Assembly: GCF_030643805.1 (NCBI RefSeq)
Contig: NZ_CP094656.1
Span: forward strand, 3,844,001-3,908,000
Direction of reading: 5' to 3'
Length of the DNA stretch: 64,000 nucleotides
Source of the DNA: Alkalihalobacillus sp. AL-G
GTDB lineage: Bacteria > Bacillota > Bacilli > Bacillales > Fictibacillaceae
The position numbers and the translations under genes were made by a program. Below, in pieces: positions 1-64,000 of this stretch. The notes under the pieces were generated by a model. That model did no database searches. It was not told the DNA's origin and worked only from the letters and a program-made list of their open reading frames with translations. The stretch's first letter is position 1. Each line of letters begins with the position of its first letter.

Positions 1-2
1 AA

Positions 3-1628
3 GCATTGTTAGCAGCTGCAAATGACCCAACTGTAGACTTAAGTCAGTTTGACCAGGAAGATCGTTATGATTTGAATGGTAATGGGGACTATCGTGAACC
101 AGACGGATTGATCGACCATTTGATGGTTGTTCATTCGAGTGTAGGCGAAGAAGCTGGTGGTGGACAGTTAGGTGAAGATGCAGTTTGGTCACACCGTTGG
201 TCACTAGCAGGACCTACAACGCTCCCTGGAACTGAAGCAGAAGTACCGTACTGGGGTGGAACTTTAGCTGCTTATGACTACACAATTGAACCTGCAGACG
301 GAGCAGCTGGGGTATTTGCCCACGAATACGGACACGATCTCGGTCTCCCGGATGAATATGATACAGTTTACTCTGGAGCGGGCGAACCAGTTTCATACTG
401 GTCAATCATGTCAAGCGGTAGTTGGGCAGGAACAATCCCAGGTACAGAGCCGACTGGATTCAGTCCATATGCAAGAGAATTTTTACACAACTCCATGCCA
501 GATAGTAACTGGTTAACTGGAACAACTATTAATGCAAATGACGTTACCAGTGAAGGAACAACTGTACTGCTTGACCAAGCAAACAGTAAAGGAACAAACA
601 ATGATGCAGTTCGAGTTGACTTGCCTGAAAAAGCGACCGTTATAAATACTCCTGCTGCTGGTTCCTATGAATATCATAGCGGCAAGGGGGATGAGATCGA
701 CCATAAGATGGTGACATCAGTCGATTTAACAAATGCGACAAATGCGACTCTTGATTATGATGCGTGGTATAATATCGAATCGAATTGGGACTTTGCAATG
801 GTTCAGGTATCCACTGATGATGGAGCAACCTGGGAATCGCTAACTACGCCGAATACAAGCTCCGATATCGTTTCCGATGGATATCCAGCAATCAAAGAAA
901 ACTTACCTGGCTATACCGGTTCAAGTAACGGATGGATTCATGAAAGCATCGACCTCAGCAATTATGCTGGTCAAGCAATCCTTGTACAATTCCGTTACAT
1001 GACTGACTGGGGGACGAACCTTAACGGACTTTATGTCGATAACATTAACGTAACCGTAGACGGCGCTCAAGTACTTAATGACGGTGCCGAGACTAATGAA
1101 AGTCCATTCAATTTTGGCGGGTTTGTAAAGGATGATGGTCAGTTCACATCGAACCACTATTATCTGCTTGAATGGAGATCCCATAACGGGGTAGACCAAG
1201 GACTCGCACACATCAGCCGAGGAGATAGTATCATGTCCCACAACCAAGGCCTTGTCGTCTGGTATGTCGATGAGTCTTACGATAACAACTGGACTGGTGT
1301 CCACCCTGGTGATGGATTCTTAGGAATAGTCGATGCGGATCAACACGCAAATTACTGGAGTGATAAAGCTGTCGGATCTACTCGTTACCAAGTACATGAC
1401 GCAGCATTCAGCTTGAACAAATCAGAAAAAATGTTTTTAGACTATCCTGGTCAATTCACTATGAAAGACAACTTCACAAAACGAAATCCGTTATTCGATG
1501 ACAGTGCTGACTGGAGCAATCCAGGCCTTGTCGACGCTGGACGTAATGTTCCAGAATACGGCTTGAAGTTCCGTGTTGTCGGTCAAAGTGATGACATGAC
1601 TGTAGGTAAAGTATTGATTTTCAAATAA
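3..1628 (+). CDS. Immune inhibitor A-type M6 metalloprotease, 3' part (5' end outside window)
   Basis: Secreted zinc endopeptidase of the InhA (peptidase M6) family, which degrades host or environmental proteins. The reading frame is open from the window edge, so the signal peptide and propeptide are missing and the first available start codon (TTG at 6) should not be taken as real. The zinc site is clear: HEYGH at about residues 107-111 of the visible part, followed by the family pattern GLPDEYD. A calcium-site-like stretch (DLNGNGDY) lies near the visible N-terminus. The part after about residue 225 (DHKMVTSVDLTN, then a DGATWESL segment) looks like the beta-sandwich domain usual in InhA. 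The C-terminus appears intact and a strong terminator follows within 35 bp. It is one of the few plus-strand genes. Family assignment is firm; the exact paralogue cannot be told. Confidence 0.92.
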   Translation, partial: ALLAAANDPTVDLSQFDQEDRYDLNGNGDYREPDGLIDHLMVVHSSVGEEAGGGQLGEDAVWSHRWSLAGPTTLPGTEAEVPYWGGTLAAYDYTIEPADGAAGVFAHEYGHDLGLPDEYDTVYSGAGEPVSYWSIMSSGSWAGTIPGTEPTGFSPYAREFLHNSMPDSNWLTGTTINANDVTSEGTTVLLDQANSKGTNNDAVRVDLPEKATVINTPAAGSYEYHSGKGDEIDHKMVTSVDLTNATNATLDYDAWYNIESNWDFAMVQVSTDDGATWESLTTPNTSSDIVSDGYPAIKENLPGYTGSSNGWIHESIDLSNYAGQAILVQFRYMTDWGTNLNGLYVDNINVTVDGAQVLNDGAETNESPFNFGGFVKDDGQFTSNHYYLLEWRSHNGVDQGLAHISRGDSIMSHNQGLVVWYVDESYDNNWTGVHPGDGFLGIVDADQHANYWSDKAVGSTRYQVHDAAFSLNKSEKMFLDYPGQFTMKDNFTKRNPLFDDSADWSNPGLVDAGRNVPEYGLKFRVVGQSDDMTVGKVLIFK

Positions 1629-1659
1629 AAAATCTGTCTTAAGTGAATTAAATTGAATG

Positions 1660-1709
1660 ATAACCCGAATTGTGGTCACTACAAAGTCCACATTCGGGTT
1701 ATTTTTTTT
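1660..1709 (+). terminator. Rho-independent terminator of the InhA-like gene
   Basis: Inverted repeat ATAACCCGAAT...ATTCGGGTTAT followed by a run of T on the plus strand, about 30 bp after the stop codon. Confidence 0.9.
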
Positions 1710-1744
1710 CGACAAATGTCGGGTAGTGACCACAGGCACCTGTC

Positions 1745-1782
1745 GAACAAAAGAAAGAAGCTCTGGAGTTTCCCCAGAGCTT
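1745..1782 (-). terminator. Terminator downstream of spoIIQ
   Basis: Hairpin AAGCTCTGG...CCAGAGCTT at 1758-1782. Read on the minus strand it is followed by a T-rich tract (1757-1745) just after the spoIIQ stop. With the preceding terminator it closes two convergent genes. Confidence 0.8.
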
Positions 1783-1805
1783 GTCTAATGTTCGTTTTGG
1801 ATTTG

Positions 1806-2744
1806 TTAGGCGCTTTCCGATACTCGGGAAGCGTCTGTTTGATCCTCGTCCTCAATTGAATTTTCCTGTGGTTGAGCGTCGTCAGTTTCATCAGCCGAGT
1901 CAGTTGAAGATCCCGTATCGGCACCTTCACCTTCAGGTTGGGTTCCATCATTCGTGTTTGCATCATCAGCTTCTGCTGGGTCAGATGTAACATCTTGATC
2001 AGCCTCAGCTTGATCCGTAGATGCTCCTTCATCCCCAACTGTACCTGCTTTTTCCTCTGCTGATTGCTTTTGATCCGGAATGTCAGTCACCGTTTTGTTG
2101 AAGTAATCTAATGGATTCACTGCGACTCCATCTTTACGTACCTCAAAGTGAACGTGAATTTTGGCTTCCTTATCAAGTAGGTTCATACCTGCAGTTCCAA
2201 GTACTTGTCCTTGCTTAATAGTGTCACCTTTTTCAACCTGAACATCCGCTAGACTAGAATAGTGTGTTACCACGCCGTTGTCATGTTCGATGTGTACGAC
2301 ATACCCAAGGAGTGGCTCCTGGTCAGCTTTTACGACTTTTCCGCTTAAGCTTGCCATCACATCAAATGGTTCACCGCTCTCAGTAGCATAGTTGATTCCT
2401 TTGTTCTGGAAGTAGGTATTATTATAGAATACGAGAGCTGCTTCTTGTTCTGCTGCAGATGCTTCACTGTCATAAAACTTCCTTTGAACGTTGACAGCCG
2501 CTTTATCCACTGGCGATTTGAACACTTCGGAATCTGAAACTGCTGGTACAGCTTCCTGGTCTTCAAAACCTGCTGGATCAGCTTCTTCATTAAGATTTTC
2601 GCCAATGCTGTTCTGATACCAGAGAACCGATGCTAAGATTACTGCTGCGAACCCAAGATATACTGCTGGATAAATCCAACGCTTCTTTTTGTACCACTTT
2701 GTGTTTAGAGGACGAACGGATTTTTTGTTTTCTTCTTCTCTCAT
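1806..2744 (-). CDS. spoIIQ: Stage II sporulation protein Q (SpoIIQ), M23/LytM-like
   Basis: Forespore membrane protein that pairs with mother-cell SpoIIIAH during engulfment and forms the feeding-tube channel. The 312-residue protein has a short basic cytoplasmic N-terminus, one membrane segment at about residues 23-42, then a LytM fold at about 110-220 (VMASLSGKVVKA, GYVVHIEHDNG, HVHFEVRKDG). The first metal-binding motif, normally HxGID in active M23 peptidases, reads KGINYA here: both the His and the Asp are lost while the HVHFE motif remains. A dead peptidase site is also known for B. subtilis SpoIIQ, so this is expected rather than decay. From about residue 235 to the end is a long acidic tail rich in Asp, Glu, Ala and Thr. 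The SD GAGGTGA lies 7 nt before the ATG. Expression is probably SigF-dependent (see promoter). Confidence 0.93.
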   Translation of the reverse strand: MREEENKKSVRPLNTKWYKKKRWIYPAVYLGFAAVILASVLWYQNSIGENLNEEADPAGFEDQEAVPAVSDSEVFKSPVDKAAVNVQRKFYDSEASAAEQEAALVFYNNTYFQNKGINYATESGEPFDVMASLSGKVVKADQEPLLGYVVHIEHDNGVVTHYSSLADVQVEKGDTIKQGQVLGTAGMNLLDKEAKIHVHFEVRKDGVAVNPLDYFNKTVTDIPDQKQSAEEKAGTVGDEGASTDQAEADQDVTSDPAEADDANTNDGTQPEGEGADTGSSTDSADETDDAQPQENSIEDEDQTDASRVSESA

Positions 2745-2763
2745 TTGTCATCACCTCAGCAAC

Positions 2764-2792
2764 ATTGTGGGCAGAATTCTTGGATTCTATAC
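2764..2792 (-). promoter_or_regulatory. SigF promoter of spoIIQ
   Basis: Minus strand GTATA (2788-2792), 15-nt spacer, then GCCCACAAT (2764-2772), matching the SigF pattern GyATA-N15-GGnnAnAnT. This leaves a leader of only about 12 nt containing the SD. The spoIIR promoter has the same geometry. Confidence 0.75.
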
Positions 2793-3095
2793 ATTTTAGT
2801 AACATTTTCCTGAATATTTTTTCGACAAACAGGGGAAAGTAACAGGTTATTTATAAAAAGAGGCTTTATTTCGGGTTAAAAACAGGGTTTAAGTTAATTA
2901 GAGGAAGACATTTAAACGATGTATTGGACATTTATTAAGGAATAAAAAGAGATGGTTCGTTTTCTGTGTAAAAATCATTCGTTAAATGCAATTTTAGAAG
3001 AAAAATCAAATTACTATTGAATTAAACTGACGTTTTGGGTGAATTATTCACTTCCACCTGATCTAATAACGATAATTCAAACATGGATTCCGATA
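2793..3095. other. Intergenic spacer upstream of spoIIQ
   Basis: AT-rich sequence between the spoIIQ promoter and the 21-bp repeat array. No gene, RNA motif or terminator was recognised. Confidence 0.6.
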
Positions 3096-3195
3096 TATCA
3101 ACCACGAATGGAAATATATCTACCACGCAATCCATTTTATCAACCACAAATCGAATTATATCGACCACTGAACACAATATATCGACCACGCATAG
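3096..3195. repeat. Five 21-bp degenerate tandem repeats
   Basis: The core TATCnACCAC recurs at 3096, 3117, 3138, 3159 and 3180, exactly 21 bp apart; the flanks between cores vary. On the minus strand the core reads GTGGTnGATA. The array lies outside both neighbouring transcripts, between the spoIID terminator and the spoIIQ promoter. Short open frames across it (VVDI or ISTT repeats) are a by-product of the period being divisible by three. Confidence 0.88.
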
Positions 3196-3318
3196 TAATA
3201 AGGTCCTGAAATCACTTCTCATTCTTGCTGAAAAATCATATCGTTACCTAATGCACAAAGGAAGCTCAGCAATCGCCGAGCCGTTGTCATAATAAAGCCT
3301 TGTACTTATTCTACGCGC

Positions 3319-3353
3319 AAAAAACCACAGCCTCCCTCATCGGAAGCTGTGGT
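3319..3353 (-). terminator. Terminator of spoIID
   Basis: Stem ACCACAGC(TT)CC paired with GGAGGCTGTGGT on the minus strand, followed by TTTTTT (complement of 3319-3324). It begins 18 bp after the spoIID stop. Confidence 0.88.
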
Positions 3354-3370
3354 CACTTTTCACGATCAAA

Positions 3371-4390
3371 TTAGTTCAGTTTTGCAGTGTAGGCTTTCGT
3401 ATCTGTTATGCTGACGCCATTGTAATAGTGTTTCACAATTTCCTTATATGTTTTTCCTGCTTTCGCCATCCCATTTGCGCCGTATTGACTCATACCGACA
3501 CCGTGGCCGTATCCTCTTGTTTGCACAATGACTTTATCATCCTTCTTAACCATCGTAAAGTCGGTGGACCTCAATTCTAGACCGTCTCGTATATCTCTTC
3601 CATTTAATTTTTTTCCATCGATTTCAATCATATCGATGTAGTTTCCAGATGTTCGTGACAATACCTTTCCGATTTCTCCGTCATCTTTCAACTGAACATT
3701 CAGCTTTTGCTCAACTAATGAAACGGGGAGTACATGTTTATACGTATATTTCGGTGATTGCTTATCCCATGGACTTTCCACACTTTTTAAATAAGGAAAG
3801 GCAGTCGAGTAGTAATCCTCTGAATTCTGGGTAAATCCATTGCTCGTCGAAAAGAATAACGCATCGATAGGCTTTCCTTCGTAAGTGATGACCTTTCCTT
3901 CTGTTTCCTTTACCGCTTTTGCTATTTTGTTGATTTTCCACGCGTAATCCTCTGGCCATATTTGCTTCAGTTCCTCGTCGCTTTTATATACCTGATGCAT
4001 TTTTGTGTCGGTAACATCCGCACCTTCAGGTAAATTCAAGTCTGTTTCATGTAAAAGCATTTTAATAATATAAGTGCGAGCGGTCAGTGCCTGTGCCTTT
4101 AACGCCTGCATTTCAAAGTCTGCTGGCATTTCTGCTGCTACGACTCCTTTTACATACTCTTCAAGCGGAAGCGTATCGACTTGCTTAGCATCCGTTCGAT
4201 AAACGGAGACATCGACAGATGAATTAAAGACAATCGGTTGACTTACAGGTACACTCTCAACCTTAGGCGAGACGGTAGAAATCGATTTTCCGTTAAATGG
4301 TAATACAAGTAAGGACGGAATCAGCAATATTAACGTCATTAGTCCAAATATAATAAAATAAAAAGGTTTCCGGTTTCGAATAGGCTTCAT
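3371..4390 (-). CDS. spoIID: Stage II sporulation protein D (SpoIID)
   Basis: Membrane-anchored lytic transglycosylase of the mother cell that, with SpoIIM and SpoIIP, degrades septal peptidoglycan to drive engulfment. The protein of 339 residues has one N-terminal membrane anchor (about residues 12-32) and then the SpoIID domain. It contains the family signature AAEMPADFEMQALKAQ, whose first Glu aligns with the catalytic acid of the family, and the C-terminal motif GYGHGVGMSQYGANGMA. I place the start at the ATG at 4390 rather than the adjacent upstream TTG because GGGGG lies 6 nt before this ATG. It sits between murA1 and spoIIQ as in other bacilli. SigE control is expected from the family, but I could not locate a convincing SigE promoter. 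Confidence 0.95.
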   Translation of the reverse strand: MKPIRNRKPFYFIIFGLMTLILLIPSLLVLPFNGKSISTVSPKVESVPVSQPIVFNSSVDVSVYRTDAKQVDTLPLEEYVKGVVAAEMPADFEMQALKAQALTARTYIIKMLLHETDLNLPEGADVTDTKMHQVYKSDEELKQIWPEDYAWKINKIAKAVKETEGKVITYEGKPIDALFFSTSNGFTQNSEDYYSTAFPYLKSVESPWDKQSPKYTYKHVLPVSLVEQKLNVQLKDDGEIGKVLSRTSGNYIDMIEIDGKKLNGRDIRDGLELRSTDFTMVKKDDKVIVQTRGYGHGVGMSQYGANGMAKAGKTYKEIVKHYYNGVSITDTKAYTAKLN

Positions 4391-4530
4391 CAAATTCCCC
4401 CAATATAGTGCGTTTTATAGTATAGCTTATGGGGGTGGACAACCTTTTAGAACATTTTTGAACGTATTCATCAGTCATATTTAAAGCGGAGATAAGGAAG
4501 GTTGGCCTCACGGTGAGTACACACTTATGG
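4391..4530. other. Spacer upstream of spoIID
   Basis: Region expected to hold the spoIID promoter. A SigE-like -10 (TATACTAT on the minus strand near 4420) is visible but no acceptable -35 accompanies it, so I do not call a promoter. Confidence 0.4.
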
Positions 4531-4627
4531 TTTATAGAAAAAATCCAGCGAAACCCTCCCTATGAACGGTTCATACTTATTGTTTGAAGCCAGAATCCAC
4601 ATAAACCCTCGTTATGATCAGTTTATA
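4531..4627. repeat. Two diverged direct repeats with 52-bp spacing
   Basis: Two 45-nt segments (4531-4575 and 4583-4627) share about three quarters of their positions, including AATCCA and AAACCCTC, and begin 52 bp apart. The first contains a near-perfect dyad TATGAACGGTTCATA; in the second it is degraded. The period matches the arrays near 18.1, 29.1 and 47.0 kb although the sequence differs. Confidence 0.65.
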
Positions 4628-4686
4628 ACATACTAAATTGAGGATTTTCTTTGTGCAAATCTTCCTCTTGAAATCTATATCAACGT

Positions 4687-4720
4687 AAAAAAAGCCGCCC
4701 TCAGACAAGTGGACGACTTT
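4687..4720 (-). terminator. Terminator of murA1
   Basis: On the minus strand AAAGTCGTCC...GGGCGGCTTT forms a stem with G-T pairs and is followed by TTTTTTT; it starts 17 bp after the murA1 stop. Confidence 0.8.
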
Positions 4721-4736
4721 CATCACCATTATAAAA

Positions 4737-6059
4737 TTATGCCATATTCGGCTTTGCTTTAAGCTGAGCAGTTGTAGCTTCCTTCGCCACTTCCTCAATT
4801 TCTTCCTTCACTCGTTCAACATCTGCACCTAGAGCAGACAGCTTGCCTGTAAAGTCTACGTACCCTCGATCAAGATGATGGAGTTCAGTGACACGCGTAT
4901 ACCCATCAGCAATCAGACCGGCTAAGATCAGCGCTGCCCCAGCACGTAAGTCCGTCGCAGCCACTTCTGCCCCTTGGAGCTGTGCGGGTCCATTGATGAC
5001 AGCTGAACGTCCTTCGATTTTAATATCACCATTCATACGTCGAAATTCTTCCACATGCATAAAGCGGTTTTCAAAAACGGTTTCTGTGATGACACTTGTA
5101 CCGTTTGCAGCTAATAGCAGTGCCATCATCTGCGACTGAAGATCTGTAGGGAATCCTGGATGTGGCATCGTTTTAATATCTACTGGCTTTAAAGTCTCTG
5201 GCCCGATGATACGCAGACCAGTTTCTGTTTCTTCAATCTTGACACCTGTTTCTTCCAGCTTCGCAACTAGAGGTGTGAGGTGTTCCTGTACAGCGTTTTC
5301 GATCGTAACATCTCCACCGGTAATCGCTGCGGCAACCATAAAGGTACCTGCTTCAATACGGTCTGCGATGACAGAATGTTCTGCTGCATGCATTTCCGGA
5401 ACGCCTTCTATACGGATCGTACCTGTTCCAGCACCTCGTACTTTCGCGCCCATTGCATTCAAATAGTTCGCAAGACAGACAATTTCAGGTTCTTTCGCAA
5501 CATTTTCAAGGATAGTCGTGCCTTTAGCCAGGGATGCGGCCATCATGATGTTTTCGGTAGCGCCGACACTTGGAAAATCAAGATAAATCTTCGCGCCTTG
5601 AAGACGGCCGTCTACACGCGCTTCAATAAAACCGTTCCCGATCTTAACCTTTGCACCCATTGCTTCAAATCCTTTTAAGTGCTGATCAATCGGGCGTGAT
5701 CCAATCGCACAGCCTCCTGGGAGTGCAATTCGAGCAATCCCTACTCGTGCCAGCAATGGGCCCATTACGAGAAATGATGCTCGCATTTTTCGAACATATT
5801 CAAATGGTGCTTCAGTTTTCAACGGTTCACTTGCGTTTACCTTTATCTGATTGTTTGAATACTCAGCATTCACATTTAAATAACGTAATACTTCTTGAAT
5901 TGTGTACACATCCGCTAGGGCCGGCACCTCCGAGATTGTGCTTGTGCCTTGACGAGCTAAGATGGATGCTGCGATGACAGGCAGTACGGCATTTTTTGCT
6001 CCTTCTACTTTGATGGAACCTTCTAACCGCCTACCACCACGGACGATGATTTTTTCCAA
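4737..6059 (-). CDS. murA: UDP-N-acetylglucosamine 1-carboxyvinyltransferase (MurA1)
   Basis: Cytoplasmic enzyme that transfers enolpyruvate from PEP to UDP-GlcNAc, the first committed step of peptidoglycan synthesis. All hallmarks are present: K22-N23 (GAKNAV), the catalytic loop [14 protein letters not shown] with Cys117 (the fosfomycin target), and the repeated EPT-fold inside-out barrel over the whole length. I chose the TTG at 6059 as start, giving MEKIIVRGG as in homologues, because GGAGGGG lies 6 nt upstream; the more upstream TTG at 6080 would place this SD inside the coding region. The C-terminal 30 residues ([14 protein letters not shown]) extend slightly beyond the usual family end. 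A second copy, murA2, lies at 55.8 kb. Next upstream is ywmB, 35 bp away, probably cotranscribed. Confidence 0.95.
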
Positions 6060-6094
6060 CGTATTCCCCTCCGCGTCCAATTTCTATATTTATA

Positions 6095-6844
6095 TTAATA
6101 TTCAGTCGTTATAATCGGTGTTCCTATTGTAATGGTTGTCTTTCCGCCTATTCCGTGAGTTCGTAATCCTATTTGTAAGTTCATCTTTTGCTGATCTGTT
6201 AAAATTGAGTGCTTCCATTGGTCAGTATATGCTGATAAGGACAGAAATGTCTCTTCATATAATGCTTCGACTGTAGTAGCGTTGAATGACTGAACGAGTT
6301 GTTTCGCCATTTTCTGCAAAACAATATCAATTGTACCAGAGTCTGTCCCTTGTACACAAGTATAAATAGAAGGGGATTCACCTAAAAACCACTGGACTTT
6401 CTTCCTGAATTCAGGTTTGAATGAATCCCAAACCTGAGAATTCCAGTCGTGTCCTTCAACTTCATAAATAATGTACGTTTTATACTGTTTTTTGTGGGGG
6501 TATGCGAACACGGAGACTCGTTCCTTGATTCCTGATGAATGGATGTTGAAACCAGTGACACTCCAATGTTCATTCGACTCGATAATTTTCTCCCAGTTGA
6601 AGCTTGGCGATTTTGCCTGCAGGCTTTCTACAACATTCACATACCCAGTAAAGTCAGATACAAAACCAGATGTCGATTTACCGTATAAAGACCAGTTCTT
6701 GATGTCGATATCTGATTGTTGCATCACACTGGTAATCTGCACTAAAGCTTGATCATTCCAATTACTTTGTTTCGCCTGTGCTCCTGAAAAACATGCAAGC
6801 AAAATCGTCAACATTAAACCAGTCATAAGAACTTTTTTCCCCAT
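6095..6844 (-). CDS. ywmB: YwmB family secreted protein (TATA-box-binding-like fold)
   Basis: Protein of 249 residues with a cleavable signal peptide (MGKKVLMTGLMLTILLAC, cleavage probably after AQA near residue 24). The rest matches the YwmB family, whose solved members have a TATA-box-binding-protein-like fold; no enzymatic role is established for the family as far as I know. The position directly upstream of murA1 and spoIID is the conserved location in bacilli. The SD GGAGTGAAGG precedes the ATG. Signal peptide and context point to a mother-cell or envelope role during growth or sporulation, which is inference. Confidence 0.85.
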   Translation of the reverse strand: MGKKVLMTGLMLTILLACFSGAQAKQSNWNDQALVQITSVMQQSDIDIKNWSLYGKSTSGFVSDFTGYVNVVESLQAKSPSFNWEKIIESNEHWSVTGFNIHSSGIKERVSVFAYPHKKQYKTYIIYEVEGHDWNSQVWDSFKPEFRKKVQWFLGESPSIYTCVQGTDSGTIDIVLQKMAKQLVQSFNATTVEALYEETFLSLSAYTDQWKHSILTDQQKMNLQIGLRTHGIGGKTTITIGTPIITTEY

Positions 6845-6949
6845 CTTCCTTCACTCCTCTCCTTATTACCATTTTGGCCAGGAGAGAGGTGTTCATACAT
6901 GGAAGATGTAGTCAAGTTCCGACAGATTATTTTTACGGGCAAAATAATG

Positions 6950-6974
6950 AAAAAAGCAGACTTCGGCTATGCTT
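6950..6974 (-). terminator. Possible weak terminator after ywzB
   Basis: On the minus strand AAGCA...TGCTT with an inner GC-rich part, followed by TTTTTT, 45 bp past the ywzB stop. The stem is short, so support is modest. Confidence 0.4.
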
Positions 6975-7019
6975 CTAAAATATTGGGTTTCCTCTTATCG
7001 AGAAGCCGTTTTCCCTTGC

Positions 7020-7250
7020 TTAAAGTAGAAGTCTAAGCTGCAGGGACCACGAGAGATAGTTTAAAAAGAAGGTACTGACCAATGAAGAAATTGCAATTGT
7101 AAGCAAGATCATGATTACACGAGCTTGCTGTACGTTTCCCTTTTTTATAAACTTTTCAAAATGAATACCTTGAATGGCCCACCACGTAATCACAACAAAT
7201 AAAATGTTGACGAGGATGTTTAATAACGCTTGTTGTCCAAATGGAACCAT
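7020..7250 (-). CDS. ywzB: DUF1146 family small membrane protein (YwzB-like)
   Basis: Small integral membrane protein of 76 residues with two predicted membrane helices (about residues 8-25 and 45-65) separated by a basic loop (EKFIKKGNVQQAR). It resembles the DUF1146/YwzB family found at this locus in bacilli, downstream of complex I or ATP synthase and upstream of ywmB. The ATG at 7250 (MVPFGQQALL) is preferred over the in-frame TTG at 7280 because GGGGG lies 7 nt before it. No function is known for the family. Confidence 0.75.
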   Translation of the reverse strand: MVPFGQQALLNILVNILFVVITWWAIQGIHFEKFIKKGNVQQARVIMILLTIAISSLVSTFFLNYLSWSLQLRLLL

Positions 7251-7442
7251 TGAAAGACCCCCAAACCGTATGTATTCCAACTAACCCTTTCGACAAAACC
7301 TTCCATTATCCTTCATTCTTTTTTATAAGATCGTTATTATTTCAACAAATTCATCCTTTTGTCCTATTAATCCGCTATTTCCCGAGAAATATTCGACTTT
7401 TTTATTCGACAGGTGACTGTCAGTTCGTCAAACTTGTCGAAT

Positions 7443-7478
7443 AAAAAAACACCTGAAAGCTCGATGCTTTCAGGTGTT
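7443..7478 (-). terminator. Terminator of the nuo operon
   Basis: Perfect 13-bp stem AACACCTGAAAGC/GCTTTCAGGTGTT with a 5-nt loop, followed on the minus strand by TTTTTTT; it starts 14 bp after the nuoN stop. Confidence 0.95.
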
Positions 7479-7492
7479 CTAGATTTGAATCT

Positions 7493-8992
7493 TTATTTTG
7501 GTGGTGCAAACAGATCGTTCATGCTAAATCCAGAATGGAAGAAGTCGAGTGCTGCTGACGGATAAATACCGAACAACAATGTTCCGACCGTACAAATAAC
7601 GATCACAATAATGAGCCCGATCGATGGACGGATCCGATCGTCGATGCCTTTTCGGAAATAAATCTGGACCAACACATTAAAATAGTACACATATGAGACG
7701 ACTGTTGTGGCAATCATCACGGATGCGAGGATGTAATGTCCAGTTCCGAGTGCACTCATGAAGATTCCGAATTTACCAATGAATCCTGCAGTAAATGGAA
7801 GCCCTGCAAGAGAGATGATGAATACCGCCATCATAAATGCAGTCAATGGGGCTCTCTTATTCAAACCAGCAAATGCCGTAAAGTCTTCCGATTTCTCCCG
7901 TTCTGTCACGAATTGGATCACCGCGAAGGCTCCGATATTCATCAATAAGTACGCAAGCAAGTAAAACCATGTCGTTTTAAACACGATCGAAGACAACGAT
8001 ACGAATGGAACGAGCACGTAGCCTGCGTGAGCAATGCTTGAATAGGCGAACATGCGCTTGATATTCCGTTGTCTCAAAGCAACGACATTTCCGATAATCA
8101 TTGTCAAGCCAGCGATTATCGCGATATATGGCTGTATGTCCAACAGGACTTCATTATGCCATCCACGGGACCCCAAGAAAATGACAAGGAATATTTTTAA
8201 AATCAATGTAAATCCAGCCATTTTTGAAACGACGCTTAAGAATGTCGTTACTGGTGTTGGAGAACCTTGGTAAACATCCGGCGCCCACATATGGAACGGG
8301 GCAGCGGAAATTTTAAAGGACAATCCCACAAACATCATGACAAATGCCATTACGACTAAAAATCCATTTGCCTCGACGCGAGGGTCGGCCAGCATCTCAC
8401 TGATTCGGTATAGATTTGTTTGGCCGGTCAACCCATAAATATAGCTCATCCCGAACAAGGTAATCGCTGTGGCAATCCCGCCGTTCACGACATATTTAAA
8501 GGCTGCTTCGTTCGAATGCAGATTTTTCTTTCGCATTCCAGCTAAAATATAAGAAGAAATCGATAGCAGCTCGAGACCGACGAACAACGTGATGAGGTCG
8601 GCACTGGATGCCATCATCATTGCCCCTAATAATGCTGTTAACAAGAGATAATAAAATTCCCCTCGGTATGCCCAATTGCTCTCGCCTTCAAAATCAAAGG
8701 CAAGTAACAAAATCATTGCTGTCGCTACTAAAAACAGCAGCTTAAAAGCAAGCGCAAATGAATCGAAGCGGTACGTATCCATGAGGATGCTCGATACCGG
8801 ATCCCCGATTTGCAAGACGCCAAACACAATGGCGATGATGATCCCTGCCAGCCCGAGTAAGGCTAATGGCTTCCGACTTGCTTTATCAGGCATGAACAAA
8901 TCAATCAGCGACAACAGTATGGCGGCAATCAAGATCGTGAATTCAGGGGCCATGATCTCCCAGTTAAAGCTTAGCAGTCTTTCTAAGTTCAT
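7493..8992 (-). CDS. nuoN: NADH-quinone oxidoreductase subunit N
   Basis: Antiporter-like membrane subunit of complex I, one of three proton-channel modules. The 499-residue protein consists almost entirely of hydrophobic helices (about 14), with the Mrp-antiporter signature region (VVNGGIATAITLFGMSYIYG, ISAAPFHMWAPDVYQG). The His-bearing KISAAPFHMWAPD stretch is the typical proton-path segment. It is the last gene of the operon: its ATG overlaps the nuoM stop (ATGA) and a strong terminator follows. Length and motifs are normal for the family. Confidence 0.97.
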   Translation of the reverse strand: MNLERLLSFNWEIMAPEFTILIAAILLSLIDLFMPDKASRKPLALLGLAGIIIAIVFGVLQIGDPVSSILMDTYRFDSFALAFKLLFLVATAMILLLAFDFEGESNWAYRGEFYYLLLTALLGAMMMASSADLITLFVGLELLSISSYILAGMRKKNLHSNEAAFKYVVNGGIATAITLFGMSYIYGLTGQTNLYRISEMLADPRVEANGFLVVMAFVMMFVGLSFKISAAPFHMWAPDVYQGSPTPVTTFLSVVSKMAGFTLILKIFLVIFLGSRGWHNEVLLDIQPYIAIIAGLTMIIGNVVALRQRNIKRMFAYSSIAHAGYVLVPFVSLSSIVFKTTWFYLLAYLLMNIGAFAVIQFVTEREKSEDFTAFAGLNKRAPLTAFMMAVFIISLAGLPFTAGFIGKFGIFMSALGTGHYILASVMIATTVVSYVYYFNVLVQIYFRKGIDDRIRPSIGLIIVIVICTVGTLLFGIYPSAALDFFHSGFSMNDLFAPPK

Positions 8993-10515
8993 ACGACAGC
9001 CCCCCTGCCTGCCATCATGGCGTTAATCGTTAGCTGCAGCATATCGGATAGGATTGCTGGATAGACACCGATCAATACGATCAAAAGTGTCAAGACCAGC
9101 GCCGGCACCCAATCTACAAAGCGTGGTTCCTTAAGATGTAACAGTGTTTCCTTCGTTTCTCCGAATGTCATACCAAGTACGGCACGAAGCATATATACGG
9201 CGGTTAAAATGATTCCGAGTGTCCCGACTGCAGCGAGAACTGGCATTTCTTTAAATAATCCTAAAAAGGCCATGAACTCACTGACGAAGCCGGACATCCC
9301 CGGTAATCCGAGTGAGGCTAATCCGCCTACCAGCAAAAAGCCAGCGGTGATCGGCATGACTTTAGCCATTCCGCCGAGATGTGTAATGAGTGATGTGCCG
9401 GTCCGTTCATAGATCAATCCGACTAAAAAGAACAATAATGCCGAGATTAAGCCGTGTGAGACGACCTGGAACATCGCGCCTTGTACTCCTGCACCATTCA
9501 AGCTCGCAAGTCCGATCAGAACGATTCCCATGTGCGATACACTGGAATACGCTAATACTCGCTTGAAGTCGACTTGTACGAAGGCGATGAATGCACCGTA
9601 CAGCAGGTTGAACACACCTAGGAGCGCAATCCAGAACGCGATCATTTTAAACTCTTCAGGGAAAAATCCGATCCCGAATTGATACAAGCCGTATGCACCG
9701 ATTTTCAAGAGAATCCCTGAGTGAATCATAACAATCGATGGTGGTGCTTGAACGTGCACTTGAAGCATCCAGGAATGAAGCGGAACGATCGGCAGCTTCA
9801 CACCAAACGCAACTAACAGAGCAATCAGTAAGCCCAGCCGGAATTCGTCTCCGATGTACATTCGCTCCAACAATTCTGGTGGTTGACCAAAGAACGCAGA
9901 TAATCCTGTATAATTCATCGTCCCTGTTTTCATATAAAGGATGATGAATACGATTAACAAGATCGCTGAACCGAGTCCGTTATAGACTAAAAAGCTATAC
10001 GCTGCCTTCTCCCTATCAATATATCCCCATTTTCCGATTAAAAAGAAGGTCGGGATCAACGTGATTTCGAAAAAGATAAAGAACATGAGAAGGTTTTGTG
10101 ATGCAAAAACCCCGAGCATTCCGAGTTCCAACAAGAGGAACAGCATGAAATACCCTTTCCAATTTTCCTTTATCCAGACCGATGCAGCAGCGGCAAGCGT
10201 TGAGACGATTGCTGTCAAAAGCAACAGAACAACCGTTAACCCGCTTACCCCAAGGTCATAGCTGATTGTAAAATCGCCGCCATTCTGGAAGCCTTGGATT
10301 TGAAAGTCGATCCAGCGATACTGTTCAGCAAACTGGATGTTTTCGATTGCCTTATCGAACCCGAAATACGCGATAGACGAAAGCGCTAGCGGAAGTAACG
10401 TTGCTAAAAAGCCAACCCACTTCAATAGCTTTTCCTCTGTTTTTGGCATAAAAGCTAACACTAGGATTCCGATTAATGGGGAGAATACAAGTGCTGATAA
10501 AAGAATCGATTCCAT
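8989..10515 (-). CDS. nuoM: NADH-quinone oxidoreductase subunit M
   Basis: Second antiporter-like subunit of complex I, 508 residues with about 14 membrane helices. It shows KLPIVPLHSWMLQVHVQAPP, the conserved lysine/histidine-rich segment of NuoM, and the upstream EITLIPTFFLIG helix with the essential Glu. The ATG at 10515 shares one base with the nuoL TAA stop (TAATG), implying translational coupling; a longer frame upstream lies inside nuoL and is not credible. Confidence 0.97.
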   Translation of the reverse strand: MESILLSALVFSPLIGILVLAFMPKTEEKLLKWVGFLATLLPLALSSIAYFGFDKAIENIQFAEQYRWIDFQIQGFQNGGDFTISYDLGVSGLTVVLLLLTAIVSTLAAAASVWIKENWKGYFMLFLLLELGMLGVFASQNLLMFFIFFEITLIPTFFLIGKWGYIDREKAAYSFLVYNGLGSAILLIVFIILYMKTGTMNYTGLSAFFGQPPELLERMYIGDEFRLGLLIALLVAFGVKLPIVPLHSWMLQVHVQAPPSIVMIHSGILLKIGAYGLYQFGIGFFPEEFKMIAFWIALLGVFNLLYGAFIAFVQVDFKRVLAYSSVSHMGIVLIGLASLNGAGVQGAMFQVVSHGLISALLFFLVGLIYERTGTSLITHLGGMAKVMPITAGFLLVGGLASLGLPGMSGFVSEFMAFLGLFKEMPVLAAVGTLGIILTAVYMLRAVLGMTFGETKETLLHLKEPRFVDWVPALVLTLLIVLIGVYPAILSDMLQLTINAMMAGRGAVV

Positions 10516-12374
10516 TATGATAAGTACCCCCCTAACCAAGCGACAACAAGCAGTAAGATCGCCATTCCTGCAAATGCAACCGAGCCGTAGAGCTGAACCT
10601 GCCCGTTTTGAAAGCGCGAACCGATTTTACTTATCCACTCAATTGACCCTTTCACAAATGCGACGAGCCCTTCGACGACAAAGCGGTCGATATAGTACCA
10701 GAAATAGCTGAATGCTCTTGTTCCTTTTACAAAACTGTAGTCATACGTTTCATCAACAAAATATTTGTTCAACAAAATGTAATGAAGGTCTGGTGCGGAT
10801 TCCGACAGTCTCGTCACCTTTTTCTTCGAATAAACGAGCCATGCCATCAGAATTCCGAGTAACGATACCCCTGTTGCAACGACCGGAATCCACCAGTGTG
10901 TTTCATGATGATGGATCTCAACCGCAGGATTTTGCGCGAGAAAATCGCCTAAATAGGTTGCAAACGGTGTGTTGATGAATCCTCCGACAATCGCCAGTAT
11001 CCCAAGTACAATCATCGGGAACGTCATTGACACTGGAGATTCATGTACGTCTTCTTTCTTTTCTGCTCTTGATTCACCTGTGAATACGAGAAAGAACAAG
11101 CGGAACATGTAAAATGCCGTTAAAAATGCTGCTGCTACCGCAATCCAGAATAATCCGTATCGTCCATCTGCATACGTTACCGCGAGGATTTCATCTTTAC
11201 TGAAGAACCCTGAAAGCAGTGGAACACCGGAGATTGCCATTGCCCCGATTAAAAACAACGGTGCGGTCCACTTCATTTTTTTCCAAAGACCGCCCATCTC
11301 ATGGATGTTTTGCGTATGTACAGCGTGAATCACCGATCCTGCTGCAAGGAATAACAATGCTTTAAAAAACGCATGTGTCGTTAAGTGGAAAACACCTGCG
11401 ACATAGCCGGATGAACCGAGCGCTAGCATCATGTAACCGAGCTGACTGACTGTCGAATAGGCAAGCACGCGTTTAATATCTGCCTGAGCTAACCCGATTG
11501 TTGCGGCAAAAATGGCGGTAAAGCCACCGACTACAGCAACGGTCGTCATAGCTGTTTCTGATGCCTCAAAAAGCGGAAACATCGCTGCAACGAGGTAAAC
11601 CCCTGCTGCGACCATCGTTGCGGCGTGGATGAGTGCCGAAACTGGTGTTGGACCTTCCATCGCATCTGGAAGCCATGTATGTAACGGAAATTGACCGGAT
11701 TTTCCGATTGCTCCAACAAAAATGAGAATCGCTGTCAACGTAATCCAACCTTCTGAAATGTCTCCTGCTGCGACTGCATTAAAGATTACATCAAATTCAA
11801 AGCTTCCGACCTGCCAAAACAGTAGAATCATCCCGATGAACAGGCCGACATCCCCGATACGGGTCATGATGAATGCTTTTTTTGCGGCAGAACGGGCTTC
11901 CCTTTTATAAAAGTAATACCCGATCAATAGAAATGAGCCGAGTCCGACGAGCTCCCAGAACACGTAAAGCTGAAGCAGGTTCGGGGAAAGAACGAGCCCG
12001 AGCATCGCAAAGGTAAAAAGTCCAAGATAAGCGAAAAAGACCGGAAAGCGATCATCGTCATCCATGTAGCCTCGTGAATATACTTGGACTAGAAAGCTGA
12101 CGAGTGAAACGATGACAAGCATCAATGCGTTCAGCGGATTGACTAAATATCCAGCTGATATCATCGTCTCCCCGAACGTCAACCAGTTGATTGTATCCTT
12201 GACGGGTTCTCCGCCCCATTGACTCATGAAAACAACGATCGATAATACGAGTGATCCGAGTGTCAAGAGTGCTCCGACGTGTGCGGAAGCCTTTTTTAAC
12301 CTACGACCAAACAGTAAGAGAAGGACGAAGGATAAGAGCGGTAACACTGGAATAAGCCAGATTATAGGGTTCAT
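10515..12374 (-). CDS. nuoL: NADH-quinone oxidoreductase subunit L
   Basis: Largest antiporter-like subunit of complex I, 619 residues. It has the NuoL/ND5 core with GKSGQFPLHTWLPDAMEGPTP and the C-terminal extension that forms the long lateral amphipathic helix along the membrane arm (residues from about 500 on, ending in a final membrane helix). An AGGAGG SD precedes MNPIIWLIP. Gap to nuoK is 16 bp and it overlaps nuoM by one base. Length is typical. Confidence 0.97.
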   Translation of the reverse strand: MNPIIWLIPVLPLLSFVLLLLFGRRLKKASAHVGALLTLGSLVLSIVVFMSQWGGEPVKDTINWLTFGETMISAGYLVNPLNALMLVIVSLVSFLVQVYSRGYMDDDDRFPVFFAYLGLFTFAMLGLVLSPNLLQLYVFWELVGLGSFLLIGYYFYKREARSAAKKAFIMTRIGDVGLFIGMILLFWQVGSFEFDVIFNAVAAGDISEGWITLTAILIFVGAIGKSGQFPLHTWLPDAMEGPTPVSALIHAATMVAAGVYLVAAMFPLFEASETAMTTVAVVGGFTAIFAATIGLAQADIKRVLAYSTVSQLGYMMLALGSSGYVAGVFHLTTHAFFKALLFLAAGSVIHAVHTQNIHEMGGLWKKMKWTAPLFLIGAMAISGVPLLSGFFSKDEILAVTYADGRYGLFWIAVAAAFLTAFYMFRLFFLVFTGESRAEKKEDVHESPVSMTFPMIVLGILAIVGGFINTPFATYLGDFLAQNPAVEIHHHETHWWIPVVATGVSLLGILMAWLVYSKKKVTRLSESAPDLHYILLNKYFVDETYDYSFVKGTRAFSYFWYYIDRFVVEGLVAFVKGSIEWISKIGSRFQNGQVQLYGSVAFAGMAILLLVVAWLGGYLS

Positions 12375-12390
12375 TATTTCGACCTCCTTC

Positions 12391-12705
12391 TTAGTGTTTC
12401 ATTATGTCTATTTCATCGACGTTAACGGTCTTTCGGTTGCGGTAAAGAGCGATCAGTATCGCGAGTCCTACCGCTGCTTCAGCCGCCGCGACGGTAATCG
12501 TGAATAATGCAAAGATTTGTCCGGTAATGCCCGGATTCATTCCATACTTAGAAAATGCGACAAGGTTAATGTTAACTGCGTTCAGCATCAATTCGATCGA
12601 GATCAGCACGATGACGGCATTACGCTTCGTCAGCGCACCGTACAACCCGATGCAAAATAAAATCAATGCGAGAACAAGGTAGACAGATAAAGGTACATTA
12701 CTCAT
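12391..12705 (-). CDS. nuoK: NADH-quinone oxidoreductase subunit K
   Basis: Small membrane subunit of complex I (104 residues, three helices). It contains the two conserved membrane glutamates of the E-channel: one in [12 protein letters not shown] and one in [13 protein letters not shown]. The start ATG at 12705 ([10 protein letters not shown]) lies inside the 3' end of nuoJ with the SD GGAGGAGG in the nuoJ codons; the eight-base overlap supports coupled translation. Confidence 0.96.
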
Positions 12706-13216
12706 CTGTTTTTGCCTCCTCCTCATCGTCCCGCTTTGCTAAAACAATTGCACCGACAAGGGCAACGAGTAACAGAACTGAAGTGAGTTCAAATGGAATC
12801 ACATATTTCGAATAAAGCTCGATTCCGATTTTTTCCGTGTTATCGACGTGAAGTTCGGTAGCTTGTTCCCCAAAGCTTAAATCATTGATTTGGAAAAACA
12901 TGACCCCGAAAAAGGCGACGATGCCTACGAGCACAAGCAAAGTCCGAGGCACGCCGATTTTCGACTCGGTACGATCACTATGCCGGGTAAGCATGATCCC
13001 GAACAGCATGATGATCGTTATCGCACCAGAGTAGATCAACACTTGGACGAAGGCGACGAATTCCGCCGACAGCATAACATACAGTCCTGCAATCGATAAG
13101 AAAGTGAACACGAGTGCAATGACCATGTGCACGACCTTCGTCAGGTTGAGCATGAAAATGCCGCTTCCGATCGCCACCAGTGCGAGGATGAAGAAGACGA
13201 TCAGTTCTCCACTCAT
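12698..13216 (-). CDS. nuoJ: NADH-quinone oxidoreductase subunit J
   Basis: Membrane subunit of complex I with five predicted helices and 172 residues. It shows the ND6-like segment [25 protein letters not shown], containing the pi-bulge helix that links quinone chemistry to proton pumping. It overlaps nuoI by four bases (ATGA) and nuoK by eight. The hydrophilic C-terminus ([13 protein letters not shown]) is acidic. Confidence 0.96.
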
Positions 13217-13632
13217 GCCTTATTCTCCTTTCGCACATTCGTATCGTTTTCATCCAACCACTCAAGGTTTTTGAACAGCTCATCACGGCTGTATTCAGCA
13301 AGCTCGAAGTTGTTCGTCATCACGATCGCTTCGGTCGGACAAACCTCTGTACAAAGGTCACATAAAATGCAGATTTCAAAATTGATGTCATACGTATCGA
13401 TGATTTTCCCCTTTTTATTCGGGTCAGGGTGCTTTTTCCCTGTCAGTTCGATGCAATCGGTCGGACAGACATTGGCACACTGGTTACATACGATACATTT
13501 TTCCGGGTAAAACTTCTGTATACCTCGAAAGCGATCAGGCATTTCGAGTGGTTCATCCGGGTATGAATACGTGACTCGTTCGTTTGTTAAGTTTTTGAGG
13601 GTGTATTTTAACCCTTTCATTAGTCCCTTCAT
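13213..13632 (-). CDS. nuoI: NADH-quinone oxidoreductase subunit I (2x[4Fe-4S])
   Basis: Peripheral ferredoxin-like subunit carrying clusters N6a and N6b that pass electrons to NuoB. Two complete four-cysteine motifs are visible: CIVCNQCANVCP and CILCDLCTEVCP. The protein of 139 residues is a little shorter than E. coli NuoI but complete. SD AAGGAGGG precedes the ATG. With NuoE/F/G absent from the operon, this subunit is the likely electron entry point for an unidentified donor. Confidence 0.96.
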   Translation of the reverse strand: MKGLMKGLKYTLKNLTNERVTYSYPDEPLEMPDRFRGIQKFYPEKCIVCNQCANVCPTDCIELTGKKHPDPNKKGKIIDTYDINFEICILCDLCTEVCPTEAIVMTNNFELAEYSRDELFKNLEWLDENDTNVRKENKA

Positions 13633-13646
13633 TACTTATCCCTCCG

Positions 13647-14648
13647 TTAGAACCAGATTTCCTTGATCACAGCACTGATGAAAATATTGAGCAGGGCTAA
13701 CGGCAGCAATACTTTCCAACCGAAAGACATAAGCTGATCGGCTCGAAGTCTTGGCAATGTTGCGCGGACCCAGATCATGATAAATACGACAAGACTGAAT
13801 TTGATGGCGAACCAGATGATCCCCGGGATGAATCCGAGAAACGGGATCGGGTGCCAGCCGCCAAGAAACAATACTGTCGTCAAAGATGCCATCCCGAATA
13901 GATAGACGTATTCCGTGAGCATGAAAAATGCCCAGCGGAACCCGGAATATTCGACATGATACCCTGCGACGAGCTCTGACTCCGCTTCCGGTAAGTCAAA
14001 CGGTGTACGGTTCAATTCTGCCGTCGATGCGATCAGGAAAATGATGAACGCAAGCGGCTGAACAAAGATAAAGGCAAGGTTTTCCTGGGCGTTCACGATT
14101 TCAATCAGGTTCAAGCTTCCTGTAATTAAAATGATTCCGATAACGGACATGACGAGCGGTACTTCATAGGAAATCATTTGGGCCGCTGAACGCATTCCCC
14201 CGAGCAAGGAGTATTTGTTGTTCGATGCCCAGCCTCCCATCAAAATTCCGATCGTCGAAATGCCGGAGATGGCAATATAGTAAAGCAATCCGATTCCGAT
14301 ATCTGAAAATCGGAGCGCATCCGAGAATGGTATGACAGCAAGCACCATGAATGCTGGCGCAAATGCTAGAAGCGGTGCAAGAATGAACAGCGGTCGGTCA
14401 GCAGCCTTCGGAATCGTGTCTTCTTTTAATAGAAGCTTTAGGACGTCCGCAACGGTTTGTAAAAGTCCAAATGGCCCTCCTACTCGGTTCGGACCGACAC
14501 GAAGCTGCATGAAGCCCATCACTTTACGCTCAGCAAGGATCGCATACGTAACAAATCCGAGTACGATCATAAGTAAGCTCGCTCCAAGACCGAAAAAGAT
14601 CAACGTGTTCCAAAGAGACGGCTGTGAATGAAGCAGTTGTTCCATCAT
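13647..14648 (-). CDS. nuoH: NADH-quinone oxidoreductase subunit H
   Basis: Membrane subunit that anchors the peripheral arm and shapes the quinone chamber, 333 residues with eight helices. It has ERKVMGFMQLRVGPNRVG and the cytoplasmic Glu-rich loop FDLPEAESELVAGYHVEYSG, both diagnostic of NuoH/ND1. The first of two adjacent ATGs overlaps the nuoD stop (TAATGATG); GGAGGTGG upstream supports either. Confidence 0.97.
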   Translation of the reverse strand: MMEQLLHSQPSLWNTLIFFGLGASLLMIVLGFVTYAILAERKVMGFMQLRVGPNRVGGPFGLLQTVADVLKLLLKEDTIPKAADRPLFILAPLLAFAPAFMVLAVIPFSDALRFSDIGIGLLYYIAISGISTIGILMGGWASNNKYSLLGGMRSAAQMISYEVPLVMSVIGIILITGSLNLIEIVNAQENLAFIFVQPLAFIIFLIASTAELNRTPFDLPEAESELVAGYHVEYSGFRWAFFMLTEYVYLFGMASLTTVLFLGGWHPIPFLGFIPGIIWFAIKFSLVVFIMIWVRATLPRLRADQLMSFGWKVLLPLALLNIFISAVIKEIWF

Positions 14649-15748
14649 TAGCCGTCCACCTCCCCGAGTACGATGTCAATACCGCCGAGAATCGTAATCA
14701 AGTTGGCGATGTTTTCTCCTTTTAAAAGCTTGGACAGTATTTGCAGGTTATAGAATGACGGACGCCGGAACTTGAGGCGGTACGGTTCTTTTTTCCCTTG
14801 GGACGCGATATAGCATCCAATTTCTCCACGAGGGGACTCGATGCGGACGTATGTTTCACCTGCTGGCGGCTTGATGATCCGTGGAACCTTCGCCATGATT
14901 GCGCCTTCCGATGGGAATTGCTCCACCGCTTGCTCGATGATTTTCAACGATTCTTCAATCTCAGCCATTCGGCATTGGTACCGTGACCAAGCATCTCCTT
15001 TTTCACGAACAGGCACGTCGAAATCGAAGCGATCATAAATCGAATACGGCTCCTTCTTGCGCAGGTCCCAATCGACACCTGTGCAGCGGAGGTTCGCACC
15101 ACTTAAAGAATACGAAAGCGCTTCATCTTTCGTGTACGTTCCAACCCCTTTTACCCGGTTTAAAAAGATTTCGTTCCCGGATACGAGATCATGATAGCCC
15201 GCAAGCTCTTTACGCATATGCGGGACAAACTCTCGGACTTTGTCAATCCACCCGTCTGGAGCATCCCATTTCACCCCGCCAACCCGCATGTAGTTGAATG
15301 TCAGTCGGGCTCCTGAAATTTCGTTCAGCATGTTGATGATCATTTCCCGCTCACGGAACGCGTACAGGAATGGGCTCAATGCTCCAATATCAAGTAAATA
15401 TGTACCGAACCAGACGAGGTGACTCGCCACTCTTCCAAGCTCCATCACGAGAATCCTTAAATACTCGCCTCGCTCTGGAATTTCCATGTCCATCATCGTT
15501 TCAACCGCGTGACAGATGACATAATTGTTCGTCATTGCCGACAAATAGTCCATCCTGTCCGTGTATGGGATGATTTGTGTATATTGTAGGTCTTCCGCTA
15601 GCTTTTCGGTTCCACGATGAAGGTAACCGATTACTGGTGTGGCTTCTTTAATGATTTCTCCATCGATTTTTAAAACAATCCGGAACACTCCGTGAGTACT
15701 CGGATGCTGAGGACCGACGTTCAATAGCATTTCTTCTGTTCGTATCAT
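14648..15748 (-). CDS. nuoD: NADH-quinone oxidoreductase subunit D
   Basis: 49-kDa-type subunit lining the quinone-binding site, 366 residues, homologous to the large subunit of NiFe hydrogenases but without Ni ligands. Conserved segments include NVGPQHPSTHGVFR, with the quinone-facing His, and GYLHRGTEKLAE. The gene is separate from nuoC (in some bacteria the two are fused), with a 3-bp gap. Start and length are normal. Confidence 0.97.
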   Translation of the reverse strand: MIRTEEMLLNVGPQHPSTHGVFRIVLKIDGEIIKEATPVIGYLHRGTEKLAEDLQYTQIIPYTDRMDYLSAMTNNYVICHAVETMMDMEIPERGEYLRILVMELGRVASHLVWFGTYLLDIGALSPFLYAFREREMIINMLNEISGARLTFNYMRVGGVKWDAPDGWIDKVREFVPHMRKELAGYHDLVSGNEIFLNRVKGVGTYTKDEALSYSLSGANLRCTGVDWDLRKKEPYSIYDRFDFDVPVREKGDAWSRYQCRMAEIEESLKIIEQAVEQFPSEGAIMAKVPRIIKPPAGETYVRIESPRGEIGCYIASQGKKEPYRLKFRRPSFYNLQILSKLLKGENIANLITILGGIDIVLGEVDG

Positions 15749-15751
15749 CGG

Positions 15752-17017
15752 TTACACCTCCACGTCGTATGGTTCATAGTCTTTGCGCATCGGGTATCCA
15801 ACCCAATCATCCGACATTAAAATCCGGGTTAAGTTCGGGTGACCTGAAAAATGGATGCCTAGCAAGTCGTAAGCTTCCCGTTCAGGCCAGTTCGCCCCTG
15901 CCCATAAAGGTGTGAGCGATGCGATTTCCGGCTGATCTCGGTCCACTTTTACCTTGAGGGCAACCGGCTGTTCGTTTTTATAAGAGTAAAGATGGGTATA
16001 GACTTCCATATGCGTTTCAAAATCAGTACCGTGCAGCTCGCTTAAATAGTTGAAGTTAAGCTGCTCATTATATCGTAAAAATTCAGCAAGTTTATAATAG
16101 CCTTCTCGTTTTGCTATGAGTGTAGGTACATCCTTCGCAAGTCGATTAATGTACGAATCTTCTAAAATATCTTCTCCCAGATTGTCCTTGATGACCTTCA
16201 CATATTTATCTAGGAGCGGCTGGTTGAGTGACGGCTTTTCTTCTGCAGGCTCTTTTGCCTTCGCGCCTGCACCACCTGTTTTTGCCTTTGCTGCGGCGGC
16301 TGCTTTGGCTTTCGCTTTTGCTGCGGCAATCGCTTTCGCTTTCTCGTCATCGCCTGCTGGTGCCGATCCTCCACCCGCAGCTTTTGCTTTCGCGGCTGCA
16401 GCAGCTTTCGCCTTCGCTACTGCGGCTGCCTTCGCTTTCGCCTTTTCGTCGTCGGAGGCCGGTGCCGATCCGCCTGCTGCTGCGGCTTTTGCCTTTGCCG
16501 CCGCGGCTGCTTTGGCCTTGGCTGTGGCCGCTGCTTTCGCTTTTGCAGCTGCTGCAGCTTTAGATTTCGCATCAGCAGGATCTGGGGGAGCTTCGGCTTC
16601 GCCTGAATCAGCCGTTTCCTTTGCTGCCTTTTTCTCCGCTGCCTTGCGTTTTGCCTCTTCGACCGCCTTTTTCTTCGCTTCCGCTTTTTCCGCCTCGGTC
16701 ATTTCAGAGAACGGCTTTTCTGCTGGTGCTTCGGTTGCTTCGCCAGTTTCAGCTGCTTCTTTTGCCGCCTTCTTCTCCGCTGCCTTGCGTTTTGCCTCTT
16801 CGACCGCTTTTTTCTTCGCTTCCGCTTTTTCCGCTTCCGTCATTTCAGAGAACGGCTTTTCTGCCGGTGCTTCGGTTGCTTCGCCAGTTTCAGCTGCTTC
16901 CTTTGCCGCCTTCTTCTCCGCAGCCTTGCGTTTCGCCTCTTCGACCGCCTTTTTCTTCGCTTCCGCTTTTTCCGCTTCCGTCATTTCAGAGAACGGCTTT
17001 TCTTGATCATTGCTCAT
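15752..17017 (-). CDS. nuoC: NADH-quinone oxidoreductase subunit C with long repetitive N-terminal extension
   Basis: The 30-kDa subunit of the complex I peripheral arm. Only the last 155 residues or so (from about 264, [17 protein letters not shown]) form the NuoC domain, with the signature [20 protein letters not shown] and the C-terminal RKDYEPY. Residues 6-52 and 53-99 are two essentially identical 47-residue repeats beginning [20 protein letters not shown]; a third copy starts at 100 and runs into an Ala/Lys-rich tract with GGSAPA-type linkers up to about 262. The extension is predicted to be helical or disordered and strongly charged. The DNA repeat is 141 bp and in frame. I recall similar Ala/Lys extensions on NuoC of other bacilli, so it is probably genuine; its function is unknown. 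The ATG overlaps the nuoB stop by four bases. Confidence 0.95.
16619..17002 (-). repeat. In-frame 141-bp direct repeats in nuoC
   Basis: Copies at 17002-16862 and 16861-16721 are almost identical at the DNA level, and a third from 16720 stays similar for about 100 bp. The codon phase is kept (141 = 47 codons). The low divergence implies recent duplication or gene conversion. Confidence 0.9.
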
Positions 17018-17532
17018 TTATCCGTCACCCGCTTTCCAGTCTTAGCTTCATAACGGATTTTTTCTTGTAGCTTATTAATTCCATAGATTAACGCCGCAGG
17101 GTTCGGAGGGCATCCAGGGATATATACATCTACCGGTACGATCTGGTCGACACCTTTTACCACGGCATATGATTTTATGTATGGTCCACCCGCTGTTGCG
17201 CAGGAACCCATCGCAATAACCCATTTTGGCTCTGGCATTTGATCATACAAACGCTTTAGTACTGGTGCCATTTTCTTCGTAACAGTTCCAGAAACGATCA
17301 TACAGTCTGATTGACGCGGCGATGTTCGGAAAAAGGATCCGAATCGATCCAAGTCATAGTGAGACGCACCGGTCCCCATCATTTCAATGGCACAGCAAGC
17401 TAAGCCGAAAGTTAACGGCCAAATCGAATTACTTCGCGCCCAAGCTTTTACTTGTTCGAGCGTCACAAAAAATACGTTCTTTGAAAGTTCTTGTTGTTCT
17501 TCTGGTGAAATTTCGTCTAGTCTTACATCCAT
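17014..17532 (-). CDS. nuoB: NADH-quinone oxidoreductase subunit B ([4Fe-4S] N2)
   Basis: Peripheral-arm subunit that binds the terminal iron-sulfur cluster N2 and hands electrons to quinone. The cluster ligands are present: the adjacent pair in [10 protein letters not shown], one in PRQSDCMIV, one in [20 protein letters not shown] supplies a further conserved Cys region. At 172 residues it is normal. I use the ATG at 17532 (MDVRLDEIS), preceded by GAAGGTG, instead of the GTG seven codons upstream inside nuoA. It overlaps nuoA by 10 bases and nuoC by four. Confidence 0.97.
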
Positions 17533-17897
17533 TTTAACACCTTCTTTTTCCACGCATAGATGAGTCCGATCAGCAGCATGACAATAAAGATTCCCATTTC
17601 AATCAGTGCAAAAATACCGAGTTTTTCATAGGCTACGGCCCACGGATATAAGAAAACCGTCTCAACATCAAAAATAACGAACAATAACGCAAAAATATAA
17701 TAGCGCACATTGTACTGAACCCAGCTTTGATGAAAGGGCTCTATACCACTTTCATAGGTTGTCTGTTTTTCTTTTGACGGTTTATTCGGTCGTAAAATTT
17801 TACCTGCTGTCAATGCGACAAGCGGTAACAGAATGCCCAAAAGCAGGAACATCAAAACGACCAGGTAGTTGTTCTGATACAAGTGATAGAGCTCCAT
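17523..17897 (-). CDS. nuoA: NADH-quinone oxidoreductase subunit A
   Basis: Small membrane subunit of complex I, first gene of the operon; 124 residues, three helices. Family signature: YESGIEPF(HQSW), followed by [24 protein letters not shown] with its acidic residues. SD GGGGAGGTAG lies before the ATG. The operon promoter is about 65 bp upstream. Confidence 0.97.
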
Positions 17898-17961
17898 TGG
17901 CTACCTCCCCAGCAATCCATCTATTATTGTTAGAAAGTTTACAAAATTGTAATCGGTATCA

Positions 17962-17990
17962 ATTATACCAAATACCAATTTTTGTGTCGA
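17962..17990 (-). promoter_or_regulatory. SigA promoter of the nuo operon
   Basis: Minus strand TCGACA (17985-17990), 17-nt spacer, TATAAT (17962-17967): five of six matches at -35 and a perfect -10. The leader to nuoA is about 60 nt. Confidence 0.85.
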
Positions 17991-18097
17991 CAAGAGTTCA
18001 CGTATTAAAAAAGTCTTTCAACGTTGGAAAAGCGGTTTTAAAGACGTGGATTTACGGACGTAAATCATCATTATTGAAAATATTCGTTCTAGCAGTA

Positions 18098-18470
18098 GCC
18101 ACTGTCGATGATTCGTTACATCATTGTGCGCTTTCTGCTGTTTGATGGTACGAATAGACGTTATTCGTGACACCATTGTGGCTTTCTGCAGTTTGATGGC
18201 GCGAATAGATGCTATTCGTTACACCATTGTGCGCTTTCTACAGTTTGATGGCGCGAATAGATGCTATTCGTTACACCATTGTGCGCTTTCTGCTGTTTGA
18301 TGGCGCGAATAGATGCTATTCGTTACACCATTGTGCGCTTTCTGCAGTTTGATGGTGCGAATAGATGCTATTCGTTACACCATTGTGCGCTTTCTGCAGT
18401 TTGATGGTACGAATAGATGCTATTCGTTACACCATTGTGCGCTTTCTGCAGTTTAATGGTACGAAGCCGA
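18098..18470. repeat. Seven tandem 52-bp repeats with internal dyad
   Basis: The RCGAAT position recurs at 18150, 18201, 18253, 18305, 18357, 18409 and 18461, that is every 52 bp with one 51-bp unit. Each unit holds the dyad CGAATAG-ATG-CTATTCG, then ACACCATTGTGCGC and CTTTCTGCAGTTTGATGG. Central copies are nearly identical, outer ones more diverged. There are no unique spacers, so this is not a CRISPR array. The same family recurs at 29.05 kb. It lies upstream of the nuo promoter and beyond the neighbouring 88-residue frame. Confidence 0.95.
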
Positions 18471-18508
18471 TGTTTTGATGGACATAACACACGTATTCCT
18501 CATCGTTT

Positions 18509-18775
18509 TCACCAAAACGAATGATACACAATTGCTACAATATATAGGAAGCTCATGGTCATTATGTTTTTCCAGCGCTTCACCTCTTTAACCACGATCG
18601 AGAACGTACAATAATACAATAGAACAATCGTAAAAAAAGTGATCTCCGAAAAATCCAGCCATGCTTGCAACAATGTGGCAAACAGGATAAAAAGTAGATG
18701 AACACCTCCGTATTCATCTTTATATATAAGAATCACCCCTTCTGGATAGGAAAAGACCCCAGACTTCTCCATCAA
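18509..18775 (-). CDS. Hypothetical small membrane protein
   Basis: Open frame of 88 residues with two or three hydrophobic segments (about residues 27-42, 46-62 and 71-85) separated by a basic turn (KEVKRWK). I recognise no family. The start is doubtful: TTG-ATG at its head lacks a good SD, while a strong SD-like GGAGGTG lies inside the frame near 18695, suggesting that the translated part may be shorter. It follows the chromate-transporter genes with no clear promoter and precedes the 52-bp repeat array. It could be a remnant. Confidence 0.35.
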   Translation of the reverse strand: MMEKSGVFSYPEGVILIYKDEYGGVHLLFILFATLLQAWLDFSEITFFTIVLLYYCTFSIVVKEVKRWKNIMTMSFLYIVAIVYHSFW

Positions 18776-18829
18776 GGGTCATTTCAACTCGTTCATGTTT
18801 ACTATTCTATGTGGGCGAGCCTTCTCCTT

Positions 18830-19357
18830 TTACAAAAAGATCCCGCCATACGTTAAGGCACCAACGATTACGAACGCTGGGTGTATCTTCAACCGCACTA
18901 AAAACAGGTAGCTTGCGCCAACTAATAACAGTGATTGCAGCCAGCCGCTATTTTCATAGGAACTAAAAAAGAACTGGTAAGCCATGATTCCTAATAAAAC
19001 AGCGATCGTTGGACGGACGAGGATCGTCATCCACTTTACATTCTGAGAGTCTTTATATTTTAATAGAAGCTTTAAGAGTAAAATCATCAGCAGAAGCGAC
19101 GGAGCGACGGAAGCAAAAATTCCTACGACAGCACCAAACCAGCCACCTTGATCAAAGCCGATGAAGCCGGCCATTTTCGTTGCAATTGGCCCTGGCAATG
19201 CGTTTGCGAGGGCGAGCACTTCACTGAACTCCTCGGTTGACATCCACTCGTAGCGATCGACGACTTCATTTTCAACGAGCGGTATGGAAGCAGGACCTCC
19301 GCCATAACCGACGATTCCCGGGATAAAAAAGGCTAAAAAGATATGCCAAAATGTCAT
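18830..19357 (-). CDS. Chromate transporter, second half (CHR domain, YwrA/YwrB-like)
   Basis: Membrane protein of 175 residues with one chromate-transport (CHR) domain. The family signature GYGGGPASIPLVENEVV lies near residue 16 and LANALPGPIATKMAGFIG follows at about 50. In short-chain CHR transporters two adjacent single-domain genes together make the functional pair; this one overlaps its partner by four bases (ATGA). Members efflux chromate or, in some cases, have unknown substrates; sulfate analogues are the usual inference. It is the last gene of the peptide-transport/ggt operon. No clear terminator follows. Confidence 0.9.
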   Translation of the reverse strand: MTFWHIFLAFFIPGIVGYGGGPASIPLVENEVVDRYEWMSTEEFSEVLALANALPGPIATKMAGFIGFDQGGWFGAVVGIFASVAPSLLLMILLLKLLLKYKDSQNVKWMTILVRPTIAVLLGIMAYQFFFSSYENSGWLQSLLLVGASYLFLVRLKIHPAFVIVGALTYGGIFL

Positions 19358-19968
19358 CCGGACTCACCCGATTTCGTTTGAAGTCCCCATTTTCCGAAAA
19401 CGGCATAAAGAAGCAACAAACCGATCAGAATACCTGGGTGTACACCTAAGAATTCCACCAAAACGACCGATAGCACGATTAAAAACACAGCCTTCGTCCA
19501 TCCAAGTCCTTCACTACTCTTCTTCATGAATTGCCAGGTCAGCTGGGCGAGCATGAATCCGACGACAGGGATGACCGCATTCGTCATCCCTTGGACCCAC
19601 GGCTGATCTTTATAAGCACTAAGTGTTGTTAAAAGTGCCACCATCGCAACCACAGAAGGTAGAATCGTAGCGATCACCGCATTAACCAAACCGAATATTC
19701 CTGCGACCCTGTAACCGATATAGCCTGCTAGCTTTGTCGCGATTGGCCCAGGCAGCGTGTTCCCGAGCGCAAGTAAGTCCCCGAATTCATCGTCGGTGAA
19801 CCAACCGTATTGTTCAACCACCTCTTTATGGACGAGTGGGATCGAGGACGGTCCGCCGCCATATCCGAAAATCCCGACTCGGAAAAAAGCAGCAAATAAG
19901 CTAATGTGCTTATTCTTCTGCTTTTTTTCAGGTTCAGGTTGTTGTTTTACTTTTTCTAATGCTACCAT
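19354..19968 (-). CDS. Chromate transporter, first half (CHR domain, YwrB/YwrA-like)
   Basis: Partner of the preceding CHR protein, 204 residues. A charged N-terminus (EKVKQQPEPEKKQKNK) leads into six predicted helices with FGYGGGPSSIPLVHKEVV and LGNTLPGPIATKLAGYIG. The ATG lies inside the last codons of the gamma-glutamyltransferase gene (7-base overlap), so it is translationally coupled to it. B. subtilis has the comparable arrangement ywrA-ywrB near ywrD (ggt-like) and ywrC (Lrp-like), which supports a conserved functional group. Confidence 0.9.
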   Translation of the reverse strand: MVALEKVKQQPEPEKKQKNKHISLFAAFFRVGIFGYGGGPSSIPLVHKEVVEQYGWFTDDEFGDLLALGNTLPGPIATKLAGYIGYRVAGIFGLVNAVIATILPSVVAMVALLTTLSAYKDQPWVQGMTNAVIPVVGFMLAQLTWQFMKKSSEGLGWTKAVFLIVLSVVLVEFLGVHPGILIGLLLLYAVFGKWGLQTKSGESG

Positions 19969-21572
19969 GCGGCGACACTACCATCCGTTCTCGATTCGGT
20001 TCCGCCCATCAGCACACCTGTTTTCGGATCACGCCAAATGATCTGCCCGCGTCCAAAAGGTCCTCCATCCAATGCGACCTGAATTTGGTGTCCTTTTCGT
20101 GCTAAAGCTTGAGCGATGTGATTCGGGAAATTCGGTTCGACGAGGACCTTTTTGCTCTCCATCCATTGCCATCTTGGTGCATCAAGAGCAGCCTGTGGGT
20201 TCAGGTGGAAATCAATGGTGTTCATTACAACCTGAACGTGTCCCTGAGGCTGCATGAACCCGCCCATCACGCCGAATGGACCAACTGCCTCATCACCTTT
20301 CGTTAAAAAGCCCGGGATGATCGTGTGATACGTCCTTTTCCCGCCTTCGAGACGATTATCGTGTTCAGGGTCCATCGAAAAGTTATGTCCTCTGTTTTGA
20401 AGCGCAATTCCTGTTCCAGGTACGACGAGTCCGGAACCAAAGCCCATGTAGTTGCTTTGAATGAAGGAGACCATATTCCCATCTCCGTCAGCAGTTGCCA
20501 GATAGACCGTTCCTCCTTTAGGTGGTTCACCCGGCTCGGGTTGCCTTGCATGTTCGCCGATTAATTGACGACGTTCCTCAGCGTACTTCTCTGATAAAAG
20601 AGCATTCGCTGTACTCGTCATCGACCGCTCTTCGGTTACATATTTCAGTCCATCCGTAAATGCCAGCTTCAATGCTTCGATCTGTTTATGGTAGGTATCG
20701 AGCTCTTCCTTCCCGGAAAACTCGTAGCCCTTCAGCATGTTCAATGCCATCAAGGCGATAATTCCCTGGCCGTTCGGCGGTATTTCCCAAACTTTATGAC
20801 CACGGTACTCAACACCGATCGGATCTACCCACTCCGGCTTATACGCTGCAAGGTCTTCCTTTCGTAAAAACCCATCATACTTCTTGGAAAAAGCATCAAT
20901 TTGATCCGCTAAACTCCCTCGATAAAAGGATTCAGCATTCGTTTCAGCGATTTCACGTAACGTGTTCGCGTGACCTTCTGAGCGCCAAACCTCACCGATT
21001 TCAGGTACGCTTCCATTAGGTGCAAATGTCTCAAACCAGTGTTGGAATTCATCATCGGTCAGTTCAGACTTGAAGCGATCAGCCGCAGCATTCCAAAATC
21101 TTCCTAACACAGGTGAGACAGGGTATCCTTCCTCTGCGTACTCGATTGCCGGCTTTAAAACCTCGGTTAAAGGAAGTGTGCCGAATCGTTCTGATAAGGC
21201 CGCCCATCCACCTGGAACACCTGGAACAGTAACTGGAACCCAGCCATATTTCGGGATATCCTTGTGTCCCTTTTCCTTTACAGCTTCGATTGAAATCGAC
21301 CTTGGCGAGGGTCCGCTCGAATTCAACCCGTGCAGCTTACCTTTCGTCCAGACGAGCGCAAACGAATCCCCTCCGATTCCGTTCGATGTCGGCTCGACAA
21401 CGGTTAAGCATGCTGCCGTCGCAATGGCGGCATCAATGGCATTCCCGCCTTTTTTCAATATATCAAGACCGGCCTGTGCGGCAAGCGGTTGCGATGTTGC
21501 AACCATCCCCTTATTAGAAAATGACGTCATTCTCTGTGATGGATATGGGTTATATAGGTGATCTGACTTCAT
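19962..21572 (-). CDS. Gamma-glutamyltransferase family protein (YwrD-like)
   Basis: Ntn-hydrolase of the gamma-glutamyltranspeptidase family that cleaves gamma-glutamyl bonds, for example of glutathione. The 536-residue protein has the N-terminal GGNAIDAAIATAACLTVVEPTSNGIGGDSF region (here split by context) and the autoprocessing site GGTVYLATADGDG with Thr355 as the predicted nucleophile; PFGVMGGFMQPQGH lies in the small subunit. There is no signal peptide, so it resembles cytoplasmic YwrD rather than secreted GGT. It follows a complete peptide ABC transporter by 30 bp and overlaps the chromate transporter, which suggests import and hydrolysis of gamma-glutamyl peptides. That substrate is inference. 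Confidence 0.9.
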   Translation of the reverse strand: MKSDHLYNPYPSQRMTSFSNKGMVATSQPLAAQAGLDILKKGGNAIDAAIATAACLTVVEPTSNGIGGDSFALVWTKGKLHGLNSSGPSPRSISIEAVKEKGHKDIPKYGWVPVTVPGVPGGWAALSERFGTLPLTEVLKPAIEYAEEGYPVSPVLGRFWNAAADRFKSELTDDEFQHWFETFAPNGSVPEIGEVWRSEGHANTLREIAETNAESFYRGSLADQIDAFSKKYDGFLRKEDLAAYKPEWVDPIGVEYRGHKVWEIPPNGQGIIALMALNMLKGYEFSGKEELDTYHKQIEALKLAFTDGLKYVTEERSMTSTANALLSEKYAEERRQLIGEHARQPEPGEPPKGGTVYLATADGDGNMVSFIQSNYMGFGSGLVVPGTGIALQNRGHNFSMDPEHDNRLEGGKRTYHTIIPGFLTKGDEAVGPFGVMGGFMQPQGHVQVVMNTIDFHLNPQAALDAPRWQWMESKKVLVEPNFPNHIAQALARKGHQIQVALDGGPFGRGQIIWRDPKTGVLMGGTESRTDGSVAAW

Positions 21573-21601
21573 ATAACAATCCCTCTTTCTCTTATAGACT
21601 T

Positions 21602-22576
21602 CTAAACTTCATGACAGGCAACAAAGTGATTCTTTTCAACTTCCCGCCATACTGGTCTTTCTTCTTTGCATTGCGCTGTTGCGATAGGACAGCGGGTATG
21701 GAACGGACACCCCTTAGGTGGATTCGCTGGATTTGGTAGATCTCCTGCTAATTTTATCCGGTTTTTTTTACGTCCTGGAATCGGCCGTGGAATCGCCGAT
21801 AGCAGGGCTTTTGTATAAGGATGTAACGGATTTTCATAGATTCGGTCTGATGGGGCTAGTTCTGCTGTATTGCCAAGGTACATAACGAGCACACGGTCAC
21901 TGATATGACGGACGACACCTAAATCATGCGAGATGAACATATAAGTCAGTTGATGCTTTTCCTGAAGTTCCTTTAAAAGTTTGATCACTTGAGCTTGAAC
22001 TGAAACGTCTAGCGCCGATACCGCTTCATCGCAAACAATAAAGGAAGGGTTCAACGCAATCGCCCTGGCAATCCCGACTCGCTGTCTCTGACCACCACTG
22101 AATTCATGTGGATAACGGTCATAATGATCTGCCTTTAAACCGACTTCATCAAGCAATTTCAAGACACTATCTTTCCGTTCTTTTTTCGATAAGGAGGTAT
22201 GAATGATAAACGCTTCTTCAAGGCCATCCCCAATCCGCTGCCTTGGATTCAATGACGCATACGGATCTTGGAATATCATCTGCATTTCTCGTTTAAACGC
22301 TTTGAGCTTTCTATCGGGGAGCGTTCCGATTTCCTGTCCTTTAAAAACGATTGATCCTTCCGTTAACGGCTCAAGGCGAAGAACAGCACGGCCGAATGTT
22401 GATTTTCCACAGCCGGATTCTCCTACTACTCCGAGTGTTTCCCCTTCATAGAGATCAATTGAAACATCTTCAACTGCCCGAACATGTCCCTGTACCCTCT
22501 GAAGTAATCCACCTTTTATCGGATAGTATTTCTTGACGTTATTGATTTGAAGAAGCGGTTGCTGCAGATTCATCAT
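21602..22576 (-). CDS. Oligopeptide/dipeptide ABC transporter ATP-binding protein (OppF/DppF-like)
   Basis: Cytoplasmic ATPase of a peptide importer, 324 residues. Walker A is GESGCGKST, the signature is FSGGQRQRVG, Walker B ends VCDEAVSALD, and the H-loop is FISHDLGVVRH. A C-terminal oligopeptide-transporter extension with CPFHTRCPIATAQC is present. The start is the first ATG of an ATG-ATG pair at 22576, with GGAGGTGG 6 nt upstream; a longer upstream frame lies inside oppD. It overlaps oppD by 38 bases, a sign of tight coupling. Confidence 0.93.
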   Translation of the reverse strand: MMNLQQPLLQINNVKKYYPIKGGLLQRVQGHVRAVEDVSIDLYEGETLGVVGESGCGKSTFGRAVLRLEPLTEGSIVFKGQEIGTLPDRKLKAFKREMQMIFQDPYASLNPRQRIGDGLEEAFIIHTSLSKKERKDSVLKLLDEVGLKADHYDRYPHEFSGGQRQRVGIARAIALNPSFIVCDEAVSALDVSVQAQVIKLLKELQEKHQLTYMFISHDLGVVRHISDRVLVMYLGNTAELAPSDRIYENPLHPYTKALLSAIPRPIPGRKKNRIKLAGDLPNPANPPKGCPFHTRCPIATAQCKEERPVWREVEKNHFVACHEV

Positions 22577-23549
22577 GATGCTCCACCTCCTGTAACCAGC
22601 ATCTAACAGTATGGTTGTTATCGACTTTAAACGTTTCTGGTGATTGATTGCGACATTTCTCTGTTGCAAATTCACAACGATCATGAAAACGGCAACCGGT
22701 TATTTTTTCATTTAAGTTCGGCAGTGTCCCAGGTATCGCTTCTAATTGATGATTACGGTCATCCACATTTGGAACAGATTTCAATAATCCTTTTGTATAC
22801 GGGTGCTGAGGGTTTGTGAATAGACTATCAACATCACCTTCCTCTATCTTTTCACCGGCATACATCACCATAACCCGGTCTGCAACTTCAGCGACAACAC
22901 CCATATCGTGGGTGACCATGACGACACCCATCCCTAATTCTTCTTTTAAATCATCAATCAGATCTAAAATCTGAGCTTGGATGGTCACATCAAGCGCTGT
23001 GGTCGGTTCATCTGCAATCAATAAGGAAGGGCGACAAGCTAAAGCGATTGCAATCATCACCCGTTGCCGCATCCCCCCGCTTAATTCATGTGAATATTGA
23101 GACATCCTTTTTTCAGGATAAGGAATGCCTACTTGTTTCAATAATTCGATTCCTTTTTCATGTGCTTCACGTTTTGATAGCTTCTTATGAATTATCAATG
23201 GTTCTCTGATTTGGAACCCTACTGTGAAAACAGGATTTAAAGCAGTCATCGGTTCCTGAAAAATCATCGACATTTTGTTGCCGCGAAGTTTACGCAGCTC
23301 TTCTTGTGGCATTTTGGATAATTCTTGCCCCTCCAGCTGTACGGAGCCTTCACTGATTTCTCCGTTACTCGGTAGAAGACCCATTAAGGATAGTGAGGTA
23401 ATACTTTTACCACACCCTGATTCTCCAACAATGCATAATGTTTCACCTTTATTGACAAAAAACGAAACCCCGCGGACGGCTGACAGTTTCCCATCAGCCG
23501 TTTTAAATTTTGTAACGAGGTTTTCAACTTTAAGCAATTGCTTTGACAT
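22539..23549 (-). CDS. Oligopeptide/dipeptide ABC transporter ATP-binding protein (OppD/DppD-like)
   Basis: Second ATPase of the peptide importer, 336 residues: Walker [12 protein letters not shown], signature [10 protein letters not shown], Walker [14 protein letters not shown]-loop [10 protein letters not shown], and the C-terminal [15 protein letters not shown] motif typical of Opp/Dpp ATPases. It starts 7 bp after the binding-protein stop and overlaps oppF. Length and motifs are normal, so the transporter should be functional. Confidence 0.94.
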
Positions 23550-23556
23550 GCTAACC

Positions 23557-25110
23557 CTACTCTCTGTGAACGTTATATAGTGACCATTGACCTGTAGGAT
23601 CCATCTTCAAGCCTTTTACTGATTTATCATAAGCTGCCGTTACAATGCCGTGACTCATGACTACCCACGGTGCATCCTTTACAGCAATTTTATTTGCCTC
23701 GACCAGCTTCTGTTTACGCTTTTCTTGGTCGACGATGACACGTGATTCGTTTACGAGCGTGTCAAACTCAGGATTTGAGTATTGCGTACGGTTTGAAGCA
23801 CCGATGTTATCGCTGTGCAGGTTCGGATAGAGAAGCTCACTTCCGTCAGCTGTGCTGTTTGTCCAGCCGAGGAAGGTTATATCGAAATTACCTTTTTTAC
23901 TAACATCAAGGAATGTACCCCATTCCATCATTTCGATTTGCGCATCAAGACCTACTTCCTTTAATTGCGCCTGGACGATTTCAGCCATTTTCGTATAGGT
24001 CGGTGTATTGGCTACCAACATTTTAACCGTTGCACCTTCATAGCCATTTTCCTTCAGAATTTGTTTCGCTTTTTCCGGATCGTATTCATAACCTAATTTT
24101 TCGACGGATTCATCATAGCCGAATACTTTCGGTCCAATGATACTATTTGATTGAACACCTAATCCACTGAGTTTCTTAACGTATGCTTCACGGTTAATCG
24201 CGTGTGCAACCGCCTGTCTAAAAGGAAGCTCATTCGTAGGAGCTTTGCTCATATTAAAACCGAGATAAGAGACCGGTGTTCCTTCCTTTTTCATAATCTC
24301 TACACTTTCTATAGACTTAAGACGGGGGAGATGCTCAGCTGTAAGTCCATCAATAAGTTGAACTTCACCCGTTTGAAGCATAGAAACCGCTGTATTGACT
24401 TCAGGTACGACTTTAAACGTTACTTTTTGAAGCTTTGGCGGATCCTGCCAGTACTCTTTATTCGCTTCTAATGTGATATGGTCACCTACTGCCCATTCAA
24501 CAAACTTGAAAGGACCTGTTCCAACTGGTTCTTGATTCAATTTACCTTTTTTGTCTGCAGCCGGACTGACGATCGAAGCATTCGTATGGGATAATGCCGC
24601 AAGCATCGGACCATAAGGTTCTTTTGTTTTGATGACAACCGTGTACTCATCTTTCACTTCGATAGATTCAATAGGTTCTAATAGTGAAGCACGAGGTGCC
24701 GCTGTATCGGGATCTCGGAATTTATCAAAGGTATACTTGACAGCTTCTGCATTAAAGTCAGTACCATCATGGAACTTGATTCCTTCTTTTAACTTGATTA
24801 CCCATGTTTTCGGATCTGGATTCTCATATGATTTGGCGAGTTTCGGTACAATTTCCATCGTTTCTGGATCTCGTACGAATAATGTTTCATAAATTTGTTC
24901 AATGACACGTGATGAAACTGAGTCATTGGTTTCAATCGGAGACAAACCAACTGCTTTTGTTGTAGAAGCATACGTCAACTCCTGAGGTACATCTCCTCCA
25001 TCATCTTCTCCACCTGAAGAACTCTTTCCTGAACTGCTACAACCTGCTAAAGCAAAAGATACTATTAAAAGAACAGTTATTAGACTTGTTAAAAAACGTT
25101 TACTTTTCAT
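23557..25110 (-). CDS. Peptide ABC transporter substrate-binding lipoprotein
   Basis: Family 5 extracellular solute-binding protein (OppA/DppA/GsiB type), 517 residues, anchored as a lipoprotein: signal segment LITVLLIVSFALAGCSSS with lipobox LAGC near residue 23. A Ser/Gly/Asp linker follows, then the two-lobed binding domain with LTYASTTKAVGLSPIETND and GIKFHDGTDFNAEAVKYTF. The gene sits between permease and ATPase genes, as in Bacillus App-type clusters. Substrate specificity cannot be read from sequence; the linked ggt gene makes glutathione or other gamma-glutamyl peptides a reasonable guess. Confidence 0.92.
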   Translation of the reverse strand: MKSKRFLTSLITVLLIVSFALAGCSSSGKSSSGGEDDGGDVPQELTYASTTKAVGLSPIETNDSVSSRVIEQIYETLFVRDPETMEIVPKLAKSYENPDPKTWVIKLKEGIKFHDGTDFNAEAVKYTFDKFRDPDTAAPRASLLEPIESIEVKDEYTVVIKTKEPYGPMLAALSHTNASIVSPAADKKGKLNQEPVGTGPFKFVEWAVGDHITLEANKEYWQDPPKLQKVTFKVVPEVNTAVSMLQTGEVQLIDGLTAEHLPRLKSIESVEIMKKEGTPVSYLGFNMSKAPTNELPFRQAVAHAINREAYVKKLSGLGVQSNSIIGPKVFGYDESVEKLGYEYDPEKAKQILKENGYEGATVKMLVANTPTYTKMAEIVQAQLKEVGLDAQIEMMEWGTFLDVSKKGNFDITFLGWTNSTADGSELLYPNLHSDNIGASNRTQYSNPEFDTLVNESRVIVDQEKRKQKLVEANKIAVKDAPWVVMSHGIVTAAYDKSVKGLKMDPTGQWSLYNVHRE

Positions 25111-25172
25111 ATCATTTTTCCTCCTATGTGATGAACGTGTTAAAAATAAGATTAATTTGGTGAACCTTGTTG

Positions 25173-26072
25173 TTAGCTCAAATCCATATTAGGATCTAAA
25201 GCATCACGCAGCCCATCGCCAACGACGTTAAAAGCAAATACAACAAGCATGATTGCAATTCCAGGTACAATTGTCATGTGTGGTGATGTCCACATAAAGG
25301 ATTGCCCTGCAGCGATCATCGCACCCCATTCGGGTGTAGGCGGCTGTGCTCCCAACCCTAGAAAGCTAAGGGCTGATGTCGAAAGGATAGCGGTTGCCAT
25401 CCGCATCGTCGCGAACACGATTATCGGCGCCATGCAGTTTGGTAAAATATGTTTGATTAAAATACGACTATTGCTTGCACCCAAGGATCTCATCGCAACA
25501 ATGTACTCTTGTTTTTTTACCGACAGCACACTACCTCTTACGATACGGGCACAGGTTGGTATTGACCATATACTGATTGCGATCATTACGTTAACTAGAC
25601 TTGTGCCTAGCATTGCAATAATCAACATTGCTAACAATATTCCTGGAAAGGCGAACAATAAATCTACAAATCTCATGATCAACCCATCTATTTTTCGAAA
25701 ATAACCTGATATAAGTCCCAATGTAATACCGCCTGCAAGACCAAGAATGACGGAAACGATTCCGACAACTAATGATATTCTGGCACCATATGCGATTCGG
25801 CTCCACATATCCCTTCCATAGTTATCGGTCCCTAGCCAATGACCTTCTGAAAATATAGGCAATTCGCTATTTGACAACGTTTGATCAGCCGGATGATAAG
25901 AAGTGATCCATGGGGCCAAAACAGCCGTAAGAACCTGGATTAATATGATGATTAAACCAAATACAGCAAGTCGGTTTTTCAGCAGTTTTTTTATGGTAGC
26001 AACAAAGATCTTTTGTTTCTTTTTCTCTTTGTTTATTAGCTTGGAATTGGCAACAATTACTTCACCAGCCAT
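25173..26072 (-). CDS. Peptide ABC transporter permease (OppC/DppC-like)
   Basis: Inner-membrane permease of 299 residues with a basic cytoplasmic N-terminus, six helices and the ABC permease EAA loop (AMRSLGASNSRILIKHILPN) at about 195-215. The N-terminal HPADQTLSNSELPIF segment followed by WLGTDNYGRDMWSRI is characteristic of the DppC/OppC family. AGAGAGGAGG lies immediately upstream of the ATG, slightly closer than ideal. Gap to oppB is 22 bp. Confidence 0.93.
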   Translation of the reverse strand: MAGEVIVANSKLINKEKKKQKIFVATIKKLLKNRLAVFGLIIILIQVLTAVLAPWITSYHPADQTLSNSELPIFSEGHWLGTDNYGRDMWSRIAYGARISLVVGIVSVILGLAGGITLGLISGYFRKIDGLIMRFVDLLFAFPGILLAMLIIAMLGTSLVNVMIAISIWSIPTCARIVRGSVLSVKKQEYIVAMRSLGASNSRILIKHILPNCMAPIIVFATMRMATAILSTSALSFLGLGAQPPTPEWGAMIAAGQSFMWTSPHMTIVPGIAIMLVVFAFNVVGDGLRDALDPNMDLS

Positions 26073-26094
26073 TCCATTTCCTCCTCTCTATCTA

Positions 26095-27036
26095 TTAGTC
26101 GTAACTTATCCTCGGGTCAATCACTGCGTAAACGATATCAACGACCAAGTTTACTAGGACAAATAATGTTGCAACGAGTAAAACGGAACCTTGCACCATC
26201 GGAAAGTCCCTTGCTGCGATTGCTTCAATCATCAATCGTCCAACACCGTTGATTGCAAAAACTTGCTCTGTAATGATCGTACCTCCTAATAAGAATCCAA
26301 AATTCAGCCCGATGACTGTTATTACCGGAATCATTGCATTTCTTAATGCATGGACCCCTATTACAGCCTTCTCTTTAACACCCTTCGCTCTAGCTGTTCG
26401 AACATAATCTGCTCGAATCACTTCTAACATTGTTGAACGGCTCATTCGGGCGATCATCGCTGCTGATCCAGTACCTAAAGTGATTGCAGGCAAAATCAGC
26501 TGCTTCATCCCTTCGATTGTCCAGAACGGTGCACTTAATCCCCCAACAGGCAGCCACTGTAAATTTACAGCGAAAATAATTATCAGAACTGTCCCAAGCC
26601 AAAAGTTCGGTATCGATATTCCTGCCAATGCAATAACTGTACTGGATACGTCCAGCCAAGAATTTTGCTTTAATGCTGAAATTATACCTGCAATTACTCC
26701 GATAACCACTGCAACGATCATACTGGCAATCGCAAGGTTTAAAGTATTCGGAAATCGATTGATAATTGCATCACTAACCGATTGTTTTGTCTGATATGAA
26801 AAACCTAAATCCCCTTGAACTACACCAGCCATATAATTTCCGTATTGAACAAGAACGGGATCATTCAACCCCAAGTTATCCCTGATTGCTTCAATATCGG
26901 AATTTGAAGCTGTCGGTCCACCTATAATGCTTGCAGGGTCACCGGGTGACAGATGCATACTCATAAACACGATAAATGAGATTCCAACGAGTAAAAATAT
27001 TAACTGAACAAAACGTCTAATTATAAGTCCGATCAT
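26095..27036 (-). CDS. Peptide ABC transporter permease (OppB/DppB-like)
   Basis: First gene of the transporter operon, permease of 313 residues. N-terminal MIGLIIRRFVQLIFLLVG, then SPGDPASIIGG, and the EAA loop VRTARAKGVKEKAVIGVHALRN are diagnostic of OppB/DppB. The ATG at 27036 has GGAGGTGA 5 nt upstream; the open frame extends 42 codons further but that part is AT-rich and lacks an SD. A TATAAT sits about 190 bp upstream. Confidence 0.93.
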   Translation of the reverse strand: MIGLIIRRFVQLIFLLVGISFIVFMSMHLSPGDPASIIGGPTASNSDIEAIRDNLGLNDPVLVQYGNYMAGVVQGDLGFSYQTKQSVSDAIINRFPNTLNLAIASMIVAVVIGVIAGIISALKQNSWLDVSSTVIALAGISIPNFWLGTVLIIIFAVNLQWLPVGGLSAPFWTIEGMKQLILPAITLGTGSAAMIARMSRSTMLEVIRADYVRTARAKGVKEKAVIGVHALRNAMIPVITVIGLNFGFLLGGTIITEQVFAINGVGRLMIEAIAARDFPMVQGSVLLVATLFVLVNLVVDIVYAVIDPRISYD

Positions 27037-27298
27037 TTCTTCACCTCCTAAGTTGTTTAAAGACCAAATGTTAACTAATCCGACAAAAATAATTTTTTTG
27101 TTATTTAACACTATCCATTTTTTACCTTTCATTACGGAATTAAAATAATTATTTTTAATCATTTGTTAGTCAAAATTTGATTTTTTATTTATTTTTGTTT
27201 CTAAAGTGAATTATTAATGATTATAAAGGAAATATTCCGAAAAATCTACCTTATATACAAATAATTAAAACTTATCCGAAAATTCCTTCTTTTTGTAC
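27037..27298 (-). promoter_or_regulatory. Upstream region of the peptide transporter operon with candidate promoter
   Basis: AT-rich leader. Minus strand TATAAT at 27220-27225 is a good -10 but the -35 (TAGATT at 17 nt) is poor, suggesting an activator-dependent promoter. The adjacent Lrp/AsnC gene is a natural candidate regulator. No riboswitch or attenuator was recognised. Confidence 0.45.
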
Positions 27299-27339
27299 AA
27301 AAAACAAGCCGAGAAAGGGATTTCCTTTTCCGGCTTGTT
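27299..27339 (-). terminator. Terminator of the lrp/asnC gene
   Basis: Hairpin AACAAGCC...GGCTTGTT with an inner AAAGG/CCTTT, followed on the minus strand by TTTTTT. It lies 60 bp downstream of the regulator stop and separates it from the transporter operon. Confidence 0.85.
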
Positions 27340-27398
27340 TCAATTTAGCTGTTCTATTTTCGTTTTGTTAAGCTTGGACATTGGAAAGCACGAATCAA

Positions 27399-27848
27399 CT
27401 ATAGTTTCAATCCTGATCGACTCTTGAATCTTCTCAAAAGGATATGACTCTCCACTCGGGTAATCCCTTCAAGTGCATATAACTCATTGTTAATAAATGA
27501 TTCCAATGCAGAGAAATCATTAACTAGTACGTGCATGTGCAATGTGCTTGGCCCAGTCATTTGATAACAGCTAGCAACACTTGGATTACTAGCCAACGCT
27601 TCTGCCACTTCTACTAGATAACTCGGTTCACAATCTACTTCAAAAAAGGCAGAAACGGTTTTACCTACTTTTTCAGAATTGATCATAACACTGAACTTTT
27701 CTATCACTCCATTTTTACGAAGCTGATTAATTCTCTCTCGAACTGATACTCTTGATAAATTAAGCTCTTTCCCAATGTCTACATAAGACATCCTGCCATC
27801 TTGAGAAAGCAATTCTAATATTTTCTTATCAATCTGGTCAACTTTCAT
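27399..27848 (-). CDS. Lrp/AsnC family transcriptional regulator
   Basis: DNA-binding regulator of 149 residues: helix-turn-helix at about 8-55 (DQIDKKILELLSQDGRMSYV, then LNLSRVSVRERINQLRKNGVI) and a RAM ligand-binding domain in the C-terminal half (PSVASCYQMTGPSTLHMHVLV). Start chosen at ATG 27848 with GGTGAT 4 nt upstream; in-frame ATG and GTG codons two to four codons earlier are alternatives. It is a separate transcription unit just upstream of the peptide/ggt/chr operon on the same strand. B. subtilis YwrC, also Lrp-type, sits beside ywrD-ywrB-ywrA, which supports it being the local regulator. Confidence 0.9.
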   Translation of the reverse strand: MKVDQIDKKILELLSQDGRMSYVDIGKELNLSRVSVRERINQLRKNGVIEKFSVMINSEKVGKTVSAFFEVDCEPSYLVEVAEALASNPSVASCYQMTGPSTLHMHVLVNDFSALESFINNELYALEGITRVESHILLRRFKSRSGLKL

Positions 27849-27989
27849 CCCCATCACCACACAAATGTAAATAAATTCATTAGACCTATTATATATGTTA
27901 ACTTATGTTTTTCGCAATTCTGATATTTTTTACGAATTTGGAGTGCTAGTTCATATAATGGAGAGAGGAAGTAGTTTTACTCAGAGCTG

Positions 27990-28901
27990 TTAGTCATAAT
28001 AGGAGGATTTTCCACAACTTACGAGCTTATAGTTTTTCGTAAGGATGCTACGGATTGTTGTCCGGGATTTGATGATATTACACCAGTCGTGCATCAAGCT
28101 GATAGTAATATTTTTATCGGGAAATAGCAGACTCAGTTCATTTGCAGTTCTTAAAACAGCTGAAGTTATATGCTCTTTGCATCCGCACGATTTACAGATC
28201 AGCGTAGATTTTTTCAGTTCAGAAAAGAATGTGTGACAGCTTGGACATAGAATCCCTTTTTCAAGTTGTTCATAGGAATATTCAGGTATACGGGTAAACC
28301 GTGAATTCTCTGAATGAAGGGAGCGTATTTGATGTGCCAGTTTGATTTGGTTTTTTGTGATTGTCGGGGGTTTCTTTGAGAGATTATCGATAAAACGATT
28401 GATTTGTGTTGGAAAAATGAAAGTAGGATCTATAGGGGCTTGATATAAGTAGAAGTCGGGGTTCACGAAGACGAGATAGGTTTCTATTGGAGATTGGTAT
28501 CCAAGTTCTTTGATTAGCTGACGAAATAAGGATTCACTTCGGTTCAGTTGTTGTAACGGGTTTTTAATTTCTTTTTTAGAGTTTTTATTATACCACCGAT
28601 CACCTTCTACATAACTATCACCCCCATAGTTTTTGACATCTATTGGATAAATTGCACCTTTGAAAATCAGTGTCGTATCAATTTGAAACACGCTATTGTT
28701 CATCTCCAGCAAGAGGTCATTTAGTACGAGGCAGTTATTGGGGAGGGTTATTAACCATTTGTCGAACTTCAGTTCACCTTGGAATCCCTTTTCAATGTTC
28801 CAATAGTAATTGGATTCTTTTTCCGATAAAGTCATTCGGGCATTTAATGACCTCATGGTTATTAACTCCTTTGTTTCTTTACGAGATTTGAAAAATTCCA
28901 T
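27990..28901 (-). CDS. Nuclease-related domain (NERD) protein with C-terminal zinc ribbon
   Basis: Protein of 303 residues with a NERD domain at about 35-150: KGFQGELKFDKWL, then VFQIDTTLIF and YPIDVKNYGGD, the positions where restriction-like nucleases carry their acidic and lysine active-site residues. A four-cysteine zinc ribbon (CPSCHTFF...CKSCGC) lies at about 220-245, followed by a helical C-terminus. NERD proteins are widespread in bacilli; cellular role unknown, nuclease activity inferred from fold. Start at ATG 28901 preceded by AAGGGTG. It is not in an evident operon. Confidence 0.85.
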   Translation of the reverse strand: MEFFKSRKETKELITMRSLNARMTLSEKESNYYWNIEKGFQGELKFDKWLITLPNNCLVLNDLLLEMNNSVFQIDTTLIFKGAIYPIDVKNYGGDSYVEGDRWYNKNSKKEIKNPLQQLNRSESLFRQLIKELGYQSPIETYLVFVNPDFYLYQAPIDPTFIFPTQINRFIDNLSKKPPTITKNQIKLAHQIRSLHSENSRFTRIPEYSYEQLEKGILCPSCHTFFSELKKSTLICKSCGCKEHITSAVLRTANELSLLFPDKNITISLMHDWCNIIKSRTTIRSILTKNYKLVSCGKSSYYD

Positions 28902-29040
28902 ATCCCACACCCTTAGTCGATTAATTTTTTCATATCTATCACTTTTTATTTTAAGAATTGTTTCTTGTTTTTACAAGGTATAGTTCTTTTTTCGGTAAAA
29001 TTGGTGGCACACAATGTTTCGTAGTGAGGAAATCGTTCCT

Positions 29041-29240
29041 TTTTGGGCACTTTTTACAGTTCGATGGTACGAATAAGGGCTATTTCGTGCTATCATCGTC
29101 CGCTTTTTGCAGTTTGATGGTACGAATGAGGGCTATTCGTGCTATCATCGTCCACTTTTTGCAGTTTGATCGTACGAATAAGGGCTATTCGTGCTATCAT
29201 CGTCTGCTTTTTGCAGTTTGATGGTACGAATGAGAGCTAT
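29041..29240. repeat. Four 52-bp tandem repeats, same family as at 18.1 kb
   Basis: TACGAAT recurs at 29068, 29121, 29173 and 29225 (spacings 53, 52, 52). Units share TTTGATGGTACGAAT, GCTATTCGT, a CAT-GT block and CTTTTTGCAG with the array at 18.1 kb, but have their own subtype consensus. They lie between the atp operon terminator and the NERD gene start, outside both transcripts. Confidence 0.92.
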
Positions 29241-29312
29241 TCGTTTCCTTATTGTTGATTACTTGATGCAAGTTGTTAGCACGAGTAAAAGCTTACACTC
29301 CCTATAAAATTG

Positions 29313-29349
29313 AAAAAAGCACCTGAGAAAAATTACCCCAGGTGCTTTT
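29313..29349 (-). terminator. Terminator of the atp operon
   Basis: Perfect 11-bp stem AAAAGCACCTG/CAGGTGCTTTT, followed on the minus strand by T residues; it starts 8 bp after atpC. Confidence 0.95.
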
Positions 29350-29356
29350 CTACATT

Positions 29357-29779
<423 letters not shown>

Positions 29780-29784
29780 TTATC

Positions 29785-31221
<1,437 letters not shown>

Positions 31222-31250
31222 CTATACTTTGGCCCAGTGGCCTATTTCAT

Positions 31251-32117
<867 letters not shown>

Positions 32118-32129
32118 TCACCACCTTTA

Positions 32130-32206
32130 TTTGCGGGAGTGACCTTAGGGCGGCCATGTTTTTGCTATGGTCAGCAAAGATGTAGCCGGACTCCCTGTAA
32201 TCAGTC
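32130..32206 (-). other. Structured atpA-atpG intercistronic region
   Basis: Nested inverted repeats: outer GGGAGT (32134 on) with ACTCCC (near 32190), an additional GTGAC/GTCAC pair, and inner GGCCAT/ATGGTC. There is no U-tract, so it is unlikely to be a terminator. It may set relative expression or mRNA processing. Confidence 0.45.
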
Positions 32207-32240
32207 ACTTCCTTTAATCTGCATTCAAGAAACGTTCGTC

Positions 32241-34319
<2,079 letters not shown>

Positions 34320-34323
<4 letters not shown>

Positions 34324-34844
34324 CGAACTTCGCCTACCTCTTTAAGGTAATCTTCTACAAGCTTCTCCTGGTTCTTTTCGTCCAGTTCCTTAGCAATTAC
34401 CTTAGATGCAATCTGAACAGACAATGCTGCTACTTCATTACGCAGTGTTTGGACGGCTTGTTCTTTTTCACGCCCGATTTCGGCAAGGGCGGCTTCTTTC
34501 ATACGGTCCGCTTCCTCGCGAGCAGCTTGAAGAATATCCTCACCTTGATGTTCACCTTGCTTTTTAGCAGCTTCAATTAAAGTCTGTGCTTCTTTACGTG
34601 CTTCGGTTAAAGCTTCTGTTTGTTGCTTCAGATAAGTTTCTGCATCTTTACGGTTCTTTTCAGCTTCGTTGATTTCGTTAGAAATGTGTCGTTCACGTTC
34701 TCTCATCATGCCCATCAATGGACCGAACGCATACTTGCGAAGCAAGAACAACAAGATCAAAAACGCTAATAATTGAAATAATATATCGCCGGCATTAAAA
34801 CCTGCAGCACCCAAAACCAAATTACCTGGATTGAAGATATGCAC
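34320..34844 (-). CDS. atpF: ATP synthase b subunit
   Basis: Peripheral-stalk subunit, 174 residues: one membrane helix near the N-terminus (ILFQLLAFLILLFLLRKYAFG) and a long charged coiled coil (NEAEKNRKDAETYLKQQTEA and onwards). I place the start at GTG 34844 because AAAGGAGG lies 7 nt before it; the ATG six codons upstream would put this SD inside the coding sequence. Confidence 0.96.
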
Positions 34845-34977
34845 AGCAGTTCCTCCTTTCATAGGTCATACATAAGGAATGGCGAAGGTCCTACTTAGAT
34901 CTTCGCCATTATGAAACACTTCATTCAAAGGTTGCTTTCAACCATTTGTGTGTTTTGAATTTCATAGAATATTGAGA

Positions 34978-35214
<237 letters not shown>

Positions 35215-35255
35215 TTATATAATTTCTCCCCTATGGGGTTTGTTACTGAAGTTGA

Positions 35256-35357
35256 TTTGCGTTCAAGAATCGACGAAATTCGCCGGAAGGACAAAGGAAG
35301 TTCGACCAAAGTCATCACATCGTGTGATCACATCGAACGACTAACATCCTGTGTTAG
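35256..35357. repeat. Mosaic repeat element between atpE and atpB
   Basis: Begins GTTCAAGAATCGACGAA, closely related to GTTCAAAAATCGACGAA at 62.8 kb, continues with AATTCGCCG (also at 63.05 kb), and ends with the perfect hairpin CTAACA-TCCTG-TGTTAG (35341-35357). It lies inside the atp transcript, making this spacer 169 bp long. Confidence 0.6.
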
Positions 35358-35359
35358 CC

Positions 35360-36466
<1,107 letters not shown>

Positions 36467-36470
<4 letters not shown>

Positions 36471-36694
36471 TTTTCCTCTTCCCCAAAATAGCGTTGAATT
36501 AACTTGATCATCCCATACACACCCGCAGCAAGGCCGATAAACAATCCGATAATGAGAAAGAGCGGGGCTGTCCCCATCGAACGATCCATCCACATTCCAC
36601 CAAAAATCCCTACTAGTATCGACCCAACAAGCTGTGAGAGAATACCGGACATCAAAGCCATCGAATGGAAAGGGGAACGTTTATCAGGGCGCAT
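36467..36694 (-). CDS. AtpZ/AtpI-like small membrane protein
   Basis: First gene of the atp operon, 75 residues with two helices (GILSQLVGSILVGIFGGMWM and LFLIIGLFIGLAAGVYGMI), matching the AtpZ (ATPase gene 1) family found with atpI. The start is ATG 36694, preceded by AAAGGAGTG, rather than a frame 23 codons longer. Proposed family role: Mg/Ca handling or ATP synthase assembly. Confidence 0.85.
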
Positions 36695-36948
36695 ATACTT
36701 GCACTCCTTTTCAAATGATCTTGTAAAGCTAGACACAAGCGACAGCATAGCTTCCAGATCCATTTAGAGAGGGTTGTTCAAAACCGACTTGAACTCGCTA
36801 TTGACTGATTCATCCTTTATTACAAACGGATTATTCCTACGTAAAGACGAAATTTCCGTACATAATTGCGGTTGAAAAAAGCGGGGGCATCAAATTTGCT
36901 AAATTGTTTATTTCATGGGTATGAAAACCTTATCATACATCCTTTGTA
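36695..36948 (-). other. Leader of the atp operon
   Basis: About 250 nt between the promoter and the first gene. No terminator-like or riboswitch structure was recognised. Confidence 0.5.
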
Positions 36949-36977
36949 AGAATACTATAGCGAATAATCCATGTCAA
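36949..36977 (-). promoter_or_regulatory. SigA promoter of the atp operon
   Basis: Minus strand TTGACA (36972-36977), 17-nt spacer, TATTCT (36949-36954). A perfect -35 and good -10, leaving a leader of about 250 nt. Confidence 0.85.
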
Positions 36978-37048
36978 TTACGTTGAAAGCAAAATCTCTG
37001 GTAAGATTTGAAAACTTTTTGAACTTTTTCAAACACGTTACTTTTTGC

Positions 37049-37678
37049 TTATTTTGTACCGTATAAACGATCCCCAGCATCCCCTAAGCCTGGAACGATA
37101 TATCCTTTATCATTAAGCATTTCATCCAGCGCCCCAAGATAGATATCAACATCAGGGTGCTCTTCTTGGACGGTAGCTACTCCCTCTGGAGCTGCGATAA
37201 GACACATTAGCTTGATGTTTTTAGCTCCGCGATTTTTAACGGAAGTAATTGCGGCTACGGCAGAACCACCTGTTGCAAGCATAGGGTCGATTACGATGAG
37301 TTCACGCTCTTCAACATCCGTTGGCAGTTTGACATAGTACTCGACTGGCTTTAATGTTTCCGGATCACGATACAAGCCCACATGACCAACTTTTGCTGCT
37401 GGAATCAACTTCAGGATCCCATCTACCATTCCGAGACCCGCACGCAGGATGGGAACGAGCCCAAGCTTTTTCCCTGCAATGGTGTATGCTTTTGCCTCTG
37501 AGACAGGTGTTTTGACCGTTACCTCCTGCAGTGGTAGTTCTCGAGTAATTTCGAATGCCATCAAGGCTGCTACCTCGTCGACAAGCTCACGAAACTCCTT
37601 CGTTCCGGTTGATTCATCACGAATGTACGTAATTTTGTGTTGGATTAATGGGTGGTCCAGTACATACACCTTACTCAT
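37049..37678 (-). CDS. upp: Uracil phosphoribosyltransferase
   Basis: Pyrimidine salvage enzyme converting uracil and PRPP to UMP. 209 residues with the PRPP loop [16 protein letters not shown] and the C-terminal uracil-binding [28 protein letters not shown]. Its location between glyA and atp is canonical for bacilli. Confidence 0.98.
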
Positions 37679-37952
37679 TCATCATCTCTCCTCTATATTA
37701 TTTTATGAAATTAGCTAAAAGAAAACTTGGCTTTAGAAGATGGCCTTAAAGCACTTGCACATTGTACTTGGAAGTAAACTTTTCTACGACGTCGATTTGC
37801 ATCGAGTTGAAAAGTTATGCCTTTCCTATGTAAAGAGAAATCTAAGTAGATGTAAAAAAGTTTGCTTAGTTACGTAACCTCTCGAAAATTGTACAGAAAA
37901 ACCAGGGGAAGTTCAACACGTTTATGCTGGAAGTTCTTTATTCCGAAACTAA
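37679..37952. other. Spacer between glyA terminator and upp
   Basis: About 270 bp with no gene. It should contain the upp promoter, but no confident -35/-10 pair was found and no uracil-responsive attenuator is apparent. Confidence 0.45.
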
Positions 37953-37980
37953 AGAGGGTTACTCAACCAAGTGACCCTCT
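37953..37980 (-). terminator. Terminator of glyA
   Basis: Hairpin AGAGGGT(C)ACT with AGTAACCCTCT, 9 bp after the glyA stop; the following T tract on the minus strand is short (TTTAGTTT). Confidence 0.7.
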
Positions 37981-37989
37981 TACCTCATC

Positions 37990-39225
37990 TTACTTATATA
38001 ATGGAAAATTTCCGGTCAATGCTTCCACTCGTTGGCTTGCCTCTTCTTTCGTCTTCTCATCTTCCGGGTTACTGAGAGTGAGGGAAATGATCGATGCGAT
38101 TTCTTTCATTTCGTCTAAGCCGAACCCTCTCGTTGTCACAGCCGCGGTACCAATTCGAACGCCACTGGTGACGAACGGGCTTTCTGGATCGAACGGAATG
38201 GTATTTTTATTAACTGTAATACCAATCTCATCAAGGACATGCTCGGCAACCTTTCCTGTGATGTTCTTGTTGCGAACATCGACGAGTAAAAGATGATTAT
38301 CGGTTCCGTCTGAAACGAGTGACAATCCTTCTGCTTTCAACGCTTCACCAAGTGCCTTTGCGTTCGTAATAACATTTTCCGAGTATTCCTTGAAACCTTC
38401 ATTAAGTGCTTCACCAAAGGCAACCGCTTTTGCTGCAATGACATGCATCAATGGTCCTCCTTGGATACCAGGGAAAATGGATTTGTCGATTTTCTTCGCA
38501 AATTCTTCTTTACACAAAATCAAGCCACCACGTGGTCCTCTTAACGTTTTATGAGTAGTAGAAGTAACGAAATCGGCGTATGGAACTGGGCTTTGGTGTA
38601 GTCCTGATGCAACAAGACCAGCGATGTGGGCCATATCGACCATCAAGTATGCACCGACTTCATCTGCAATTTCACGGAACCGCTTGAAATCAATTTCCCG
38701 CGGATATGCACTTGCTCCTGCTACGATCAGTTTCGGTTTATGCTGCTTCGCTTTTTCAAGTACATCGTCATACTGAATCGTGTGGTCCTGTTCATCAACG
38801 CCATACTCTACAAAGTTATATTGAACACCGCTAAAGTTCACCGGACTTCCGTGGGTAAGGTGTCCTCCATGAGAGAGGTTCATCCCGAGAACCGTATCAC
38901 CAGGTTTGAGAACTGTAAAATAAACCGCCATGTTCGCTTGTGCACCTGAGTGCGGTTGAACGTTTGCATGTTCGGCACCAAACAGCTTTTTAGCACGATC
39001 GCGAGCTAGGTTCTCAACGACATCTACATGCTCACAGCCTCCGTAGTATCTGCGGCCAGGATAGCCCTCGGCGTACTTGTTGGTCAACACAGATCCTTGT
39101 GCTTCCATCACCGCTTCACTGACGAAGTTTTCGGAAGCGATCAACTCGATTTTATCACGCTGACGCGTTAGTTCATTTTGTATAGATTCATATAACTCTG
39201 GGTCTTGTTTCTGGATATGATGCAT
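37990..39225 (-). CDS. glyA: Serine hydroxymethyltransferase
   Basis: PLP enzyme that interconverts serine and glycine and charges tetrahydrofolate with C1 units. 411 residues; PLP lysine is K226 in [14 protein letters not shown], and the [11 protein letters not shown] motif binds substrate. Normal length and start ([11 protein letters not shown]). No purine or glycine riboswitch is visible upstream. Confidence 0.98.
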
Positions 39226-39630
39226 GGTTCGACACTCCTTTTTTCCGATTCATTCTATCTAATACATTATTCACGCCTATTATTTTATCATTATTACTGA
39301 AGTCTAGAAATGCTAAACTGTTTTTGTTTAAAAAAGAAAGCTCGGAGTCAAGTCTTGGGGCATGCTGAACACTAGTCTTAGAGGCTGAACGGAGACACGA
39401 GATTCCCTGTAAAATAGGTTGAAACACTGAAAAAAGCTGAAAAATCATAAGGGAAGGCAAGATCAAATCGTTATCTCGTTTTACCATAATTTATAATAAA
39501 TATCGGCAAGTGCACTAGGCAGCCACGAAGGACACTGGAGAATCATCGAGTAGACGTCGTCGTCGCATCATCGAATCTGGAGTAACCGACGGGCTCGGTA
39601 CCGAAGCTAGATATTGTTTATTTCCAATTT
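39226..39630. other. Spacer between ywlG and glyA
   Basis: About 400 bp. It contains a GC-richer block at 39520-39610 (GTCGTCGTCGCATCATCG, then CCGACGGGCTCGGTACCG), flanked by AATAAATATC (near 39490) and GATATTGTTTATT (near 39612) as an imperfect inverted repeat. No gene or known RNA family was recognised. The glyA promoter should lie at 39240-39330 but is not clear. Confidence 0.4.
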
Positions 39631-39716
39631 AAAAAGGCTGGCCCCCGCTGCCAAAACTTCTCTGCGCCTAATTAATGACAGAGAAGAATTGAGCATCAGT
39701 GCCAACCTTTAAAAAG
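39631..39716 (-). terminator. Compound terminator of ywlG
   Basis: Outer stem AAAGGTTGGC/GCCAGCCTTT on the minus strand ends in TTTTT; an inner perfect hairpin CTTCTCTG/CAGAGAAG lies within. It starts about 10 bp after the ywlG stop. Confidence 0.75.
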
Positions 39717-39724
39717 TTATTTTG

Positions 39725-40297
39725 TTATAAATACTTCAATTCTTCTTTGGAAGGATAGACCGCACGCTCCCCACCGATCAATTTCGGCCGCGTCTTCGCA
39801 AGGGTCACATGGGCATATCCGATCGACCTGATTTCACTTCGGACCGGAACCGCTACATGCTTCAAGTGCATCCCGATAAACGTGTCCCCGATATCAATTC
39901 CTGCATCTGCTTTAATGAACTCGACAACGACAGGGTCCTTCAGATGATGATATACATAAGTGGACATTGCACCTCCAGCAGAACGAACTGGAACAACGGT
40001 CACGGCCTCATAGCCTCGCTCGATCGCTACATGTCGCTCCATCACTAATGCACGGTTCAAGTGCTCACAACATTGAAATGCAACACATGCTCCTGTTTTT
40101 GCTTGAAATTGCTGAATTCCTTCAAAAATCTGATGCGCGACATCCATCGTTCCAGATGTTCCGATCGTCTCACCCAACACTTCACTCGTACTCGCTCCCA
40201 CGACCAGCAAATGATTTGAAGTTAATGACATCGAATTACCTAGGTCCTTTAATGCTCGTATAACCTGGTTCTGGATCTGTTGCAGTGAATCGTCCAT
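39725..40297 (-). CDS. ywlG: UPF0340/DUF436 family protein YwlG
   Basis: Protein of 190 residues matching YwlG (TIGR01440/UPF0340). Conserved segments include [34 protein letters not shown] and [12 protein letters not shown]. Its function is not established. It lies next to glyA as in B. subtilis, but the rpiB/ywlF gene normally between ywlE and ywlG is absent here. Confidence 0.92.
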
Positions 40298-40457
40298 TCC
40301 ACTCTTCCTTTCTCTTCTCCCTTGTATGGATTCGGAAGTACACTTGATGTCTATTTGGACTTCTTCCTATAGATTTGTTCCCATTGTAAGGGTGAATCAA
40401 CCCATTTTCAACTACTTGATCATTCTACTTTTGTTATCGTAAACTTTGCTTACTTTT

Positions 40458-40922
40458 TCAACTTAATTTTTTCAACAATTTCGTAATAAGTTCGTCCAAT
40501 TCCTTAAATGTTTGTCGATAAATGTCTGCATGTCCACCATAAGGATCGGTGACATCATAGGATTCTTCAAAATCGTCAGCCCCAACTACCGATTCCCCCT
40601 TTACGAATTCCTTAAAGGTGAAAACTCGATCGGCTAACTCTGGGTACTGGATCAAGATCGATTGTTTATGCTGCTGAGTCATCGTTAAAATCACATTTGC
40701 CCAATCAACTAATTCCGTTGTCAACGGTTTGGAAGCGTGATCGATCGAAATACCCTCTTCTTTTAAGGTTTGAATGGTATGTTCATTTGCAGGATATCCT
40801 GGTGTTGCAAACAAACCTGCCGACCTTGCATCGATTTTCCCGTTTGAGCGGTCGTTCAATAACGCTTCCGCCATAGGGCTCCTGCATGTATTTCCTGTAC
40901 AAATGAATAAGATGCGAGACAT
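40458..40922 (-). CDS. ywlE: Low-molecular-weight protein arginine phosphatase YwlE
   Basis: Phosphatase of the LMW-PTP family, 154 residues. The P-loop is CTGNTCRSP with nucleophile Cys8 and Arg14, and the general acid is in the DPYGG loop. Thr12 replaces the bulky residue (CxGNICRS) of tyrosine phosphatases; in B. subtilis this Thr defines specificity for phosphoarginine, countering the McsB kinase. Start ATG 40922 has AGGAGG 7 nt upstream. Confidence 0.93.
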   Translation of the reverse strand: MSRILFICTGNTCRSPMAEALLNDRSNGKIDARSAGLFATPGYPANEHTIQTLKEEGISIDHASKPLTTELVDWANVILTMTQQHKQSILIQYPELADRVFTFKEFVKGESVVGADDFEESYDVTDPYGGHADIYRQTFKELDELITKLLKKLS

Positions 40923-41172
40923 TGATAATCCTCCTAAAAATCTGTGTTCCAACTATTTATACGTACTATCCGCTACAACTAGTTGTTCCCTAAATCCGAT
41001 TAAGTGAACATGCGATTCGTAGATTGTAGATAAAGTGACTATATATTACTATATTATAAGAACTTGATCCTGTCTGAAAGGGTGTTGCAGAAAACCCACT
41101 TAAGAAGATTCGAAAAAATGCCTTAAGCACTCGTCTTTTAACGACAGCCTTATGGTAGTTCAAGCATTGTAT

Positions 41173-41724
41173 TCATACCAGTAATTTTAGACCGAATGAT
41201 AGTAGAATGCACCCACCGAATGCCTCACTATATGAACCGAACCATTTTTGTGCTTTTTTACCGATGATCAATCCCGCCCATGTCAATAAAGAACTGATTA
41301 TCCCAAAAAGAAGAATCGTCACAATCACTTTAGCACCGAAAATTCCGAGGCTTAGCCCGACAGAAAAGCTATCTAAACTTACACTGATTGAAAATAGCCA
41401 TATTCCAAGTCCTTTTGGTGTAATGAACGGTTCATCCCTAGACCGGAACGACGAGACGATCATCTGAATCCCGAGCAAAATGAGTAAACCGCCTCCGACC
41501 CATGTTGCTAAATTTTCAAAATGTATGGAAAGCTGTTTACCGATTGTCATACCAATTAGCGGCATAATCATATGGAATAGACCAATCAGCAAGCCAACCT
41601 TGAATATCTGCCGTAAACGGAGGGAAACCATTCCCATACCGAGTCCCATTGAAAATGCATCCATTCCTAACGCGATTGCCATGATCATGAGTGTTACTAT
41701 CTCTCCAATCAATACTGTGTCCAT
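41173..41724 (-). CDS. mntP: Manganese efflux pump MntP (YwlD)
   Basis: Six-helix membrane protein, 183 residues, exporting excess Mn2+. The family aspartates lie in ALGMDAFSMGLGMG and VSLDSFSVGLSLG. A strong GGAGGAG SD precedes the ATG. No yybP-type Mn riboswitch is recognisable in the short upstream region. Location beside ywlE and ywlC is conserved. Confidence 0.93.
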   Translation of the reverse strand: MDTVLIGEIVTLMIMAIALGMDAFSMGLGMGMVSLRLRQIFKVGLLIGLFHMIMPLIGMTIGKQLSIHFENLATWVGGGLLILLGIQMIVSSFRSRDEPFITPKGLGIWLFSISVSLDSFSVGLSLGIFGAKVIVTILLFGIISSLLTWAGLIIGKKAQKWFGSYSEAFGGCILLSFGLKLLV

Positions 41725-41919
41725 CGCGCTCCTCCCCCTTTGTCCGATACTTCAACCTATGCATGTCTCATTCAAATTAGACATTTTTAGAAGCAGTATA
41801 GGAAACCACTTAGGCAGACTTGTGATTGCCCTAATGTTCGCATTAAAAAAAACTTCGTTTCCTAAACTAGTTGAAAAGTCATGCTTTCATCACTTATTAA
41901 AAGAAAGTAGTACTTCAAC

Positions 41920-41948
41920 AAAGGAAATTAAGAGAGTATAGTGAATTA
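41920..41948 (+). promoter_or_regulatory. SigH promoter of the PAS histidine kinase
   Basis: Plus strand AAAGGAAAT (41920-41928), 11-nt spacer, AGTGAATTA (41940-41948): a full match to RnAGGAwWW-N11-RnnGAATWW. The likely start is about 35 nt upstream of the ATG. Confidence 0.82.
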
Positions 41949-41985
41949 ATTTCACATAACGATTTTTTTCAAAGGCGGAGGTCAT

Positions 41986-44208
41986 ATGAATAATAACAAG
42001 TACACGTCCTCATTAAATTCGATTCTGACCGTAAACACTGACATTTCATCGATTAATGACCTGAACAGCCCATATGAACAGAAGGACTACATGAAGGATA
42101 GCCTCATGTTTTTAATAGAACAAAACGGGTCGTCCTTTCGATATATCAGTTGTCAGGGGCAATTACTAGAAAAGTTCGGGTATGAATTCGATGCATTGGA
42201 TGGCAAAACGTTAGAAGAATGCTACTCTTACGAATTCGCGACACGTAGAGCTTCGTCATTTAAGCAAGCCTGGGAAGGGAATGCAGTAGCGTACGAAGAT
42301 GAATTGAATGGAGTGCCTTACCTCGGTGCTGTCTCTCCGGTATATGATGAAGCCGGAAACGTAAAGCAGCTTCAAGGATTTTGTTTCGACATTAGTGCAC
42401 AAAAAAAATCAGAACAACAGCTTAGAGAACGAGAGCATTACTTCCGGACTCTTTACAGGTATCATCCAGATGGCATTTTTACGCTCAATAAAAGAGGGCA
42501 TTTCATGTTCATGAACCCAGCAGGTGCACAAATGGCCGGGTATAAGAGCAAAGAACTAGCACAAAAACATTTTCTTCCTTTAATCGCTCCAGAGGAAAGA
42601 AGCAATGCAAAAATTTATTTTAAACGTGCAAGTGAGGGGCACGTCTTAAACTTTGAGACGACAATCCTACATAAAAATGGGTCGCGACTACCTGTCCAGG
42701 TCACCAATATACCGATAATGATCGATGACACTATCCATAGCATTTACGGGATTGTAAAGGATTTGACGAAGCATAAGGAATATGAAAAAGAGCTTAGTTT
42801 TGTCAAGGACCGACTATCAGCAACGATTCAACATTCAGCAGATGCCATCGCCATTTTTGATATGAACGATCGACTTATCAATGTAAATCCAACCTTTGAA
42901 AGCTTTTACGGATGGAAAGCAGAGGAATTAATCGGATATTTTGTCCGGCATATCCCTATTGAAATGAAGGAATCGTATTATAGCTTGGTGGAGAATGTTA
43001 AAAAGGGCACGAAATATACAGGTATTGAAACGATTCGAATGCGGAAGGATGGTTCTCGCTTCTACGTTGGGATTACAATGTTCCCGCTTGAGGATGAAAA
43101 TGGCAAGATCATCGGCTACTCAACAGTTGCACGGGACATCAACGCTCAAAAGCTTGCGCAGGAGGCACTTCGGGAAAGCAATGAACATTACCGTATCATA
43201 ACAGAAAATACACTTGATTTGATCAGTGTCTTTAATAGGGATGGAATGTTACTTTATGCTTCCCCATCTCACGAAACGATCCTTGGATATGACACGGCCA
43301 ATTTTAAAACCAGTGACCTGAAGGCGGCGATTCATCCAGATGATTTGCCTGCTGTCAAAGAGACGTTTAAAGAGATGATCATACGAAAGGATTCATGTAA
43401 GGTTGATTTTCGTGTCCAACATGCGGACGGACATTGGCTATGTATCGAAAGTCTCGGAATGTCCGTATTGAATAGTAACGGTGAAGTTGAATCCTTTGTC
43501 GCGATTTCGCGTGATATAACCGACCGCAGACAGACAGAGGACTTTTTGCGCAAATCCGAAAAACTAACCGTACTAGGTCAGCTTGCTGCAGGAATCGCTC
43601 ATGAGATTCGAAATCCACTTACTTCTCTAAAGGGATTCACTCATATTTTAAAAGCAAAATCGTCAGAGGAGGATATGGAATATTTCAAGATCATGTTATC
43701 CGAGCTGGACCGGATCAACACGATCGTTGGGGAATTTATGATGCTTGCGAAACCACAACCGAGAAATGTTAAGGCGAACAACTTGAATCAACTGCTCACA
43801 GAAGTTGTCGCACTCCTTGAGGCTCAAGCGAACCTTCATAGTGTTGAGGTTTCTTTGGAATCCAGTCCATTACCAGAACAACATTGTGAAGCAGACCAGC
43901 TGAAGCAAGTGTTTATAAACATTATGAAAAATGCAATTGAATCGATGGAATCGGGTGGTGGAACACTTACAATCTGGACCGAAAAGACGGACGATTGTAT
44001 TAAGATCCATTTTAGCGATGAAGGATGCGGAATTCCGGAAGAAAAGCAAGCCCAGATCGGTGAACCATTTTATACGACCAAAGAAAAAGGGACGGGGCTC
44101 GGGATGATGATCTGCTCTAAAATCATTGAAAATCATAACGGGAAAATTGAGATCGACAGCAAGGTGAACGAGGGTACAACGGTAACGATTCGACTCCCGA
44201 TACGGTGA
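41986..44208 (+). CDS. Multi-PAS sensor histidine kinase (sporulation-kinase-like, KinA/KinE type)
   Basis: Soluble kinase of 740 residues without membrane segments. Four PAS/PAC units occupy about 35-140, 145-265, 270-395 and 400-515; the second to fourth begin YFRTLYRYHPDGIF, RLSATIQHSADAIAIF and HYRIITENTLDLISVF. The HisKA domain has AGIAHEIRNPLTSLKGF with phospho-acceptor His539; the ATPase domain shows NIMKNAIES, DEGCGIP and GTGLGM. The H-box and soluble PAS architecture resemble kinases that phosphorylate Spo0F, which is encoded 15 kb away; the near-perfect SigH promoter fits a sporulation phosphorelay role. It is a plus-strand insertion in an otherwise minus-strand ywl block and is not in the B. 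subtilis locus. Confidence 0.93.
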   Translation: MNNNKYTSSLNSILTVNTDISSINDLNSPYEQKDYMKDSLMFLIEQNGSSFRYISCQGQLLEKFGYEFDALDGKTLEECYSYEFATRRASSFKQAWEGNAVAYEDELNGVPYLGAVSPVYDEAGNVKQLQGFCFDISAQKKSEQQLREREHYFRTLYRYHPDGIFTLNKRGHFMFMNPAGAQMAGYKSKELAQKHFLPLIAPEERSNAKIYFKRASEGHVLNFETTILHKNGSRLPVQVTNIPIMIDDTIHSIYGIVKDLTKHKEYEKELSFVKDRLSATIQHSADAIAIFDMNDRLINVNPTFESFYGWKAEELIGYFVRHIPIEMKESYYSLVENVKKGTKYTGIETIRMRKDGSRFYVGITMFPLEDENGKIIGYSTVARDINAQKLAQEALRESNEHYRIITENTLDLISVFNRDGMLLYASPSHETILGYDTANFKTSDLKAAIHPDDLPAVKETFKEMIIRKDSCKVDFRVQHADGHWLCIESLGMSVLNSNGEVESFVAISRDITDRRQTEDFLRKSEKLTVLGQLAAGIAHEIRNPLTSLKGFTHILKAKSSEEDMEYFKIMLSELDRINTIVGEFMMLAKPQPRNVKANNLNQLLTEVVALLEAQANLHSVEVSLESSPLPEQHCEADQLKQVFINIMKNAIESMESGGGTLTIWTEKTDDCIKIHFSDEGCGIPEEKQAQIGEPFYTTKEKGTGLGMMICSKIIENHNGKIEIDSKVNEGTTVTIRLPIR

Positions 44209-44380
44209 TCGATCCAAAAAGGAGGGGGCTGACTCAAAAGAGAAATCCCTTCAAATTGTTTCAGTCTTCTTACCATTGCAAGAAGTTTTATATAATTGAT
44301 GGTAAATTCAAGTTATAAGTGCAAATTCTTATTTAAGGAAGTGTTTACGGCCATTAATTAAAGGGAAAATGGAGGTTTCT

Positions 44381-44450
44381 CGTGTAACTTAGATTTTTCT
44401 CGTGTAACTCGGTTTTTTCTCGTGTAACACATGCTTTTGGCGTGTAACTT
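44381..44450. repeat. Four 20-bp tandem repeats
   Basis: CGTGTAAC occurs at 44381, 44401, 44421 and 44441, exactly 20 bp apart, mostly preceded by TTTTTCT or TTTTGG. On the minus strand the unit reads GTTACACGAGAAAAA. Confidence 0.9.
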
Positions 44451-44460
44451 GAACCATTAA

Positions 44461-44501
44461 GGGGGGACTGACGAGTTTTGAGTCAGCCCCCTCCCCTTTT
44501 T
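44461..44501 (+). terminator. Terminator for the kinase gene
   Basis: Hairpin GGGGGaCTGAC...GTCAGCCCCC followed by TCCCCTTTTT on the plus strand, 250 nt after the kinase stop. In the other direction it may also end ywlC transcription. Confidence 0.65.
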
Positions 44502-44531
44502 ATAATATGCAAACGGTTCATTCGTACCGAA

Positions 44532-45581
44532 CTATTCCTGTGTAAGCACCTTATTTCCGGCTGCCTTTAGCAATCGGTTCATCAACGCTTCTCCAATTCC
44601 CTCATCAGGGTATATTTCGGCAAGAATTACTTCAGTAGTCGTATCATCGAACGAACGCAGCTGATGGTAGATTTGCTGAGCAATCCAATCGATTCGTTGA
44701 TTGGAGCCCACTCGACGAACTTCATCTGCGGTCAGTTGATCCGCTAACTCGTCACTGACGAGAATTCCGACCTTTTTCCCTTCTGATTGGTGCTGGTTGA
44801 TCACTCCTTGAAAAAAGTCACGTTCACCATCAACTAGATAAAGCGGTGCATCCGGAGCATAGTGCGTATATTTCATGCCTGGGGACTTGGGCACTTGCTT
44901 TTCTTCAAGTAAAGCCCTGTCCCATTCAACGTGATCGACAACATTTTCAAGCTGTGCCTTCGTTATTCCTCCTGGTCTTAAAATCGTTACCGTCTCTCCG
45001 ATCACTTCCACAACAGTAGACTCGAGGCCAACACCGGTCTTTCCTCCGTCAATGATCCCTTTAATCCGACCATTCAAATCACGATAAACGTGCTCGCCCC
45101 TTGTCGGACTTGGTTTGCCTGACCGGTTTGCACTTGGAGCAGCTAACGGAAATCCTGCCGCATCGATTAATGCAAGTGCGATAGGGTGATCCGGCATGCG
45201 AACTCCAACTGTTGCCAATCTGGCAGTCGTTCGTTCTGCAATGGCATCGCTTTTCGGTAACACGATCGTCAATGGACCAGGCCAGAATGCATTCATTAAG
45301 CTTTCAGCAGTTCTTTCCCACGTGGACGCTGCTTGCTTTAATTGTTCAAGACGAGAGATGTGGACAATCAACGGATTATCACTCGGTCTTCCTTTTGCTG
45401 AAAAGATTTTTTCAATCGCATCGTTCGAGCACGCATCTGCTCCAAGACCATAGACAGTTTCGGTCGGAAATGCGATCACCTCACCTTCTCTTATCCACAT
45501 CGCTGCTTCTTGTATTGCTTGATTTCCTGCTAGGTTATCCACATTATCCACATTCCATTTATGAGTTATCAACTGATCCAT
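44532..45581 (-). CDS. ywlC: L-threonylcarbamoyladenylate synthase (Sua5/YwlC)
   Basis: Makes threonylcarbamoyl-AMP for the t6A37 modification of ANN-decoding tRNAs. 349 residues: YrdC domain (about 20-210) with PTETVYGLGADA and KGRPSDNPLIVHI, then the Sua5 C-terminal domain (about 240-340) joined by a linker with KSPGMKYTHYAPDAPLYL. The N-terminal codons contain repeated GTGGATAA, which are DnaA boxes rather than a coding constraint (see DnaA cluster). AAGGAG lies 11 nt before the ATG. Confidence 0.96.
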   Translation of the reverse strand: MDQLITHKWNVDNVDNLAGNQAIQEAAMWIREGEVIAFPTETVYGLGADACSNDAIEKIFSAKGRPSDNPLIVHISRLEQLKQAASTWERTAESLMNAFWPGPLTIVLPKSDAIAERTTARLATVGVRMPDHPIALALIDAAGFPLAAPSANRSGKPSPTRGEHVYRDLNGRIKGIIDGGKTGVGLESTVVEVIGETVTILRPGGITKAQLENVVDHVEWDRALLEEKQVPKSPGMKYTHYAPDAPLYLVDGERDFFQGVINQHQSEGKKVGILVSDELADQLTADEVRRVGSNQRIDWIAQQIYHQLRSFDDTTTEVILAEIYPDEGIGEALMNRLLKAAGNKVLTQE

Positions 45582-45673
45582 GTGGGTAAGTACTCCTTTT
45601 CATTGCATAATATACGGCTATTTCCACAATTCACCCACAAGCGAATAAAAATTGTGGATAAACCTGTGGATAG
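45491..45673. promoter_or_regulatory. DnaA-box cluster at ywlC
   Basis: Perfect TTATCCACA at 45491-45499, 45535-45543 and 45544-45552 (two directly abutting), perfect complement TGTGGATAA at 45653-45661, and a one-mismatch box TGTGGATAG at 45665-45673. Five boxes in 183 bp span the 5' end of ywlC and its upstream region. I recall that the ywlC locus is one of the DnaA-binding clusters in B. subtilis, so this looks like a conserved replication-control or DnaA-regulated site. Confidence 0.82.
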
Positions 45674-46117
45674 CTATTGAACTAGGGTTAAGCTCCGTTT
45701 CATAACCGCAATTTGTTCCCTGTCATATTGTTGTAGATGCGGGCTGGCTAAAAGACCCTTAGGAACATGCTCATAAGGGGTCTGCGTAAACCCGAGTGTG
45801 TGAAAAATCGAGGTTACTCTCGTTAACAAATAGACCGTTTCGATTCCTTGTTGTTCCGCGTGTTTAAGTACAGAGGTCAATAGACGAAGCAGCAATTCTT
45901 CAGATGAATAGTCCTTATCCAATACGAGTGAGCGGATTAATCCGTTTTTCCCATAGCGTTCTAATCCTACTGTTCCAGCCATCTTCTTTTTGTCTGTTTC
46001 AAGAATTATGAAAGATTGAACACAATGCTCAATCCCTTCACTGGAAAGACCGGCCTGTGCTACGAACTGTTTGATGGACGGGGCATCGGTCGGTTCCGCT
46101 ACACGAAACGACAGCAT
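45674..46117 (-). CDS. ywlB: GNAT family N-acetyltransferase (YwlB-like)
   Basis: Protein of 147 residues with GNAT features: N-terminal FRVAEPTDAPSIKQFVAQAG, core strand MAGTVGLERYGKNGLIRSLVLD and AEQQGIETVYLLTRVTSIFHTLGF in the acceptor/CoA part. Position between spoIIR and ywlC matches ywlB. The substrate is unknown; the similarity is to the ArgA-like amino-acid N-acetyltransferase branch. The stop codon lies within the DnaA-box region. Confidence 0.85.
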   Translation of the reverse strand: MLSFRVAEPTDAPSIKQFVAQAGLSSEGIEHCVQSFIILETDKKKMAGTVGLERYGKNGLIRSLVLDKDYSSEELLLRLLTSVLKHAEQQGIETVYLLTRVTSIFHTLGFTQTPYEHVPKGLLASPHLQQYDREQIAVMKRSLTLVQ

Positions 46118-46233
46118 CTCATCCTCTCCTTTCTAGCAATTCTACTCTATTCTATGAGCGGGGAGAAGAGATTATCCCATTTTTATTGAAAACTATGGGG
46201 AAATTCTTTACCTTTAGAAAAAGGAATCTAGCA

Positions 46234-46884
46234 TTACGCAAATAGATTCCCTACCTTGGACATAAGTGATTGAAAGAAGTCAACAACGAAGAATTTGACT
46301 TCAGGCTCTTCTTCAACAACGGATGCCTGCTGCTCTACAGACTTCGAATCAGGCTGGTCATCGGTTTGAACAGCATCGCCATTTTCAAAATCTAAAAAGC
46401 AGAGTGGTGGAAATAATACGCACCACCAATTTGCACCGAGCCCCTCTCCTAATGTAATCAATACTGCCTCATATTCTCCTGCAGGATACACATATTCTCC
46501 GTAAAGCTTTGTCGGAAATGGTACGGTACCGAATTCAACCGAAAACGTGTCTTGCAAACCTAACTCTATAAGGGATTTCTCAACAATTGTATTGATTTGC
46601 GGTAGCTCGCGCTTGATGATCTTTCGTGCTTCTTCAAGCGATTCAATTCCGTAGACCCATTCCGTGATCTGTTCATTCACGCGATCGCGAATCAGTCTCT
46701 TTATCTTTTGATCTTCTGAAGATCCGCTGTCTGCGAGAATCCGTAAGCGAATCGAATCCTCAGGTATTTTCTGGTCAGCTGTAATGCTATTAAATGAGGC
46801 ATTCGCGACCTTAATTTGAGTTTCATAGAATACGACCATTACGATTAAAGTTAATAAGAATAATATAAGTCCTTTTCGTTTCAT
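46234..46884 (-). CDS. spoIIR: Stage II sporulation protein R (SpoIIR)
   Basis: Secreted forespore signal that triggers processing of pro-SigE by SpoIIGA in the mother cell. 216 residues: signal-anchor (LILFLLTLIVMVVFYETQI), then the conserved block IPEDSIRLRILADSGSSEDQ and LGEGLGANWWCVLFPPLCFL. A linker and a hydrophobic C-terminus (KFFVVDFFQSLMSKVGNLF) follow. The leader carries a DnaA box and the promoter matches SigF. Confidence 0.95.
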   Translation of the reverse strand: MKRKGLILFLLTLIVMVVFYETQIKVANASFNSITADQKIPEDSIRLRILADSGSSEDQKIKRLIRDRVNEQITEWVYGIESLEEARKIIKRELPQINTIVEKSLIELGLQDTFSVEFGTVPFPTKLYGEYVYPAGEYEAVLITLGEGLGANWWCVLFPPLCFLDFENGDAVQTDDQPDSKSVEQQASVVEEEPEVKFFVVDFFQSLMSKVGNLFA

Positions 46885-46887
46885 CCT

Positions 46888-46896
46888 TTATCCACA
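46888..46896. promoter_or_regulatory. DnaA box in the spoIIR leader
   Basis: Perfect TTATCCACA only 4 bp upstream of the spoIIR ATG, overlapping the ribosome-binding region and lying 15 bp downstream of the SigF -10. Confidence 0.6.
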
Positions 46897-46911
46897 CCCT
46901 TCTTGTTAAAC

Positions 46912-46940
46912 AGTGTGGACGCCGAAACGCAAATTTATAC
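46912..46940 (-). promoter_or_regulatory. SigF promoter of spoIIR
   Basis: Minus strand GTATA (46936-46940), 15-nt spacer, GTCCACACT (46912-46920). Spacing and the GnCCACAnT core are the same as for spoIIQ. Confidence 0.78.
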
Positions 46941-46976
46941 TATCAATCTATCTTTTTTAAAAATAAGTGGAAGCGC

Positions 46977-47128
46977 GAGGATACCTCCACCGGAACTCTT
47001 CTCGAAACCGTCCTCATGAACCCGCTTTGAGGACACTTCCACTGGATTTCTGCTCGAAACTGTCCTCATAAACCCGCTCTTGAGGACACTTCCACCGGAT
47101 TTCTGCTCGAAACTGTCCTCATAAGGGC
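46977..47128. repeat. Three 52-53-bp tandem repeats, second family
   Basis: GAGGAYAC occurs at 46977, 47029 and 47082 (spacing 52 and 53). Each unit reads GAGGACACTTCCACYGGA, then CTGCTCGAAAC, TGTCCTCAT and AACCCGCT; GAGGACA and TGTCCTC form a dyad. The last unit is truncated after TGTCCTCATAA. The array lies between the spoIIR promoter and the prmC stop. Confidence 0.92.
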
Positions 47129-47135
47129 AATGCTT

Positions 47136-47999
47136 TTACATTATTAGCCCTGTCACGATTCGCTCCTTGCCGTTAATATCCGTTATGATTTCAATCTGCA
47201 CGCGGTCACCGAACGTTTTCTTGAGCATATCGCCTACTGTTCTCGCTTGATCGTACCCTACTTCAAAAGCGATCAATGCTTTTTCACCGATTACAGACGG
47301 AATTTCATCCATCAACCTTTTGTAAAAATGATACCCATCCTTTCCACCGACGAGAGCACGAACTGGTTCGTGCTCTCGGACGATCGACGAAAGGGTCTCT
47401 ATTTCTGCCTCTGGAATGTATGGAGGGTTTGAAACAATGACATCAAAGCGCTCCTTCGTGTTTTGAAAAGGCTGTAACAGATCTCCGTTTACCCAACGGA
47501 CGTCTGCCTGTAAGTGTTGGCTGTTTTCAGCGGCAACCTCCAAGGACGCTTTTGCAATATCGACCCCGGTAACCTTGAGTTTTGGGTTTTCAAGCTTAAG
47601 CGTAACCGCAATCGCTCCGCTTCCTGTTCCGATATCGACCACATTCAATGGTTTATTCGAAAAATTCGCTTGAATCCGTTCGAGGACCGCATAAACGAGT
47701 TCTTCTGTTTCAGGGCGCGGGATCAGCACGTCAGAATTCACGAGAAAGGTCCGACCATAAAATTCTTCATACCCGATAATGTATTGGACTGGAACTCCAT
47801 TTGCATGCTGTTTAATCATTCGATTGAATTGATCAAGCTGGACTTCATTCAGAGGGAGATCCAGCTTTGCAAGCAATTCGCTGCGTTTCTTTTTAAGAAT
47901 ATGACCAAGCAATAGTTCAGCTGCCCTCGGCTCTTTTTTTTCTTTTTTTAAAAAAGAAGAAGCCCGGCTCAGGGCTTCACTCACCATCATGTTGTTCAT
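47136..47999 (-). CDS. prmC: Release factor glutamine N5-methyltransferase
   Basis: SAM-dependent enzyme that methylates the Gln of the GGQ motif of RF1/RF2. 287 residues: N-terminal helical domain, then VVDIGTGSGAIAVTL (SAM loop) and the catalytic VSNPPYIPEAE motif. It overlaps the prfA stop (TAATG), so enzyme and substrate are cotranslated. Confidence 0.97.
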   Translation of the reverse strand: MNNMMVSEALSRASSFLKKEKKEPRAAELLLGHILKKKRSELLAKLDLPLNEVQLDQFNRMIKQHANGVPVQYIIGYEEFYGRTFLVNSDVLIPRPETEELVYAVLERIQANFSNKPLNVVDIGTGSGAIAVTLKLENPKLKVTGVDIAKASLEVAAENSQHLQADVRWVNGDLLQPFQNTKERFDVIVSNPPYIPEAEIETLSSIVREHEPVRALVGGKDGYHFYKRLMDEIPSVIGEKALIAFEVGYDQARTVGDMLKKTFGDRVQIEIITDINGKERIVTGLIM

Positions 48000-49069
48000 T
48001 ATTCTCCAACCTGCTTCATTGCATTGGTCTGTTCTTCGAGGATCAATGCATCAATAAATTCGTCTACTTTTCCTTGTAAAATCTGATCGAGCTTTTGAAT
48101 CGTAAGGCCAATTCGGTGATCGGTCACACGATTTTGCGGGAAGTTGTACGTACGGATCCGCTCTGAACGGTCACCAGTTCCAACTGCCGACTTACGGCTT
48201 GCAGCGTATTCATCCATCGCTTCCTGTTGGAATTTGTCATAAATACGAGCGCGAAGTACCTTCATCGCTTTATCCTTGTTCTTTATCTGCGACTTTTCAT
48301 CCTGACATGAAACGACGGTTCCTGTTGGTACGTGTGTTAAACGAACCGCTGACATCGTTGTATTTACGCTCTGACCCCCAGGTCCACTGGATGCAAACGT
48401 GTCAACGCGAATATCTTTTTCATGGATATCGACTTCGACCTCTTCCGCTTCAGGAAGAACCGCAACTGTAGCTGTCGACGTATGGATTCGACCACCAGAT
48501 TCAGTTGACGGAACACGCTGGACGCGGTGAGCACCGTTTTCGTATTTTAGCTTCGAATACGCACCTTGACCATTGATCATGAAAATGATTTCTTTATAGC
48601 CGCCAAGCTCTGTATAGCTTGCTTCAATAATTTCCGTTTTCCAGCCCTGGACTTCGGCATAGCGGCTGTACATTTTATAAAGATCGGCTGCGAACAATGC
48701 CGCTTCGTCTCCACCTGCTGCCCCGCGAATTTCGATAATAACGTTCTTGTCATCATTCGGGTCCTTCGGTAGAAGTAAGACCTTTAATTGCTGCGAGAGC
48801 TCTTCATGGCGTTCTTTTAGCTCGGAAAGTTCCATTTTTACCATTTCCCGCATGTCCGCGTCGAGCTTTTCTTCAAGCATTTGCTCAGCGCCTTCGAGTT
48901 CTTCGCTTACATTTTTATATTCACGGTACGTTGTTACGGTGTCTTCAAGGTCCGACTGTTCCTTTGAATACTCGCGCAGTTTTTTCGTATCGCTGATTAC
49001 ATCTGGATCACTCAACAATTCGTTCAGTTTTTCATAACGATCTTCTAACGATTCTAATCGTTCTAACAC
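47999..49069 (-). CDS. prfA: Peptide chain release factor 1
   Basis: Terminates translation at UAA and UAG. 356 residues: codon-recognition motif PST within [17 protein letters not shown] and the peptidyl-hydrolysis motif GGQ in [12 protein letters not shown]. Normal length. It is followed directly by prmC. Confidence 0.98.
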
Positions 49070-49324
49070 ACCCGTTCACCATCCCACTCAATGTTCCTGC
49101 TAAATTTTATACAAAATCAAACGGCGACACCTTTTGGATGCCCCTATTATCGTTTTTTAAAAAAGTTGCTTAACATTCACATTATAGTATACGACTCACA
49201 AAGCGTCAAAGACCATTATCGAATGGAAGTATCTTTCGGGCATTTGCTATAGTACGTCGAAGCCTGGGATCAGAGCGCTGAACCACTACTAAAAAGCACA
49301 TTAAAACGAATATTTGCTATCCGG

Positions 49325-49654
49325 CTAGATTTTCGCGTTCACTTTAATTTTCTGGTAATCTGGCCGGCACTGGTTCATGCGAATTTCCGCTGTCAATGAA
49401 TCAATCACTGTTTTCTCGTCAGTCACAAGGCTAAAAACATATGAGGATGTCGCAAAGTGTCCAAAGAAATGGGTACATCCTTTAAATCGCTTTGTTTCAC
49501 CTGCTGTGCCACTTGGTCGATAAGGTACGATAAAGTTTCCGATACCTTCATAGATCGGATCAAGTGGCTCTGATTTCAGGCGTTTTACTAAGGCTGGCAG
49601 GTTATCCGGATCAGAGGCGCTCCATTCCGGTCCATTTGCATCTATGTATAACAT
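49325..49654 (-). CDS. Conserved-looking hypothetical protein, 109 residues
   Basis: Small soluble protein beginning [20 protein letters not shown], with a central aromatic/Gly segment ([17 protein letters not shown]) and a basic C-terminus. I do not recognise a family and see no signal peptide or membrane segment. The ATG at 49654 is chosen over a longer frame because AAGGGGG lies upstream. It is divergent from the flavoprotein gene, with 140 bp between the starts. Confidence 0.6.
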
Positions 49655-49794
49655 GTACAAAAAACCCCCTTCATGTTCAATGTTTCGTACAACTTCCAGC
49701 TTTAATGAGTGTATATTATAAGAACAGGGATAAAGGAATACTATATAAGTATCCAATAAAACTTTTAGATCGGAAAGGAATCGTGATCAGAGAC

Positions 49795-51126
49795 ATGCGC
49801 TACGTTATTATCGGTGGAGATGCTGCTGGAATGAGTGCAGCGATGCAGATTGTTCGAAATGAACCGAATGCACAAATCACTACACTTGAAAAAGGCGGGA
49901 TTTATTCCTATGGCCAGTGCGGACTTCCGTATGTGATCAGCGGGGTAATTCCCGAAGCAGAGGATTTGATTGCTCGGGATGTTGAAACGTTTCGCTCAAA
50001 ATACGGAATCGATGCCAAAACCTATCATAGAGTACAGAGTGTCGATACGGAAAAGAAAACAGTCAGTGGAACCAACACTAGGTCTGGAGATGCTTTTACA
50101 TATGAGTACGATCGATTGCTTGTTGCAACAGGTGTACGCCCTGTTATGCCTGATTGGAACGGACGTGATCTATCCGGGATTCATATGCTGAAGACGATTC
50201 CGGATGCGAAAGCGATTATGGGCGATCTCGACCACGATGTTGAGCAGGTGACGATCATCGGCGGTGGCTATATCGGTCTTGAAATGGCGGAATGCTTCAT
50301 TCATGCAGGTAAAAAGGTTCGACTGATTGAGCGTAACGAGCAGGTTGCAAAGATTTTTGATCCAGACATGGCTGCCTATATTCATGATGAGGCGGAAAAA
50401 TATGAGATTGAGCTTTGTTTTAAGGAACAAGTGGAAGGCTTTGAAGGTAATGACCGAGTTGAATACGTTGTAACAGATCAGCAGAAGTATGCGACGGACC
50501 TTGTCCTTATAGCAGTGGGTGTCACTCCGAATACAGATTTTCTAAAAGACACTCCTATTTTAGTGAACGAACGCGGTGTTGTGGTCGTCAATACGTATAT
50601 GCAAACCAACGTTGTCGATGTCTACGCAGCCGGAGACTGTGCAACCCATTACCATAGGGTTAAACAGACCAATGACCATATTCCGCTCGGTACAACCGCA
50701 AACAAGCAAGGTCGAATTGCGGGGCAGAACATGATCAATCGGGCTAAAACGTTTCAAGGTATCGTCGGAACGTCAGTCCTTAAGTTCATGGATCTTACAT
50801 TAGGGCGAACCGGGCTTTCGGAGCGTGAGGCTAAAGAATTGAACCTGCCTTATGATACGGTGAAAATCAAGTCAAAAGACATTGCAGGGTATTATCCTGG
50901 CGCCGAGAAGCTTCACGTCAAACTCTTATACAATACAGAAAACCAGCGTGTACTCGGCGGTCAATTCATCGGAAAGCACGGTGTCGATAAGCGAGTTGAC
51001 GTCTTGGCAATGGCGCTTTTTCATGAAATGACCATACCCGACCTTGAGGACCTCGACCTAAGCTACGCTCCACCGTACAATGGTGTGTGGGACCCGATCC
51101 AGCAAGCAGCTCGGCGAGCGAAGTAA
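49795..51126 (+). CDS. cdr: CoA-disulfide reductase-like FAD/NAD(P)-dependent oxidoreductase
   Basis: Flavoprotein of 443 residues in the single-cysteine branch of the disulfide reductase family. N-terminal FAD motif [14 protein letters not shown], active Cys42 in [16 protein letters not shown](P)H site [18 protein letters not shown]-contact [12 protein letters not shown], and the C-terminal [10 protein letters not shown] loop whose Tyr is catalytic in CoA-disulfide reductases. It probably keeps coenzyme A reduced in a low-glutathione bacillus. The start is ambiguous: GTG at 49783 is close to AAAGGA, whereas ATG 49795 gives the usual family N-terminus and is used here. Confidence 0.9.
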
Positions 51127-51261
51127 TTGAGAAGCGAAATGGAGTACGGCCGTAAATCTTCTATTGAAAAGTCACTTTAAACCAAAGAAAGGGAATCAGA
51201 TCACTCGCTTCTGCCACATTCAAAAGTGGGTTGTGAAGTCGAAATGTCTGTTCCCTCCCTT

Positions 51262-51726
51262 TTATCGATCATCCATACGAACGCGAAGATGGTAGCGTGG
51301 TACGGAAAGTTGAACCGCTTTCTCAATTTTATTGCGTAGCTCTTGGCGTTCTTCTTTCGAATGATCGCGAGGAACATCGACATGCACCCAAGCGGTATTT
51401 CCGTTGATTGAGACGAATTGCGGGGTGAGTCCGCTTGCATCCTTAACAGCTTCTCGAATTTTATCCTGATCATCACTGATTGTAAAACGTTTCGTTGTCA
51501 GGTTGCGATAGCTATTCGGATTTTGGTTCGTATCATACATGTCGCTGCGTTCCCGTCCGATGTTCGTCATGTGATAGTTGATTATCCCATGTCCGACTAG
51601 CGGATTCTTGTCCTCTTGCGTTTCATAAGCAGAGGGTTCTTTACTCGCGATATCTTCTGTGGTGGGAGGTTCCATTTGACAAGCAGCTAAAAGTGTAACC
51701 GCACTAAAAAATATAGCTTTTTTCAA
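51262..51726 (-). CDS. YhcN/YlaJ family sporulation lipoprotein
   Basis: Lipoprotein of 154 residues: signal KKAIFFSAVTLLAACQM with lipobox LAAC, then the YhcN/YlaJ domain with SYRNLTTKRFTISDDQDKI and NTAWVHVDVP. Family members are found in the spore membrane or cortex region. The start is TTG 51726, preceded by GGGGGTG 7 nt upstream; the longer frame would put a Cys-rich leader before the signal peptide. Confidence 0.85.
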   Translation of the reverse strand: MKKAIFFSAVTLLAACQMEPPTTEDIASKEPSAYETQEDKNPLVGHGIINYHMTNIGRERSDMYDTNQNPNSYRNLTTKRFTISDDQDKIREAVKDASGLTPQFVSINGNTAWVHVDVPRDHSKEERQELRNKIEKAVQLSVPRYHLRVRMDDR

Positions 51727-51806
51727 GATAAGACACCCCCGTACGCATAGCATAACCCCTGAGGATTTTAACTATTCGTATGCTGATTATGCCCCTGAGC
51801 AAACTA

Positions 51807-51831
51807 AAAGGCACTGATTCATCCAGTGCCT
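51807..51831 (-). terminator. Terminator of tdk
   Basis: Stem AGGCACTG/CAGTGCCT, followed on the minus strand by TTTTAGTTT, 8 bp after the tdk stop. Confidence 0.8.
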
Positions 51832-51839
51832 GTGCTTAT

Positions 51840-52454
51840 TTATAAAGTATTGGTTTGTTCTTTCATTTTAAGGTTGGGATGCTCTGGCACTTCATGGCAA
51901 TGTCTGCATCTCGGTTCATACGATTCTGAGGCACCGACCATAATTATCGGATCGTTGTAGGTTGCTGGTCTGCCATCAATCAATCGTTGTGTTCGACTTG
52001 CCGGGCTACCACAGACCAGGCATACGGCATGGAGCTTTGTCACACTCTCTGATAGTGCAAGTAACTCGGGAACTTGTCCGAATGGCTCTCCACGAAAGTC
52101 TTGATCTAAGCCAGCTGTAATCACACGCTTCCCTCGATCTGCCAAGTGTTGAATGACGTTTACAATACCGTTGTCGAAAAATTGTACTTCATCTATGGCA
52201 ACGACGTCCGTATCGAATGAAACAAGGTTTGAAATGTCCTGAGAGGATTTCACAGGTACCGCTAAAACCGATGTTCCATTATGGGAAACGACCGCCTCCT
52301 TGCTATACCGATCATCTAAAAGAGGCTTAAATACTTGTACCTTTTGTTTACCAAATGTTGCACGTCGGACACGTCGGATCAACTCCTCCGATTTTCCTGA
52401 AAACATGCTACCGCAGATGAGCTCGACCCAGCCATCTTTTTTCATTACATACAT
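51840..52454 (-). CDS. tdk: Thymidine kinase
   Basis: Type II thymidine kinase of the pyrimidine salvage pathway, 204 residues: P-loop [23 protein letters not shown] (Walker B), and structural zinc cysteines in [13 protein letters not shown] and RCRHCHE. The ATG at 52454 is used; GGGAG lies 8 nt upstream. An ATG three codons downstream is an alternative. Confidence 0.96.
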
Positions 52455-52621
52455 GCCCGTCTCTCCCTTCACAAGCTTACCGTTCTTTCTGACATCAAGT
52501 ATTCAGGCAATACTCGACCGCTTAGCATCATTTTTCTATTTATGTATTCTTTGTTTATTGTAACAAATCATAAGTATATTGAATGAAGTATTTTTCGATT
52601 TCTAAAATAAAAAATTGGCAA

Positions 52622-52646
52622 AGCCCTTCTACCTAAGCGAAGGGCT
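52622..52646 (-). terminator. Hairpin with T-rich tract upstream of tdk
   Basis: AGCCCTTC/GAAGGGCT stem, followed on the minus strand by TTTGCCAATTTTTT. It is a second terminator-like hairpin between rpmE and tdk. Confidence 0.5.
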
Positions 52647-52669
52647 AAGCAAAAAAATCTTATATTCAG

Positions 52670-52850
52670 GTTACGAGAAGCGAGAAGTTCAAGGAAGTGA
52701 AGTTCTGAAGCCCGAGTTCAGGAAAACCTAAAAACGAGGACTGTAATAACCAGGTAAGATTACTGGCTAAAAGCGTACATCCATGTGACAACGCCAGTAC
52801 TAGCACGTCCTGTGCGTCGGAAATTCGTCGCTTATCGTAAGCTGAAAGTA
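52670..52850. repeat. Mosaic repeat element between rpmE and tdk
   Basis: Contains AGCACGTCCTGTGC (hairpin GCAC-GTCCT-GTGC at 52803-52815) and GGAAATTCGTCGCTTATC, related to CAGCACGTCCATGTGC and AATTCGCCGTTTATC near 63.0 kb. The rest (ACGAGAAGCGAGAAGTTC, CCAGGTAAGATTACTGG) has several short inverted repeats. No gene is present. Confidence 0.55.
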
Positions 52851-52851
52851 A

Positions 52852-52888
52852 AAAACAGGCAAGAGGGTAATACCTCCCTGCCTGTTTT
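52852..52888 (-). terminator. Terminator of rpmE
   Basis: AAAACAGGC...GCCTGTTTT with inner GAGGT/ACCCTC, followed on the minus strand by TTTTTT; 10 bp after the stop. Confidence 0.9.
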
Positions 52889-52897
52889 AAGACCTTA

Positions 52898-53098
52898 TTA
52901 TTTAAGGTTGTATTTTTTCTTAAAGCGATCAACACGTCCACCAGCGTCAGCAAACTTTTGACGTCCTGTGTAGAACGGATGGCATTCGGAACAAATTTCT
53001 ACACGAATGCTTTCTTTTATTGAACCTGTTTCAAATTCATTTCCGCAGGCACAAGAAACTTTAGCCATTTTATAATTTGGATGGATTGCTTGTTTCAT
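52898..53098 (-). CDS. rpmE: 50S ribosomal protein L31 (zinc-binding form)
   Basis: Ribosomal protein of 66 residues. The Cys-containing type: CACG and CSECH supply zinc ligands, which marks it as the zinc-replete paralogue that bacilli swap for YtiA/RpmE2 when zinc is short. The start is ATG 53098 (MKQAIHPNY) with AAGGAG 9 nt upstream. It sits downstream of rho as usual. Confidence 0.97.
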
Positions 53099-53193
53099 CC
53101 TATTCATCTCCTTCTGCCCTGAACCGTGTGGGAACAGAGTTTATTAACACACATGAGGTAGTATAACAAGAATCAGTGCAAATTTCAACAACG

Positions 53194-54474
53194 TTATTTT
53201 ACGGTCATTTTCCTATTCTGACCCGTACGTTCTTTTTCAAACATGTCAAAGAATTCCTCGTTTGTCTTGGTCTTTTTGATACGCCTCATAAAATGTTCGA
53301 CAAAATCGTAGGAATCGTTCATCGTTTTACGGATGGCCCATAGGTGCTCAAGATGCTCTTTTGCAATAAGCATCTCTTCTTTTCGCGTACCTGAGCGACG
53401 AATGTCGATTGCTGGGAAAATTCTGCGTTCTGCCAGCTTTCGATCCAAATGCAATTCCTGGTTACCCGTTCCTTTAAATTCCTCATAGATGACGTCATCC
53501 ATTCGGGATCCAGTATCGACAAGTGCCGTAGCTAAAATCGTCAAGCTTCCTCCATCTTCAATGTTACGAGCAGCACCGAAGAAACGTTTTGGCTTATGGA
53601 ACGCCGCAGGATCGATCCCCCCGGATAATGTTCGTCCACTTGGTGGGATTACGAGATTATATGCACGAGCAAGTCGAGTAATGCTATCCATGAGAATTAC
53701 AACATCTTTCTTATGCTCGACGAGTCTCATCGCACGCTCAAGAACGAGTTCAGCCACTTTTATATGGTTTTCAGGAACCTCGTCAAACGTTGAGCTGACA
53801 ACATCCCCATCTACCGATCGTTCAATATCGGTAACTTCCTCTGGCCGTTCATCGATTAATAGTACGATCAATTCCGCCTCTGGGTGGTTCGTCGATACGC
53901 TATGAGCAATCTCTTTTAAAAGCATCGTTTTACCAGCCTTAGGAGGGGCAACGATCAAACCACGTTGACCAAATCCGACCGGTGCGATCATATCCAAAAT
54001 TCGGGTAGATACATTTTTTGAAGCTGTTTCCAGCGTCATTTTTTGCTCAGGATATAATGGAGTGAGCGCTGGGAAGTGAACACGTTCCTTCGCTGTATCA
54101 GGGTCTTCTCCATTCACTGCTGCAACGTGCAGAAGACCGTAATATCGTTCATTTTCTTTCGGAGGACGAACCTTACCTGACACCTTATCCCCATTCCTCA
54201 AATCAAAACGTCGAATTTGGGATGCCGAAATATAAATGTCCTCTGAGCTAGGTGAATAGTTGATCGGGCGCAAGAAACCAAAGCCTTCTGAAGGGATGAC
54301 TTCCAAAATGCCCTCCATAAACGAAAGATCTTCTTTTTCAGCCTGCGCTTTCAAAATTGCAAAAATAAGCTCTCGTTTCGTTAGCTTACTGTAGTATGAA
54401 ACTTTAAAGTCGCGGGCCTTTTCATAAAGGTCCTTGAGTTTCATATTTTCTAATTGTGATAAATTTAATGACAT
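53194..54474 (-). CDS. rho: Transcription termination factor Rho
   Basis: Hexameric RNA helicase ending transcription, 426 residues: N-terminal helix-extended-loop domain, cold-shock-like RNA-binding domain with GFGFLRP and EDIYISASQIRRFDLRNGD, Walker A PPKAGKTMLL, Walker B VVILMDSITRLARAYN. The start is ATG 54474 with GAGTGG 6 nt upstream. Confidence 0.97.
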   Translation of the reverse strand: MSLNLSQLENMKLKDLYEKARDFKVSYYSKLTKRELIFAILKAQAEKEDLSFMEGILEVIPSEGFGFLRPINYSPSSEDIYISASQIRRFDLRNGDKVSGKVRPPKENERYYGLLHVAAVNGEDPDTAKERVHFPALTPLYPEQKMTLETASKNVSTRILDMIAPVGFGQRGLIVAPPKAGKTMLLKEIAHSVSTNHPEAELIVLLIDERPEEVTDIERSVDGDVVSSTFDEVPENHIKVAELVLERAMRLVEHKKDVVILMDSITRLARAYNLVIPPSGRTLSGGIDPAAFHKPKRFFGAARNIEDGGSLTILATALVDTGSRMDDVIYEEFKGTGNQELHLDRKLAERRIFPAIDIRRSGTRKEEMLIAKEHLEHLWAIRKTMNDSYDFVEHFMRRIKKTKTNEEFFDMFEKERTGQNRKMTVK

Positions 54475-54772
54475 AGTACACCACTCTTTTTTATTCAATA
54501 TTTATAATAACATCCCTACAATTTTCTTTAATACTCCTTGAAAAAGGGCTTCTGTTCACGCTGTGGTTTTTTCACGACAGTTCTGTCCAGACGTAACGAA
54601 TACGAACATGATTATAACAATGTCCGTCACTACCTTTTCATCGCTGTTAGCCTTTGGTAAGTACCTTCGGAAGGAAAAATGCAGTATGAAGTGATTATAG
54701 AAGTAGGGTTTTGAAGCGTGCAAAAATTAAACTCATTCTTATTTTACCCAATAATAGGTCAATTAATCAAGA
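54475..54772 (-). other. rho upstream region with extended -10 promoter candidate
   Basis: About 300 bp. On the minus strand TGTTATAAT (54611-54619) is a TGn-extended -10 without a good -35. The roughly 130-nt leader could allow Rho autoregulation, as in other bacteria; no Rho-site can be proven by eye. Confidence 0.45.
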
Positions 54773-54807
54773 AAAAGAGGTTGACGTCGTTTTTGAGCCA
54801 ACCTCTT
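54773..54807 (-). terminator. Terminator of glpX
   Basis: AAGAGGTTG/CAACCTCTT stem, followed on the minus strand by TTTC; 9 bp after the stop. Confidence 0.85.
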
Positions 54808-54815
54808 CCCGATGT

Positions 54816-55784
54816 TTAAGGCTTGATGACAAGGTTTGGTTTCTTCTTTAAGCTATGGCGCCCATCGATAAAACGGACTGTTCCTGACTTCGCCCTCATG
54901 ACCACGGATTGAGTCGTTCCTGCTGTTCCTTTAAAACGAACCCCTTTTAATAGCTCTCCATCGGTTACTCCGGTTGCTGCAAAAATAGCGTCGTCACCTT
55001 TGACGAGGTCATCCATCATTAGAACACGCTCAATGTCGGTTATGCCCATTTTCTTGCAGCGGGCAAGTTCTTTATCGTCTTGTGGTAAAAGCTTTCCTTG
55101 AAGTTCTCCGCCGAGGCATTTGAGTGCTACTGCAGCTAAAACGCCTTCAGGTGCGCCTCCACTCCCGAACAGAATGTCGACGCCTGTGTCTTCAAACGCC
55201 GTGTTAATTGCAGCTGCAACATCTCCGTCTTGGATGAGCTTAATTCGAGCACCGGTATCACGGATTTCTTCAACGATCCGTTCATGACGTTTTCGATCCA
55301 GTACGACCGCGACAATATCTTCGATGTCTTTATTTTTCGCTCGAGCTACTGCCTTTAGGTTGTCGATGATCGGGGCATTGATGTCTACCTTCCCGACAGA
55401 CTCCGGGCCGACTGCGATTTTCTCCATATACATATCCGGCGCGTGCAAGAGATTACCGTGGTCTGCAACCGCTAGTACGGCAAGTGCATTCCACGTCCCC
55501 GAAGCAACGATGTTCGTCCCTTCTAAAGGATCGACCGCTACATCAACGCGAGGTCCGAATCCAGTCCCGAGTTTTTCACCAATATAAAGCATTGGTGCCT
55601 CGTCCATTTCCCCCTCGCCGATCACAACTGTCCCTTTCATCGGTACTGTATCGAAAACATCACGCATAGCAGATGTTGCCGCATCGTCCGCTTCATCCTT
55701 TCGCCCTCTCCCCATCCATCGTGCAGATGCGAGAGCCGCCGCTTCGGTGACGCGGACCAGCTCCATAGATAAACTTCTTTCCAT
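54816..55784 (-). CDS. glpX: Fructose-1,6-bisphosphatase class II
   Basis: Gluconeogenic phosphatase converting FBP to fructose 6-phosphate, 322 residues. Metal-binding acids lie in [15 protein letters not shown] and [29 protein letters not shown] is at the N-terminus. It is grouped with fsa and fba, so sugar-phosphate enzymes cluster here. GGGGG SD is 8 nt upstream. Confidence 0.96.
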
Positions 55785-55834
55785 CCTTTATTCCCCCAGC
55801 CTGAAAGATTCCCTTTATTGATACCTAGTTTTAT

Positions 55835-57121
55835 TTATTGCGTAGCCTTTTCGACATCTTTTTCGATGTCTAGGTTTTCACGCCAAACCTTTGCACCTAA
55901 ACCTCTTAGTTTTTGAACGAGGTTTTCATAACCACGGTCAATATGCTCAAGTCCTGAAATCTCCGTAATGCCTTTTGCCATCAAGCCTGCAACAACGAGC
56001 GATGCACCTGCCCTTAAGTCCGATGCTTTCACATTCGCACCTTCTAAGGATGAAGGACCATTGATGATTGCTGAGCGCCCTTCAACTTTTACATTGGCAC
56101 CCATGCGACGCAGCTCATCAATGTGCTTGAAACGCGAGCTGTAAATCGTATCGGTCACTATGCTTGTCCCTTCTGTACTTGTTAAAAGAGCAGTAAACGG
56201 TTGTTGAAGGTCTGTGGCAAAACCAGGGTAGACGAGCGTCTTCACATCAACACTGTTTAACCGATCATTTCGCCTGATGAATACCGAATCATCGGACTCT
56301 TCGATATATACACCCATTTCTCTTAGCTTAGCAATCAATGACTCAAGATGCAGCGGAATGACGTTATCAATCGTTACACCGTTCCCCATTGCTGCTGCCA
56401 TAATGGTGAAGGTTCCGGCTTCGATCCTGTCCGGTATGATTGAATGACGGCAACCATGTAATTGTTCGACACCATCAATCCGGATTACGTCTGTACCTGC
56501 CCCTTTTATACGAGCACCCATGCTTGCAAGAAGTGTAGCAACGTCGATGATCTCTGGTTCCTTCGCAGCATTTTCAATGATCGTTCGTCCCTTAGCCCGA
56601 ACCGCAGCAAGCATAATGTTGATCGTTGCCCCGACGCTGACGACATCAAGGTAAATTCGAGCACCGACAAGTTCGTCTGCACGTAAATAAATCGCACCCT
56701 GTTCGTTTGTTACACGTGCTCCAAGTGCTTGGAAACCTTTTATATGTTGATCAATCGGACGCGGCCCAAGGTTACATCCTCCGGGAAGTCCGATGACAGC
56801 TTTTTTAAATTTACCAAGCATCGCACCCATTAAATAATACGAAGCTCGCAATTTCTTTACTTTTCCATTTGGAAGCGGCATTGAAATCATTTTTTCCGGA
56901 TTTACAATAAGTGTATTGTCCTCAAGTATTGCTTCTCCGCCGATTTCTTCCAGTAAATCGCGTAAGATGGCTACATCCGAGATGTTTGGGAGATGGTCGA
57001 TTGTGACGGTAGAATCAGCAAGAATAGCAGCAGGTATCAATGCTACTGCACTATTTTTCGCACCGCTGATCTGAACCGTGCCTTCTAATGGATGCCCACC
57101 TTCGATCATTAATTTCTCCAT
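55835..57121 (-). CDS. murA2: UDP-N-acetylglucosamine 1-carboxyvinyltransferase (MurA2/MurAB)
   Basis: Second EPT-type enzyme of peptidoglycan synthesis, 428 residues. It has the [12 protein letters not shown] start and the loop [14 protein letters not shown] with Cys116. Low-GC Gram-positives normally carry two MurA copies; this is the one near fba/rho (MurAZ/MurAB), while the copy at 4.7 kb corresponds to MurAA. Normal length, no sign of decay. Confidence 0.96.
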
Positions 57122-57344
57122 TGCTTTCTCCCTTCCTAGGCTTAAGAAGTCTATGTTGGCTTATCCTTAGTTTAAGCAAAAACAATCATTTCATCCATTT
57201 TATTCCATTCCTTTTTCGGATGATATACTTCCCTTTTGTTTTGATGAAGCAAAAGACTTATCTTTCACACGTAGTTACCTTAGGATATCGTTCTTTGCTG
57301 GAAAAGCCAATACGTCGAGGTCCTTTACCTTAATTTCATTAAAC

Positions 57345-57989
57345 TTAGTTTTGACTTTTTTGCCAATCTGCTAAAAATTTCTCAATACCTTGATCAGTTA
57401 ATGGATGGTTGATTAATTGGGAAAGGACTTTAGCCGGAATAGTGGCAATATGAGCACCACGAAGTGCGGCTTCTGTAACGTGGATCGGGTTTCTGATGGA
57501 AGCTGCGATAATTTCTGAACTAATCTTATGTACATTGAAAATTTCTGCAATCTCAGAAATCAAGTTTAGTCCATCCTGACCAATATCATCAAGTCTACCC
57601 AGGAACGGAGATACATAAGAAGCACCTGCTCTGGCAGCTAACAAGGCCTGATTTGCTGAAAAAATAAGCGTTACATTTGTTTTGATTCCGAGCTCTGAAA
57701 AAGTTTTAACTGCTTTTAAGCTTTCCATCGTCATCGGTACCTTGACGGTGATATTCGGCGCAATTGCAGCAAGTTCTTTTCCTTCTCTAATCATTTCTTC
57801 ATACGTCAAGCCTATGACTTCAGCACTAACGGATCCTGGTACTAACGATGTGATTTCCCTAAGGCCTTCATGAAAATCGATGCCTTCCTTTGCAACGAGT
57901 GAAGGATTTGTCGTTACACCTGCAAGAATCCCTAAATCGTGCGCCTCACGTATCTCATCAATATTTGCAGTATCAATAAAAAATTTCAT
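57345..57989 (-). CDS. fsa: Fructose-6-phosphate aldolase / small transaldolase (TalC type)
   Basis: Class I Schiff-base aldolase of 214 residues. The catalytic lysine is K83 in [25 protein letters not shown] is the family N-terminus. In bacilli the protein at this locus (YwjH/Tal) acts as transaldolase in the pentose phosphate pathway, although it is often annotated as FSA; sequence alone does not separate the two. AAGGAGAG SD. Confidence 0.94.
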
Positions 57990-58101
57990 CTATGTCTCTC
58001 CTTTTAAAGCGGTCATTTTTAGACTAGATCATCCAGACCCCCTATTTACAATCCCATTATATGCAAGGGAGTCTGACTCTATTTATCATCTGATTAAAAA
58101 C

Positions 58102-58136
58102 GAAGGAGTCTGACTCATGTTTCTGAGTCAGCCCCC
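58102..58136 (-). terminator. Terminator of fba
   Basis: On the minus strand GGGGGCTGACTC (58125-58136) pairs with GAGTCAGACTCC (58105-58116), then TTCGTTTTT. The stem sequence is the same as in the inverted-repeat block at 44.2 kb, and a further GGAGTCTGACTC occurs at 58068-58079. Confidence 0.75.
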
Positions 58137-58149
58137 TGTATTGAATAGT

Positions 58150-59013
58150 TTATGCTTTATTAGAAGAACCGAATTCGCGCATCTTTCCTTTTACCGTATC
58201 TTTGATTGCATCGCGTGCAGGTCCTAAGTATTTACGTGGATCATACAGTTCAGGCTTTTCAGCAAGAACTTCGCGCACCGCTTTTGATGCTGAGATTTGG
58301 CTTTCTGTGTTCACATTGATTTTCGCATGACCGTAGGAGATAGCCTTTTGGACATCCTTTGTCGGAATCCCTGTTCCACCATGCAGTACAAGTGGCACTC
58401 CTGTAAGTTCATTGATTTCCTTCATACGATCAAATCCAAGGTTCGGCTCTCCTTTATAAGGACCGTGTACAGAACCTAGTGCTGGAGCAAAACAGTCAAC
58501 ACCCGTTTCATTGATTAATCTTTCACATTCTGCAGGAATCGCATAAGCTGCTTCCGCATCTTCGACGATAAGATCGTCTTCTTGACCACCAATACGTCCA
58601 AGTTCAGCTTCAACTGAAACACCGACAGCATGTGCAACTTCCACGACCTTTTTCGTAAGCTCGATGTTTTCATCAAGTGGATAATGAGAGCCATCAATCA
58701 TTACAGAAGTAAACCCTGCATGAATCGCTTCTACGCACTTTTCAAAACTGGATCCGTGATCAAGGTGAATGGCAACAGGTACTGTTACGTTGTAATCTTC
58801 CATCAGTGCTTCCACTAATTTTACAACCGTTTTAAATCCACCCATGTAACGTGCTGCACCCTCGGAAACGCCGCAAATCAATGGTGACTTTTCTTCTTCC
58901 GCTGCTTGTAGGATTGCTTGTGTAAATTCTAGATTGTTCAAATTGTACTGTCCTACAGCATACCCTTCTGCTTTTGCTTTTTCGAGCATTTCCTTCATTG
59001 AAACTAAAGGCAT
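58150..59013 (-). CDS. fba: Class II fructose-1,6-bisphosphate aldolase
   Basis: Zinc-dependent glycolytic aldolase, 287 residues: [14 protein letters not shown] carries a zinc His and the catalytic Asp, [13 protein letters not shown] another ligand segment, and [10 protein letters not shown] the C-terminal His. AAGGAGG SD. Operon context with fsa, and spo0F next upstream, is canonical. Confidence 0.97.
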
Positions 59014-59188
59014 AACTATTTTTCCTCCTTAAAGTGGGCTTGTACATCCCTTATATTAACCATGATGATGGAGCAAAAACTCCATACCAGTTTTTCAGGC
59101 TCACAAAACCAATTATAGCATAACAATTTTAAGGAGGAATCGCAATGTATCATGCCTTGAACTGTGCAAGGGCTAACCACAAGCGACG

Positions 59189-59340
59189 AACGACGAGCGT
59201 TACATACTTATAAACTACGAGTTGTACCGAGGAAGCCATCTTCAAAGAATCAACTAGCAGACGCAGGTACATGGACGCCCCCGAGTTGTACCGAGGAAGC
59301 CTTCTTCAAAGAATAACTTGTAGACCCAGGCACTTGGGTT
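59189..59340. repeat. Two copies of the CGAGTTGTACCGAGGAAGC repeat
   Basis: The 19-mer occurs at 59218-59236 and 59282-59300; both are followed by CTTCAAAGAAT, then TAGCAGACGCAGG or TAGACCCAGG. The same 19-mer and surroundings occur twice near 63 kb. It lies between fba and spo0F and is non-coding. Confidence 0.88.
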
Positions 59341-59368
59341 CTTGGTTCCTTTTTGAACTTCTTCTCAT

Positions 59369-59737
59369 TCAAGAACGAATTGGTAAATGCTTCTTCACGA
59401 CATCTCGGATTTCATCAATATCGAAAGGCTTAGCAAAGTGGGTGATGGCTCCTAATTCCATCGCCTCGTGGATCATATCTAACTCACCATACGCTGTCAT
59501 GATTATGACACCTACACTTTCATCGACTTTTTTCACACGACGTAAAATTTCCAACCCATCCATCCCTGGAATTTTCATGTCTAAAATTAATAAGTCCGGA
59601 TTTTCACTTTTTACAATGGATAATGCTTGTACACCATTTGCCGCTTGATACGTTTGATAGCCCTCTTTTTTGAAAATTTCGTTCAATAAAATCCGTATTC
59701 CATACTGATCATCTACGATTAAGATTTTCCCTTTCAT
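59369..59737 (-). CDS. spo0F: Sporulation phosphorelay response regulator Spo0F
   Basis: Single-domain response regulator that receives phosphate from sporulation kinases and passes it to Spo0B. 122 residues: acidic pocket D9-D10, phospho-acceptor D53 in [13 protein letters not shown], switch Thr in [11 protein letters not shown], conserved Lys in [11 protein letters not shown]. No output domain. It is very close to the B. subtilis protein, including the surface helix [18 protein letters not shown] used for Spo0B docking. SigH promoter upstream. Confidence 0.97.
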
Positions 59738-59797
59738 TCCATATCACACCCTAATTTCCTTGATGATGTTAATCGATTTTACAATTATCTATTAATG

Positions 59798-59826
59798 TAA
59801 TTCGAGAAGTCTCAACAAATTCCTGC
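59798..59826 (-). promoter_or_regulatory. SigH promoter of spo0F
   Basis: Minus strand GCAGGAATT (59818-59826), 11-nt spacer, CTCGAATTA (59798-59806), matching the SigH consensus apart from the first base of the -10 block. Same geometry as the kinase promoter at 41.9 kb. Confidence 0.75.
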
Positions 59827-59955
59827 TGTGTGGACAAAATCTCCCAATTTTTGCACGGAAACATTGTATTGGAAGTCGACCAATCAAAATTTGTAGGAGC
59901 CGTCGTTTTATGTAAGACACACACAAAGGTATACTAACTAATGAGGTGAAGGAAC

Positions 59956-60477
59956 ATGTTGAAAATATTTACGACTCAATTATTCGGCGTATTTCGAAAT
60001 ATACAGGAAAAAAACGAGGAAGTACTCGAGGATTGTTCAAGACTTCTTGCGCAGACAATTACAGCAGATGGAACAGTTTTCGTCGAAGGATTGGATGAGC
60101 TTGAAGCAGTGTCGGTTGCAGCGATTACCAGTGAGGAAACACTGCCGAGCATCGCTCCGTTCGATTCAAAAACCGTTCTGGAGCCACAGGATTGTTTGAT
60201 TGTTTTTGCTAAAACGACGGATGATGAACGTCTAAAACAATTGGTTGAAGTAGCAGGTGCTAATGGTGCATCTATTATTAGCATCGGTGCTATGATTGAA
60301 GAAAAGGGCTTTATAAATACTGATTTTCATATTGATACGACACTTCTAACAGGGCTCGTGCCGACAGATGAAGGTGATCGAAGCGGCTATCCTGTTGTTA
60401 TGTGCACCCTTTACGTATTTCATGCATTGGTGTTTACAACACGGGAAATGCTTGAAGAATATGATGGGATATTTTAA
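59956..60477 (+). CDS. ywjG: DUF2529 family protein YwjG
   Basis: Protein of 173 residues with an SIS-like alpha/beta pattern (GTVFVEGLDELEAV, CLIVFAKTTDDERL, GASIISIGA). Function unknown. It is divergent from spo0F and convergent with pyrG, the same placement as in B. subtilis. SD GAGGTGAAGG. Confidence 0.9.
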   Translation: MLKIFTTQLFGVFRNIQEKNEEVLEDCSRLLAQTITADGTVFVEGLDELEAVSVAAITSEETLPSIAPFDSKTVLEPQDCLIVFAKTTDDERLKQLVEVAGANGASIISIGAMIEEKGFINTDFHIDTTLLTGLVPTDEGDRSGYPVVMCTLYVFHALVFTTREMLEEYDGIF

Positions 60478-60539
60478 TATAATAAAAAAATTTAAAAAAT
60501 TAAATATGTTAGAAGGAATATGTAAAATAGTGCAGAAAT

Positions 60540-60800
60540 ACTATATTTAAGAACGAACGATGTCGTTCTATCCTCCTAACGCCCTACAGTTGAATTCACG
60601 ATTTTTCCCTTTTTATCATATCCCACGTCGAAACCCTCAAATCCCTAGACGATTTCTTAGTGTTCATCTAAAAGAACACACCTTGCTTTGATACTGCTTA
60701 TTTGACTGTAACAGGGTCCACAAATACATATGTGGTTAAGGACCAAATCAGGTTATATGCGATTGCTACCCTCCAAATCAATCGCTATAGCCTTTTTTGG
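60540..60800 (+). ncRNA. Candidate structured RNA or long 3' UTR downstream of ywjG
   Basis: Four consecutive hairpins: AGAACGA/TCGTTCT (60550-60569), GTGTTC/GAACAC (60660-60679), GGTCC/GGACC enclosing CCACA/TGTGG (60715-60744), and a terminator GGTTATA-GCGATTG/CAATCGC-TATAGCC (60751-60792) with TTTTTT. Linkers and the last loop are C-rich (TCCTCCTAACGCCC, CCCTCAAATCCC, TACCCTCC), which could pair with Shine-Dalgarno sequences. It may be only the ywjG 3' UTR; no known RNA family was recognised. Confidence 0.35.
60751..60798 (+). terminator. Plus-strand terminator downstream of ywjG
   Basis: Stem GGTTATA(T)GCGATTG/CAATCGCTATAGCC followed by TTTTTT, 275 nt after the ywjG stop. Confidence 0.8.
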
Positions 60801-61061
60801 TTGTGATGGTGGTGTTTTCCAAAAAACTCGACGATCACCTCGCCTTGAGGTGAAAGCAGAGTCGTAGTTATCCCTTGTCAGGCCCCCAAGCTGGAAGTCC
60901 AATGAGGTGGTTGTGGGCGTCTTATAATAGCCCCTCGAATGTCACATTTTTGAAGGTTGAGGGAGTCATACATGACCAATGACTCCCTCGAATGTTGCTT
61001 AAACTATAAAGCTGAAGGTATCGGGTGCAGCTGCACAATGTATCATTGAGTCCAAAATGTT
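60800..61061. other. Unexplained hairpin-rich spacer between two terminators
   Basis: No gene. Contains CACCTC-GAGGTG (60836-60852), the perfect 11-bp dyad GAGGGAGTCAT/ATGACTCCCTC (60959-60989) without a T tract, and a direct repeat CCCTCGAATGT (60932 and 60984). Because it lies between opposing terminators it would need its own promoter to be transcribed; none is convincing. Confidence 0.4.
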
Positions 61062-61098
61062 AAAAAAAGAGCCGACCACAGATAGCGTCAACTCTTTT
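61062..61098 (-). terminator. Terminator of pyrG
   Basis: AAAAGAG-TGAC with GTCG-CTCTTTT on the minus strand, followed by TTT; 12 bp after the pyrG stop. Confidence 0.85.
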
Positions 61099-61109
61099 AA
61101 GAATGTTTG

Positions 61110-62756
<1,647 letters not shown>

Positions 62757-62814
62757 TTAACAGTATGCCGAAAATAACAGCTTTCAAAACGGATCGGTAT
62801 TGAAGTTTAATAAG

Positions 62815-63170
62815 TGTTCAAAAATCGACGAATCAGAAACAAGAAGTTCGAGGCACGACAGTTTTGAGGACCAGAGCGACGAGCGGTACTTGCATGAAGG
62901 CTACGAGTTGTACCGAGGAAGCTTGCCTCTAGGAATGAACTAGTAGACGCAGGTACATATGGAACTTCGACTAAATACTTCACGTCCTGTGAAAACGTCG
63001 AAGTCAGCACGTCCATGTGCAAGTCCGGAAAAACCAAGTAACGAAGAAATTCGCCGTTTATCAACGAGCGGTACTTGCACGAAGACTACGAGTTGTACCG
63101 AGGAAGCTTGCCTCGAAGCAATCTCTCGTAGGCGCAGGTACATGTGCTCTTGGTAACTTTTTAAACTTCC
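62815..63170. repeat. Repeat-rich block inside the pyrG leader
   Basis: Two copies of an 80-bp segment (62879-62959 and 63064-63143) begin CGAGCGGTACTTGCA and contain CGAGTTGTACCGAGGAAGC, CTTGCCTC and CGCAGGTACAT. Between them lie the hairpins TTCAC-GTCCT-GTGAA and GCAC-GTCCAT-GTGC. The block opens with GTTCAAAAATCGACGAA and closes with CTTTTTAAACTTCC, near-complementary ends. It separates the attenuator from the pyrG start. Confidence 0.85.
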
Positions 63171-63180
63171 TATAAAAATA

Positions 63181-63237
63181 AAAAAACAAAAGCGAGACCA
63201 CCCCTACTAACAAACAGTGGGGGGCGCTTTTGTTTTG
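63181..63237 (-). terminator. Terminator/attenuator in the pyrG leader
   Basis: On the minus strand ACAAAAGCG with CGCTTTTGT encloses CCCCCCACT/AGTAGGGG, then TTTTTTT. The 5' arm carries six consecutive C (63219-63224), placed about 63 nt from a GGGC transcription start: the design of CTP-responsive pyrG attenuators, in which added G residues pair with the C tract and prevent termination. It also ends rpoE transcription. Confidence 0.85.
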
Positions 63238-63294
63238 TAATATACGTAAACTTTTTCAAATTGCATCCAAGACTATAAGTGAAGCCCAAAAATG

Positions 63295-63323
63295 ATTTTA
63301 TCGACTTTGCACACAAAAGTCAA
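63295..63323 (-). promoter_or_regulatory. SigA promoter of pyrG with GGGC start
   Basis: Minus strand TTGACT (63318-63323), 17-nt spacer, TAAAAT (63295-63300); the eighth base after the -10 begins GGGCTTC (63287 leftward). A GGGC start is the requirement for reiterative G addition at low CTP in B. subtilis pyrG. Confidence 0.82.
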
Positions 63324-63362
63324 GAGTAACTATTTATCTTTCTTAGAGTCTTCCTTTAAATC

Positions 63363-63824
63363 CTATTTGTCTTCAACTTCTTCTTCCTCTGTTTCATCAT
63401 CGTCATCGTCTGTATCCTCATAATCGACGAATGCCTCATCATCAAGATCATCAAAATCGTCATCCAGCTCTTCTTCGAAGTCTTCGAAATCCTCATCGTC
63501 GTCTTCAATTTTAGCCTTTGCCTTTTTACGCTTTTTTGGCTTGATCGTTGTTGCAAGCTCTTCTTCACTGCTTTCAACAGGGTACCATGATTTTAATCCC
63601 CATTGGTTGTCGCCGATACATACGAAACGACCGTCAATATTAATGTCTGTGTAAAATTGAGCAATACGTCGTTTTTGTTCCTCTTTACTCATTTGACGTA
63701 TTTTTGCAACCTGATCCGCCAATTCTGTAAATGGGATCGGTTTCTTATTTTCTCGGAAAATAGTAAGTGCGATGTCTAGCATTGAAACTTCTTTTATTTC
63801 TTGCTTCGAATACGTATCCAACAT
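63363..63824 (-). CDS. rpoE: DNA-directed RNA polymerase delta subunit
   Basis: Gram-positive RNA polymerase accessory subunit that promotes recycling and specificity. 153 residues: an N-terminal HARE-type domain (about 1-90) with RIAQFYTDINIDGRFVCIGDNQW-type core and WGLKSWYP, a short Lys-rich stretch (KPKKRKKAKAK), then an acidic disordered tail of Asp/Glu. AAAGGA SD before ATG. Followed by the pyrG promoter. Confidence 0.96.
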   Translation of the reverse strand: MLDTYSKQEIKEVSMLDIALTIFRENKKPIPFTELADQVAKIRQMSKEEQKRRIAQFYTDINIDGRFVCIGDNQWGLKSWYPVESSEEELATTIKPKKRKKAKAKIEDDDEDFEDFEEELDDDFDDLDDEAFVDYEDTDDDDDETEEEEVEDK

Positions 63825-64000
63825 ATAGGCACGTCCTTTCTACTCATCTATCGAATCAATTGGTCTTTAATAAATAGGTTCAAAAAGGAGGAATCCTCTC
63901 AATTTGCAAACAAAATGCAATCATACCATTCATTATAAACAATTTTTCCTAAGATATGCTATAGCTAAACATCATTTTTTTCAGCTCTCGTACAAAAACT
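63825..64000. other. rpoE upstream region to window end
   Basis: Contains a minus-strand TATAAT (63932-63937) that could be the rpoE -10; the matching -35 is poor. No coding sequence was seen. Confidence 0.35.

Follow-up and report, generated by a model that had tools for sequence, protein, structure and literature searches.

NERD-domain genes adjoin fixed-length tandem repeats in Bacillales: a candidate nuclease partner for the 52-nt satellite upstream of nuoA in Alkalihalobacillus sp. AL-G

REP and BIME elements are palindrome-bearing repeats dispersed outside genes. Some copies of such a family stand next to the family's own gene for a DNA-processing enzyme, the RAYT (TnpA-REP), which belongs to the Y1 tyrosine (HUH) enzymes. 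Closer to the locus considered here are the tandem repeats of constant length (52 nt and 20-21 nt) and variable sequence that Subirana and Messeguer described in 2021 in Bacillus and other Firmicutes (PMC8161180). In the available part of that report these repeats are species-specific and non-coding, carry short sequences and their reverse within one unit, and are left without an explained function, nucleoid proteins or small RNAs being suggested by the authors, who note that evidence for a Cas-like protein interacting with the repeats is lacking. According to the accessible text of PMC9040797, the function of the NERD domain had previously been unstudied in bacteria; SmdA, the membrane protein described there, has NERD similarity without several of the conserved NERD residues, and that text makes no mention of repeats. 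A figure legend in PMC10910872, the part of that paper used here, places NERD among putative CRISPR auxiliary genes, which may reflect arrays of the present kind having been mistaken for CRISPR. No paper tying the NERD domain to tandem repeats was found by title or abstract in a literature search that excluded most subscription papers, so that priority is unproven.

The window analysed here is a 64,000-nt stretch of the genome of Alkalihalobacillus sp. AL-G, a single contig of 4,155,898 bases, and the array upstream of nuoA (Table 1) is a member of the published 52-nt class. The class is defined in the available text of PMC8161180 by a period of 51-53, at least four copies and a non-coding position, and by several families per genome that are alike in length, different in sequence and joined by common short motifs; the array lies in an intergenic gap, and such families are present in its genome. 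Likeness to the published satellites thus extends to period, non-coding position, number of families per genome, a motif and its reverse within the unit, and host group, and both published periods, 52 and 20-21 nt, occur in this genome. The difference is that the available part of that report names no partner gene, whereas here each period has its NERD clade. What is new is the candidate partner gene: the array itself belongs to a known class, and the gene-repeat pair is a new variant.

Tandem Repeats Finder (TRF) gave a period of 52, 94% matches and a score of 605 for this array, and ATTCGT starts at 18111, 18163, 18214, 18266, 18318, 18370 and 18422 (spacings 52, 51, 52, 52, 52 and 52), which bears out the tandem array and the near-identity of central copies reported in a first-pass annotation. 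The units abut, with no unique spacers between them, and CRISPR had been correctly excluded; such arrays resemble CRISPR in being tandem, dyad-bearing repeats beside a nuclease gene, but the array here has no spacers. The statement that every unit carries the dyad went too far: five units have it exactly, a sixth has it with one mismatch, and the outermost copies lack it. Inverted repeats are nevertheless a property of the class, since for 39 of the 76 units compared with dinucleotide shuffles the best one in the unit did better (p ≤ 0.05); the unit of this array gave p = 0.069 in the same test.

Table 1. Positions in the window of the repeat arrays, the NERD gene and neighbouring features.
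Feature	Position	Strand	Remarks
nuoA	17523..17897	-	downstream neighbour of array 18111-18465
52-bp tandem array, 6.8 copies	18111..18465	.	dispersed, not gene-adjacent, member of the repeat family of the window NERD gene
Six dyads CGAATAG-N3-CTATTCG	18151..18426	.	at 18151 (one mismatch), 18202, 18254, 18306, 18358 and 18410 (exact)
NERD-domain protein, 306 aa from GTG at 28910 (in-frame ATG at 28901)	27990..28910	-	PD-(D/E)XK nuclease fold, zinc ribbon, winged-helix-like C-terminus (predicted); proposed repeat partner
52-bp array, 3.7 copies, between atpC and NERD gene	29050..29244	.	same family as 18111-18465; upstream of its NERD gene
Terminator-like hairpin of atp operon, between atpC and array	29310..29349	-	
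atpC	29357..29761	-	upstream neighbour of array 29050-29244
Array of period 52-53, 2.8 copies, other sequence	46977..47124	.	most like the repeat family of the NERD gene at genome position 3737821

The array lies 214 bp upstream of the nuoA start. Its earlier placement upstream of the nuo promoter is reasonable, because the ~100 bp adjoining nuoA align at 90% with P. decolorationis (BLAST match as far as 17999) and the remaining gap does not. The nearest named loci by nuoA come from Pseudalkalibacillus and related Bacillaceae; the syntenic gap in P. decolorationis, the nearest named relative, contained no array, and seven close-relative loci had no array of period 49-54. A sequence search with the array DNA found a relative in none of 59 other genomes, and by sequence search alone the matter would have ended there.

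Three further 52-bp arrays, all different in sequence, had been claimed for the window, of which we found two. One of them has a sequence of its own, but the other, 10.6 kb from the array upstream of nuoA, is 77% identical to it and belongs to the same family. This second array adjoins a gene that the first-pass annotation had missed, a member of the NERD family PF08378 (67.5 bits against a Pfam gathering cut-off of 22.1), and the earlier idea of a protein-binding element is to that extent supported, since a candidate DNA-reading partner is encoded in the same window. P. decolorationis has atpC, array and NERD gene in this order too; the palindromic core of its unit, GCACGAAT-GGCCCT-TATTCGTGC, closely resembles the core in the window, and the linker is changed.

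NERD genes are tied to arrays well beyond this locus. Four relatives have 27 NERD matches between them, and reading every one showed 51-53-nt arrays in the flanks of 10, 20-21- or 41-nt arrays in those of 13 and none at 4. To these were added the best NERD match per genome in 60 relatives, 54 of which had one (29 new loci), and 20 loci by score order, the latter blind to arrays. When 78 NERD proteins were placed in a maximum-likelihood tree, the 52-nt label needed a single change and filled one side of one branch (support 100/100; 100% of 200 bootstrap trees). The clade so marked, here called clade C, holds the window gene and had an array in 14 of 14 tree rows, against 0 of 64 other rows (one locus, L164, was counted as 52 on a top TRF row of 156, or 3 × 52). 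A second group of 43 rows had 20-21-nt-type arrays within 250 bp in 32 and none in 11, and a third group of 20 rows had no 52- or 20-21-nt array, although one adjoined a 36-nt array; a long-branched row, L212, with a 41-nt array, was placed with this third group.

A profile of 15 clade C proteins (A1) was then searched in 40 of 80 named genomes, among them the nine in which the nuo locus had given an array-like row, and matched at <1e-60 in 34 of the 40. The best clade C locus was read in 30 genomes and had an array in every case, with a period of 51-53 in 29 and of 50 in the remaining one; L240 and L207 are the same locus and count as one. A draw of 398 genomes of the phylum supplied eight further loci. 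In total, 50 of 51 distinct clade C loci carried a 50-53-nt array at the gene, the exception being cut by a contig end, and the result was similar for the 36 loci outside the clade definition and profile (35 of 36). By comparison, control ORFs of 200-450 aa had a 52-nt array within 250 bp in 6 of 124 cases in the four relatives, 5 of 154 in our own-genome sample (6 of 155 before removal of the NERD gene at L092 9329-10246) and 6 of 294 across all sampled relatives. The arrays sat downstream of the clade C stop at 48 of the 51 loci (median gap 44 bp over all downstream arrays) and upstream at four, two of which had arrays on both sides, so that the window gene, with its array upstream, is unusual. 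Copy number ranged from 1.9 to 24.2 and was below three in four of the 50; a few arrays were much diverged.

Among 53 arrays adjoining clade C genes the period was 52 in 37, 51 in 9, 53 in 6 and 50 in 1, and the earlier suggestion that unit length is under constraint is upheld. The mean periods for the two array-linked clades, 51.93 (n = 46) and 20.60 (n = 24), are near five and two helical turns and stand in a ratio of 2.52, which adds some weight to the five-turn idea of the first-pass annotation, although these are two values only. Array sequence barely tracked the protein within clade C (protein against unit similarity, rho 0.14 over 1225 pairs). Clade C was not found beyond the host order: the 4 of 398 genomes of the phylum draw that had it, our own included, all belong to the same order, and nine same-class genomes had 14 NERD matches in 7 genomes and no 52-nt array. 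In one same-class genome, G268, four NERD loci (L325, L329, L334 and L335) adjoin arrays whose periods include 21, 31, 43 and 49, several of them near whole helical turns. Some NERD copies were broken or in pieces (L185, L210 and some profile matches, e.g., in G082, G089, G096 and G098), which suggests gain and loss of these genes.

The window protein has the motif residues and the fold of PD-(D/E)XK enzymes and is a predicted nuclease. E43, Q73, D75 and K90, together with four zinc-ligand Cys, were kept in 50 of 50 clade C proteins. Judged by secondary structure, the C-terminal region is probably winged-helix-like, and no fold match of the protein covered this part. A zinc ribbon and such a C-terminal region are common to both array-linked clades, whose C-terminal regions are homologous (hhalign probability 98.4, E = 6e-15, 93 columns). 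Possession of the region after the zinc ribbon went with arrays: a 52- or 20-type array stood no more than 250 bp from the gene for 47 of the 58 NERD proteins that have it, compared with 1 of 23 without it (L198, 247 aa), plus one adjoining the 36-nt array.

Within the AL-G genome there are nine NERD matches, of which four have 52-nt arrays beside them, two more have 20-21-nt arrays nearby and three have nothing. Evenly stepped stretches outside the window contained five ~52-nt arrays in 383,690 bases, extrapolating to ~54 per genome, and a NERD gene adjoined two of these five (L092 and L094), as it does the window array next to atpC. Of the own-genome arrays read, 17 belonged to three NERD-linked families: three arrays in that of the window gene (the array upstream of nuoA, L003 and the array next to atpC), eight in that of the NERD gene at 1772172 and six in that of the NERD gene at 3737821. 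The repeat family of each gene is therefore dispersed outside genes, as in REP/RAYT systems. When unit consensuses were compared, 16 of 122 within-genome pairs scored at least 60 (three arrays of the within-genome set, L003, L151 and L152, having been found by similarity), whereas none of 1006 between-genome pairs did so (maximum 52, 99th percentile 33). Of 13 dispersed arrays found without similarity in five genomes in which all clade C genes had been read, eight scored at least 40 against a NERD-linked array of their own genome; L088, L122, L132 and both arrays of L131 fell below 40, and for three of these five the best score came from another genome. None of 25 dispersed arrays had a NERD-like stretch in flanks of up to 3 kb, which suggests that arrays spread without the gene.

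Arrays also went with clade C at the level of genomes. In 1,223,690 sampled bases of 15 clade-C-positive genomes, our own included, there were 15 arrays, with eight genomes showing none, and in 667,177 sampled bases of 13 clade-C-negative genomes there were 0, a contrast with P of about 0.0015 if arrays are independent, which is too small because the genomes are related. Left out of this contrast were G004, with a partial clade C match at a contig edge (G073 is a like case), and a 54-nt array in L297 whose period is a multiple of three and which looks coding. In support of the first-pass annotation, the 25 dispersed arrays lay in 18 co-directional, 6 convergent and 1 divergent gap, and thus avoided divergent promoter-promoter gaps, which make up 113 of 555 background gaps of at least 60 bp; the array upstream of nuoA was assigned by hand to the co-directional gaps, a + strand ORF there being spurious. 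Three TRF rows (L017 9019, L059 9076 and L068 7519) that were coding or irregular had been dropped from the placement and fold tables. The next ORF past the NERD-linked downstream arrays was convergent in 32 cases, co-directional in 7 and not found in 9. Our own scan, which had no shuffled control, placed terminator-like hairpins between the upstream stop and the array for 17 of 24 arrays. An array followed atpC in five named genomes as well as in the window, every one of different sequence, a position that is over-sampled because the named loci were chosen around nuoA.

We give an even chance to the reading that gene and array form a pair like REP/RAYT, in which the nuclease would bind its own repeat and help to amplify and spread it. 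The NERD/array pair and REP/RAYT are alike in having palindromic, dispersed extragenic repeats and an enzyme gene beside some copies of its own family; they differ in that the partner here is a PD-(D/E)XK NERD protein, in place of a Y1 (HUH) transposase, and the repeats form head-to-tail arrays of fixed period. The AL-G genome has two Y1_Tnp matches, with no 52-nt array in the 1.5 kb flanks of either. We infer binding, cleavage and repair-driven spread by the NERD protein along the following lines. The master locus of the family upstream of nuoA would be the window NERD gene with its adjoining array; the protein may read the dyad of its cognate unit via the zinc ribbon and the C-terminal region, and copies ~five helical turns apart would lie on one DNA face, which would fix the period regardless of sequence. 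The PD-(D/E)XK domain might then nick or cut repeat DNA, and repair from other copies would amplify, homogenise and spread the repeats to tolerated sites past gene 3' ends. This reading builds on the observed linkage of gene and array, the period that goes with the clade, the families common to gene-adjacent and dispersed arrays, the conserved catalytic and zinc residues and the placement. Against it count the five dispersed arrays without a match in their own genome, the eight clade-C-positive genomes in whose sampled stretches no array appeared, the gene-adjacent arrays that are short or much diverged, the near-independence of array sequence from protein similarity and the upstream position of the window array. 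A wider proposal, which we hold tentatively and rate as somewhat less likely than not, is that NERD nucleases both act on and produce the fixed-length satellites of Bacillales. Each clade would serve as a ruler of about five or two helical turns that makes and spreads tandem repeats of its own period from arbitrary sequence, unrelated to transposases, CRISPR or slippage.

The strongest competitor, though in our view an unlikely one, extends the first-pass idea of a chromosome-organising element to the protein: NERD would assemble where phased arrays lie past the transcription units and there shape the nucleoid or DNA topology to the benefit of the host, and selection would keep the arrays. Near-integral helical periods, the location in co-directional or convergent gaps, the hairpins upstream of most scanned arrays and the recurrence after atpC would all suit such a role. 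It is not supported by the distribution of the arrays, however, since array position is not conserved among close relatives, as the empty gap of P. decolorationis and the seven arrayless loci show, and 43 of 60 related genomes manage without clade C; furthermore, the invariant nuclease residues count against it, because a purely structural protein would not need them. At the other extreme, the arrays might be neutral slippage satellites tolerated in safe gaps, with which variable copy number and avoidance of divergent gaps would agree as harmless DNA, but slippage predicts neither the linkage to clade C (50 of 51, against about 5% for control ORFs) nor a period that goes with the NERD clade, and this is the reading we disfavour most.

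A role in defence or addiction, with the nuclease acting on foreign or own DNA and the arrays serving as decoys, self-marks or antidote-like sinks, appears improbable to us. NERD-like stretches do match PglW and MADS6 weakly, and the CRISPR auxiliary listing in the legend of PMC10910872 points the same way; those matches lie far under the curated cut-offs of the two families, however, and a decoy does not require dozens of dispersed arrays. Yet more improbable, if a shade less so than neutral slippage, is a transcribed hairpin RNA, one idea of the discoverers of the class. The inverted repeats within units would allow it, and transcription of 52-nt repeats has been reported for B. coagulans in the available parts of PMC8161180 and PMC8625621. 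Mean folding z was only moderately low (-1.26 and -1.31 for the two strands; 29 arrays, three of them later dropped), and stem variants (57 G.T, 54 A.C, 5 compensatory and 89 other) showed no G.U bias, so that the strand bias expected of RNA pairing was absent. No Rfam family matched at E ≤ 1 in window positions 17800-29500. A purine-rich strand as a sign of transcription amounted to a trend only: by family alignment, 8 of 10 co-directional own-genome arrays were sense to the upstream gene and 2 were antisense, which speaks against a transcribed hairpin.

The near-constant link to one gene, whose clade goes with the repeat length, makes the function of constant-length, arbitrary-sequence repeats directly testable. 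Should the proposed mechanism hold, nucleases would join the means by which repeats arise and spread, and a role would be found for NERD proteins, which are common in Bacillaceae, as the matches in our relatives indicate, and have barely been studied.

Shorter repeats were seen as well. By eye, TATATCAACCACG occurs both in a 21/42-nt tandem array at window positions 3093-3190 and in the 21-nt array that adjoins the NERD gene at 3436249 (L165), so that the window array may belong, as a dispersed copy, to one of the 20-21-nt NERD families; a 20-nt tandem repeat of 2.7 copies at 44376-44428 was assigned to no NERD family. At about 3.83 Mb in the genome, near a weak Y1_Tnp match, a 20-nt array of 11.9 identical copies (L344 2020-2257) has a unit that, judged by eye, reverse-complements the 20-nt unit adjoining the NERD gene at 613593 (L160). 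Repeats of 24, 102 and 141 bp at window positions 16280-17003 fall within the ORF 15752-17017, which encodes a long NuoC-like protein, and lie ahead of the part for the 30 kDa-subunit domain.
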